Shown here in pieces: positions 1 through 37,659 of a stretch of 37,659 nucleotides of DNA (position 1 is its first letter; every line of letters begins with the position of its first letter). The DNA lies in the NCBI GenBank assembly GCA_003155915.1, contig PMFA01000002.1, positions 1 through 37,659 on the forward strand, given 5' to 3'. The stretch comes from Acidimicrobiaceae bacterium. Its GTDB lineage: Bacteria; Actinomycetota; Acidimicrobiia; Acidimicrobiales; RAAP-2. Both the position numbers and the translations under genes were made by a program. Under the pieces are notes generated by a model. That model had not been told where the DNA came from. It did no database searches and saw nothing but the letters and a program-made list of their open reading frames with translations.

Positions 1-53
1 CCCCGGACCCCTTGCATGCCATGCAAGTGCTCTACCAGCTGAGCTATACCCCC
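1..53 (-). tRNA. tRNA-Ala(GGC), 3' part cut off by window edge
   Basis: Reading the minus strand from 53 gives GGGGGTATAGCTCAGCTGG, the typical start of a bacterial tRNA-Ala with its acceptor 5' strand and D-arm. The anticodon arm follows, with CTTGC/GCAAG pairing around a 7-nt loop ATGGCAT, which puts GGC at positions 34-36. The variable region begins and the T-arm and acceptor 3' strand lie outside the window, so about 20 nt are missing. Confidence 0.93.
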
Positions 54-172
54 AAAGGAATAACGATGTTACCAGTTGCGCAGCGAAGCACAGAAATCGA
101 CTTGATTCAGAAATCAATTCTCAGTCGTTTGCCGATCGTGTGAATCGTCCGTACTGCGCACGACTTCGTCAG

Positions 173-385
173 TTAGGCCCGAATGGATCTCTTCGACGGC
201 TTCGGGATCTCAATGCCTTGTTTCTTTGCCGTATCCAACCATGCTTCAACGGCGACTTCAACCTCTTCGACCGCGGCTTGTGGGGTTTCTCCATGACCGG
301 AACAAAATGCTAAATCCGGGACGTTGGCAATCCAGACTTGGTCTTCGTCGCTCCAAAACACTTCAATTGGATAAATCTGCGTCAC
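173..385 (-). CDS. hicB: HicB-family antitoxin (short form)
   Basis: A 70-residue protein with the HicB partial RNase H-like fold. The N-terminal strands (YPIEVFWSDEDQVWIANVPDL), the G-H-G-E-T-P turn and the helix AAVEEVEVAVEAWLDTAKKQG fit the family. HicB proteins bind and neutralise the HicA mRNA interferase. The start is GTG at 385, overlapping the hicA stop by four bases (GTGA), with AGGAG about 6 nt upstream, so it is co-transcribed after hicA. The protein ends soon after the fold (KPSKRSIRA) and has no visible C-terminal HTH or ribbon-helix-helix domain, so direct operator binding by this HicB is doubtful. The family call is strong; the function in this strain is inferred. Confidence 0.85.
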   Translation of the reverse strand: MTQIYPIEVFWSDEDQVWIANVPDLAFCSGHGETPQAAVEEVEVAVEAWLDTAKKQGIEIPKPSKRSIRA

Positions 386-639
386 GAGCTCTCCTCTAGT
401 CTCAAATTGTACCGGCGAATAATGCTCGCGATTTGGCGGACTTGATACGGCTTCGCGTCGCCATTTTCATGCTGCAAGTTCACCAACTCGCGCACCCCCA
501 TCTGGATGTAGACGTGATGACTTCCACGTCCTCCCGTTTCGGTGAAACCAAGGTCGATCAGAAGTTGCACGAGGTCGCCGAACGCAATATTCGCTACTTC
601 CCCTCGCAGAATTCGAGCTAGAAGTCGGCGTGAATTCAT
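382..639 (-). CDS. hicA: HicA-family toxin (mRNA interferase)
   Basis: An 85-residue HicA-type dsRBD-fold protein. The motif GRGSHHVYI carries the conserved catalytic His, and the C-terminal part (KPYQVRQIASIIRRYNL) matches the HicA variant found in many actinobacteria and cyanobacteria. HicA cleaves mRNA independently of ribosomes until HicB binds it. I chose ATG at 639 (MNSRRLLARIL) over the upstream GTG at 666. Homologues begin at this point, and TACGGT at 646-651 lies exactly 6 nt before this ATG, as expected for a leaderless transcript. The toxin gene precedes the antitoxin gene, the usual hicAB order. Confidence 0.84.
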   Translation of the reverse strand: MNSRRLLARILRGEVANIAFGDLVQLLIDLGFTETGGRGSHHVYIQMGVRELVNLQHENGDAKPYQVRQIASIIRRYNLRLEESS

Positions 640-645
640 TGTCAG

Positions 646-651
646 ACCGTA
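646..651 (-). promoter_or_regulatory. -10 element of hicAB (leaderless)
   Basis: On the minus strand TACGGT is followed by six bases (CTGACA) and then the ATG of hicA. It fits the TANNNT-N6-start pattern seen before several other genes here. No clear -35 hexamer is visible. Confidence 0.5.
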
Positions 652-723
652 CGTGATGGTTGTCACATCGAAGGATCTGTGATCGATGATTGTGACGAGA
701 AACGATCGATCTCGTTCTTTGAC

Positions 724-1410
724 TCAACTGAGAATGACGTCGCAAAATTCTGACGGCTGAGAGAGGAACGGCGAATGATCACTCTCCAAACTCAACGCAA
801 AGTCGCACTCTTCTGACATCAACTGTTGGATCTGAGGATTCACTGCGTGGTCGTTCGAGCACCGTAAATAGATGGTCTCTGTTCGCGAGTTCTCGGACTC
901 CCGGTGGGTTCGAAAACTCGCGAGCGTCTGCGTCGAAAGTTGCTCGACGGCCCATTGTGCGGTCTCTGCCGTGCATTGGTTGTAGAGAGCTTCACCCGCC
1001 TGGTCGGACTTCAATCGAAGAAAATCGCCCCTGACTTCGATGGCGTCATCAAGGAGCGTTCGCACCCGAATTCGTCGTGACACTTCGGTCGCGCTCTCAC
1101 CGGGACCGGGAATGAGCGCTGCTACGTAGATGCACTTTTGAAGGTTTTGTATTCGCGAGGCAACTTCCGCCGCGACCGCGCCGCCATAACTATGGGCGAC
1201 CAGCACGTACGGGCCGTCGTCGTTGGCCAGGGCGGCGACCGCTTCCGCATCCTCGGCCAGACCCGTCTGCGGACCGGCATCGTTCCTCGAACTAGGCAGG
1301 TCGACGGCCCGCCACGCGACTCCTCGTTGGTCCAACTCAACTCCGACGTCGCGCCAGCACCACGCGCCACCCCACGCGCCGTGCACGAGAATGTACGTCG
1401 GAGAACTCAC
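724..1410 (-). CDS. alpha/beta hydrolase
   Basis: About 228 residues of an alpha/beta-hydrolase fold of the esterase / hydroxynitrile-lyase-like group. Visible motifs are the oxyanion-hole segment HGAWGG near the N-terminus, the nucleophile elbow HSYGG (Ser), SNDHAV (probable acid region) and the C-terminal SDHSPF (His). I take GTG at 1410 (VSSPTYILVHG) as the start: the fold begins here, and a longer reading frame would run into leuS on the other strand. A weak AAAGAT lies 6 nt upstream, and another -10 candidate, TACGGT at 1447-1452, lies further out. The substrate cannot be told from sequence. It is divergent from leuS and downstream of nothing co-directional, so it is probably transcribed alone. 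Confidence 0.8.
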   Translation of the reverse strand: MSSPTYILVHGAWGGAWCWRDVGVELDQRGVAWRAVDLPSSRNDAGPQTGLAEDAEAVAALANDDGPYVLVAHSYGGAVAAEVASRIQNLQKCIYVAALIPGPGESATEVSRRIRVRTLLDDAIEVRGDFLRLKSDQAGEALYNQCTAETAQWAVEQLSTQTLASFRTHRESENSRTETIYLRCSNDHAVNPQIQQLMSEECDFALSLESDHSPFLSQPSEFCDVILS

Positions 1411-1450
1411 GTCGTCATCTTTCCCGACGGGGGGAGTGACTGCCAAACCG

Positions 1451-1456
1451 TAGAAT
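1451..1456 (+). promoter_or_regulatory. -10 element of leuS (leaderless)
   Basis: TAGAAT is followed by GTCGAG (6 nt) and the leuS ATG at 1463. No Shine-Dalgarno sequence precedes this start, so a transcript beginning at or next to the ATG is the simplest reading. Confidence 0.55.
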
Positions 1457-1462
1457 GTCGAG

Positions 1463-3931
1463 ATGGCGCGGCCTTTTGACGTAATGAAAATCGAGAAGAA
1501 GTGGCAGGACCGCTGGCTCGAGGACGGCACGTACGAGGTCGACAACGACGATGAGCGCGAGCGCTACTACGCCCTGTGCATGTACCCGTACCCGTCGGGC
1601 TCGGCCCACCAGGGACACGTTCGGATCTACACCTTCGGCGACGTCAACGTGCGCTACCGGACCATGTTGGGCAAGGCCGTTCTCTCGCCCTTCGGATTCG
1701 ACTCCTTCGGCCTGCCGGCGGAGAACGCCGCCATCAAAGCGGGCACCCACCCACGGATCTTCACCGAGGCGCGCATCATCGAGCTCAAATCGTCGCTGAT
1801 TCGACTCGGCGCCGTCTACGACTGGCGTCGAGAGATTCGCAGCCACGACCCCGAGATCATCCGTTGGTCGCAGACGATCTTCCTGGAGTTCTTGAAGGCC
1901 GGTCTGGCCTACCGCGCGGAGGCGCCGGTCAACTGGTGCCCCGGGTGCGGCACGGTGCTCGCCAATGAGCAGGTCCTGCCCGATGGAACCTGCGAACGAT
2001 CGGGTGACCTCGTCGAGCGACGGAACCTCGAACAGTGGTTCTTCAAGATCACCGACTACGCCGAGGAGTTGTTGCACGACCTCGACACACTCGAGTGGCC
2101 CGAACGCGTGAAGGCGATGCAGCGCAACTGGATTGGGCGCAGCGAAGGCGTTGAGTTCGATCTCGCCTTCGCCGGCGATCCCGTAAGGGCCATTCGGGTC
2201 TTCACGACGCGACCGGACACGGCCTTTGGCATCACCTACGCGGTCATCGCTCCCGAGCACCCGTTGCTCGATGAACTGACGACCGACGACGAGCGTGCCA
2301 ATGTAACTGCTCTGGTCGAACGCGCGTCGAAGGAGAGCGAGGTCGTTCGCACGGCGTCTTCAGAAGGTGGCGCGGCGCTGGAAAAGCGTGGCGCGTTCAC
2401 CGGCAGCTACGTGATCAATCCCCTCAACGGCGAATCGGTGCCGGTCTACGTCGCCGACTACGTGCTCGGCACCTACGGCACCGGCGCGATCATGGCCGTG
2501 CCCGGAGAAGACGAGCGTGACCACGCCTTCGCGTTGGCCTACGGCCTGCCGGTTGTACACACGACACAGGTGCCAGAGGGATTTGACGGTGGCGCGTACA
2601 TCGGTGAAGGCGAGAAGGTCAACTCCGGCTTCTTGAACGGACTCGACATAGTCAGCGCGAAGCTTCGCGCGACCGAGTTCCTCGCCGAGAACGCCATCGG
2701 CGTCGTCAAGGTCAACTACCGGCTCCGTGACTGGTTGATCTCGCGCCAGCGCTTCTGGGGCACCCCGATCCCGATCATCTACTGCTCGAACTGCGGGATC
2801 GTGCCGGTGCCGCAGGACCAGTTGCCGGTCCTCGCACCGGATGACGTGACGATGGACAAGACCGGCCAGTCGCCGCTCGCCACCCACGAGGAGTTTCGTA
2901 ACACGATCTGTCCGGTCTGTGGCGCGCCGGCCCATCGCGAGGCCGACACCATGGACACGTTCTGTGACTCGTCGTGGTACTTCCTGCGCTACACCGACCC
3001 TTTCACGCCCAACATGGCGTTCGATCCCGTCGAAGCGGCCAAGTGGATGCCGGTCGATCAGTACATCGGCGGCATCGAACACGCGATCCTCCATCTGCTC
3101 TATGCGCGCTTCTACGTAAAGGCCATGGTCGATATCGGTTTCGCGCCGGGCCTACCGCGTGAACCGTTCAAGCGTCAGTTCTCCCAGGGCATGATCCGAC
3201 TCTCGGGCACCAAGATGTCCAAATCCAAGGGCAATCTCGTCGCTCCCGAGGAGTACTACGAGACCGTCGGCGCCGACGGACTGCGACTCTTCCACCTCTT
3301 CGCCGGACCACCGGCCGACGACATCGACTGGACCGATCAAACCGACGAGGTCATCGACGGCTGCGGGCGATTCTTGGACCGGGTCTATCGACTCAGTCAG
3401 TACCACGAGGTCAACTTCCACGGCGGCGTCGACGACAGCGACGAAGAGGTTCGGCGCGCCGTTCACCGCACGATCGAAAAAGTGACCGACGACCTCGAAC
3501 ACTGGGGTCACAACACCGCAGTCGCGGCGCTGATGGAACTGGTGAACACCGTCTCGAAGTGGGCACGAAGTGATCACGGGGCCGAGCGCGCAACGTTTGA
3601 TGAGTCGATTGACGTGTTGGTGATGTTGCTCGCACCGATGGCGCCGCACGTCACGGCCGAAATCTGGGAGTTGCGTCATCCCGGTGAGAAGAGCGTGCAC
3701 GCGGAGCCGTGGCCCGTCGCCGATCCCGACTTGGTGAAGCGAGCGAAGGTCACGATGGTCGTGCAGGTGAACGGCAAGGTTCGCGCCCGGCTCGAAGTCC
3801 CCCCGGACATCTCGATGGCCGACGCCACCACCGAGGCGTTAGAGGACGCGGCGATCAGCGCGGTGCTGGCCGGCGCAACGCCGCAACGGGTCGTGTCACG
3901 ACCGCCTCGACTGGTGAACATCATCGTCTGA
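1463..3931 (+). CDS. leuS: leucine--tRNA ligase
   Basis: An 822-residue class Ia aminoacyl-tRNA synthetase that charges tRNA-Leu in the cytoplasm. The HIGH signature appears as HQGHVR (residues 49-54) and the KMSKS loop as KMSKS at residues 584-588. The CPGCG segment, the CP1 editing domain (roughly 220-420, with TTRPDT and the acidic editing-site region), WYFLRYTDP, and the C-terminal anticodon-binding and tail domains (VQVNGKVR) are all present, and the length is normal for bacterial LeuRS. ATG at 1463 is supported by the family's N-terminus and by TAGAAT six bases upstream. It is followed by, and overlaps by one base, the DUF45 metalloprotease gene. Confidence 0.98.
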
Positions 3932-4524
3932 TGAGCAAACACGCGAACAAGGAATCCGACACGACGATCACGATCGAGCCGCCGCGCTTCGACCGTCCCG
4001 AAGTGGAGATTCGGGCCTCGACTAGGCGAAAGAAGACCGGCACGGCGCACTGGTCCGGAAGTCGGATCGTCGTGCTGATCCCGGCTCGAATCAAGGGACG
4101 CGAGCGCATGACCTTTGTTGACGACCTCGTGGAGCGCCTCATGACGCAGCGCCCGCAGAACTCGGCCGGTGACGGATCCTTAGAAGATCGAGCGAGAGCG
4201 CTGGCCGAGCGCTACAACGACGGCGTCATGCCGAGTTCCGTTCGCTGGGTGAAGAACCAGCAGGCGCGCTGGGCGTCGTGTTCACCGGCCTCGAAGGAGA
4301 TTCGCATGTCGAATCGACTACGGCAATGCCCGGAGTGGGTCATCGACGCCGTGCTCGTCCACGAACTGGCGCACCTCCAAGAGGTCGGTCACACGCCGCG
4401 CTTCTACGAGATCGCCGACCGCTTCGAGCAACAGGAGGAGAGTGCGGTGTTCCTCGAGGGCTACGCGTTGGGCCTCGGACTTCGAATCGAAGAGGGCGAC
4501 GTCGACGTCAACTCGACTGACTAA
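3931..4524 (+). CDS. YgjP/DUF45-type zinc metallopeptidase
   Basis: 197 residues of the YgjP-like (DUF45, SprT-related) metallopeptidase family. The zinc site is HELAH at residues 144-148 with a third His at 154 in GHTPRFYE. The family hallmark just before it, VRWVKNQQARWASCS, is also present. The start ATG overlaps the leuS stop (TGATG), giving translational coupling, so I prefer it to any start inside leuS. The N-terminal strand-rich segment (residues 20-55, ending in VVLIP) fits the family. Biological substrates of bacterial YgjP proteins are poorly known. It ends 12 bp from the convergent PAC2 gene. Confidence 0.87.
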   Translation: MSKHANKESDTTITIEPPRFDRPEVEIRASTRRKKTGTAHWSGSRIVVLIPARIKGRERMTFVDDLVERLMTQRPQNSAGDGSLEDRARALAERYNDGVMPSSVRWVKNQQARWASCSPASKEIRMSNRLRQCPEWVIDAVLVHELAHLQEVGHTPRFYEIADRFEQQEESAVFLEGYALGLGLRIEEGDVDVNSTD

Positions 4525-4536
4525 TCGCGTCTCGGC

Positions 4537-5418
4537 TTAGTTGGCTTCGCCCCGAAGGAACTTCTCTAGTTCGGCGGCGAGTTCGTCACCACTGGGCAAC
4601 TCGTCTACGAGTGAAACGCCCTCGACCTCATCGGCCGCTTCTTCGAGCTGCGCGACCATGCTGGTGTGATCGGGATTGTTCGTCACGAGGTCATCGACGC
4701 GCTGACGGGCCTCTTCGGCCGACGCGCGAAGGCTGCCCGCGTCCAGGGTCAGTCCGGCGATGCTCGCCAAGCCGTCGATCAACGCCGCTGAGGCCTGGGG
4801 ATACGGCATCGAGGCCACGTAGTGGGGCACTCGGGCCCAGAGTGTGACGATCTCCATGTCGACTTCGGCGAATCCGAGTTCGAGCGCGGAACTGATGCCC
4901 GCGGGGACTTCAAGCTCTCCCGAAACGGTTCCCACCCGCGCGAGCAGATGGGCACTGGTGGCCGGAGCCGTGCCGATGATGCGCACCGGACGGGTGTGTG
5001 GCGTCGGAGCGGGAAAGGCCCCGAGGCCGACGACGAGACGTACGTCGAAGCGACCGGCGGCGTCGGTGACGACGTCGACGAAGTCGCTCCAGTGGAAGTC
5101 CGGCTCGGGACCCACGAGAAAGAGGATGTCCGCGCCGTCGCCGTCTCGACCGAAGCGCAGTTGGATCTCCGGCCAGGTCAGTTCGGTCGTGATGCCATCG
5201 ACGATGCGCGCGATCGGTCGCCGGGCGCGCTGGTCGATGAAGTACTCGGTGTCGAACGTGGCGAGCACCTCGGTGTAGATGGTGTCGAGCATCGTGCCGA
5301 TTGCGTTGCTCGCGCCGAGGCCGGCGTCGATCCAGCCTTCGAGTGCGATAACGAGGACCGGCTCATTGAGATCGGGGTCCGCGAGGAAGATGATGTGGTC
5401 ATATATTTCGTCGTCCAT
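4537..5418 (-). CDS. PAC2 family protein
   Basis: A 293-residue PAC2-domain protein, a family named after a eukaryotic proteasome assembly chaperone and common in actinobacteria and archaea. Recognisable segments are PVLVIALEGWIDAG near the N-terminus, the central LVGPEPDFHW segment, and VTLWARVPHYVASMPYPQA further on. The C-terminus is acidic and helical (EEARQRVDDLV...DELAAELEKFL). The start ATG at 5418 overlaps the stop of the upstream phosphotransferase by one base (TGATG), with GGAGGTG at a suitable distance. Whether it acts on a proteasome in this organism cannot be judged from the window. Confidence 0.9.
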   Translation of the reverse strand: MDDEIYDHIIFLADPDLNEPVLVIALEGWIDAGLGASNAIGTMLDTIYTEVLATFDTEYFIDQRARRPIARIVDGITTELTWPEIQLRFGRDGDGADILFLVGPEPDFHWSDFVDVVTDAAGRFDVRLVVGLGAFPAPTPHTRPVRIIGTAPATSAHLLARVGTVSGELEVPAGISSALELGFAEVDMEIVTLWARVPHYVASMPYPQASAALIDGLASIAGLTLDAGSLRASAEEARQRVDDLVTNNPDHTSMVAQLEEAADEVEGVSLVDELPSGDELAAELEKFLRGEAN

Positions 5419-6458
5419 CAGTTCACCTCCAATGTCATCTTCGCACTTTGCGCGAGCATCAAAATATGGCTCGGGTATTCCAAGACGCTGCCCTGGTCTC
5501 CGCCGGCCGCCCCGGCGCTGTAACGGGCGAACACCCCTTGCATGATGCAGGCCAACTTCCAGTAGCCGAACGCTTGATAGTAGGCGACGTGACTGAGATC
5601 GAGTGACGAGTGCGACGCGTACGCCTTGAGCACCATTTCACGAGTGGCGAAACCCTTGGCGGTCGTGGGTGCCACGCCGAGCAACGACGAGGTCGGGTCG
5701 CTCGGCTCGGCCCAGTAGACCATCAAGAGACCTAAGTCGGCGATCGGGTCGCCCAACGTGCAGATCTCCCAGTCGAGGATCGCGCGTACGCGGCCACTGG
5801 CGTCGAGGACCGTGTTGTCGAGGCGATAGTCCCCGTGGACGACCGACACGCGCTGCTGGGCCGGTATCCGCGCGCTGAGTTCGTCGCCCACGGATTCGAT
5901 GAGACCACCGTGGTCGACGCCCACGACGTGCATCTGCTCGTACTGGGTGCGCCAGCGACGCAGTTGACGTTCGATGTAGCCGTCGTGACGCGCCAGTTCA
6001 CCAAGGCCGGCGCTCACGACGTCCACGTCGTGGAGTTGCGCCAGAGTTGCGGCGAGGTGATCACCGATGACCCCGCGCGTGGCCTCGTCAAAGGTCGCTT
6101 CGGCCTGGGCGCGGTCGCGCAAAATCGCGCCGTCGACGAACTCCATGACGTAGAAGGGCCGTTCGTTGACCTCTTCATCGACGCAGAGCCCCAGGGGCTC
6201 CGCCACGGGAATTCCGAGCGGATAAAGGGCTGAAATCACGGTGTGTTCGCGCACCATGTCGTGGGCCGTCGGGAGCACGTGACTCGTGGGTGGGCGCCGA
6301 AGGGCGAAGGCGGTGCCGTTCGCGTCGACGACGCGGTACGTCAGATTCGAGCGACCGCCAGCAATCAGTTCGAAGGTCAGGGGAGCGACGGCCTTCACGT
6401 GTTCGCTCATCCACGTCGAGACGTTGGCTTCGTCAATTCCGACGAGGGCACTGTTCAT
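5418..6458 (-). CDS. phosphotransferase family protein (APH/choline-kinase fold)
   Basis: 346 residues of the aminoglycoside-phosphotransferase-like kinase family, resembling the acyl-CoA-dehydrogenase-associated (ACAD10/FadE-linked) group. Motifs: an N-terminal GGRSNLTYRV nucleotide-binding strand, ALRRPP, the catalytic loop VHGDYRLDNTVLD with the general-base Asp, and the metal-binding ILDWEICTLGDPIADLG. The start ATG at 6458 is preferred because TAATCT lies 8 bases upstream and the family's N-terminus begins here; a longer frame would cross the thioredoxin promoter. The likely role is phosphorylation of a small hydroxylated metabolite rather than antibiotic resistance, but the substrate is unknown. 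It forms a two-gene operon with the PAC2 gene. Confidence 0.86.
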   Translation of the reverse strand: MNSALVGIDEANVSTWMSEHVKAVAPLTFELIAGGRSNLTYRVVDANGTAFALRRPPTSHVLPTAHDMVREHTVISALYPLGIPVAEPLGLCVDEEVNERPFYVMEFVDGAILRDRAQAEATFDEATRGVIGDHLAATLAQLHDVDVVSAGLGELARHDGYIERQLRRWRTQYEQMHVVGVDHGGLIESVGDELSARIPAQQRVSVVHGDYRLDNTVLDASGRVRAILDWEICTLGDPIADLGLLMVYWAEPSDPTSSLLGVAPTTAKGFATREMVLKAYASHSSLDLSHVAYYQAFGYWKLACIMQGVFARYSAGAAGGDQGSVLEYPSHILMLAQSAKMTLEVN

Positions 6459-6466
6459 AATCGCGA

Positions 6467-6472
6467 AGATTA
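6467..6472 (-). promoter_or_regulatory. -10 element of the phosphotransferase gene
   Basis: On the minus strand TAATCT is followed by eight bases and the ATG at 6458. It lies in a 67-bp divergent spacer shared with the thioredoxin promoter. Confidence 0.45.
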
Positions 6473-6512
6473 ACAGTGCTTTGTCACCCCTTCGTTCATC
6501 GAATCTCGCCGT

Positions 6513-6518
6513 TAGGCT
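6513..6518 (+). promoter_or_regulatory. -10 element of the thioredoxin-folP-holA operon
   Basis: TAGGCT is followed by seven bases (GTGCGAC) and GTG at 6526. No ribosome-binding site is present, so a leaderless mRNA is likely. Confidence 0.5.
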
Positions 6519-6525
6519 GTGCGAC

Positions 6526-7230
6526 GTGACTGACGTAACTGACGCGACATTCGGAACCGCCGTCATGGAGCGATCGATGACCGTGCCGGTCGTCGTGGAC
6601 CTCTGGGCCGAGTGGTGCGGGCCGTGCAAAACGCTCGGACCGATCATCGAGAAGGTCGTTGACGAGACCAGTGGCGCGGTGGAACTCGCGAAGGTCGACA
6701 TCGACGCCAACCCGCAGATCGCCCAGGCGTTCAACGTTCAGTCGATCCCCGCGGTCTTCGCGATTCACGAGGGCAAGATCGTCGATTCCTTCGTCGGGGC
6801 CTTTCCAGAGTCGGCGGTGCGAGAGTTCGTGGAGAAGCTCGCCCCGGGAGCGTCGAAGGTCGACAAGCTCGTGGACGCCGGTGACGAGGCGTCGCTTCGC
6901 GCTGCCCTCGAGCTCGACGCGTCGAATCTCGACGCCGCGGTCTCGCTCGGCGATCTCCTGCGTCGTGCCGATCGCCTCGACGAAGCCGACGAGGTCCTCA
7001 AGCCGTTCGAGAACGCCCTCGCCGCCAAGACCGTTCTCGCTCGAATCCGCCTGCAGCGAAGTGGCGTCTCACTCGATGGTGACTTGGACCTCACCCTCGA
7101 GCACCTGCTCGAGCAGTCCTCGAGTGAGAGCAGCGCCAAGGACTCGCTGCTCGAGATCCTCGACGCGCTGGGTCCGGAGGACCCGCGTTACGTGTCGTAT
7201 CGGCGAAAACTCGCCAGCCGTCTCTACTAG
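6526..7230 (+). CDS. thioredoxin-domain protein with TPR-like tail (CnoX/YbbN type)
   Basis: 234 residues in two parts. Residues 1-110 are a thioredoxin domain with the intact active site WCGPCK (Cys31 and Cys34) and the cis-Pro loop QSIPAVF. Residues 115-234 are helical repeats of TPR type (LRAALELDASNLDAAVSLGDLL, then RADRLDEADEVLKPF), as in YbbN/CnoX chaperedoxins that hand clients to GroEL or DnaK. E. coli CnoX lacks the CGPC pair, while this one keeps it, so it may be an active oxidoreductase as well. GTG at 6526 is chosen because TAGGCT sits 7 nt upstream and the domain begins immediately. It is co-transcribed with the folP-like gene (TAGTG overlap). Confidence 0.87.
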   Translation: MTDVTDATFGTAVMERSMTVPVVVDLWAEWCGPCKTLGPIIEKVVDETSGAVELAKVDIDANPQIAQAFNVQSIPAVFAIHEGKIVDSFVGAFPESAVREFVEKLAPGASKVDKLVDAGDEASLRAALELDASNLDAAVSLGDLLRRADRLDEADEVLKPFENALAAKTVLARIRLQRSGVSLDGDLDLTLEHLLEQSSSESSAKDSLLEILDALGPEDPRYVSYRRKLASRLY

Positions 7231-8093
7231 TGCGGGTCTTTCAACCTCCGGCGTCCATCGCGCTGCGCCTGGGTGCGACTTCGTTCGATCTGACATCGCG
7301 CGCGTTGGTGATGGGGATCCTCAATCGCACCAAGGACTCCTTCTACGAACCGGCCGCGACCTTCGACCTCGACGCACTCTTCGAGCGCGCCGACAAGCTC
7401 GTGATTGAAGGCGCGGACCTCTTGGACATTGGCGGAGTGAAGGCCGGCCCCGGTGACGAAGTTGACGAAGCCGAAGAGCTCGAACGAGTCGTACCGGTGG
7501 TCACCGAACTCGTGCGGCGATTCGACGTGCCCGTAAGTGTTGACACTTGGCGGGCGTCGGTCGCGAAAGCGGCGTTCGCCGAGGGCGCCTGCATCGGCAA
7601 CGACATCAGCGGCTTCGCCGATGACCAGTATCTGCCGGTCGCGGCCGAAGCGGGCGCGACGGTGGTCGCCACGCACATCCGTCTTCGACCCCGTGTGGCC
7701 GACCCCGATCCGCACTACGACGACGTCACCGCGACCGTGGTTGAATTCTTGAGCGAGCGGCGCCAACGCGCACTCGAGGTTGGGGTCGCTCACGACCGCA
7801 TCGTCGTCGACGCCGGGCTCGACCTCGGCAAGACGGCCGCCCAGTCGCTGCAACTCCTTCGAGACTCGGACCGTCTCGCCGGGCTCGGGGCGCCGCTCCT
7901 GCTCTCGGCTTCCAATAAGACCTTCCTCGGCGTGCTGTTCGATCTGCCGGTGAGCGATCGTCGCGAACCGTCGCTGGCGGCGACGGCGCTCGGTATCGCC
8001 GCGGGGTGTCGTATCGTTCGGGTCCATGACGTCCAGGGAACCGTGCGGGTGCGCGACGTGATCGCGCGACTCGTCGAAGAAGAGCGATCGTGA
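7230..8093 (+). CDS. folP2: dihydropteroate synthase-like protein, FolP2 type
   Basis: 287 residues with the DHPS TIM-barrel. The motifs follow the mycobacterial FolP2 paralogue and not canonical DHPS. Loop 1 reads MGILNRTKDSFYE (residues 28-40) where DHPS usually has NVTPDSF. Loop 2 reads DIGGVKAGPG (66-75) where DHPS has DIGGESTRPG, so the Thr-Arg pair that contacts pABA is missing. SVDTW, NDISG, SNKTFLG and the C-terminal RVHDV are kept. Mycobacterial FolP2 has been reported not to replace DHPS activity, so folate synthesis by this protein is doubtful; its true substrate is unknown. The GTG start overlaps the upstream stop (TAGTG), and its stop overlaps holA (GTGA). Confidence 0.86.
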   Translation: MRVFQPPASIALRLGATSFDLTSRALVMGILNRTKDSFYEPAATFDLDALFERADKLVIEGADLLDIGGVKAGPGDEVDEAEELERVVPVVTELVRRFDVPVSVDTWRASVAKAAFAEGACIGNDISGFADDQYLPVAAEAGATVVATHIRLRPRVADPDPHYDDVTATVVEFLSERRQRALEVGVAHDRIVVDAGLDLGKTAAQSLQLLRDSDRLAGLGAPLLLSASNKTFLGVLFDLPVSDRREPSLAATALGIAAGCRIVRVHDVQGTVRVRDVIARLVEEERS

Positions 8094-9103
8094 ACTCGAG
8101 CGTGTGCGTCGTGGGGACCGACGCGACGATGGTCTACGACGCCGTGCACAACGTCATCGCCGAGGCCCTGGGTGAACTCGATCCCTCCTTCGCGCTCCAG
8201 GACTTCACGGCGAAGGACGTCACCTCGTCTGGGGGAGAGCCGATAACGCCGCGCGTGATCGAAGCGCTCAACACGCCGCCGTTCCTCGTCGAGCGTCGCG
8301 TCGTGGTGGTTCGTGACGCGCAGTCATTAGTCGCCGACGAGGTCACTGAGGTCCTCGCGTGGATGAGCGATCCGGCGCCCGACGTCGTCTTGGTCCTCGC
8401 GGTCGTGGGCACCAAGGCCAACAAACTCGTGAAGGGCGCCACGTCGGTCGTGGAAGTCAACGTCGGCTCGCGCACCGCGGACCGGGTCACCTTCGTCGAA
8501 GCCAAACTGGGTGAGTACCGCGTGAACGTCGATCACGAGGCGGCCGTCAAGATCACCGACCGGCTGGGCGACGACGTGGCGCGCGTCGACGGGCTCGCGA
8601 GGACGCTCCAGACGATCTACGGTACGGCGCAGCTCAACTTCACCCACGTCGAGCCGTATCTCGGCGACGCCGGTGACGTCCCGGAGTGGGACCTGACCGA
8701 CGCGATCGACGGAGGGGATGCCACCAAGGCCATCGTCGTCGCACGACGCATGCTGGATTCCAAGGGCCGCGCTGGCTTGCAGATCGTCAATATCCTGCAG
8801 CGTCACTATCTGCGGATGGCCAAGCTCGAAGGGAGCGGTGTTCGCTCCGCCGATGAGGCCGGAGCGCTGCTCGGCGTCAAGGGTTTCCCGGCGACCAAGG
8901 CGTTACAGATGTCCCAGCGACTGGGAACTGATCGAATCTCAACGGCCGTGCACTGGATCGCCGACGCCGACGTGGCATTGAAGGGCGGCGTGAGTTACGG
9001 CGGCAAGGACCTCAATACCGACATGGACGTGACCGAACTGACCGTCGTAGAGATTCTGGTGGCCCGATTGGCCAAGATGTCCCAGGGCGCTCGGCGCCGC
9101 TAG
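8090..9103 (+). CDS. holA: DNA polymerase III subunit delta
   Basis: 337 residues matching the clamp-loader delta subunit, which opens the beta clamp for loading on primed DNA. The N-terminal AAA-like domain contains the P-F-L clamp-contact region (NTPPFLVERRVVVVRDAQSL), followed by the lid region (ITDRLGDDVARVDGLARTLQTIYG) and the C-terminal collar (VNILQRHYLRMAKLE...GFPATKALQMSQRL). The GTG start overlaps the folP2 stop by four bases. It converges on rpsT with a 14-bp gap; in many bacteria holA and rpsT are neighbours, which supports both calls. Confidence 0.92.
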   Translation: MNSSVCVVGTDATMVYDAVHNVIAEALGELDPSFALQDFTAKDVTSSGGEPITPRVIEALNTPPFLVERRVVVVRDAQSLVADEVTEVLAWMSDPAPDVVLVLAVVGTKANKLVKGATSVVEVNVGSRTADRVTFVEAKLGEYRVNVDHEAAVKITDRLGDDVARVDGLARTLQTIYGTAQLNFTHVEPYLGDAGDVPEWDLTDAIDGGDATKAIVVARRMLDSKGRAGLQIVNILQRHYLRMAKLEGSGVRSADEAGALLGVKGFPATKALQMSQRLGTDRISTAVHWIADADVALKGGVSYGGKDLNTDMDVTELTVVEILVARLAKMSQGARRR

Positions 9104-9117
9104 GTAGCAGCGACGGC

Positions 9118-9381
9118 TTACGCGTTTTCCTTCAGCGCATTGATTCGCTTCATCAGCCCGCTCTTCTTATTGGCGGCCTGGTTCTTGTGGATGATCTTCT
9201 TGGTGGCGGCCTTGTCGATGCGCTTGATGGCCAAGCGCAGGGCGCTCTCTTCGTCCTCGGTGCCGACGGCGGCGACGGCGTTCTTCACGCGGGTGCGCAC
9301 CTCGGACTTGACCTTCTTGTTGCGTTCGCGGTCTACGACGTTCTGCTTATTGCGCTTGATCTGGCTCTTGATGTTTGCCAC
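9118..9381 (-). CDS. rpsT: 30S ribosomal protein S20
   Basis: An 87-residue, very basic protein ([22 protein letters not shown] at the N-terminus; [22 protein letters not shown] at the C-terminus) that matches S20, which binds the 5' domain of 16S rRNA. The start is GTG at 9381, giving the conserved (M)[10 protein letters not shown] beginning. GAGGA lies seven bases upstream, so this gene, unlike many neighbours, uses a Shine-Dalgarno start. Its promoter must lie in the 119-bp spacer shared with lepA. Confidence 0.97.
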
Positions 9382-9485
9382 GAAATTCCTCGTTCTAGCG
9401 CACGGACTTTGCGTCCAGTGGGCTTGATAAGAATAGCAGTTCGGTTCTGACGGCCCTTTCGCAAAGGAATACTTCAGAACGCCGG

Positions 9486-9491
9486 TAGCCT
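9486..9491 (+). promoter_or_regulatory. possible -10 element of lepA
   Basis: TAGCCT lies nine bases before the lepA GTG at 9501. It fits the local TANNNT pattern, but the spacing is longer than the usual six and no -35 is evident, so this is a weak call. Confidence 0.3.
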
Positions 9492-9500
9492 TGATGGACC

Positions 9501-11303
9501 GTGGCAACTCCTTCAACGACCGTCGATTCCGCCAAAATCCGCACCATCAGCATCATCGCGCACATCGATCACGGCAAGTCCACGCTGTCGGACCGGATCC
9601 TCGAGATCACCGGCGCGGTCGATCCGCGCCTCATGCGCGCGCAGTACCTCGACACCATGGACATCGAACGCGAGCGCGGCATCACCATCAAGGCCCAGAA
9701 CGTAAGAGTGAATTATGACGGCCACATCATCCAATTGATCGACACACCCGGTCACGTGGACTTCGGCTACGAGGTGTCGCGGTCCCTAGCCGCGTGCGAG
9801 GGAGCCGTGTTACTCGTCGACGCGAGCCAAGGGATTCAGGCCCAGACGTTGGCCAACTGCTACCAGGCGATCGAACACAACCTCGAGATCATCGCCGTCC
9901 TCAACAAGATCGACCTTCCGGCGGCCGACCCCGAACGCTGCATCGAAGAGTTGGAGCGCGTCCTCGGAATACCGGGCGACCAGATCCTGCAGATCTCGGC
10001 CAAGACCGGCGAGGGCGTACCGGAGTTGCTCCACGCGGTCATCGAGCGAATCCCGGCGCCCAAGGGTGATCCCGACGCGCCACTCCAGGCGTTGATCTTC
10101 GACTCCTACTACGACCAGTACCGCGGCGTGATCAGTTCGATCCGCATCGTCAACGGGACGCTGCGTGGTGACGCGCGCGTGCGGATGTTGCAGGCCGGTG
10201 AGAACCACGAGATCGAAGAGATCGGCATTCGCATCCCCGACATGATCCGCGTGGCCCAACTCGGCCCCGGCGAGGTCGGCTTCATCGTCGCGGGCATCAA
10301 GGACGTCGGAGGGGCGCGCTCCGGTGAGACGATCACCGAGACGGCTCGTCCCGCGGCAGCCTTGAGCGGTTACCTGGATCCCAAGCCCATGGTGTTTTGC
10401 GGCATCTACCCGATCGACGGCGACGACCTGCCGGACCTGCGCGACGCCCTCGACAAGCTGAAGCTGAACGACGCGTCAATCACGTACGAACCGGAATCCT
10501 CCAAGGCCCTCGGCTTTGGATTCCGTTGCGGGTTCTTGGGTCTCTTGCACATGGAAATCGTCCGCGAACGGCTCGACCGCGAGTTCGACTTGGGCATCAT
10601 CGCGACGGCGCCGTCGGTCGTCTACCGGGCCTTCTTGACCGACGGCACGGAGCTGCTCGTCGACAATCCGACCGAACTGCCGGACCTCAGCCGACTCGAC
10701 CACATCGATGAGCCGATGCTCGCGATCACGATCCTGACGCCTTCGGAGTACCTCGGGGCCGTGATGGACTTAGCCCAGAGTCGCCGCGGCGAGATGATCA
10801 AGATGGACTACATGTCGACCGACCGCGTCGAACTCCGCTACACCATCCCGCTCGCCGAGGTCGTCATCGACTTCTTCGACGCGTTGAAGAGCCGCACCAA
10901 GGGCTACGCCAGCCTCGACTACGAACCGAGTGGCTACATCACGTCACAACTCGTCCGCGTCGACCTCTTGATCAATCACGAGCCGGTTGACGCGTTCTCG
11001 ACCATCGTGCACAAGTCCAACGCCGACTACTACGGACGCCGGATGGCCGAGCGATTGAAGGAACTCATCCCGCGCCAGATGTTCGACGTGCCGATCCAGG
11101 CTGCGGTCGGTGGACGCATCATCAGTCGCGAGACCGTGAAGGCCCGTCGAAAAGACGTCCTCGCCAAGTGTTACGGCGGTGACATCACGCGCAAGCGCAA
11201 ACTCCTCGAGAAACAAAAAGAGGGCAAGAAGCGAATGAAGAGTCTCGGGCGCGTCGAAGTCCCTCAGGAGGCTTTCGTCGCCGCGTTGAAGCTCGAGGAC
11301 TGA
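9501..11303 (+). CDS. lepA: elongation factor 4 (LepA, translational GTPase)
   Basis: A 600-residue ribosome-bound GTPase. The G1 motif AHIDHGKST (residues 20-28), the effector region ([11 protein letters not shown]), [12 protein letters not shown], and NKIDLP are present. Domains II, III and V follow, with the LepA-specific C-terminal domain ([30 protein letters not shown], then [26 protein letters not shown]). The length is normal. GTG at 9501 gives a short N-terminal extension before the G domain. A zinc-ribbon membrane protein gene follows 11 bp downstream and could be read from the same transcript. Confidence 0.97.
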
Positions 11304-11314
11304 GAGGAGTTCTG

Positions 11315-12220
11315 GTGAAGTCGTGCGAATGCCAAGCTCTCAACCAAGACGACGCTGTCTTCTGTGACACGTGCGGACGACGTTTCCCGGCGATCGACAA
11401 CTCTGACGCAGCTCGTTCTCGCAACGCGAGTACTGAAGTCACCAACGCGACTACATACCCTCAGCGTCGACTTCTGGTCATTGTCGCGGGATTTATTGCG
11501 ATCGTTCTTGTTGTCGCCGTGGTCCTCACTGTTTTGCTGAGGAATGTTCACATCGAAATATCATCGAATAATCTCGTCTCGGTGCAACTGCCACTCGAGG
11601 TGTGCAAGACGACCGTGGGTGTCCAAAGCGAGACTCCCGCGAACTTGCCCGCGACGCTCAACGTCGAAATCACGAAGGGATTTTCCACCAATCTGGCTTT
11701 TTATTCCGATGATGAAGGCCTGACCGAGATATTGGCTCCGTCCGGATGGATTTGTACGGCCGCAATTGGCGCCAACGGTTCCAGTTCGGTGCACGTGTCA
11801 CCACCGGGTCAAACTGACGTCTCGAACGCAGCGCTCAGTGCGGGCTCTCGCACCGAGGAAATCAGTGCCTCCCAGACGAGCGCCTGCGTTGGTTGTCGCG
11901 AAGCTGTCGCGTGCCCTTTGTTCGTCAGCGCAGCGAACGATTACCGAAGCGCCTATCAGCACGCGTGCCCGACGACTCGGCCGTCCTCGGAGGTCGTGAC
12001 AAAGAATTCGAGTCACCTCATTGAATTCACCGACCCTCCGGGAACGAGTGGAGACGCCACTCCCTCCGGGGGCGCGTATCCCGCGATGGGCGTGATGACC
12101 TATTTCGACGACTTCAAGAGTGACGGAAGTTGGACTGAGACGTGCGTACTTCCGGCCATGGAAAAGTCAATGTGCAAGGTGATACTTGGGAACTTTGTCG
12201 CGAGATACGAGAAGCGCTGA
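11315..12220 (+). CDS. zinc-ribbon, single-pass membrane protein of unknown function
   Basis: 301 residues. The N-terminus is a small zinc ribbon (Cys4, Cys6, Cys17, Cys20). After a linker rich in Ser, Asn and Thr comes one hydrophobic helix (about residues 53-75), preceded by RR, which places the rest outside the cell. The outer part has several cysteines (for example LEVCKTTVG, GWICTAAIG and SACVGCREAVAC) that could form disulfides. I do not recognise a named enzyme family. It resembles actinobacterial envelope proteins with a cytosolic zinc ribbon. The start GTG at 11315 has AGGAG at 11305-11309, right after the lepA stop, so it may be co-transcribed with lepA. Confidence 0.75.
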   Translation: MKSCECQALNQDDAVFCDTCGRRFPAIDNSDAARSRNASTEVTNATTYPQRRLLVIVAGFIAIVLVVAVVLTVLLRNVHIEISSNNLVSVQLPLEVCKTTVGVQSETPANLPATLNVEITKGFSTNLAFYSDDEGLTEILAPSGWICTAAIGANGSSSVHVSPPGQTDVSNAALSAGSRTEEISASQTSACVGCREAVACPLFVSAANDYRSAYQHACPTTRPSSEVVTKNSSHLIEFTDPPGTSGDATPSGGAYPAMGVMTYFDDFKSDGSWTETCVLPAMEKSMCKVILGNFVARYEKR

Positions 12221-12249
12221 CGAGAAGAGTCAACATGGATGGACCCGAA

Positions 12250-12261
12250 TCGTTATAACGA
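12250..12261. repeat. 12-bp perfect palindrome
   Basis: TCGTTATAACGA is its own reverse complement. It sits 29 bp after the stop of the zinc-ribbon gene, in a 193-bp gap between convergent genes. A second, looser inverted repeat (ATTCCG 12297-12302 with CGGAAT 12317-12322) lies in the same gap. Neither has a T-run, so a classical terminator is not shown. I see no gene in this gap. Confidence 0.4.
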
Positions 12262-12413
12262 GTCCGCAACACTCGCGCTCTTCTGTACGAATCGACATTC
12301 CGGGAAAATCCACGAACGGAATCTAGGTTTCGACGTATGAGGTGCCCTTGACCACTTCGCGCCGCAGCTGCCCGAGTGAAACGTCATGCGCGCGTGTCGC
12401 TCGTACCGAGGCA

Positions 12414-12935
12414 CTAATAACCGGTCGTCCCGTCGATCAGTTCGCGGATGAGGTCGGCGTGGCCGCAGTGCCGTGCGTACTCCTCGATCAGGTGGATGTA
12501 GATCCAGCGAAGGTCGACCGGTTCACGGTCACCGCCCGGTCGTCGTACCAGTTCGCCGAGGTCGTGGCCCCGGGCTAGTTCATCCGACGTCTCACACGCG
12601 TGCTCGAAATTGGTCACGACCTGATCCAGCGTCGCGCTGTCGAGCTCGGTCCATTCGGCCTCACGCTCATCAGGTCGGCGGTAGTACTCGGTGACGTCGT
12701 TCCCGGCGAAGCGTGCGTCGAGCCAGATCTGTTCGACGAACGTCATGTGTCGAAGTATGCCGAGGAGCGACATCGACGAGGTCGCTACGGGACGCCGACA
12801 GAGATCCTCGAAGGAGAGCCCCGAACACTTCTTCAGCAAGGTCGCTCGGTAGAAGGCCAGCCACGACTCCAGTTGCTCTCGTTCGTCGCCGGACAAATGT
12901 GGCTTCGGTCTCTGGAATCGGGGGATTTCATCCAC
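12414..12935 (-). CDS. DinB-family (DUF664-like) protein
   Basis: A 173-residue four-helix-bundle protein of the DinB/YfiT superfamily, DUF664-like. The three metal-ligand histidines are visible: one in LRHMTFVEQIWL and two in the C-terminal helix IYIHLIEEYARHCGHADLIREL. Members use metal to transfer thiols such as mycothiol or bacillithiol to electrophiles, but many have unknown substrates. GTG at 12935 (MDEIPRF) is supported by TAGGGT at 12942-12947 with exactly six bases between it and the start. It is divergent from hrcA. Confidence 0.86.
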   Translation of the reverse strand: MDEIPRFQRPKPHLSGDEREQLESWLAFYRATLLKKCSGLSFEDLCRRPVATSSMSLLGILRHMTFVEQIWLDARFAGNDVTEYYRRPDEREAEWTELDSATLDQVVTNFEHACETSDELARGHDLGELVRRPGGDREPVDLRWIYIHLIEEYARHCGHADLIRELIDGTTGY

Positions 12936-12941
12936 GCAACG

Positions 12942-12947
12942 ACCCTA
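12942..12947 (-). promoter_or_regulatory. -10 element of the DinB-like gene (leaderless)
   Basis: On the minus strand TAGGGT is followed by CGTTGC (6 nt) and the GTG start at 12935. Confidence 0.5.
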
Positions 12948-12966
12948 TCCAACCGGCGCGGTGGCA

Positions 12967-12993
12967 TTAGCACTCGGTAGAATTGACTGCTAA
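12967..12993. promoter_or_regulatory. CIRCE operator (HrcA binding site)
   Basis: TTAGCACTC, nine bases, then GACTGCTAA. This is the CIRCE inverted repeat (consensus TTAGCACTC-N9-GAGTGCTAA) with one mismatch in the right arm. A -10-like TAGAAT (12978-12983) lies inside the spacer, so HrcA bound here would block the promoter. HrcA is encoded 11 bp downstream, giving a self-repressing heat-shock operon. Confidence 0.92.
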
Positions 12994-13004
12994 CAAGGAG
13001 AGGT

Positions 13005-14057
13005 ATGGCTCGTCGCGTAGTTCGCACACCCACGAAGGTTGTCGTGGACCTCGACGCCCGAAAAGCGACGATTCTCAAGGCCGTCGTCGTCGAACACATC
13101 GACACCGCCCAGCCGGTCGGCTCCTCGGCGGTGGCGGCGAGCGCCGACCTCGACGTCTCTTCGGCGACCGTGCGCTCTGAGATGGTCGCCCTAGAGCGAG
13201 AGGGCTACCTCGCCCAGCCCCACACGTCGGCCGGTCGGATCCCGACCGACAAGGGCTATCGCTACTTCGTGGACCATCTGCAGTCCGGCGTCCTCGGCGC
13301 GGTCCAGCAACAGCAGGTGAAGGAGTTCTTCGCCAGCGTGCGCGGCGAGGTCGAAGAGGTCCTGGAACAGACCTCGACGCTGTTGAGCCAGATGACGAGC
13401 TACACCTCGGTCGTCGTCGGCGCATCGCACGCGCACGCCACGATCTTGAGCGTGCAGTTGGTGAACCTCGATGCGCACCACCACCTTCTGGTCACCGTGT
13501 TCTCCGACGGTTCGGTCGTCAAGCACAGTCTCACGCCGAGCTTCGCGGCGACGCCCAAGGAAGTGATGGAGGCGTCGCGCCAACTGAACGCGTTGCTCAT
13601 CAATACGTCGCTCGAGACGCGGGTGCAGGTACCGTCGCGCCGCGACCACGAAGCCGACTTAGTGCGCGAGGCCGTGAGTACCTTGCACGCCCAACAGCCG
13701 GTCATGGAGGGCGAGCAGGTCTTCATCGGCGGTTCCTCCCGGGTCGCCGAGGTCTTCGACGGCGTCGAGACCGTGCGACAGGTGCTCGCGATCCTCGAAC
13801 AAGAGTTGCTCGTCGTCAGCCTCGTCCAGGACATCCTCGACCAGGGCCTCTCGGTCGCCATCGGATCCGAACACGGCTTCGAACCACTGTCGACGTGCGC
13901 ACTCATCGTCGCGCCAGTCACGATCGACGGGGTACCGGCCGGTGCCGTGGGGCTTCTAGGACCGACGCGCATGAAGTACCGCGAGGCCATGGCCGCGGCC
14001 GAGGTCGTCTCGGCGCGACTCACGCGCCACTTCGCGGGGGCCGACGAACGTGGCTAA
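13005..14057 (+). CDS. hrcA: heat-inducible transcription repressor HrcA
   Basis: A 350-residue HrcA. It has an N-terminal winged-helix domain (DARKATILKAVVVEHIDTAQPVGS, then VSSATVRSEMVALEREGYLAQPHTSAGRIPTDKGYRYFV, a classic HrcA signature), a central insertion and a GAF-like domain ending in GVPAGAVGLLGPTRMKYREAMAAAEVVS. It represses chaperone genes through CIRCE, and a CIRCE element lies just upstream. Its ATG at 13005 has AAGGAG at 12995-13000. Its last 8 bases overlap the start of dnaJ. Confidence 0.96.
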   Translation: MARRVVRTPTKVVVDLDARKATILKAVVVEHIDTAQPVGSSAVAASADLDVSSATVRSEMVALEREGYLAQPHTSAGRIPTDKGYRYFVDHLQSGVLGAVQQQQVKEFFASVRGEVEEVLEQTSTLLSQMTSYTSVVVGASHAHATILSVQLVNLDAHHHLLVTVFSDGSVVKHSLTPSFAATPKEVMEASRQLNALLINTSLETRVQVPSRRDHEADLVREAVSTLHAQQPVMEGEQVFIGGSSRVAEVFDGVETVRQVLAILEQELLVVSLVQDILDQGLSVAIGSEHGFEPLSTCALIVAPVTIDGVPAGAVGLLGPTRMKYREAMAAAEVVSARLTRHFAGADERG

Positions 14058-15147
14058 CACCGATCTCTACGCGGTCCTCGAGGTCGGTCACGACGCGACC
14101 CCGGAGGAGTTGAAGCGGTCGTACCGGAAACTCGCGCGCCAGTACCACCCCGATACGAACGACGATCCACAAGCCGAAGCGCGCTTCAAAGAGGTCTCCC
14201 AGGCCTACGAGATCCTCTCGGACCCCGAACGGCGCGCCAACTACGACCGCTTCGGATCCGACGTCGGTGCCGGCGGCAATCCCTTCGGTGCCGGTTCGGT
14301 CCAGGACATCTTCGACATGTTCTTCGGGGGACTGGGCGGTCACGGGCAACAGCGCCGCGGGCCCCAGCCCGGACCGGACGCCGAGATCTCACTCGAGATC
14401 ACGCTCGATGACGCCGCCTTCGGCGCGACCAAAGAAGTGAACGTCACGCTGGCGCATCGCTGCAGTACGTGCGACGGATCGGGCTGCGCGCCCGGAACCT
14501 CACCGACGACGTGCGTGGAGTGCGCCGGCGCGGGCGTCGTGCAACGAGTGCGCAATTCGATTCTCGGCCAGATGGTGACCTCGATGCCCTGCACGCGCTG
14601 CAACGGCACGGGATCACGAATCGACTCGCCGTGCCCGGACTGTCGCGGCGACGGTCGTCGCAACGAGTCGACGACCCTGACGATCCAGGTGCCGGCGGGC
14701 GTCGAAGACGGATCAACGATGCGCCTCAGTGACCGCGGCCCCGCCGGACTGCGCGGGGGACCGAACGGTCGACTCTTCGTGCACCTTCGCGTGCAGGCCG
14801 ATAGTCGCTTCGAACGTCACGGCGACGACCTGCACCACGAGGCGCACATCGCCTTCACCCAGGCGGTCTTGGGCGCGACGATCGAGGTGCCGACGCTGCG
14901 CGAGACACTCACGCTGGACGTGGCGCCGGGAAGCGCCAACGGGACCGTCCACCGACTTCGCCACCAGGGCGTCGAGCACCTGCACGGGCGCGGCCGCGGC
15001 GATCTCTACGTCCACCTCGTGGTCGAAGTGCCGACCGAACTGGACGACACCACCGAGAGCCTCCTTCGCCAACTCGCCGAACATCGCCACGAGCCGGTCC
15101 TCGAGGAGAGCGGCGGACTCTTCCGTCGACGAAAAGCGAAGAAGTGA
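14050..15147 (+). CDS. dnaJ: molecular chaperone DnaJ
   Basis: A 365-residue type I J-protein that stimulates DnaK ATPase and delivers clients. The J domain (residues 3-67) has HPD at 33-35. A Gly/Phe-rich linker follows (FGSDVGAGGNPFGAGSVQDIF). Then come four zinc-finger repeats (CSTCDGSG, CVECAGAG, CTRCNGTG, CPDCRGDG) and two C-terminal substrate-binding domains. GTG at 14050 overlaps hrcA by 8 bases. No grpE or dnaK lies next to it, so this is probably the HrcA-controlled second DnaJ paralogue common in actinobacteria. Confidence 0.96.
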   Translation: MANTDLYAVLEVGHDATPEELKRSYRKLARQYHPDTNDDPQAEARFKEVSQAYEILSDPERRANYDRFGSDVGAGGNPFGAGSVQDIFDMFFGGLGGHGQQRRGPQPGPDAEISLEITLDDAAFGATKEVNVTLAHRCSTCDGSGCAPGTSPTTCVECAGAGVVQRVRNSILGQMVTSMPCTRCNGTGSRIDSPCPDCRGDGRRNESTTLTIQVPAGVEDGSTMRLSDRGPAGLRGGPNGRLFVHLRVQADSRFERHGDDLHHEAHIAFTQAVLGATIEVPTLRETLTLDVAPGSANGTVHRLRHQGVEHLHGRGRGDLYVHLVVEVPTELDDTTESLLRQLAEHRHEPVLEESGGLFRRRKAKK

Positions 15148-15854
15148 GTCTCCTCGAGTGGCCGCGCCGCGTGGCGGCCGTCGCGCAGTTTCGCGTCGAT
15201 GATCCGAATCAACCGACACTGAACGCCACCGACGAACACCATCTGCGAACGGTGCTGCGCGCGCGAAGCGGCGAGGAACTCGTCGTGACCGACGGCGCCG
15301 GCGCGTGGTCGCTCTGTGAAGTCGGTGACCACGCACTGCACCGAGTCACGCCGGTCCACATCGATCCGCCGTCGCCGTCGACGACGCTGTACCTGTCGCC
15401 CTTGAAGGGCGACCGCAGCGAATGGACCGTCGTCAAGGCGACGGAACTGGGCGTGCACCGCATCGTGCCGTTGATGAGCGCGCGTGTCGTCGTCAAGTTC
15501 CGCGGCGAGGTGCGCGACAAGATCGTCGCGCGCTGGCGCCGCGTGGCGAACGAGGCCAACGGTCAGAGCCGCCGGACCTACGACGTCATCATCGACGAAC
15601 CGTTGCACGTGCGTGACGTCCCAGTGAACGTGGCGTTCACGCATTTCGACGGGGCCAGTGACTGGAACGGCGTGCACAGCGCCTGCGTGGGGCCCGAAGG
15701 AGGCTGGGAAGAGGGGGAGTGGGGCGAACATCCGCGACTCTCGCTCGGACCGACCGTGCTGCGCGCCGAAACGGCCGGCGTGGTCGCGGCGTCCCTCCTG
15801 GCTTTCGGCGCTGGTGGGTGGGGATTTACCCTCTCCAGTGAGAAATCTCGGTAA
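15144..15854 (+). CDS. rsmE: 16S rRNA m3U1498 methyltransferase RsmE
   Basis: A 236-residue SPOUT-class methyltransferase that methylates N3 of U1498 in 16S rRNA. It has the N-terminal PUA-like domain (HHLRTVLRARSGEELVVTDG) and the C-terminal knot. Signature segments are KATELGVHRIVPL, RVANEANGQSRR, VGPEGGW and the LGPTVLRAETAGV loop, which binds S-adenosylmethionine. The GTG start overlaps the dnaJ stop by four bases. Position after dnaJ is the common arrangement for this gene. Confidence 0.93.
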   Translation: MSLLEWPRRVAAVAQFRVDDPNQPTLNATDEHHLRTVLRARSGEELVVTDGAGAWSLCEVGDHALHRVTPVHIDPPSPSTTLYLSPLKGDRSEWTVVKATELGVHRIVPLMSARVVVKFRGEVRDKIVARWRRVANEANGQSRRTYDVIIDEPLHVRDVPVNVAFTHFDGASDWNGVHSACVGPEGGWEEGEWGEHPRLSLGPTVLRAETAGVVAASLLAFGAGGWGFTLSSEKSR

Positions 15855-15869
15855 TGATGAGAGCAACAC

Positions 15870-16214
15870 ATGAGTGATTGCCTGTTTTGCCAAATCGTCG
15901 GCGGGGAGATCCCGTCGAAGCCCGTTGCCCAGAGCGATCGGGCGTACGCGTTCTACGACATTGCACCCCAGGCGCCGGTCCACGTCCTCGTCGTCTCGAA
16001 AGAACACATCACGAGCGCCGACGAGATCGCGAGCAGCCACGGCGGCATCATCGACGACCTCATCCTCGTCGCCCAAGAGGTCGTGGAACTCGAGGGCATC
16101 CGCGAGAGCGGCTACCGCCTGGTCTTCAACGTGGGGCGCGACGGCCAGATGACCGTTCCGCACCTGCACATGCACGTCCTCGGCGGACGTCGAATGGAGT
16201 GGCCACCGGGATGA
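15870..16214 (+). CDS. HIT-family nucleotide-binding hydrolase
   Basis: A 114-residue HINT/PKCI-type histidine triad protein. It has the zinc-type CLFC at residues 4-7, the core strand PVHVLVVSKEHI, and the triad HLHMH near residues 97-101. Members hydrolyse AMP-lysine-type phosphoramidates and aminoacyl adenylates. It lies 15 bp after rsmE and overlaps phoH by four bases (ATGA), so it is part of the hrcA operon. No strong Shine-Dalgarno precedes the ATG. Confidence 0.93.
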   Translation: MSDCLFCQIVGGEIPSKPVAQSDRAYAFYDIAPQAPVHVLVVSKEHITSADEIASSHGGIIDDLILVAQEVVELEGIRESGYRLVFNVGRDGQMTVPHLHMHVLGGRRMEWPPG

Positions 16215-17176
16215 CCTTTGATGCCACGGCCCAAGAGGCCCTTACGGCGACCACCTTCGTACCGAATACGCATTTGATGTCGGGTCTGCTCGGACCCCGC
16301 GACGAGCACCTGCGCATCATCGAGAGCTCGTTCCCCAAGTCCAAGATCCGCGTGCAGGGTAATCAGATCGCGATCACCGGACCCGACGCTGCCAAGGTGC
16401 TGCGCCTCTTCGATGAACTGGTGCTGGTCTTAGAGAGCGGCCAGGCCCTCGACACCACGAAGATCGCCCGGACCATCGACATGGTCGAGGACGACCTTCG
16501 ACCCAGTGAGGTGCTGCGCCACGAAGTCGTGCGCGGGGCCAAGGGCAAGGCCGTGCGTCCCTCGACGGCCGGCCAGAAGCGCTACACCGACGCCATCGAC
16601 TCATCGATCATCACCTTCGGCATCGGTCCGGCCGGTACCGGCAAGAGCTACCTCGCCGTCGCCCAAGCGGTCCAGGCGCTCCATCGTCGACAGGTCCAGC
16701 GCATCGTCTTGACGCGCCCGGCGGTCGAGGCCGGTGAGCACCTCGGCTTTTTGCCCGGTGACCTCATGGCCAAGGTCGATCCGTACCTGCGACCGCTGTA
16801 CGATGCCCTCTACGACATGGTCGGACCCGAGGGCGCCCAGCGCCTCATCGCCAACGGCACGATCGAAGTGGCGCCCCTCGCCTTCATGCGCGGGCGAACC
16901 CTGAACGACTCGTTCATCATCTTGGATGAGGCCCAGAACACGACGCCCGAACAGATGAAGATGTTCTTGACGCGCATCGGCTTCAACTCCAAGGCCGTCA
17001 TCACCGGCGACGTGACCCAGGTCGACCTCAACGGACGCCACAGCGGGCTCGCGACGATCGAGAAGATCCTCTGGAACATCGAGGGGATCAGCTTCATCCA
17101 CCTCAGCGCGAAGGACGTCGTGCGACACCGCATCGTCGCCGACATCGTCGCCGCCTACGACCAACAGACGTCATGA
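16211..17176 (+). CDS. phoH: PhoH family ATPase
   Basis: A 321-residue PhoH-like (YbeZ) protein. An N-terminal KH-like region (residues 30-85, RIIESSFPKSKIRVQGNQIAITG) is followed by the P-loop ATPase with Walker A GPAGTGKS, the TRPAVEAGEHLGFLPGD signature and Walker B FIILDEAQN, then TGDVTQVDL. PhoH proteins work beside YbeY in RNA and ribosome metabolism, and ybeY follows here with a four-base overlap. I chose ATG at 16211, overlapping the HIT stop, because longer frames read backwards into the HIT gene. Confidence 0.95.
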   Translation: MTFDATAQEALTATTFVPNTHLMSGLLGPRDEHLRIIESSFPKSKIRVQGNQIAITGPDAAKVLRLFDELVLVLESGQALDTTKIARTIDMVEDDLRPSEVLRHEVVRGAKGKAVRPSTAGQKRYTDAIDSSIITFGIGPAGTGKSYLAVAQAVQALHRRQVQRIVLTRPAVEAGEHLGFLPGDLMAKVDPYLRPLYDALYDMVGPEGAQRLIANGTIEVAPLAFMRGRTLNDSFIILDEAQNTTPEQMKMFLTRIGFNSKAVITGDVTQVDLNGRHSGLATIEKILWNIEGISFIHLSAKDVVRHRIVADIVAAYDQQTS

Positions 17177-17679
17177 GCATCGATATCTACGCTGCCGACG
17201 AGCAGCACGACGAGAGAATCGACCTCGAAGCCTGGGTCGCGCTCGCCAACGGCGCGCTGAGCGACGAGGGCGTGCGCGGCCTGGCCGAGGTCTCTTTGAT
17301 CTTCCTCGACGAACCGGCCATCGCGGCGCTGAATCAGCAGTTCATGGGCAAAGAAGGTTCGACCGACGTCCTGAGTTTTCCGATCGACAACGAGCCCGAA
17401 CCCTCGGGGCGGGTCCCCGACGCCGGCGGCAGCGGTCCCGGAGAACCGCCCCTGCCGGAGATTCCCCAACTCGTCGGTGACATCGTGATCTGTCCGGCCG
17501 TCGCCGCGCGAAACGCCGTGGAACACGAGTGCTCGCTGGATGACGAGCTCGCTCTTCTGGTCGTGCACGGGGTACTGCACCTGCTCGGCTGGGACCACGC
17601 CGAGGACGATGAGGCGGAGCGGATGGAGGCCCGCGAGCGCGAGTTGTTGGCGCGCCACTACAAGAAGCTCACGTCGTGA
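17173..17679 (+). CDS. ybeY: endoribonuclease YbeY (rRNA maturation factor)
   Basis: A 168-residue zinc-dependent RNase that takes part in 16S rRNA 3'-end maturation and quality control. The catalytic motif HGVLHLLGWDH (residues 132-142) supplies the three zinc His (132, 136, 142). STDVLSFPID precedes a Gly/Pro-rich insertion of about 20 residues (around 78-98), which is not in the E. coli protein and is probably a surface loop. The ATG overlaps the phoH stop and its own stop overlaps the next gene, so it is tightly coupled. Confidence 0.95.
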   Translation: MSIDIYAADEQHDERIDLEAWVALANGALSDEGVRGLAEVSLIFLDEPAIAALNQQFMGKEGSTDVLSFPIDNEPEPSGRVPDAGGSGPGEPPLPEIPQLVGDIVICPAVAARNAVEHECSLDDELALLVVHGVLHLLGWDHAEDDEAERMEARERELLARHYKKLTS

Positions 17680-18977
17680 TCGCCACGATCGCCTCCAAGG
17701 GCGTGACCTGGAGTGCGAGCGACACCTACCTGATCGTCACCGTCGCGGTGCTGTTGGTCCTCTCGGGGTTCTTCGCCGTCGCCGAGACGTCGCTCGTTCG
17801 TATGAACAAGTCGCGAGCGCGTTCCCTGCGCGACCAGGGTCGCCACGGGGCCAAGGCCCTCGTCGAACTCTCGGAGTCCCCTGAGAAGTTCCTCAACACG
17901 ATCTTGTTGCTGGTGCTGATCTGTCAGTTGGTCTCGGCGACGATGGTCGGCGTGCTCGCGGGCCGACTCTTCGGCGCGGCCGGGCTGTTCATCGCCACGG
18001 TCGGTGAGGTGCTGGTCATCTTCGTCGTCTTCGAGGCGATCCCGAAGAACTACGCCGTGCAACACCCCGACTCCGCCGCGCTTACCGCCGCCCCGGTCGT
18101 GCGCCGGATACTGAAGTTCTGGCCGATCAAGTGGGTCTCTCGATTCTTGTTGGCGATCGCCGACACCGTGATCGGCTGGTTCGGTCCGACCGGACGAACG
18201 TCGCGCGTGACCGAGTCCGAAGTGCTCGCCATGGCCGACGTCGCCCACGAGGACCAGGCGATTGAGTCCGAGGAGCGCAACTTCATCCACTCGGTGATCG
18301 AGTTCGGCGACACGATCGTGCGCGAGGTGATGGTGCCGCGCACCGACATGGTCGACATCGTCGACTCCGCGACCGTTCGCGAGGCGCTCGATCTCTCCGT
18401 CCAGTCCGGACGTTCGCGACTGCCCGTCCTCGGCGAAGGCATCGACGACGTCGTGGGCATCGTGAACCTGCGCCACCTGGCGGACTTGGTGGCGAACGGT
18501 TCCGGACATGAAATCCTGCGCGATCACATGGGCCAGGCCCATTTCGTGCCCGAGACCAAGCGGGTGGCGGCCCTGCTCACCGAGTTTCGCAGTGCCAAGA
18601 GTCACCTCTTCGTGGTCGTCGACGAATACGGCGGCACGGCCGGCGTCGTCACCCTCGAAGACGTGATCGAAGAACTCGTGGGCGAGATCACCGACGAGTC
18701 CGATCCCGTCGAAGAAGAAGACGACGTCGAACAGACGATCGAGCGGGGATTGGAACTCAGTGGCCGACTGAACATCGATGACGCCAACGTCGAATACGGC
18801 CTGGCGTTGCCCAAGGACGGGTGGGACACGATCGGGGGACTGGTCATGGACTTAGCCGGGGGCGTGCCCGACGTGGGCGCTGTCTTTTCGACGAAGCACT
18901 ACCGCCTGACGGTGCTGCGCCTCGACGGACGTCGAGTCGAAGAGGTCCTCGTCCAGCCGCTCGTAGAAGTCGAATGA
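17676..18977 (+). CDS. CNNM/CorC-type membrane protein with CBS domains
   Basis: 433 residues. An N-terminal CNNM (DUF21) domain has an entry helix (TYLIVTVAVLLVLSGFFAVAE) and helices around residues 70-125, with the family motif AETSLVRMNKSRA. A CBS pair follows (about 205-325, with REVMVPRTDMVDI and the acidic EEYGGTAGVVTLEDVIEELVGEI-like segment), then the CorC_HlyC domain (about 345-430, containing KDGWDTIGGLVMDLAGGVPDVG). Relatives export magnesium or other divalent cations. The old name hemolysin C is misleading. It overlaps ybeY upstream and era downstream by four bases each, as in many bacteria. Confidence 0.92.
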   Translation: MIATIASKGVTWSASDTYLIVTVAVLLVLSGFFAVAETSLVRMNKSRARSLRDQGRHGAKALVELSESPEKFLNTILLLVLICQLVSATMVGVLAGRLFGAAGLFIATVGEVLVIFVVFEAIPKNYAVQHPDSAALTAAPVVRRILKFWPIKWVSRFLLAIADTVIGWFGPTGRTSRVTESEVLAMADVAHEDQAIESEERNFIHSVIEFGDTIVREVMVPRTDMVDIVDSATVREALDLSVQSGRSRLPVLGEGIDDVVGIVNLRHLADLVANGSGHEILRDHMGQAHFVPETKRVAALLTEFRSAKSHLFVVVDEYGGTAGVVTLEDVIEELVGEITDESDPVEEEDDVEQTIERGLELSGRLNIDDANVEYGLALPKDGWDTIGGLVMDLAGGVPDVGAVFSTKHYRLTVLRLDGRRVEEVLVQPLVEVE

Positions 18978-19879
18978 CCCGCTCCGGCTTCGCGGCGATC
19001 CTCGGGCGACCCAACGTCGGCAAGTCAACCCTGTTGAACCAGGTCGTCGGCACGAAGGTCTCAATCACCGCGGCCTCGCCCAACACCACCCGTCAAGCGA
19101 TTCGTGGCATGCTCACCGAGGGTGACACGCAGATCATCTTCGTCGACACCCCGGGTATCCATCGTCCCCGAACGACACTCGGCGGTCGACTGAACGACAC
19201 CGCGCGCGCCGCCGCCGACGGTGTCGACGTGATCTTGGCGGTCATCGAGGCTGGCGCGGCCATCGGTCCCGGCGACCGCAACGTGCTCGCGACGATGCTG
19301 CGCAACGCGCACGGTCGCAACGCGCCGTTGCCGTGCGTCGTGGTGAACAAGATGGACAAGTCCGGTCGCGAGGCCGTCGCCGCACAACTCGTCGCCGCGA
19401 CCCAAGCCGTCGAGGAGATCGCCGAGGAGATGAACCTCGGCAACGTCGCCGCGCGCGTGGAGTACTTTCCAATCTCGGCCAAGACCGGTGAAGGAACCGC
19501 GGCCTTGGTCGAGTACGTTCGAGCGGCCATGCCCAACTCGCCGTTTTTATTCGACGAGGACGAGGTCTCGGACGTCCCCGAAGCCATGTGGGTCGCCGAG
19601 TTGGTGCGCGAGCAACTCGTGCGCAAGACCAAGCAGGAACTGCCGCACTCGATTCACACGCGCGTCATCGAATTCGAGTGGCCGCACATCATCGTCGAGA
19701 TACTCGTCGAACGCGAGTCGCAAAAGGGGATGGTGATCGGCAAGGGTGGCGCACTACTCAAGGACGTCGGCATCGCCGCGCGCCGTCAACTCCCCGAGGG
19801 GTGCTTCCTCGAGCTCAAGGTCTCCGTCGAGCCCGGTTGGCAGAAGCGTGACGACACCCTGGACCGTTTCGGGTACTGA
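18974..19879 (+). CDS. era: GTPase Era (16S rRNA assembly)
   Basis: A 301-residue GTPase that binds the 3' end of 16S rRNA in 30S assembly. G1 is GRPNVGKST, the switch region has NTTRQAIRG, G3 is DTPG, G4 is NKMD, and SAKTGEG follows. The C-terminal KH domain has MVIGKGGALLKDVG and ends in a normal Era tail (DTLDRFGY). ATG at 18974 overlaps the stop of the CNNM gene; earlier in-frame starts would run through that gene. Its last 126 bases are overlapped on the other strand by the TauE-like gene. Confidence 0.96.
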   Translation: MTRSGFAAILGRPNVGKSTLLNQVVGTKVSITAASPNTTRQAIRGMLTEGDTQIIFVDTPGIHRPRTTLGGRLNDTARAAADGVDVILAVIEAGAAIGPGDRNVLATMLRNAHGRNAPLPCVVVNKMDKSGREAVAAQLVAATQAVEEIAEEMNLGNVAARVEYFPISAKTGEGTAALVEYVRAAMPNSPFLFDEDEVSDVPEAMWVAELVREQLVRKTKQELPHSIHTRVIEFEWPHIIVEILVERESQKGMVIGKGGALLKDVGIAARRQLPEGCFLELKVSVEPGWQKRDDTLDRFGY

Positions 19880-20749
19880 CGCCGACGAGGGCGCGTCGCG
19901 CATTCGCTTCCAGTGTCGGTAGGTGAGGAACGTGATGAGCACGATCTCGAGGGCGCCGATAATCCCCAGCCAGTCCGTGGGGACACCCACGTACTTCAGT
20001 CCGCTCAACAAGACAACGCCGGTGATGACCCGGCGCAGCAGGTAGCCGTTCGAGCGAGAGGAGAGCAGCGAGCCGACGATGACCGCCGGAACGCTACCGA
20101 TGATGATCGAACTCGTGAGTCCGAGTTCCACATGACCGAATATGAGGGTGCCCAGCGCCGCGGAGAACGTGAGTGGCAGGGACTGGGCCAGGTCGGTGCC
20201 GACGAGTTGCTTGTTGCTCAACGTGGGATAGAGCATGACCAGCAAGACCAGGATCAAGGACCCGGCGCCCACCGAGGTCAGTCCGACCATGAAGCCACCG
20301 ACGACGCCGATGATGATCGTCGGCAGTGGTCGTACCTTGACGGGTTCGTCGCCCGAGGCCGGCACCGTGACGAAGGCCGAGCGGTAGAAGATCGCGACCG
20401 ACCCAATGATGAGGGCCGTGCCGAGCAAGATCTCGAGTCGGTGCTCGGCGAGCGCGCTCTGGCCCAGCAAGTGCATCACGTAGGTCCCGAAGAACGCCGC
20501 CGGCACTGATCCGTAACAGAGGTAGCGCACGACGCCGGTGTTGACGGTCTTGCGTCGCCAGTGGATCACGACACCGGCCGGTTTCATGAAGAACGCGGCC
20601 ATGAGGTCCGACGCGATCGCCGCCGACGGCGTCACGCCGAAGAGGAGGACCAGCATCGGCGTCATCAGTGCGCCACCACCCATACCGGTCAAGCCGACGA
20701 GGAGTCCGACGACAGCACTACCCAGGACGAGGTAGAGGTCAATGTGCAT
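19754..20749 (-). CDS. TauE/SafE-family sulfite/organosulfonate exporter-like protein
   Basis: A 331-residue polytopic membrane protein of the TSUP (TauE/SafE) family, with about eight hydrophobic helices. The repeats are recognisable: VGLLVGLTGMGGGALMTPMLVLLFG near the N-terminus and VVGGFMVGLTSVGAGSLILVLLV in the second half. Substrates in the family are sulfite, sulfonates or related anions; none can be assigned here. The ATG at 20749 has GGAG 7 bp upstream. The last 42 residues are encoded antisense to the end of era and show no membrane segments, suggesting loss of an older stop codon. Confidence 0.86.
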   Translation of the reverse strand: MHIDLYLVLGSAVVGLLVGLTGMGGGALMTPMLVLLFGVTPSAAIASDLMAAFFMKPAGVVIHWRRKTVNTGVVRYLCYGSVPAAFFGTYVMHLLGQSALAEHRLEILLGTALIIGSVAIFYRSAFVTVPASGDEPVKVRPLPTIIIGVVGGFMVGLTSVGAGSLILVLLVMLYPTLSNKQLVGTDLAQSLPLTFSAALGTLIFGHVELGLTSSIIIGSVPAVIVGSLLSSRSNGYLLRRVITGVVLLSGLKYVGVPTDWLGIIGALEIVLITFLTYRHWKRMRDAPSSASVPETVQGVVTLLPTGLDGDLELEEAPLGELTARGDADVLE

Positions 20750-20846
20750 GAAGCGACTCCATTAAGACCTTATCTAGTGAAGAAGTAGTTTATTCGATTT
20801 CTCACTGGCGAAATTGGATGAGTCCCGGGAGCCAACGGATTCATGC

Positions 20847-22811
20847 TTATTCGCGTAGCTCTCGAAGGAACGCCAGCACCTGAGCGCGGTCGCGGGTGCG
20901 CCTCATGGGCGGCAGTTTTCGAAACATCGTCGAGCGATAACTGGACTGGGCGAGGCGCGTATCGAGCACGGCGACGACGCCGCGGTCGGTGTTGTTGCGG
21001 ATCAGGCGACCGACACCCTGGGCCAGGAGCATCGTTGCTCGAGGCAGGTCGACCTCGTAGAACGGTCGCTCGGAGTTCGCCCGCCGGGCCTCGGCCAACG
21101 GATCGTTCGGCACGGAGAAGGGCAAGCGGTCGATCGTGACGAGGCTGAGCGAGTGGCCCGGCACGTCGATGCCCTGCCAGAAGCTCGCGACGGCGAAGAG
21201 GCTCGCTTCGGCGCTGTCGCGAAACTCCTCGATGATGCGTTGGCGCGAGCGCGTCCCCTGGACGAGGACCTCGGTCTCCAGTCGTGGGGCGACGGCGTCG
21301 GCGACCCGGTTCATCACCGCGCGATTGGTGAAGAGCGCCAGGGTTCGACCACCGGCGGCATCGATGAGTTCCACCAGCTCATCGATGATCGCCTCTTCGG
21401 CGCCGGTGTCGTTGCGTGCGGGGAAGTTCTGCGGCACGTACAGCAGTGAGTTCGCGGCGTAGTCGAAGGGACTGTCGAAGTGCTCGATCGCGGTGCCGGT
21501 GAGACCGAGGCTCTTGGGCAGCGTGTCGGGAATCGTCGCACTGGTGAGGATCGCGGTGACGTTGCCCCAGAGGTCGTCGGCCAGTCGGGGACCGACATCG
21601 ACCAGTGAGATCTCGACGTCGACCTCGCGGTCGCGCTTGGAGATGAAGAGCAACTCACCGGTGCGCACGTTGTTCACGCGCGCGAGATCATTCGCCAAGT
21701 GGATGGCCGGTCCCAGGGCGCGAATCTTTCTCGCCTCGGCGTCGGCGCCACTGGTCGTGAGCGAACGCAGCCCCTCGACGAGGGCGACCACGAGTTCATT
21801 CGCTCGACTGAGCTCGCGTGAACAGTCCTCATCCAGACCGGTCAGTTCGTTGCGGTCGTATTGGATCTGCAACGAGGCGGCGAATCGATCGGCCACCGTG
21901 ACGAGGTCGAGGGAACGCTCCAAGAACTCAGCGCCGAGCAGTGGTCGAGCTACTCCGGCCAGCGCGCGAAGTCTCGTCGCGTTGAGCGAGGTACCGAGCA
22001 GGGAGGCGAAGATGTCGACGATCTCGTGCGCTTCGTCGAAGACGACGAACCTGTGGGCCGGCAACAACATCGAACCGGACGCGAGGTGTGAGGCGTAGAG
22101 GTGGGTGTTGACGATGAGGATCGAGGACTCGGCGGCGCGGTCCTTCGCCAACTCGGCGAAGCAGTTCTGACCCTGGGGACAGTTGACCCGGTGCAGACAC
22201 TCTTGGGGGGTGACCGACAGGCCGCGCCACGCCCGTTGGTCGACTTCGAAGGGCAGTTCATCGCGGTCGCCGGTCTCGGTCTCATTGGACCATTGCAGAA
22301 TGCGGCGCATCTGGTCGGCGACGCCCTTGGGTACGTCGGAGCCGTCGTCGAAACTGAGCTGCGCCGCCCCGCCGACGCTATGCACGCGGTTGCGACAGAG
22401 GTAGTTCTGCTTGCCCTTCAGCACCGCCACCCGCACGCCCGGGGCGTTCGCGGCGACGGTGGGGGCGTCCTTTTGGGCCAGTTGGTCCTGCAGGTTCTTG
22501 GTGGCCGTCGCCACGACGACGCGTTGCCCGCTCATGGCGGCCGGGATCAAATAGGCGAGCGATTTGCCGATCCCGGTGCCCGCTTCGATAACGGTGGTTT
22601 TTCGTCGTGAGAACGCGGCGGCGACGCTGCGCACCATCTCGCGCTGACCCGCGCGGCTTTCGCCACCGCCGGGGAGTTCGTGCGTGATGCGGTCAAGGAG
22701 CGCCAACGCTCGCTCGGTGTCGATTTCGACGACGTCGTCGTCGAGTTGCACGCCTGCGTCAATTTCCGGTTCGACGTAGGCGCTTTCCTCGTCGGGATCG
22801 AAACCATGCAC
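20847..22811 (-). CDS. dinG: ATP-dependent DNA helicase, DinG/XPD-like
   Basis: A 654-residue superfamily 2 helicase. Walker A is EAGTGIGKSLAYLIPA and the DEAH box is VFDEAHEI. Four Cys (one in NYLCRNRV and three in the ECLHRVNCPQGQNCF region) make the XPD-type 4Fe-4S site. Motifs near the C-terminus include GRTLALFTNR, SFWQGIDVPG and QGVGRLIRN. Such helicases unwind R-loops, D-loops and overhang DNA in repair. GTG at 22811 has TAAGGT six bases upstream. No exonuclease domain is attached. It is divergent from uppS. Confidence 0.92.
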   Translation of the reverse strand: MHGFDPDEESAYVEPEIDAGVQLDDDVVEIDTERALALLDRITHELPGGGESRAGQREMVRSVAAAFSRRKTTVIEAGTGIGKSLAYLIPAAMSGQRVVVATATKNLQDQLAQKDAPTVAANAPGVRVAVLKGKQNYLCRNRVHSVGGAAQLSFDDGSDVPKGVADQMRRILQWSNETETGDRDELPFEVDQRAWRGLSVTPQECLHRVNCPQGQNCFAELAKDRAAESSILIVNTHLYASHLASGSMLLPAHRFVVFDEAHEIVDIFASLLGTSLNATRLRALAGVARPLLGAEFLERSLDLVTVADRFAASLQIQYDRNELTGLDEDCSRELSRANELVVALVEGLRSLTTSGADAEARKIRALGPAIHLANDLARVNNVRTGELLFISKRDREVDVEISLVDVGPRLADDLWGNVTAILTSATIPDTLPKSLGLTGTAIEHFDSPFDYAANSLLYVPQNFPARNDTGAEEAIIDELVELIDAAGGRTLALFTNRAVMNRVADAVAPRLETEVLVQGTRSRQRIIEEFRDSAEASLFAVASFWQGIDVPGHSLSLVTIDRLPFSVPNDPLAEARRANSERPFYEVDLPRATMLLAQGVGRLIRNNTDRGVVAVLDTRLAQSSYRSTMFRKLPPMRRTRDRAQVLAFLRELRE

Positions 22812-22817
22812 CCATCG

Positions 22818-22823
22818 ACCTTA
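22818..22823 (-). promoter_or_regulatory. -10 element of dinG (leaderless)
   Basis: On the minus strand TAAGGT is followed by CGATGG (6 nt) and the GTG start at 22811. It lies in a 60-bp divergent spacer. Confidence 0.5.
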
Positions 22824-22859
22824 GAGGTCGGCCCTGATCGAATCGTGAGTCTCACGAAC

Positions 22860-22865
22860 TAAGTT
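22860..22865 (+). promoter_or_regulatory. -10 element of uppS (leaderless)
   Basis: TAAGTT is followed by TTGAAT (6 nt) and GTG at 22872. This spacing favours the GTG over the TTG at 22866 as start of uppS. Confidence 0.5.
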
Positions 22866-22871
22866 TTGAAT

Positions 22872-23612
22872 GTGCCCGATCCGCGTCCACGTCCAATTCC
22901 CACGTCCCTCGACATGTCGAGCATCCCCCGTCACGTGGCGATCGTAATGGACGGGAACGGCCGCTGGGCGCAGCGCCAGGGGCTGCCACGCACCGTCGGA
23001 CACGGCGCCGGGGAGGAGTCGTTGCTCGATACGACCTACGGCGCGCTCTCGATCGGCGTGAAGGTCCTCACGGTCTACGCCTTCTCTACCGAGAACTGGC
23101 GACGCCCGGTCGACGAGGTCCGCTACCTCATGAACTTCAACAGCGGTCTACTGCAACGACGCCAACAAGAGTTGCACGAACAGGGCGTGCGGATCACGTT
23201 CTCCGGTCGACGCGACTGGCGCGTACCCAAGAAGGTCCTCACCAACATGAAGAACGCGTCGGCGTTGACCGAGAAGAACAAGGCGCTGACGCTCAACATC
23301 GCCTTCAACTACGGCGGGCGCGCCGAGATCGTGGACGCCGTCGCCCAACTCGTCGCCGACAAGGTCCCGGCCAACAAGATCGACGAAAAGGCGCTGCGCG
23401 CTCGTCTGTATCACCCGGAACTGCCCGACCCGGACTTGGTCATTCGCACTTCGGGGGAGTACCGGATCTCGAATTTCTTGCTCTGGGAGATGGCGTACTC
23501 CGAATTGGTCTTCACCGACGTGCTGTGGCCGGACTTTCGCCGCGAGAACCTCTTCGAGGCCGTGGAGGAGTACCAGCAACGCGAGCGACGCTTCGGGGGT
23601 CTCGACAAATGA
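22872..23612 (+). CDS. uppS: isoprenyl (undecaprenyl) diphosphate synthase
   Basis: A 246-residue cis-prenyltransferase that makes the C50-C55 polyprenyl diphosphate used as lipid carrier for cell-wall synthesis. Signature segments are HVAIVMDGNGRWAQ (with the catalytic Asp), GHGAGEES, TVYAFSTENWRRP, LNIAFNYGGRAEI, DPDLVIRTSGEYRISNFLLWEMAYSE-type and FTDVLWPDF. I place the start at GTG 22872 because of TAAGTT six bases upstream. TTG at 22866 would add only two residues. The stop overlaps the next small gene by four bases. Confidence 0.94.
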   Translation: MPDPRPRPIPTSLDMSSIPRHVAIVMDGNGRWAQRQGLPRTVGHGAGEESLLDTTYGALSIGVKVLTVYAFSTENWRRPVDEVRYLMNFNSGLLQRRQQELHEQGVRITFSGRRDWRVPKKVLTNMKNASALTEKNKALTLNIAFNYGGRAEIVDAVAQLVADKVPANKIDEKALRARLYHPELPDPDLVIRTSGEYRISNFLLWEMAYSELVFTDVLWPDFRRENLFEAVEEYQQRERRFGGLDK

Positions 23613-23824
23613 TCATGACCAAGACGATGGTCGTCGTCGGCGTCCTCATCTACGCGTTCCTGTGGGCGCTCTACGCCAGCGGTGACTCCGTGCTGCTCGC
23701 GCCGCTCCTCATTCCGGCGGTGCTCGCGGTCATGGTCGCCCTCGGTGTTGGCCTGCAGCGCTTCATGGGCATCGAACCGCGCAAACAGCACTTCGACGAC
23801 GGGTCCGACGAGACCGAGCAGTGA
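23609..23824 (+). CDS. small two-helix membrane protein, unknown function
   Basis: 71 residues. Two hydrophobic stretches (about 7-25, VVVGVLIYAFLWALY, and 29-50, LLAPLLIPAVLAVMVALG) are followed by a charged, cytosol-like tail ending in DDGSDETEQ. The ATG at 23609 overlaps the uppS stop (ATGA) and its stop overlaps recO (GTGA), so the frame is fixed by coupling on both sides. No known family recognised. Position between uppS and recO hints at an envelope-related role, but that is only inference. Confidence 0.72.
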   Translation: MIMTKTMVVVGVLIYAFLWALYASGDSVLLAPLLIPAVLAVMVALGVGLQRFMGIEPRKQHFDDGSDETEQ

Positions 23825-24567
23825 AGGAGATTCGCGACGACGCCGTGGTGCTGCGCACGTACAAGTCAGGCGAGTCCGATCGGGTGGTCGTGCTCTGGAC
23901 GCGCAATTACGGCAAGGTGCGCGTCCTCGCGAAGGGCATCCGCAAGACGACGAGTCGCCTCGGCGGCAACTTAGAGACGTTGGCCCACGTGAACGTGGAC
24001 CTCGTGAAGACCCGCGGCGAGTTCTACATCGCGCGCCACGTGGCGCACCGCGAACGACTCACCACGCTGCGAAAGTCCTACGCGCGCATCAACGCCGGCT
24101 ACGCCGTCGTCGAAGTGATGGACGCGATTCCCTCCGACGACGTCGCCGACGAGGACATTTTCGAGTTGCTGACGCGGGTCCTCTTGACCCTGGACGACGA
24201 GACCTACGATCCGATGCTCGTGCCGTCCTCCTTCTACTTCAAACTCCTCGCCCTGGACGGATCGGGTCCGGTCGTCGACGTCTGCGTCAACTGCGGACGT
24301 GACGTGCCCTTGGTCGCGTTCGACGCCGAGGTCGGGGGCACGCTGTGCGCCGATTGTCGATCGGGCACGTCGATCTCGCCCAACGCGCTGCAGCTCATAA
24401 GGCGCATCATGAGCGGGGACTTGGCGGCGGTGCTGCGCGAGGAGTCGCCCGCCGGTGCCGGGGAGGTGATGGCGATCGCGCTCGATTCGATCGAGTCGCA
24501 CTTCGGCAAGCAACTGCGCGCGGCGCGCTCGACGCCGCCGCTCTCGCCGCCGTCACCGGCCCGGTAA
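23821..24567 (+). CDS. recO: DNA repair protein RecO
   Basis: A 248-residue RecO, which helps RecR load RecA at SSB-coated gaps. The N-terminal OB fold (EIRDDAVVLRTYKSGESDRVVVLWTR) and AKGIRKTTSRLGGNLETL are typical, as is the C-terminal helical domain with a four-Cys zinc finger (CVNCGRDV and CADCRSG). The GTG start overlaps the preceding gene. Its TAA stop lies inside the candidate -10 sequence of hemW. Confidence 0.92.
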   Translation: MKEIRDDAVVLRTYKSGESDRVVVLWTRNYGKVRVLAKGIRKTTSRLGGNLETLAHVNVDLVKTRGEFYIARHVAHRERLTTLRKSYARINAGYAVVEVMDAIPSDDVADEDIFELLTRVLLTLDDETYDPMLVPSSFYFKLLALDGSGPVVDVCVNCGRDVPLVAFDAEVGGTLCADCRSGTSISPNALQLIRRIMSGDLAAVLREESPAGAGEVMAIALDSIESHFGKQLRAARSTPPLSPPSPAR

Positions 24568-24570
24568 CGT
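24565..24570 (+). promoter_or_regulatory. possible -10 element of hemW
   Basis: TAACGT starts on the recO stop codon and is nine bases before the hemW ATG at 24580. Spacing is longer than the common six, so the call is tentative. Confidence 0.3.
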
Positions 24571-24579
24571 GGCTCGACG

Positions 24580-25671
24580 ATGACGAACGCCACTGCTGAA
24601 ACCTTTGGCGTCTACGTCCACGTTCCATTCTGTGCCCATCGCTGCGACTACTGCGCCTTCGCGACCTACGCCGACCGAGACCACCTCATGGAGGAGTACG
24701 TCACGGCGGTCATCCAAGAAATTGCCTGGGCGCGCGACGACGGACTGCCGGTCGCGACCTCAGTGTTCTTCGGCGGCGGCACGCCGTCTCGACTTTCGGC
24801 CGAACAGTTGCTTCGCATACTGGAGGCGATCCCGAGGACCGACGACGCCGAAGTGACCGTCGAGTGCAATCCCGAGGACGCGTCGATCGAGCGACTTCGC
24901 GCCTACCGCGCCGGGGGAGTGAACCGAATGAGCTTCGGTGTGCAGTCAACCCAACCGGCCGTCCTGGCCGATCTCGGACGGCGCCACGGCACCATGGCCC
25001 ACGAAGAGGTGTCCCGCAACGTCACCGAGGGGGGTTTCGCCACGTGGAACATGGACCTCATCATTGGCTCGCGCGCCGAATCGCTCGAGGACGTCGCACA
25101 CACGTTGGAGGATTTGCTCGGCCTCGAAAGTCCACCGCCGCACATCAGTTGCTACGTGTTGACACCCGAGCCGGGTACGCCGCTGGGTGAGGACCCTGGG
25201 CGTCACCCCGACGAAGACGAGTCGGCAGACGCGTATGAACTCGTGAGCGGAACGCTCGAAGCGAACGGCTATCAGTGGGAGGAGATCTCGAACTGGGCCA
25301 AGCCCGGGCACGAGTGTCGCCATAACCACGTCTACTGGGACCAAGACGACTACGTCGGCTTCGGATCGGCCGCGCACTCTCATCGCCACGGGCGGCGCTT
25401 CTGGAACGTGCGCACGCCCGATCGCTACGTCGCAATGGTGCGCGACGGCACACGGCCGCTCGGGGGTGAAGAGAGCCTCGACGCGCGAACGCAGACGTTC
25501 GAGCGCGACTCGTTGGCGCTGCGCACGGCCAAGGGCGTGCCCCTCGAGGCCTTTGACTCACTCGACGAGATCGCTCACCTCGTATCGGTCGCCGACGGGC
25601 GCGTGACCCTCGCTCCCAATGGTCGCTTACTCGCGAATCAAGTGATCCTGCGGCTGGGGAGCGCGGAGTAA
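24580..25671 (+). CDS. hemW: radical SAM protein HemW (heme chaperone, HemN-like)
   Basis: A 363-residue HemW-type protein. The radical-SAM cluster motif is [14 protein letters not shown] (Cys18, Cys22, Cys25). The residue after Tyr-Cys-Ala is Phe rather than the fourth Cys of true HemN, which marks HemW: a heme-binding protein thought to deliver heme, not the coproporphyrinogen dehydrogenase. [16 protein letters not shown] and [11 protein letters not shown] are conserved. A HemN C-terminal domain is present. Older annotations often mislabel it oxygen-independent coproporphyrinogen oxidase. Confidence 0.92.
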
Positions 25672-25676
25672 ACCGA

Positions 25677-25682
25677 TACGCT
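25677..25682 (+). promoter_or_regulatory. -10 element of glyS (leaderless)
   Basis: TACGCT is followed by TGGTCG (6 nt) and the ATG at 25689. No Shine-Dalgarno is present. Confidence 0.5.
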
Positions 25683-25688
25683 TGGTCG

Positions 25689-27026
25689 ATGAATTCGACG
25701 CCCAATAAGATCCCGAACAAGCTCGGCGATGACCTGCTGGACAAGGTCACGAACCTTGCCAAGCGGCGCGGGTTCATCTTCCCCTCGGCTGAGATCTACG
25801 GCGGATTCCGCTCCACCTACGACTACGGCCCCCTGGGCGTCAACATGCTGCGCAACGTCAAGCAGGCCTGGTGGCGCGCGATGGTCCAGATGCGCTCGGA
25901 CATCGTGGGCTTGGACGCCGCGATCCTCGGGCCGCCCGCCATCTGGGCCGCGTCGGGCCACTTAGAGACGTTCACCGACCCGTTGGTGGACTGCAAGAAG
26001 TGCAAAGAGCGCTGGCGCGAGGACAAGATCGACGGCGTCTGTCCGAACTGCGGCTCTACCGAGTTCACCGAACCACGGGCCTTCAACCTGATGTTCAAGA
26101 CCCAGGCCGGTCCGGTCGAGGGTGAGGGCGCCACGGCGTACCTACGCCCCGAGACGGCCCAGGGCATCTTCACGAACTTCGCCAACGTGCTCTCGACGGT
26201 GCGAAAGAAGCCGCCCTTCGGCATCGCCCAGATCGGCAAGTCCTTTCGCAACGAGATCACGCCGCAGAACTTCGTCTTTCGCACCCGCGAGTTCGAGCAG
26301 ATGGAGATGGAGTACTTCGTCCCCCCGGCCGACGCCGAGCAATGGTACCGCTACTGGATTGAGACACGCCTCGCCTGGTACCTCGACCTGGGTATCCCCG
26401 CCGAGCAACTCCGTTTGCACGAGCACGCCAAAGAGGACCTCTCGCACTATTCGCGCGGTACGACCGACGTGGAGTTCGTCTATCCGTGGGGCTGGGACGA
26501 ACTCGAGGGCGTCGCCAATCGCGGCGACTACGACCTGACCCAGCACGCCAACGCCTCGGGCGTCGCGCTCGACTACTTCGATCAGACGACGAACGAGCGC
26601 TACACGCCCTACGTCATCGAGCCGGCCGCCGGCGCCACGCGCGCGATGATGGCGTTCCTGCTCGCCGCCTATCACGAGGACCTCGTCGAGGGCGAGAGCC
26701 GCACGGTCCTGCGACTCGACTGGCGGCTCGCGCCCTACCAAGTTGCCGTCCTGCCCCTCTCGAAGAAGGCCGAGTTGGAGGACGTGTCGCGCGAGGTCCT
26801 GGAGTTACTGCAGCCGCACTTCATGTGCGACTACGACGTCACCCAGTCCATTGGTCGTCGCTACCGTCGCCAGGACGAGGTCGGCACGCCCTACTGCGTG
26901 ACGGTCGACTTCGACACACTCAGCGACCGCGCGGTGACCGTGCGCGACCGCGACACGACCGAGCAGGTCCGGGTGGCGATTCCCGAACTGCTCGCGTCGC
27001 TGCGCGAACGAACGGGACAGTCCTGA
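25689..27026 (+). CDS. glyS: glycine--tRNA ligase (alpha2 type)
   Basis: A 445-residue class II synthetase of the homodimeric type found in Gram-positives, archaea and eukaryotes. Motifs are [23 protein letters not shown] at the N-terminus, a four-Cys zinc site (CKKCKERW and CPNCGS), the class II motif 2 region ([33 protein letters not shown]), motif 3 ([14 protein letters not shown]), and a C-terminal anticodon-binding domain ([16 protein letters not shown]). Length is typical. The methyltransferase gene follows after one base. Confidence 0.96.
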
Positions 27027-27027
27027 C

Positions 27028-27771
27028 GTGACCTACGACGGGCGGGGCCTGCGCTTCGGCACCGTCGCCGAGCAGTACGACCTCTATCGCCCGCCGCCAC
27101 CCCGCGAGGTTGAAGCGATCTTCGGCGACCTGCGCGGTTCGGCGGTGCTCGAAGTCGGCGCGGGCACGGGCAAGTGGACGAGACTGTTGCTCGAACTCGG
27201 GGCAACGGTCACGGTCGTGGAACCGGACGACGACATGCGCACGGTGCTCGTGCGCCGAAGTCCCGAGGCGCACACCCTGAAGGGTGTCGCTGAGGACCTG
27301 CCGGTTGATGACGCGTCCTTTGACGCCGCGCTCGTCTCCTCGGCGTGGCACTGGTTCGAGCAACCGGCCGCGATCAATGAGATGGCCCGCGTGTTGCGCG
27401 ACGGTGGCGCGCTCTTCGTCCTGTGGAATGGATTCAGCCGCGACGTGCCGTGGTTGGACGAACTCACGGCTCTTCGCGAGCGACCCGATGACGTGCATAA
27501 ACGACCTCGGGGCTGGGGCGTCGGCTTCGACGCCGAGAGCGACTTCGAAGGTGAATCAGATATTGAAGTCAATTGGACGTGGACGAGGACTATCGACGAG
27601 GTGGTGTCGCTCTTCGGCACGTACTCGGGCGCGATCATCCGCGGTGATGACGATCGACGAGCGATGGAGCGCGCGGTTCGTGAACGGCTCGAAACTCTCG
27701 CCACGGACGGCGCCGTGGAGATCCCAATGACCGTGCGTGGCACGGTCGCTCACCGACGCGCTCGCAGCTAA
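27028..27771 (+). CDS. class I SAM-dependent methyltransferase
   Basis: A 247-residue Rossmann-fold methyltransferase (Methyltransf_11/25 type). Motif I is VLEVGAGTGKWTRLL, with VTVVEPDDDM as motif II, GVAEDLPVDDASFDAALVSSAWHWF as the middle motif and VLRDGGALFVLWN later. The YRPPPPREVEAIF segment near the N-terminus is a common beginning in this group. The substrate is unknown. GTG at 27028 is one base after the glyS stop, so it is translationally coupled with glyS. Its stop overlaps the stop of the convergent MFS gene (CTAA). Confidence 0.87.
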   Translation: MTYDGRGLRFGTVAEQYDLYRPPPPREVEAIFGDLRGSAVLEVGAGTGKWTRLLLELGATVTVVEPDDDMRTVLVRRSPEAHTLKGVAEDLPVDDASFDAALVSSAWHWFEQPAAINEMARVLRDGGALFVLWNGFSRDVPWLDELTALRERPDDVHKRPRGWGVGFDAESDFEGESDIEVNWTWTRTIDEVVSLFGTYSGAIIRGDDDRRAMERAVRERLETLATDGAVEIPMTVRGTVAHRRARS

Positions 27772-28970
27772 GTCGTCGTAATCGGCTCGCGCCATACGAC
27801 AGCGAGCACCAGGATCGCGAGGCCCAACCCTCCGCCCAGCAGGCAGTCACCACGCCACCCGGCGTGTGCGTAGCACTGACCGGCGGCCAAGGATCCGAGC
27901 GCCGCGCCGATGAACGCGCACACCATGTACGCGCTGTTGATTCGGCTGCGTGCGTTGGGGGCCAGCGAGTAGACGATCGACTGGTTCGTGATCTGGAGGC
28001 CCTGCATCCCGGCGTCGAGCATGATGATCCCGAGCGCCAGAAGGACCACGACGTTGCGCCCAAAGTAGAGGACCGCGAAGGACAGCAAGATCAGTACGCC
28101 GCCGGCGATCGTCGTCAGGTGCGAGCGTTGTTTGTCGGCGTTTCGTCCCGCGACATTGGCCGCCAACACTCCCGCCGCGCCGAAGAGACCGAAGAGACCG
28201 ATCACCAGATTGTCGTAGTGGAACGGGGCGGCCGAAAGGTGGAAGGCGAGTGTCGTCCAGAGCGTCGAGAACGACGCGAAGATGAGAACTCCGTAGAGCG
28301 ATCGTCGGCGAAGCATCGGCAACGTGACGAACATGCCGAGTGTTCCCGAGAGGAGCTTTCGATAGGGAACGTGCGCGCGCGGTGGCTCATTCGGCAGCAC
28401 CCGGAACAACACGACGGCCATCAATGCCAGCGCGACGCCCGCCGCCACGTACACCGTGCGCCAGCCCGCCGCCTGGGCAATGATGCCCGAGACCGAGCGC
28501 GACAAGAGAAGCCCCATCAAGAGCCCGGTCATCAGTCGCCCGATGACGCGTCCGCGTTGGGCCGGATTGGCCATGTCAGCGCCGAGGGGGAGGATCACCT
28601 GCCCGCCGCACGAGGCCAGTCCGATGAAGAACGTGATCGTGGCGAACAGGACAAATGAGTGCACGGCGGCGCCCGCGAAAACGACGACACTGGCCAGTAG
28701 GAAAATCAGAACCGCGAGACGACGGCGGGGGATGAGGTCACCGAGCGGCACGACGAACGCGAGTCCGGCGGCGTAACCGGCCTGGATCAGCACTAAGAGC
28801 AACGTGGCCTTCGACTCGCTGATGCGAAAGTCCTTGGTCACCTGGTGCAGGAGCGGCTGCAGGTAATAGAGGTTGGCCACGATGACGCCGATAGCGAGCG
28901 ACATCAACGTGATCAACGTGCCCGAGAGCGGTTGTAACGCCTCGGTTTCGCTGGTGGGGGCCTTACTCAC
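27768..28970 (-). CDS. MFS transporter
   Basis: A 400-residue major facilitator with about twelve hydrophobic helices. Loop 2-3 has the motif-A-like GDLIPRRRLAVLI. N-terminal helices around 25-45 (LITLMSLAIGVIVANLYYLQPLLHQV) match the YdeR/YnfM-like inner-membrane exporter type. No substrate can be assigned. GTG at 28970 is supported by TAGCCT exactly six bases upstream; an independent promoter is therefore likely even though the thioesterase stop is only 23 bp away. Confidence 0.88.
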   Translation of the reverse strand: MSKAPTSETEALQPLSGTLITLMSLAIGVIVANLYYLQPLLHQVTKDFRISESKATLLLVLIQAGYAAGLAFVVPLGDLIPRRRLAVLIFLLASVVVFAGAAVHSFVLFATITFFIGLASCGGQVILPLGADMANPAQRGRVIGRLMTGLLMGLLLSRSVSGIIAQAAGWRTVYVAAGVALALMAVVLFRVLPNEPPRAHVPYRKLLSGTLGMFVTLPMLRRRSLYGVLIFASFSTLWTTLAFHLSAAPFHYDNLVIGLFGLFGAAGVLAANVAGRNADKQRSHLTTIAGGVLILLSFAVLYFGRNVVVLLALGIIMLDAGMQGLQITNQSIVYSLAPNARSRINSAYMVCAFIGAALGSLAAGQCYAHAGWRGDCLLGGGLGLAILVLAVVWREPITTT

Positions 28971-28976
28971 AACGTG

Positions 28977-28982
28977 AGGCTA
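28977..28982 (-). promoter_or_regulatory. -10 element of the MFS gene (leaderless)
   Basis: On the minus strand TAGCCT is followed by CACGTT (6 nt) and the GTG start at 28970. Confidence 0.5.
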
Positions 28983-28993
28983 ATGGTCGCCGA

Positions 28994-29413
28994 TTAGTTC
29001 GTTGGCGAGGGAGGAATGGAGTACGTGACTTGCGCTTTCGCGACCAGTTCGGTCTCGCCACGCGAGTACAGGTCGACGTCGACGACCGCGAGTCGGCGTC
29101 CGAGTTTCAGCATCCGCGTCCTCGCCATCAGGTCGGTCAACTGCGGTTTGCGCAAGAAGTCGATGTGTAGGCTCGTCGTCACCGCGAGTACGACCGGTCC
29201 GATCTGGGACATGATCGCGACCCACGCCGCGGTGTCGGCGAGCGACATCATCACCGGTCCCGAGAGTGTGCCGCCCGGTCGACCGTGACGAGCGTTGATG
29301 GCGTAGCCGACGATCACCGTCTCGTCGGTCACCTCTTCCACCTGCGGCGTGTCGACGTCAGGGAAGGCGTTGGTGAGGATTGTTTGCAGCTCGGCTGCGC
29401 CCAGCAGTGGCAT
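28994..29413 (-). CDS. PaaI-like hotdog-fold thioesterase
   Basis: A 139-residue single-hotdog protein of the PaaI/YigI-type acyl-CoA thioesterase group. The signature RPGGTLSGPVMMSLADTAAWVAI has the hotdog helix and its acidic catalytic residue, and LHIDFLRKPQ follows. Its ATG is 6 bp after the stop of the ABC permease gene, so it is probably the third gene of that operon. Substrate unknown. Confidence 0.86.
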   Translation of the reverse strand: MPLLGAAELQTILTNAFPDVDTPQVEEVTDETVIVGYAINARHGRPGGTLSGPVMMSLADTAAWVAIMSQIGPVVLAVTTSLHIDFLRKPQLTDLMARTRMLKLGRRLAVVDVDLYSRGETELVAKAQVTYSIPPSPTN

Positions 29414-29419
29414 CGCGGG

Positions 29420-30232
29420 CTAGGCGACCTTGCGGAACTGGTTGACCGCCAAAGGCGCCAGCACGGCGATGATTCCGGCGGACCAGATCAACGACATCCA
29501 CACGTGGTTACCGACCGGGTAGCCGAGCATCAGACTTCGAACGGCGTCGGTCGCTTGGCTCACGGGTTGATTGTTCGCGAAACCCTGCATCCAATGCGGC
29601 AGTTTGTAGAGCGGTATGAAGATGGTCGACGCGAACGTCAAGGGGAAGATGAGGGGAAACGTCATCGCCTGGGCGGTCTCGGAGTTCGGCGCGGCCAGGC
29701 CGATGAAGGCGAAGCCCCACGAGAGGCAGTACGCGAAGAGCAGCATCACGAGGCACGCGGCGATGTAGTCAAAGAAGCCGCCGCCCGGACGGAAGCCGAC
29801 CAGGAAGCCCACGCCGGTGATGATGATGAGCACCAAAACGTTGCGGGCGGTGTCGGCGAGCGTCCGTCCACCGAGCACCGCCATTCGGGCCATCGGGAGC
29901 GCCTTGAATCGTTCGATGAGACCTCGCTGCAGGTCTTCGGCCAGTCCGATCGCGGTACCGATCGCACCGAAAATCGTCGTCTGCACGAGGATTCCCGGTA
30001 CGAGGTAGTTGACGTACTGACCGCCCGGCACGAATGAACCGAGCGCGCCGAAAACGTAACGAAACAAGAGCACGAACATCACCGGCTGAATGACCATGAA
30101 GACGAGCGCCGTGGGAATTCGTACGAGAGCCAGCAAATTGCGGCGCGCCAACGTCAACACGTCACGCACGGCGAATCTCAAGGAGTTGTGGTGAGGCGCG
30201 GTCGTTGACGAGGTCAGGGGAGTCGTGGTCAT
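29420..30232 (-). CDS. ABC-2 type exporter permease (DrrB-like)
   Basis: A 270-residue ABC-2 membrane subunit with about six helices. The DrrB-like segments are PVMFVLLFRYVFG, VNYLVPGILVQTTIFGAIGTAIG, GLIERFKALPMAR and TFPLIFPLTFASTIFIPLYKLPHWMQ. It pairs with the ATPase encoded just upstream, whose stop it overlaps by four bases (ATGA). Members export drugs or complex lipids. The actual cargo is not determinable. Confidence 0.93.
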   Translation of the reverse strand: MTTTPLTSSTTAPHHNSLRFAVRDVLTLARRNLLALVRIPTALVFMVIQPVMFVLLFRYVFGALGSFVPGGQYVNYLVPGILVQTTIFGAIGTAIGLAEDLQRGLIERFKALPMARMAVLGGRTLADTARNVLVLIIITGVGFLVGFRPGGGFFDYIAACLVMLLFAYCLSWGFAFIGLAAPNSETAQAMTFPLIFPLTFASTIFIPLYKLPHWMQGFANNQPVSQATDAVRSLMLGYPVGNHVWMSLIWSAGIIAVLAPLAVNQFRKVA

Positions 30233-31233
30233 GCCCGGGCCTTTCGACGGGCGCGACGCGACATTTTCTCGGGGACCTCGCTGACTTCATTCTCGGCCTT
30301 GTGTCCGGTGAGGTTCAAGAAGACGTCATCGAGGCTCGGCTCTCGCAGTTGTAGTCCGGCGATCGTGATGTCGGCGCTGTCGATGCGTCGAAGGGCTTCG
30401 GCGGCAGCGACCGGTCCTTTGTCGACCGTCAACTCGATCACGGTGCCGTCGACGTTGGCGGGCTTGGCGGAGATGTCCGAGATCAGTCCGAGGGCGCGTT
30501 GCGCGTCGCCGGTCGTTGAGAACGTGAGGACCAAGACAGTGTTACCGAGGGAACTCTTTAGTTGGGAGGACGTGCCTTCGGCGATGATCTTGCCGTGATC
30601 GAGTACCACGAGTTGTTTGCAGAGTCGGTCGGCCTCTTCGAGGTACTGCGTCGTCAGAAGTACGGTCGTGCCGCCTTCGACGAGACCCTCAATGATGGCC
30701 CAGAGGTCTTGGCGAGACTGCGGATCGAGGCCGGTCGTTGGTTCGTCCAGGAAGAGGATCGGGGGATCGGCGACGAGGGCGGCCGCCAGGTCCAGGCGTC
30801 GTCGCATGCCCCCGGAGTAGGTCGTGGTCAATTTGTGCGCGAATTCGGCGAGCCCAAATTCGGCGAGCAGTTCGCGTGAACGCGCGACGGCGGTGGACTT
30901 CTCCATGTGGTTGAGAAATCCGACCATGCGAAGGTTCTCGAAACCGGTGAGGTTTTCGTCGACCGCCGCGAACTGGCCCGCGAGTCCGATGACACGCCGG
31001 ACATGGCCCGGATGCTTCACCACGTCATAACCTCCGACAATCGCGCTACCACTGGTCGGAGACAGGACCGTCGAGAGGATGCGTACCATCGTCGTCTTGC
31101 CCGATCCGTTGGGTCCGAGCAGTCCAAAGACCTGACCGGTGGGCACTTGCAAGGAGACACCGTCGAGGGCACGGAAGTCGCCGTCGCTGAACGTTCGAAC
31201 GATATCGGTCGCTTCGACCGAGAACTCAGACAC
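30229..31233 (-). CDS. ABC exporter ATP-binding protein (DrrA-like)
   Basis: A 334-residue ABC ATPase. Walker A is LLGPNGSGKTT (residues 39-49), the signature is YSGGMRRRLDLA, and Walker B is ILFLDEPTTGLDP. The H-loop region TTQYLEEAD follows. A DrrA-type C-terminal domain (about 230-320, REPSLDDVFLNLTG) is present, followed by a very basic tail (MSRRARRKARA). I chose GTG at 31233 (MSEFSVEATD), because TAAACT lies seven bases upstream; TTG at 31239 would add two residues. It is divergent from dnaG. Confidence 0.93.
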   Translation of the reverse strand: MSEFSVEATDIVRTFSDGDFRALDGVSLQVPTGQVFGLLGPNGSGKTTMVRILSTVLSPTSGSAIVGGYDVVKHPGHVRRVIGLAGQFAAVDENLTGFENLRMVGFLNHMEKSTAVARSRELLAEFGLAEFAHKLTTTYSGGMRRRLDLAAALVADPPILFLDEPTTGLDPQSRQDLWAIIEGLVEGGTTVLLTTQYLEEADRLCKQLVVLDHGKIIAEGTSSQLKSSLGNTVLVLTFSTTGDAQRALGLISDISAKPANVDGTVIELTVDKGPVAAAEALRRIDSADITIAGLQLREPSLDDVFLNLTGHKAENEVSEVPEKMSRRARRKARA

Positions 31234-31240
31234 GGCCAAG

Positions 31241-31246
31241 AGTTTA
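31241..31246 (-). promoter_or_regulatory. -10 element of the DrrAB-like operon (leaderless)
   Basis: On the minus strand TAAACT is followed by CTTGGCC (7 nt) and the GTG start at 31233. Confidence 0.45.
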
Positions 31247-31291
31247 GGCAGACGGGTTTACCGCTCCGACGTGGGTGCGGGTCGGAACCGG

Positions 31292-31297
31292 TACCTT
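31292..31297 (+). promoter_or_regulatory. -10 element of dnaG (leaderless)
   Basis: TACCTT is followed by CTTGCT (6 nt) and the ATG at 31304. Confidence 0.5.
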
Positions 31298-31303
31298 CTT
31301 GCT

Positions 31304-33142
31304 ATGGCCATATCGGAGAGTGAGATCGCGCAGGTTCGTTCCGCGACCGACATCGTGGCCCTCATTAGCGAGACGGTGGCCCTGAAGAAATCCGGTCGCC
31401 GCTGGACCGGACTGTGCCCGTTTCACGGGGAGAAGACCCCGTCATTCTCGGTGAACGCCGAAGAGGGCCGCTACTACTGCTTCGGCTGTCGCGCGTCCGG
31501 TGACCAGATCACCTTCGTGCGTGAGATCCAGCACTTGGATTTCATGGACGCCTTGCGTTTGCTCGCCGACCGCGCCGGAATCGAGTTGCACGATGACGCC
31601 AACGCCGGTCCGGCCCGCAAGGAACGTCAAGAGGCTCTCGCCGCCATGGACAAGGCGGTCACGTGGTACCACGAGCGCCTGCTCAACGCTCCCGACGCCC
31701 GACCGGCCCGCGAGTACCTCAAGTCGCGCGGCATCGGCGGCGACATCGCGCGCCAGTTCAAACTCGGTTGGGCTCCGGACGAGTGGGACGGTCTCGCCAA
31801 GGGGCTCAAGTTCACCGAGAAGGTGCTGATGGATACCGGTCTGGGGTTCGTCAACAAGGGTGATCGTCGCCAGGACGCCCTTCGAGCGCGCGTCATCTTC
31901 CCGATCTTCGATCCCGGTGGCAAGGCGATCGCCGTTGGCGGTCGTATCCTGCCGCCGCCCTACGGAGTCTCGCGTCCCGATGGCCGCGTCGAGGCGAAGT
32001 ACAAGAACTCACCGGAGACCTCGATCTACTCCAAGCGTCGCACGCTCTATGCGCTCAACTGGGCCAAGGACGACGTCATCAAGTCCGACGAGATCATCGT
32101 CTGTGAGGGTTACACCGACGTCATCGCGTTCTTCATGGCCGGGATGCCGCGTGCCGTGGCGACGTGCGGCACGGCCCTTGGCGAAGATCACTTCAAGACC
32201 ATGCGTAATTTCGCCAAACGTATCGTGCTCGCCTACGACGCCGACAAGGCCGGTCAGAGCGCGGCCGCGTCGGTTTACCAGTGGGAACGTCAACACGAAG
32301 TTGACGTGTTCGTTGCGCATCTGCCCAAGGGTCAGGACCCGGCCGAACTGGCCCAGCACGACCCCGAAGCTCTTCGAAAGTCCGTCGTCGACGCCGTCCC
32401 CTTTTTGCGATTCCGACTTGACCGCGTTCTCGAGGGGGCGAACCTCGCCACGGCCGAAGGTCGCGGTCGCGCGGCCGAACACGCCATGGAGGTGCTCGCC
32501 GAGCACCCGAGTGAGTTGGTGCGCGATCAGTACATCATGCAAGTGGCCAGCACGCTGCGACTGGAAGAGTCACTACTGCGACCGCGGGTCGCGGAACTCG
32601 CGCGCAACCCGAAAGCGCGAACCGCGAATGAACCACCGCCGATCACCGTGGGGCAACCCCGTAGTGCTCGATTGCCGATGCCGCGTCCCGGTCTCGAAGC
32701 CCTTCGACTCCGCGTGCACTTCCCCAACGACGTGAAGGATCGACTCATCGCCGCGTACTTCGTCAACGACGTGCAGCGTGAGATCTTTGAAGGACTCTCC
32801 AGTGACCGTTCACTCTCAGAGGTCATCGATGAACTCGATCGACGCGGCGAGGAGGAGGCGGCGCACGTCCTCAGTCAGCTCGCGGTCGACGAGCTCGACC
32901 GCGAGTACACGGTGGAAGACGTCACCGCCGTCGTGTCCCAACTCATCCGCAGCGCGGTCACCATCGAACTAAAGAACGTGGCTCGCGATCTCAATGACGG
33001 CACCATGGCGCCCGAAGTCGCCGACGTGACGGTTCGCGACGTGAAAGAGCGTCTTGTGCTCCTCGAAAGCCCCTCGGGACAGCTCGCCGAGAACGAACTA
33101 CGTGAGTGGCTGCTAGAGCGAACATCGTCAAGGTCGTCGTGA
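31304..33142 (+). CDS. dnaG: DNA primase
   Basis: A 612-residue primase that makes RNA primers at the fork. The N-terminal CHC2 zinc finger has Cys38, His41, Cys59 and Cys62 (CPFHGEKTPSFSV and YYCFGC). The RNA-polymerase core has the basic segment GRVIFPIFDP-like (RARVIFPIFDPGGKAIAVGGR) and the TOPRIM motif IVCEGYTDVIAFF with LAYDADKAG. The C-terminal helicase-interaction region is more diverged. ATG at 31304 is supported by TACCTT six bases upstream; a longer frame would cross the divergent promoter. The next gene is a sigma-like factor with a GTGA overlap. Confidence 0.97.
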   Translation: MAISESEIAQVRSATDIVALISETVALKKSGRRWTGLCPFHGEKTPSFSVNAEEGRYYCFGCRASGDQITFVREIQHLDFMDALRLLADRAGIELHDDANAGPARKERQEALAAMDKAVTWYHERLLNAPDARPAREYLKSRGIGGDIARQFKLGWAPDEWDGLAKGLKFTEKVLMDTGLGFVNKGDRRQDALRARVIFPIFDPGGKAIAVGGRILPPPYGVSRPDGRVEAKYKNSPETSIYSKRRTLYALNWAKDDVIKSDEIIVCEGYTDVIAFFMAGMPRAVATCGTALGEDHFKTMRNFAKRIVLAYDADKAGQSAAASVYQWERQHEVDVFVAHLPKGQDPAELAQHDPEALRKSVVDAVPFLRFRLDRVLEGANLATAEGRGRAAEHAMEVLAEHPSELVRDQYIMQVASTLRLEESLLRPRVAELARNPKARTANEPPPITVGQPRSARLPMPRPGLEALRLRVHFPNDVKDRLIAAYFVNDVQREIFEGLSSDRSLSEVIDELDRRGEEEAAHVLSQLAVDELDREYTVEDVTAVVSQLIRSAVTIELKNVARDLNDGTMAPEVADVTVRDVKERLVLLESPSGQLAENELREWLLERTSSRSS

Positions 33143-33981
33143 CCGGACAGACCCTCGTTGTCATCGGCGGACTCGAGATGACCGCTCCTTTGAGTGTCGA
33201 AGAAGAGCGCAGCCTGTATCCCCTCATCCAACAGGGACGTCGAGCGGAGCAGCTTCTCGAACGCGGATCAACCGATGCGACGGAGCGTCGACGACTGCTC
33301 CGTCAGCGTCACGCGGGTCAAGAAGCGGAATCAAAACTGCTACGCGCGACGCTGGGACTGGTTCGAACGCGGGTCGTCGAACGAGGGTATCGGTTCGGCA
33401 ACGACGAACTGGAGGCGGCCGGTGTCGAGGCACTCGTCAACGCACTCCGGAGGTTCGATCCCGAGCAAGGCAACCGATTCTCCACGTACGCCAACTATTG
33501 GATCATGAAATTGGTCAATCAGGCGGTGCAGCAACAGGCCGGTCTGACCGACTCCGAGATGCGACTGATACTGAAGTTGCAAAAGCTGATGCGAGCCAAT
33601 CCCACGAAGCAGCTGACCAAACGCGACGTCGCCCAGGGGCTCGGAGTTTCGCAGGCGAAGGCGTACGAAACGATGCAACTCAATCGCGAACTCCAGTCCC
33701 GCCGCTACGGCACGACTGAGTTGGATGAAGACACGGACTTCAAGATGCGACGCGACGCCAGTGAACCGCCCTCGTGGGTCATTGACGCGCTCCGACGAAT
33801 CTGCGGAGACGACTTTGACGCTTTCTGGCAGTTCACGTTTAGGACGATGTCGATTGATGAGATTGCGCGAGCCCAGGGCATATCGCGCCAAGGAATGACG
33901 AAACGCATTGCGCGATGTCGTCGACTCGTCGGTGAAAGCTCTGACGCCGAGCGACTCCTGCAGTGGTTTGCTCAGCAGTGA
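33139..33981 (+). CDS. compact divergent sigma-70-family factor
   Basis: A 280-residue sigma-like protein. Region 2 (about 66-128) is clear: LGLVRTRVVERGYRFGNDELEAAGVEALVNALRRF then GNRFSTYANYWIM. Region 3-like helices (about 138-175) follow and region 4 with its HTH is at about 237-262 (DEIARAQGISRQGMTKRI). Residues that in sigma-70 read the -10 and -35 are changed (see findings). Region 1 is short, and the whole is far smaller than a housekeeping RpoD. GTG at 33139 overlaps the dnaG stop (GTGA); ATG at 33178 is an alternative. It takes the dnaG-downstream position often held by rpoD. It could be an alternative sigma factor, or a degenerate one. Confidence 0.8.
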   Translation: MTGQTLVVIGGLEMTAPLSVEEERSLYPLIQQGRRAEQLLERGSTDATERRRLLRQRHAGQEAESKLLRATLGLVRTRVVERGYRFGNDELEAAGVEALVNALRRFDPEQGNRFSTYANYWIMKLVNQAVQQQAGLTDSEMRLILKLQKLMRANPTKQLTKRDVAQGLGVSQAKAYETMQLNRELQSRRYGTTELDEDTDFKMRRDASEPPSWVIDALRRICGDDFDAFWQFTFRTMSIDEIARAQGISRQGMTKRIARCRRLVGESSDAERLLQWFAQQ

Positions 33982-34024
33982 GCAAGAGTGGTCGGTGCTA
34001 ATGTTGCTCTGCCTTCGATTCCTT

Positions 34025-34097
34025 TCCCAGATAGCTCAATTGGCAGAGCAAGCGACTGTTAATCGCTAGGTTGCAGGTTCGAGTCCTGCTCTGGGAG
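34025..34097 (+). tRNA. tRNA-Asn(GTT)
   Basis: The acceptor arms TCCCAGA and TCTGGGA pair fully, with discriminator G at 34097. The anticodon stem AGCGA/TCGCT encloses the loop CTGTTAA, so the anticodon is GTT. The T-arm is GCAGG-TTCGAGT-CCTGC. No CCA is encoded. A TAATGT at 33999-34004 may be its -10. Confidence 0.96.
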
Positions 34098-34118
34098 CTT
34101 TAGCCCGTGAATTCCTGA

Positions 34119-34194
34119 AGGGCCGTAGCTCAGTGGTTAGAGCAGGGGACTCATAATCCCTCGGTCGTGGGTTCGATCCCCACCGGCCCTACCA
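34119..34194 (+). tRNA. tRNA with CAT anticodon (elongator Met or Ile2)
   Basis: AGGGCCG at 34119 pairs completely with CGGCCCT, followed by discriminator A and an encoded CCA (34192-34194). The anticodon loop is CTCATAA, giving CAT. The A1-U72 pair and the anticodon stem without three G-C pairs next to the loop exclude initiator tRNA. It could be elongator Met or the tRNA-Ile2 whose C34 is converted to lysidine; the body resembles E. coli tRNA-Ile2 in part. Sequence alone does not decide. The 3' half is duplicated at 34890-34923. Confidence 0.93.
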
Positions 34195-34342
34195 GGAGCC
34201 CTACTGGACAGCCCTACGGGATTGCCAAAGGTATCTCGGCGCGCCGTTTAATCGAGCAGACTCGCCAACCTAAAGTCTCAACCATGATGGTTCGGTAGTA
34301 AGACAAGCATCCCGTCTACCAACGATTCGGAAGGAACTGGTC

Positions 34343-34552
34343 ATGAAGACCTTTGAGGAGTATCTCGCCAAGGCTCAAGAGTGGATTGATGCCGCTGAAC
34401 GTCTGGACTTCGACCACGTTGCCGAAGCCGCATACTGCGCCGAAATCTCGCAGGCCTACGCAGCCCTAGCGCAACTCGCACTTGAAGATCACGTGGCCAA
34501 CGTAGAAGCCGGGGCACGACGCACATCACGCGCAATGATTGAAAACCCCTGA
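34343..34552 (+). CDS. 69-residue helical protein of unknown function
   Basis: 69 residues, mostly helix-forming (EEYLAKAQEWIDAAERLDFD, then AEISQAYAALAQLALEDHV), with no signal or membrane segment. AAGGA lies about 7 nt before the ATG at 34343. I recognise no family; the A/L/E-rich composition suggests a small helical bundle. It is the only convincing gene between the CAT tRNA and its duplicated fragment at 34890, so it may have arrived with a mobile segment. Confidence 0.65.
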   Translation: MKTFEEYLAKAQEWIDAAERLDFDHVAEAAYCAEISQAYAALAQLALEDHVANVEAGARRTSRAMIENP

Positions 34553-35029
34553 CTTGTCAAAACTGAAGATCGAGGTCGCCTTCATGTGACTCTCTCGAAC
34601 GTCTGTCTCTAAAATCTCGGCCGGGGAGACGCTCTCGAATGTCCCAATTCACTTGCGAATTCAGGGGGTCAGACTTTGCTGCAGAGAAGCAGAAATTCTC
34701 GAGTCTCAGCAACCGGTGGTTGATCGTCTTACACTGAAGTCAAGAATCAGATACAAATGCCCGTTCTGCACGAGAGCGATACAGAATCCCACGGTTTATC
34801 CCGTGGACCAAACAAACCCTCGGGACGAGATCTCTAAACACTCCGGACCATTCCGACGTCGCCGGATCACTCCCTCCGGCTGCCTCCACCTCATAATCCC
34901 TCGGTCGTGGGTTCGATCCCCACGGGCCACACTTAGAGTCCAGTCGCAAGACGTTGTAGACACAGAGTCTCCGGCTGGCTTTTGTAATTGCTACCCAGCA
35001 AAATGTCTCCTCCGTGACTTGTAGTACCG
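34553..35029 (+). other. 477-bp non-coding stretch with hairpins and tRNA fragment
   Basis: No convincing gene. Inverted repeats are present: CCACGG (34789-34794) with CCGTGG (34801-34806), 6-nt loop; GCCGGA (34861-34866) with TCCGGC (34875-34880), 8-nt loop. The second lies 9 bp before the tRNA-derived repeat at 34890. An antisense frame here contains the WGSNPRPRDYE signature, which is just the reverse translation of tRNA sequence and not a gene. Confidence 0.6.
34890..34923 (+). repeat. 34-bp duplicate of CAT-tRNA 3' half (att-like)
   Basis: The bases from the anticodon loop to the end of the T-stem of the CAT tRNA (34150-34183) recur here without mismatch, 740 bp downstream and in the same orientation. 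After this the match breaks (C becomes G), then GGCC agrees again. No 5' half, CCA or acceptor partner is present, so it is a fragment and not a tRNA gene. It resembles the attR left by integration into a tRNA gene. Confidence 0.8.
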
Positions 35030-35554
35030 ATGGACATCGTTTGTGGACAAACCGTTGCGCTGATTCAACGGGGAGAATTGGTTTTCGTGGAGACCTTTGA
35101 GGCTTGGTACAGCCGCGAACACGACCGAATGATTGCCACTTTGGCGTTATCGACCGGCGACATCGAACTCGCGGTCGAAGGCGTCGATGAAGCTTGTTCG
35201 CGGGCACTTGAGCGATGGAAGCGAATAAGCGCCATGGAGTCGCCGACGGGTTGGGTCTATCGAGTGGCCATCAATCACGCACGACGTGTGGCGCGCCGCA
35301 GAAGTATGGAACAGCGGGTTTTTCGAAAGCAAGTGCCAATGCCCGACCTTCCCGCTCCCGCTGGCGAGATTTGGAAGTTAGTCGCGTCACTGTCGGAACG
35401 TCAACGACAAGTTGTCATGTTGCGTCACGTCGCCGAAATGAGCGAGAACGAGATTGGCACGGTGTTGGGTATAAGTCGAGGGACGGTTTCAAGCACTCTG
35501 CACGACGCCCATCAGCGATTGGGCCGCCTGCTAGACGACGAAAAAGAACTTTAG
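35030..35554 (+). CDS. ECF-like RNA polymerase sigma factor
   Basis: 174 residues. The region 2-like segment is FEAWYSREHDRMIATLALSTGD through DEACSRALERWKRI and PTGWVYRVAINHARRVARR; region 4 is ASLSERQRQVVMLRHVAEMSENEIGTVLGISRGTVSSTLHDAHQRLGRLL with a clear HTH. This is the actinobacterial SigE-like/ECF pattern. The first 19 residues are not typical. GTG at 35087 (VETFEAWY) with GGGAG about 11 bp upstream is an equally good start. The next gene begins 10 bp after the stop and encodes a membrane protein that may control it. Confidence 0.82.
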   Translation: MDIVCGQTVALIQRGELVFVETFEAWYSREHDRMIATLALSTGDIELAVEGVDEACSRALERWKRISAMESPTGWVYRVAINHARRVARRRSMEQRVFRKQVPMPDLPAPAGEIWKLVASLSERQRQVVMLRHVAEMSENEIGTVLGISRGTVSSTLHDAHQRLGRLLDDEKEL

Positions 35555-35564
35555 GAGATTACGC

Positions 35565-36773
35565 ATGTCACAACTAACACGTCTTTCGCAGGCTCTTATC
35601 GACGAACCTCTCGCGCCACGCACGAACGTGGAGGATCTGCGGACGCGTAGTCGCCGGCGCCACCAACGCAGTCGCTCGATCATGGCCGGGCTACTCGTGC
35701 TCATAGTCATTGGAGCTTTCAGTTTCACGAAGATTGAAAGTACTTCTCCCTCGTTCCAAACCTTGCCGAAAATCACTACGCCGAATGTACAACTCGCGTC
35801 TTACTTCCGGGCCGCTGGTGCAGTTCCTGACGCCACGCTCCAGGCCGTTGGGCTTCCATCGAATGTGGCGGTTCCAACCAAGATCACACCATCCGTTTCC
35901 ACCGTTGCCACTAACGGAGTCGTCTCCTACGTTGGCGGCGAATACTGCCCGTACTGCGCGATTCAGCGATGGGCGCTGTTGGTGGCGCTGTCCAAGTTCG
36001 GATCGTTCACCAACCTAGACGGTCAAGTCATCTCTTCGTCGACCGACGTCTACCCGGGTCTAGCAAGCTGGAGCTTCGTCGGGGCGAAGTATTCCAGCCC
36101 GTACTTCACATTTGATCCCACCGAGCTGACCTCGTCCACTCCCAGTGACAGCGGCGGGTATCAGCCTTTAGAGAAGATGTCTGCAGGACAGCTACGCGCT
36201 TTCAATAAGTACAACCCACAAGGTGCACTTCCCTTTGTGGACATTGGCAACCACTACGTCACTCTTGGGGCGAGTGCGTCGCCGTCGGTGCTTGAGGGTC
36301 TGACTTTGGGCGACATCGGAAGTGACCTGAGCAGCGCATCGAGTCCGGTCGCCCAAGCTATTGACGGTACGGCAAACTATCTGATCGCGGCCCTCTGCAC
36401 AATGGTGCAAGGTACGACGCCGTCTCTATGCTCGACGCCCGTTATTCGCCTGGCGTCCAAAGCTCTCGCTACCGGTGTGTCGTCGTCTTCCGAGAGTCCA
36501 GGTGTCACGACGTCTCCCACACAGCCGCCGACGAACGCCCCACTGTCGGTGTGGCGAGCGTGGAGCGAGAAAGAGCGCGCATTCTTGCTTCACGCCGCCG
36601 CGAACTTTCGGTCAACGAATGCCGCGTGTACCGTACTGAAAATTGCCGTAACTCCGAATCGATACAAGAAGACGACTCTCGGCATTCCGCCGGGGGTGAC
36701 TGCGTGGGCGATAAGTCTCGAAGGCAAGTGTCCACCGGGTCACAACGGTGAGGGACTGTCCAAGTCCCCATGA
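35565..36773 (+). CDS. membrane-anchored DUF929 thioredoxin-like protein
   Basis: 402 residues. A short cytosolic N-terminus (about 38 residues, ending in a run of Arg/His) precedes one membrane helix (about 39-55, IMAGLLVLIVIGAFSF). The outer domain matches DUF929: VSYVGGEYCPYCAIQRWALLVALSKFG carries a CPYC pair (Cys128, Cys131), and PFVDIGNHYV follows as the cis-Pro-like strand. Residues 300-402 are an extra C-terminal part with two further Cys. AGGAG lies upstream of the ATG. The placement after an ECF gene suggests a regulator of it; that is inference. Confidence 0.78.
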   Translation: MSQLTRLSQALIDEPLAPRTNVEDLRTRSRRRHQRSRSIMAGLLVLIVIGAFSFTKIESTSPSFQTLPKITTPNVQLASYFRAAGAVPDATLQAVGLPSNVAVPTKITPSVSTVATNGVVSYVGGEYCPYCAIQRWALLVALSKFGSFTNLDGQVISSSTDVYPGLASWSFVGAKYSSPYFTFDPTELTSSTPSDSGGYQPLEKMSAGQLRAFNKYNPQGALPFVDIGNHYVTLGASASPSVLEGLTLGDIGSDLSSASSPVAQAIDGTANYLIAALCTMVQGTTPSLCSTPVIRLASKALATGVSSSSESPGVTTSPTQPPTNAPLSVWRAWSEKERAFLLHAAANFRSTNAACTVLKIAVTPNRYKKTTLGIPPGVTAWAISLEGKCPPGHNGEGLSKSP

Positions 36774-36906
36774 CCTGATCCACGTTCGCTGACCGGTTCG
36801 GAACTCCACTCGACCTGGAAGAAGTCTGATCCCGAAGATTGTGACGAAAGTACCTAAATCTACGGATATTCAACGATGTAGACGTGGGCTTGGGAAGAGG
36901 GGGATT

Positions 36907-37500
36907 ATGAAGCGACATTCTCGAATTTCTGTGATGATTGCGATGGCGGTACTCTCATTTACATTTGCCGGCATTGGACCAGCGGCAGCTACGTCGATGG
37001 CCCAGCTTCGGACCGAAGCTCTGAGCATTCACCAGATGCCCCCCGGGTGGACCGCACGTCAGCCCGCTGAAGATCTTCGGATGGGCTGTCTCACGCATCT
37101 CCTAGAGCCAAACGGGGTCACGGAGACGCACTTTGAAGAGGTCTATTTCCTTGGCGTAGGAAGCCTGCCGCTACTTGTCGAGACGATGACGACGTATTCG
37201 AATGTCACGGCGGCTTACAAGAAGGTCGCGGCGAGCATCGCAAATTGTCAGAAAGTGGCCGGAGTGCTGAAGGGTTATCCGGTGACCGGAACCGTACGTC
37301 CATTGAGAATGCCTCATTACGGAAACGCAAGCGTCGTGTATTTGATCACTCTGTCCGGAAAGCACATAACGGTGAGATCCGATTATGCAATTGTTCGCAA
37401 GGGTGGCGTTATCCTGGCCCTGTTGGAAGGAAATTACCCTGCCGTCAGTCTCGGTCAATTTCAAAGCTTCCTGATCAAAGCGGTGGCAAGAGTCAAGTAA
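36907..37500 (+). CDS. secreted protein of unknown function
   Basis: 197 residues with a signal peptide (MKRHSRISVMIAMAVLSFTF, cleavage likely after PAAA near residue 28). The mature part begins around residue 30 and has two Cys (GCLTHL and IANCQKV) that could pair. Segments such as HQMPPGWTARQ and SNVTAAYKKVAASI recall actinobacterial secreted sensor-like domains, but I cannot name a family. ATG at 36907 is supported by GAGGGGG just upstream and by the signal peptide; a longer reading from GTG 36841 would hide the signal. Confidence 0.72.
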   Translation: MKRHSRISVMIAMAVLSFTFAGIGPAAATSMAQLRTEALSIHQMPPGWTARQPAEDLRMGCLTHLLEPNGVTETHFEEVYFLGVGSLPLLVETMTTYSNVTAAYKKVAASIANCQKVAGVLKGYPVTGTVRPLRMPHYGNASVVYLITLSGKHITVRSDYAIVRKGGVILALLEGNYPAVSLGQFQSFLIKAVARVK

Positions 37501-37599
37501 GAGAAGTAGGGCGATTCGGTGTGCCACGTCGGGTCAAGGTGCAACACCTCACTGCTCGTGGTTGCGTCTTCAGAATTCCCACGTTTCATCCCGTTACCA

Positions 37600-37634
37600 A
37601 TCCGACACCACCGGACGCATCCGACACCACCGGA
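37600..37634. repeat. two tandem copies of a 16-bp unit, 19-bp period
   Basis: ATCCGACACCACCGGA occurs at 37600-37615 and again at 37619-37634. It lies in the non-coding end of the window; whether more copies follow cannot be seen. Confidence 0.6.
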
Positions 37635-37659
37635 TGATGAGCGCAGTGAATCTCGGTTG

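Follow-up and report, generated by a model that had tools for sequence, protein, structure and literature searches.

The window analyzed here, by which we mean the whole stretch of 37,659 nt taken from contig PMFA01000002.1 of assembly GCA_003155915.1 (a genome that is 95.65% complete, here G000), carries near its right-hand end an intact tRNA-Met gene followed by a row of small gene-bearing segments (Table 1). Part of this gene is duplicated. As the initial annotation had noticed, a direct repeat of 34 bp is present in two exact copies, at 34150-34183 and 34890-34923, which lie 740 bp apart; exact matching found no third copy in the 37,659-nt window. The repeat spans the tRNA from the first anticodon-loop base through the T-stem, and beyond it the second copy has diverged (CGGCCCTA versus GGGCCACA). 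The 3' half of the gene, from 34150 to 34194, forms the attachment core that adjoins cassette 1. A partial tRNA lies on the minus strand at the contig start (window positions 1 to 53; Rfam, 31.9 bits).

Table 1. Features at and behind the tRNA-Met gene, in window coordinates
Feature	Position	Strand	Basis or remark
tRNA-Met, anticodon CAT, intact, array anchor	34119..34194	+	ARAGORN and Rfam; anchors arrays in relatives too
Cassette 1, low GC, one small gene	34195..34923	+	Between cores at 34150 and 34890
69-aa ORF of cassette 1	34343..34552	+	Similar DNA in G075 array
P-arm family A, 104 bp: ATCCCAC-type repeat pair and CCGAC/CCGGA units	34786..34889	+	R1, E 8.6e-15
Displaced tRNA-Met 3'-half core fragment, cassette 1/2 boundary	34890..34923	+	Exact 34-mer
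Putative cassette 2a, right edge approximate	34924..36770	+	Pfam; DNA similarity to G008 array
ECF-type sigma factor gene, cassette 2a	35030-35554		Pfam
DUF929 gene, cassette 2a	35565-36773		Pfam
Putative cassette 2b	36771..37576	+	DNA similarity to G070 segment
219-aa ORF of cassette 2b, no Pfam match	36841-37500		
Next P-arm, family A	37577..37659	+	R1 match G000:C20:37577-37676

The segment between the two copies is richer in AT, as first described, with 54.1% GC compared with a mean of 63.5% (standard deviation, 2.8%) for 695-bp windows in positions 1 to 34000, where 1.6% of such windows are equally low. The 69-aa gene that had been read there is present; it has no Pfam match at an E value of 0.01. 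Positions 34318-34813 are 85.5% identical to L107:15747-16242, which is part of one segment of an array in genome G075. No Phage_integrase match occurs on this contig, in agreement with the initial description of a non-autonomous element without an integrase. The idea of a single decayed or excised element found no support, the segment being the first of a row of cassettes with arrays in relatives; the other suggestion, that the fragment marks the edge of a larger accessory block to its right, proved right, since the row of cassettes continues. Missed earlier was a conserved block of 104 bp that precedes the second copy and reappears at 37577-37659.

Farther right, positions 34853-36728 are 78% identical to L041:2404-4273, in a match that starts within a P-arm and ends within one segment of the G008 array, and a weaker relative of the sigma factor gene pair (72%) lies near a Lys-CTT core in G036, in the opposite orientation. 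Positions 36771-37659 are 95.8% identical to L109:8166-9055, inside a 1,107-bp segment of G070. Because the 219-aa gene forms a separate cassette in G070, the second unit of the window looks like two cassettes that have lost their joint, and judging from the sequence the boundary core between cassettes 2a and 2b seems to have been lost. A scaffold gap (NN, at contig position 37660) truncates the P-arm at 37577; the contig extends to 40051, with a third core at 39196. Some segments, including the 4,306-bp one of the window, probably hide a core that was lost or left unassembled.

An upstream arm joined to tRNA 3' halves

Among elements that target tRNA genes by means of tyrosine integrases, the anticodon-loop class has an identity block reaching from the anticodon loop to the 3' end of the tRNA. 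The identity block of the attachment core described here likewise starts at the anticodon loop and runs toward the tRNA 3' end. A search of 61 genomes revealed many tandem copies of the tRNA 3' half together with the conserved block beside a tRNA-Asn/tRNA-Met pair. The early reading of an attachment-site duplication within a tRNA gene was right. From an alignment of 23 block copies (A1) we built a sequence-only model, R1; its match to 34786-34889 arises by construction because that copy belongs to the alignment from which the model was built.

We refer to the conserved block as the P-arm of family A. It comprises 64 to 125 bp and stands before a tRNA 3' half cut at the first anticodon-loop base. 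The arm opens with ATCCCAC-N5-ATCCCAC, continues with CCGACACCACCGGAC-type units spaced at about 20 bp, and at Met cores mostly has CCAC as its last bases, immediately ahead of the anticodon loop. Its lengths at the 27 sites where the start was found are discrete (122 to 125, 104 to 106, or 64 bp), the shorter arms lacking whole units. The association with tRNA sequence is tight: CTNNTAATC, allowing up to two mismatches, follows within 30 nt in 104 of 106 distinct P-arm matches (score of at least 40, reaching model position 113, with at least 25 nt behind), as against 4.1% of random 30-mers. The exact 34-mer is present in 44 of the 110 Met cores outside tRNA genes.

The same arm serves Met-CAT, Lys-TTT, and Lys-CTT cores alike. 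The fetched loci contain 177 tRNA-like fragments, and a family A arm stands before 93 of the 117 derived from Met, 16 of the 43 from Lys-TTT, and 1 of the 5 from Lys-CTT; these fractions are no census because the loci were picked for their P-arms. Other tRNA-like fragments bear other arms, which we assign to families B, C, D, and E. The genome of the window itself has eight tRNA-Lys(TTT) fragments on one contig (G000:C1; L122, L188, and L189), one of them reversed; those of their arms that could be assigned belong to families A, C, D, and E. A TCGG..CCGA..GAACCCGCACG stretch recurs a short way upstream of several P-arms of family A (L119 5880, L134 4440, and L124 4156); it has a BLAST match to a reversed tRNA-Leu T-arm and is perhaps a terminator or another site.

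R1 matches 42 of 99 genomes of the genus at an E value of 0.001 or better (26 of 59 high-quality genomes). The arrangement is not fixed among relatives: the P-arm has no match in 57 of the 99 genomes, a count obtained from incomplete MAGs under strict filters, and cassette content differs. At the level of the order, R1 matches 6 of 298 genomes at an E value of 1e-5, 3 of them outside the genus. The ATCCCAC arm also stands before CTTTTAATC, CTCTTAATC, and CTTCTAATC cores in other families of the order (L265, L266, and L267), and so the arm reaches more widely than the genus. A cassette-type 38-mer was found in 26 stretches, 23 of which are titled as Acidimicrobiaceae MAGs from palsa, bog, or fen; the 39-mer of the window had no match in the genome-contig collection, from which its own genome was possibly left out. 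In viral contigs the exact 20-mer of the P-arm start had no match. The exact 34-mer matches five viral stretches (L027 to L031), all of which hold whole tRNA-Met genes and not attachment fragments; in four of the five a tRNA-Gln adjoins within the fetched piece.

Cassette arrays in related genomes

Up to 16 cores follow one another behind tRNA-Met (G063), and G075 has 15. We defined segments as stretches of less than 6 kb between successive Met cores, leaving out longer ones (two of these in G063); 26 contigs of 24 genomes gave 101 items and, minus one of zero length, 100 segments. Their median length is 1,394 bp (quartiles, 906 and 2,070; range, 292 to 4,306). Family A P-arms form the end of 83 segments, and a family B motif is present at 11 of the remaining 17. 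All 77 homologous segment pairs share one orientation relative to the core.

Individual cassettes are shared by several species and occur in several orders. Fourteen clusters, defined by more than 60% mutual cover, comprise 36 segments; one example is a stretch of 1,228 bp that is 99.8% identical in G017 and G066. Related genomes also differ by cassette gain or loss at the same place. G063 and G079 have about 10 kb of common cassette order at 98 to 99% identity, and G079 has one extra cassette of 1.7 kb, with joints CTCATAATCC and CTCTTAATCC in the anticodon-loop part of the core. This one-cassette difference rests partly on scaffolding because the extra cassette has a scaffold gap in its right-hand P-arm (NN at L111:10010). 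Flank distances vary likewise: in four genomes without P-arm matches, the distance from tRNA-Met to a conserved flank behind it is 2.3, 4.3, 5.6, and 8.7 kb, and in G075 it is about 37 kb. The flank was matched in 4 of 10 array-less genomes and at 1 of 6 array far ends, the five other far ends having no match at the threshold used.

Divergence of cores from the tRNA rises with distance (pooled Spearman rho, 0.33; P = 0.008; 65 cores). The trend is strongest in G075 (rho, 0.72; P = 0.002), and other arrays are not significant alone.

Open reading frames in the segments, chosen roughly by length and codon composition, lie in both orientations (80 forward and 102 reverse). A Pfam scan of 97 main ORFs yielded 59 matching families, 25 of which were listed; among the matches listed are alpha/beta hydrolases (up to 9), GGDEF domains (5), YoeB toxins (5), Na/Ca exchangers (5), PAS domains (3), Fic proteins (3), and Nramp transporters (2), and a Phd/YefM antitoxin match stands beside one YoeB toxin. 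PADLOC matches are few (12 models, with 1 or 2 members each). YefM-YoeB-type cassettes that are similar in DNA (L034 6144-6676, L043 6444-6943, L044 17396-17895, L113 8302-8559, and L038 3705-4237) have a family A arm end in G029 and not in four other genomes, one cargo thus standing on different attachment families.

Integrases and matching arm repeats

An integrase encoded in the element is a mark of the anticodon-loop class; within the tRNA-Met arrays of 12 genomes there is no match to Phage_integrase (PF00589). Integrases beside the same arm repeats were found elsewhere. Directly behind tRNA-Met in G078 lies a gene for a 393-aa tyrosine integrase (L254:1886-3067), preceded by ATCCCACGTAAATCCCAC; the order is tRNA-Met, AATCCCACGTAAATCCCACGTGG, integrase, and a long island. 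By eye, this island (L254 1886-20000) contains helicases, a methyltransferase, and restriction-type proteins and is possibly a defence island. In G066, a relative with 68% identity lies behind a tRNA-Lys(TTT) 3' end at a contig start, with ATCCCACGGATTTCCCAC before it. Pfam matches to catalytic and SAM-like domains are present in both enzymes, which we call Int-A; their arm-binding match stays below the cutoff. The genome of the window has no close Int-A relative (the best is 35% identical), and the array-bearing genomes G017, G034, G070, and G075 have no Int-A match at an E value of 1e-40.

Allowing one mismatch at most, we counted 133 ATCCCAC pairs in the fetched sequence (1.7 Mb, partly overlapping) and 4 in shuffled sequence. 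P-arm matches account for 115 of the 133. Three of the other 18 precede integrase genes, in G078, G066, and G026, and the rest include additional P-arms and positions without an explanation. The motif is not confined to a single enzyme, since in G026 the pair precedes an integrase that is 45% identical and lies at initiator tRNA-Met. Within the segments the pair stands before the next core in 73 of 100 and within 350 nt after a core in 3 of 100, because of which a one-armed site must be assumed to work.

Arms of the other families, whose pairs were searched as exact 7-bp pairs, recur beside integrases at tRNA-Lys for families C and E and for integrase-bearing D elements. AGGCCTC (family C) is found in 5 of 12 fragments, and the same pair lies between tRNA-Lys(TTT) and an integrase in G107, with a close variant in G078 at Lys-CTT. 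ATCCCTA (family E) is found in 3 of 3 fragments and also at integrases of G077, G076, and G092. Family D has TGTAGCC in 2 and TCTAGCC in 1 of 9 fragments, as is also seen at integrases of G061 and G079. TGCTACT (family B) is present in 7 of 15 fragments, and no integrase among those compared matches this arm. The integrases of G101 and G029 have pairs without a cassette family, and the pairs of G005 and G066 are not exact repeats in the exact 7-bp comparison. An integrase gene in G075 (C120) lies directly behind a family A P-arm with a Lys core, the other end of its element being a family D arm.

Of the integrases about 35 kb upstream of tRNA-Met that were considered as candidate movers, the two in G063 (C35:6042 and 12222) were rejected because they belong to tandem elements at tRNA-Ala(GGC); G026, G028, and G036 have similarly placed candidates. 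A separate stretch of about 62 kb in G078 (C1; L144 10284-10405 and L190 9175-9250) runs from tRNA-Lys(CTT) and an integrase to a family A P-arm and, by eye, contains a SIR2-like gene.

Proposed movement of cassettes in trans and relation to known systems

We consider it probable that the window holds the proximal end of a tRNA-anchored array of non-autonomous cassettes moved in trans. A cassette would be an integrative element of 0.3 to 4 kb with one attachment site, which consists of an upstream arm with 7-bp repeats and a copy of the tRNA 3' half that starts with the anticodon loop and includes the acceptor end. From the assemblies we infer a cycle in which a tyrosine integrase, supplied in trans by larger elements using the same tRNA, would bind the arm repeats and catalyze recombination between the attachment site of a cassette circle and the tRNA-Met anticodon loop. 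Upon integration, the cassette's own 3' half would restore the tRNA, and the old 3' half would be displaced downstream, behind the new P-arm. Through repeated insertion an array would then arise in which the most recent cassettes lie closest to the tRNA, and recombination between cores would remove cassettes. In the assemblies no excised circle was seen. Mobilization in trans is suggested by the recurrence of the ATCCCAC pair before an integrase at tRNA-Met (G078) and at tRNA-Lys (G066). More tentatively, and with some doubt on our part, the arrays may constitute a gene-capture system, a functional counterpart of integrons on tRNA genes, with standardized one-armed cassettes and several arm families per tRNA, each of them with a helper integrase from other mobile elements that target these tRNA genes.

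The strongest competitor is ordinary tandem accretion, in which autonomous phages or islands would have inserted with integrases of their own that were later deleted, with no class of cassettes mobilized in trans. The integrase-bearing tandem elements at tRNA-Ala in G063 fit such a history, as do the integrase element of G075 (C120), which sits between tRNA-Lys fragments right behind its family A P-arm, the large integrase-bearing islands that use the same tRNA targets, and the decay of many cores. However, different species share the same short cassettes, at high identity and with the same ends, Phage_integrase matches are absent from the tRNA-Met arrays of 12 genomes, and the arm pair is kept before the next core far more often than after a core (73 versus 3 of 100 segments). 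On balance we regard accretion alone as unlikely.

Two further readings carry very little weight beside cassettes moved in trans. That the block and the tRNA fragment together are a conserved RNA gene or a tRNA-like processing signal would agree with the T-loop kept in many copies, with the strong conservation of the block, and with the folding of the window's own site, which beats shuffles (z scores, -2.65 and -2.28). Yet the T-stem is changed in 42 of the 110 Met cores outside tRNA genes and broken in 33 of these 42, RNAalifold predicts 4 pairs at -0.96 kcal/mol with almost no covariation for the P-arm (23 sites), and the three other sites, folded as DNA, are no better than shuffles (6 of 8 strands in all). 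The RNA reading is accordingly most improbable, and the fragment is not kept as an RNA, a possibility that had been raised at the outset. A true integron, with an IntI acting on folded single-stranded attC sites, could account for small tandem cassettes, for toxin-antitoxin cassettes, and for the trend to newer ones near the anchor; nevertheless, conservation of the sites concerns their sequence and mostly not their fold, the integrases whose repeats match are of the phage type (SAM-like and weak arm-binding matches), and the anchor is a tRNA gene, so that we give this explanation hardly any credence.

The array belongs with additive islands at tRNA genes, a known kind, of which it is a variant that resembles an integron, lacks an integrase, and has a defined attachment site. 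Cassettes inserted at tRNA genes, with content that varies between strains, are described in the available portions of reports on "Ca. Actinomarinales" (PMC7771536), Alteromonas (PMC4119200), and "Ca. Methylopumilus" (fGI-2; PMC10872708), and direct repeats of part of the tRNA occur in the islands of the first and the last (PMC7771536, PMC10872708); in Methylopumilus the repeats correspond to the last 20 nt of tRNA-Lys(CTT), and island size varies between 330 bp and 42 kb (PMC10872708). For additive islands these portions describe no arm, no standard site per cassette, and no integrase arm match (PMC7771536, PMC4119200, PMC10872708), whereas the present arrays have segments of 0.3 to 4 kb with up to 16 cores in a row. 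They resemble integrons in their tandem small cassettes, single family of sites, toxin-antitoxin cassettes, and newest-near-anchor trend, and differ in having a tRNA gene instead of attI, an arm-type site in place of a folded attC, Met arrays that show no integrase match in 12 genomes, and genes in both orientations.

Cis-mobilizable elements are moved by the integrase of a related element; for the cassettes described here, the observation bearing on such movement is the match of the arms. The ssrA islands of Dehalococcoides, according to the part of the report available, are likewise tandem and bounded by direct repeats of an RNA gene, some of them without integration genes (PMC3146451). They involve a serine recombinase, and sixteen have a six-gene integration module (PMC3146451), whereas the units here are smaller and have no such module. 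Tycheposons share the tRNA target and the tyrosine recombinase and, as described in the corresponding portion of PMC10872708, are cargo transposons of 4 to 200 kb, in contrast to the present units, which measure 0.3 to 4 kb and have no recombinase gene. The available portions of PMC3146451, PMC10872708, PMC7771536, PMC4119200, and PMC5217437, all from the open-licence PMC literature, do not describe arms of single cassettes that match an integrase.

Additive islands at tRNA genes have been reported in several lineages, and in the portions of those reports available, what moves small cassettes without integrases is left unexplained. Here the site is defined to the base and can be regarded as a kind of address label linking a cassette family to an integrase family. 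Should this pairing hold in vitro, it would explain how single genes, among them toxin-antitoxin pairs, transporters, signalling proteins, and hydrolases, circulate in uncultured peatland Actinomycetota without integrons, and it would provide a sequence rule for finding such arrays elsewhere.
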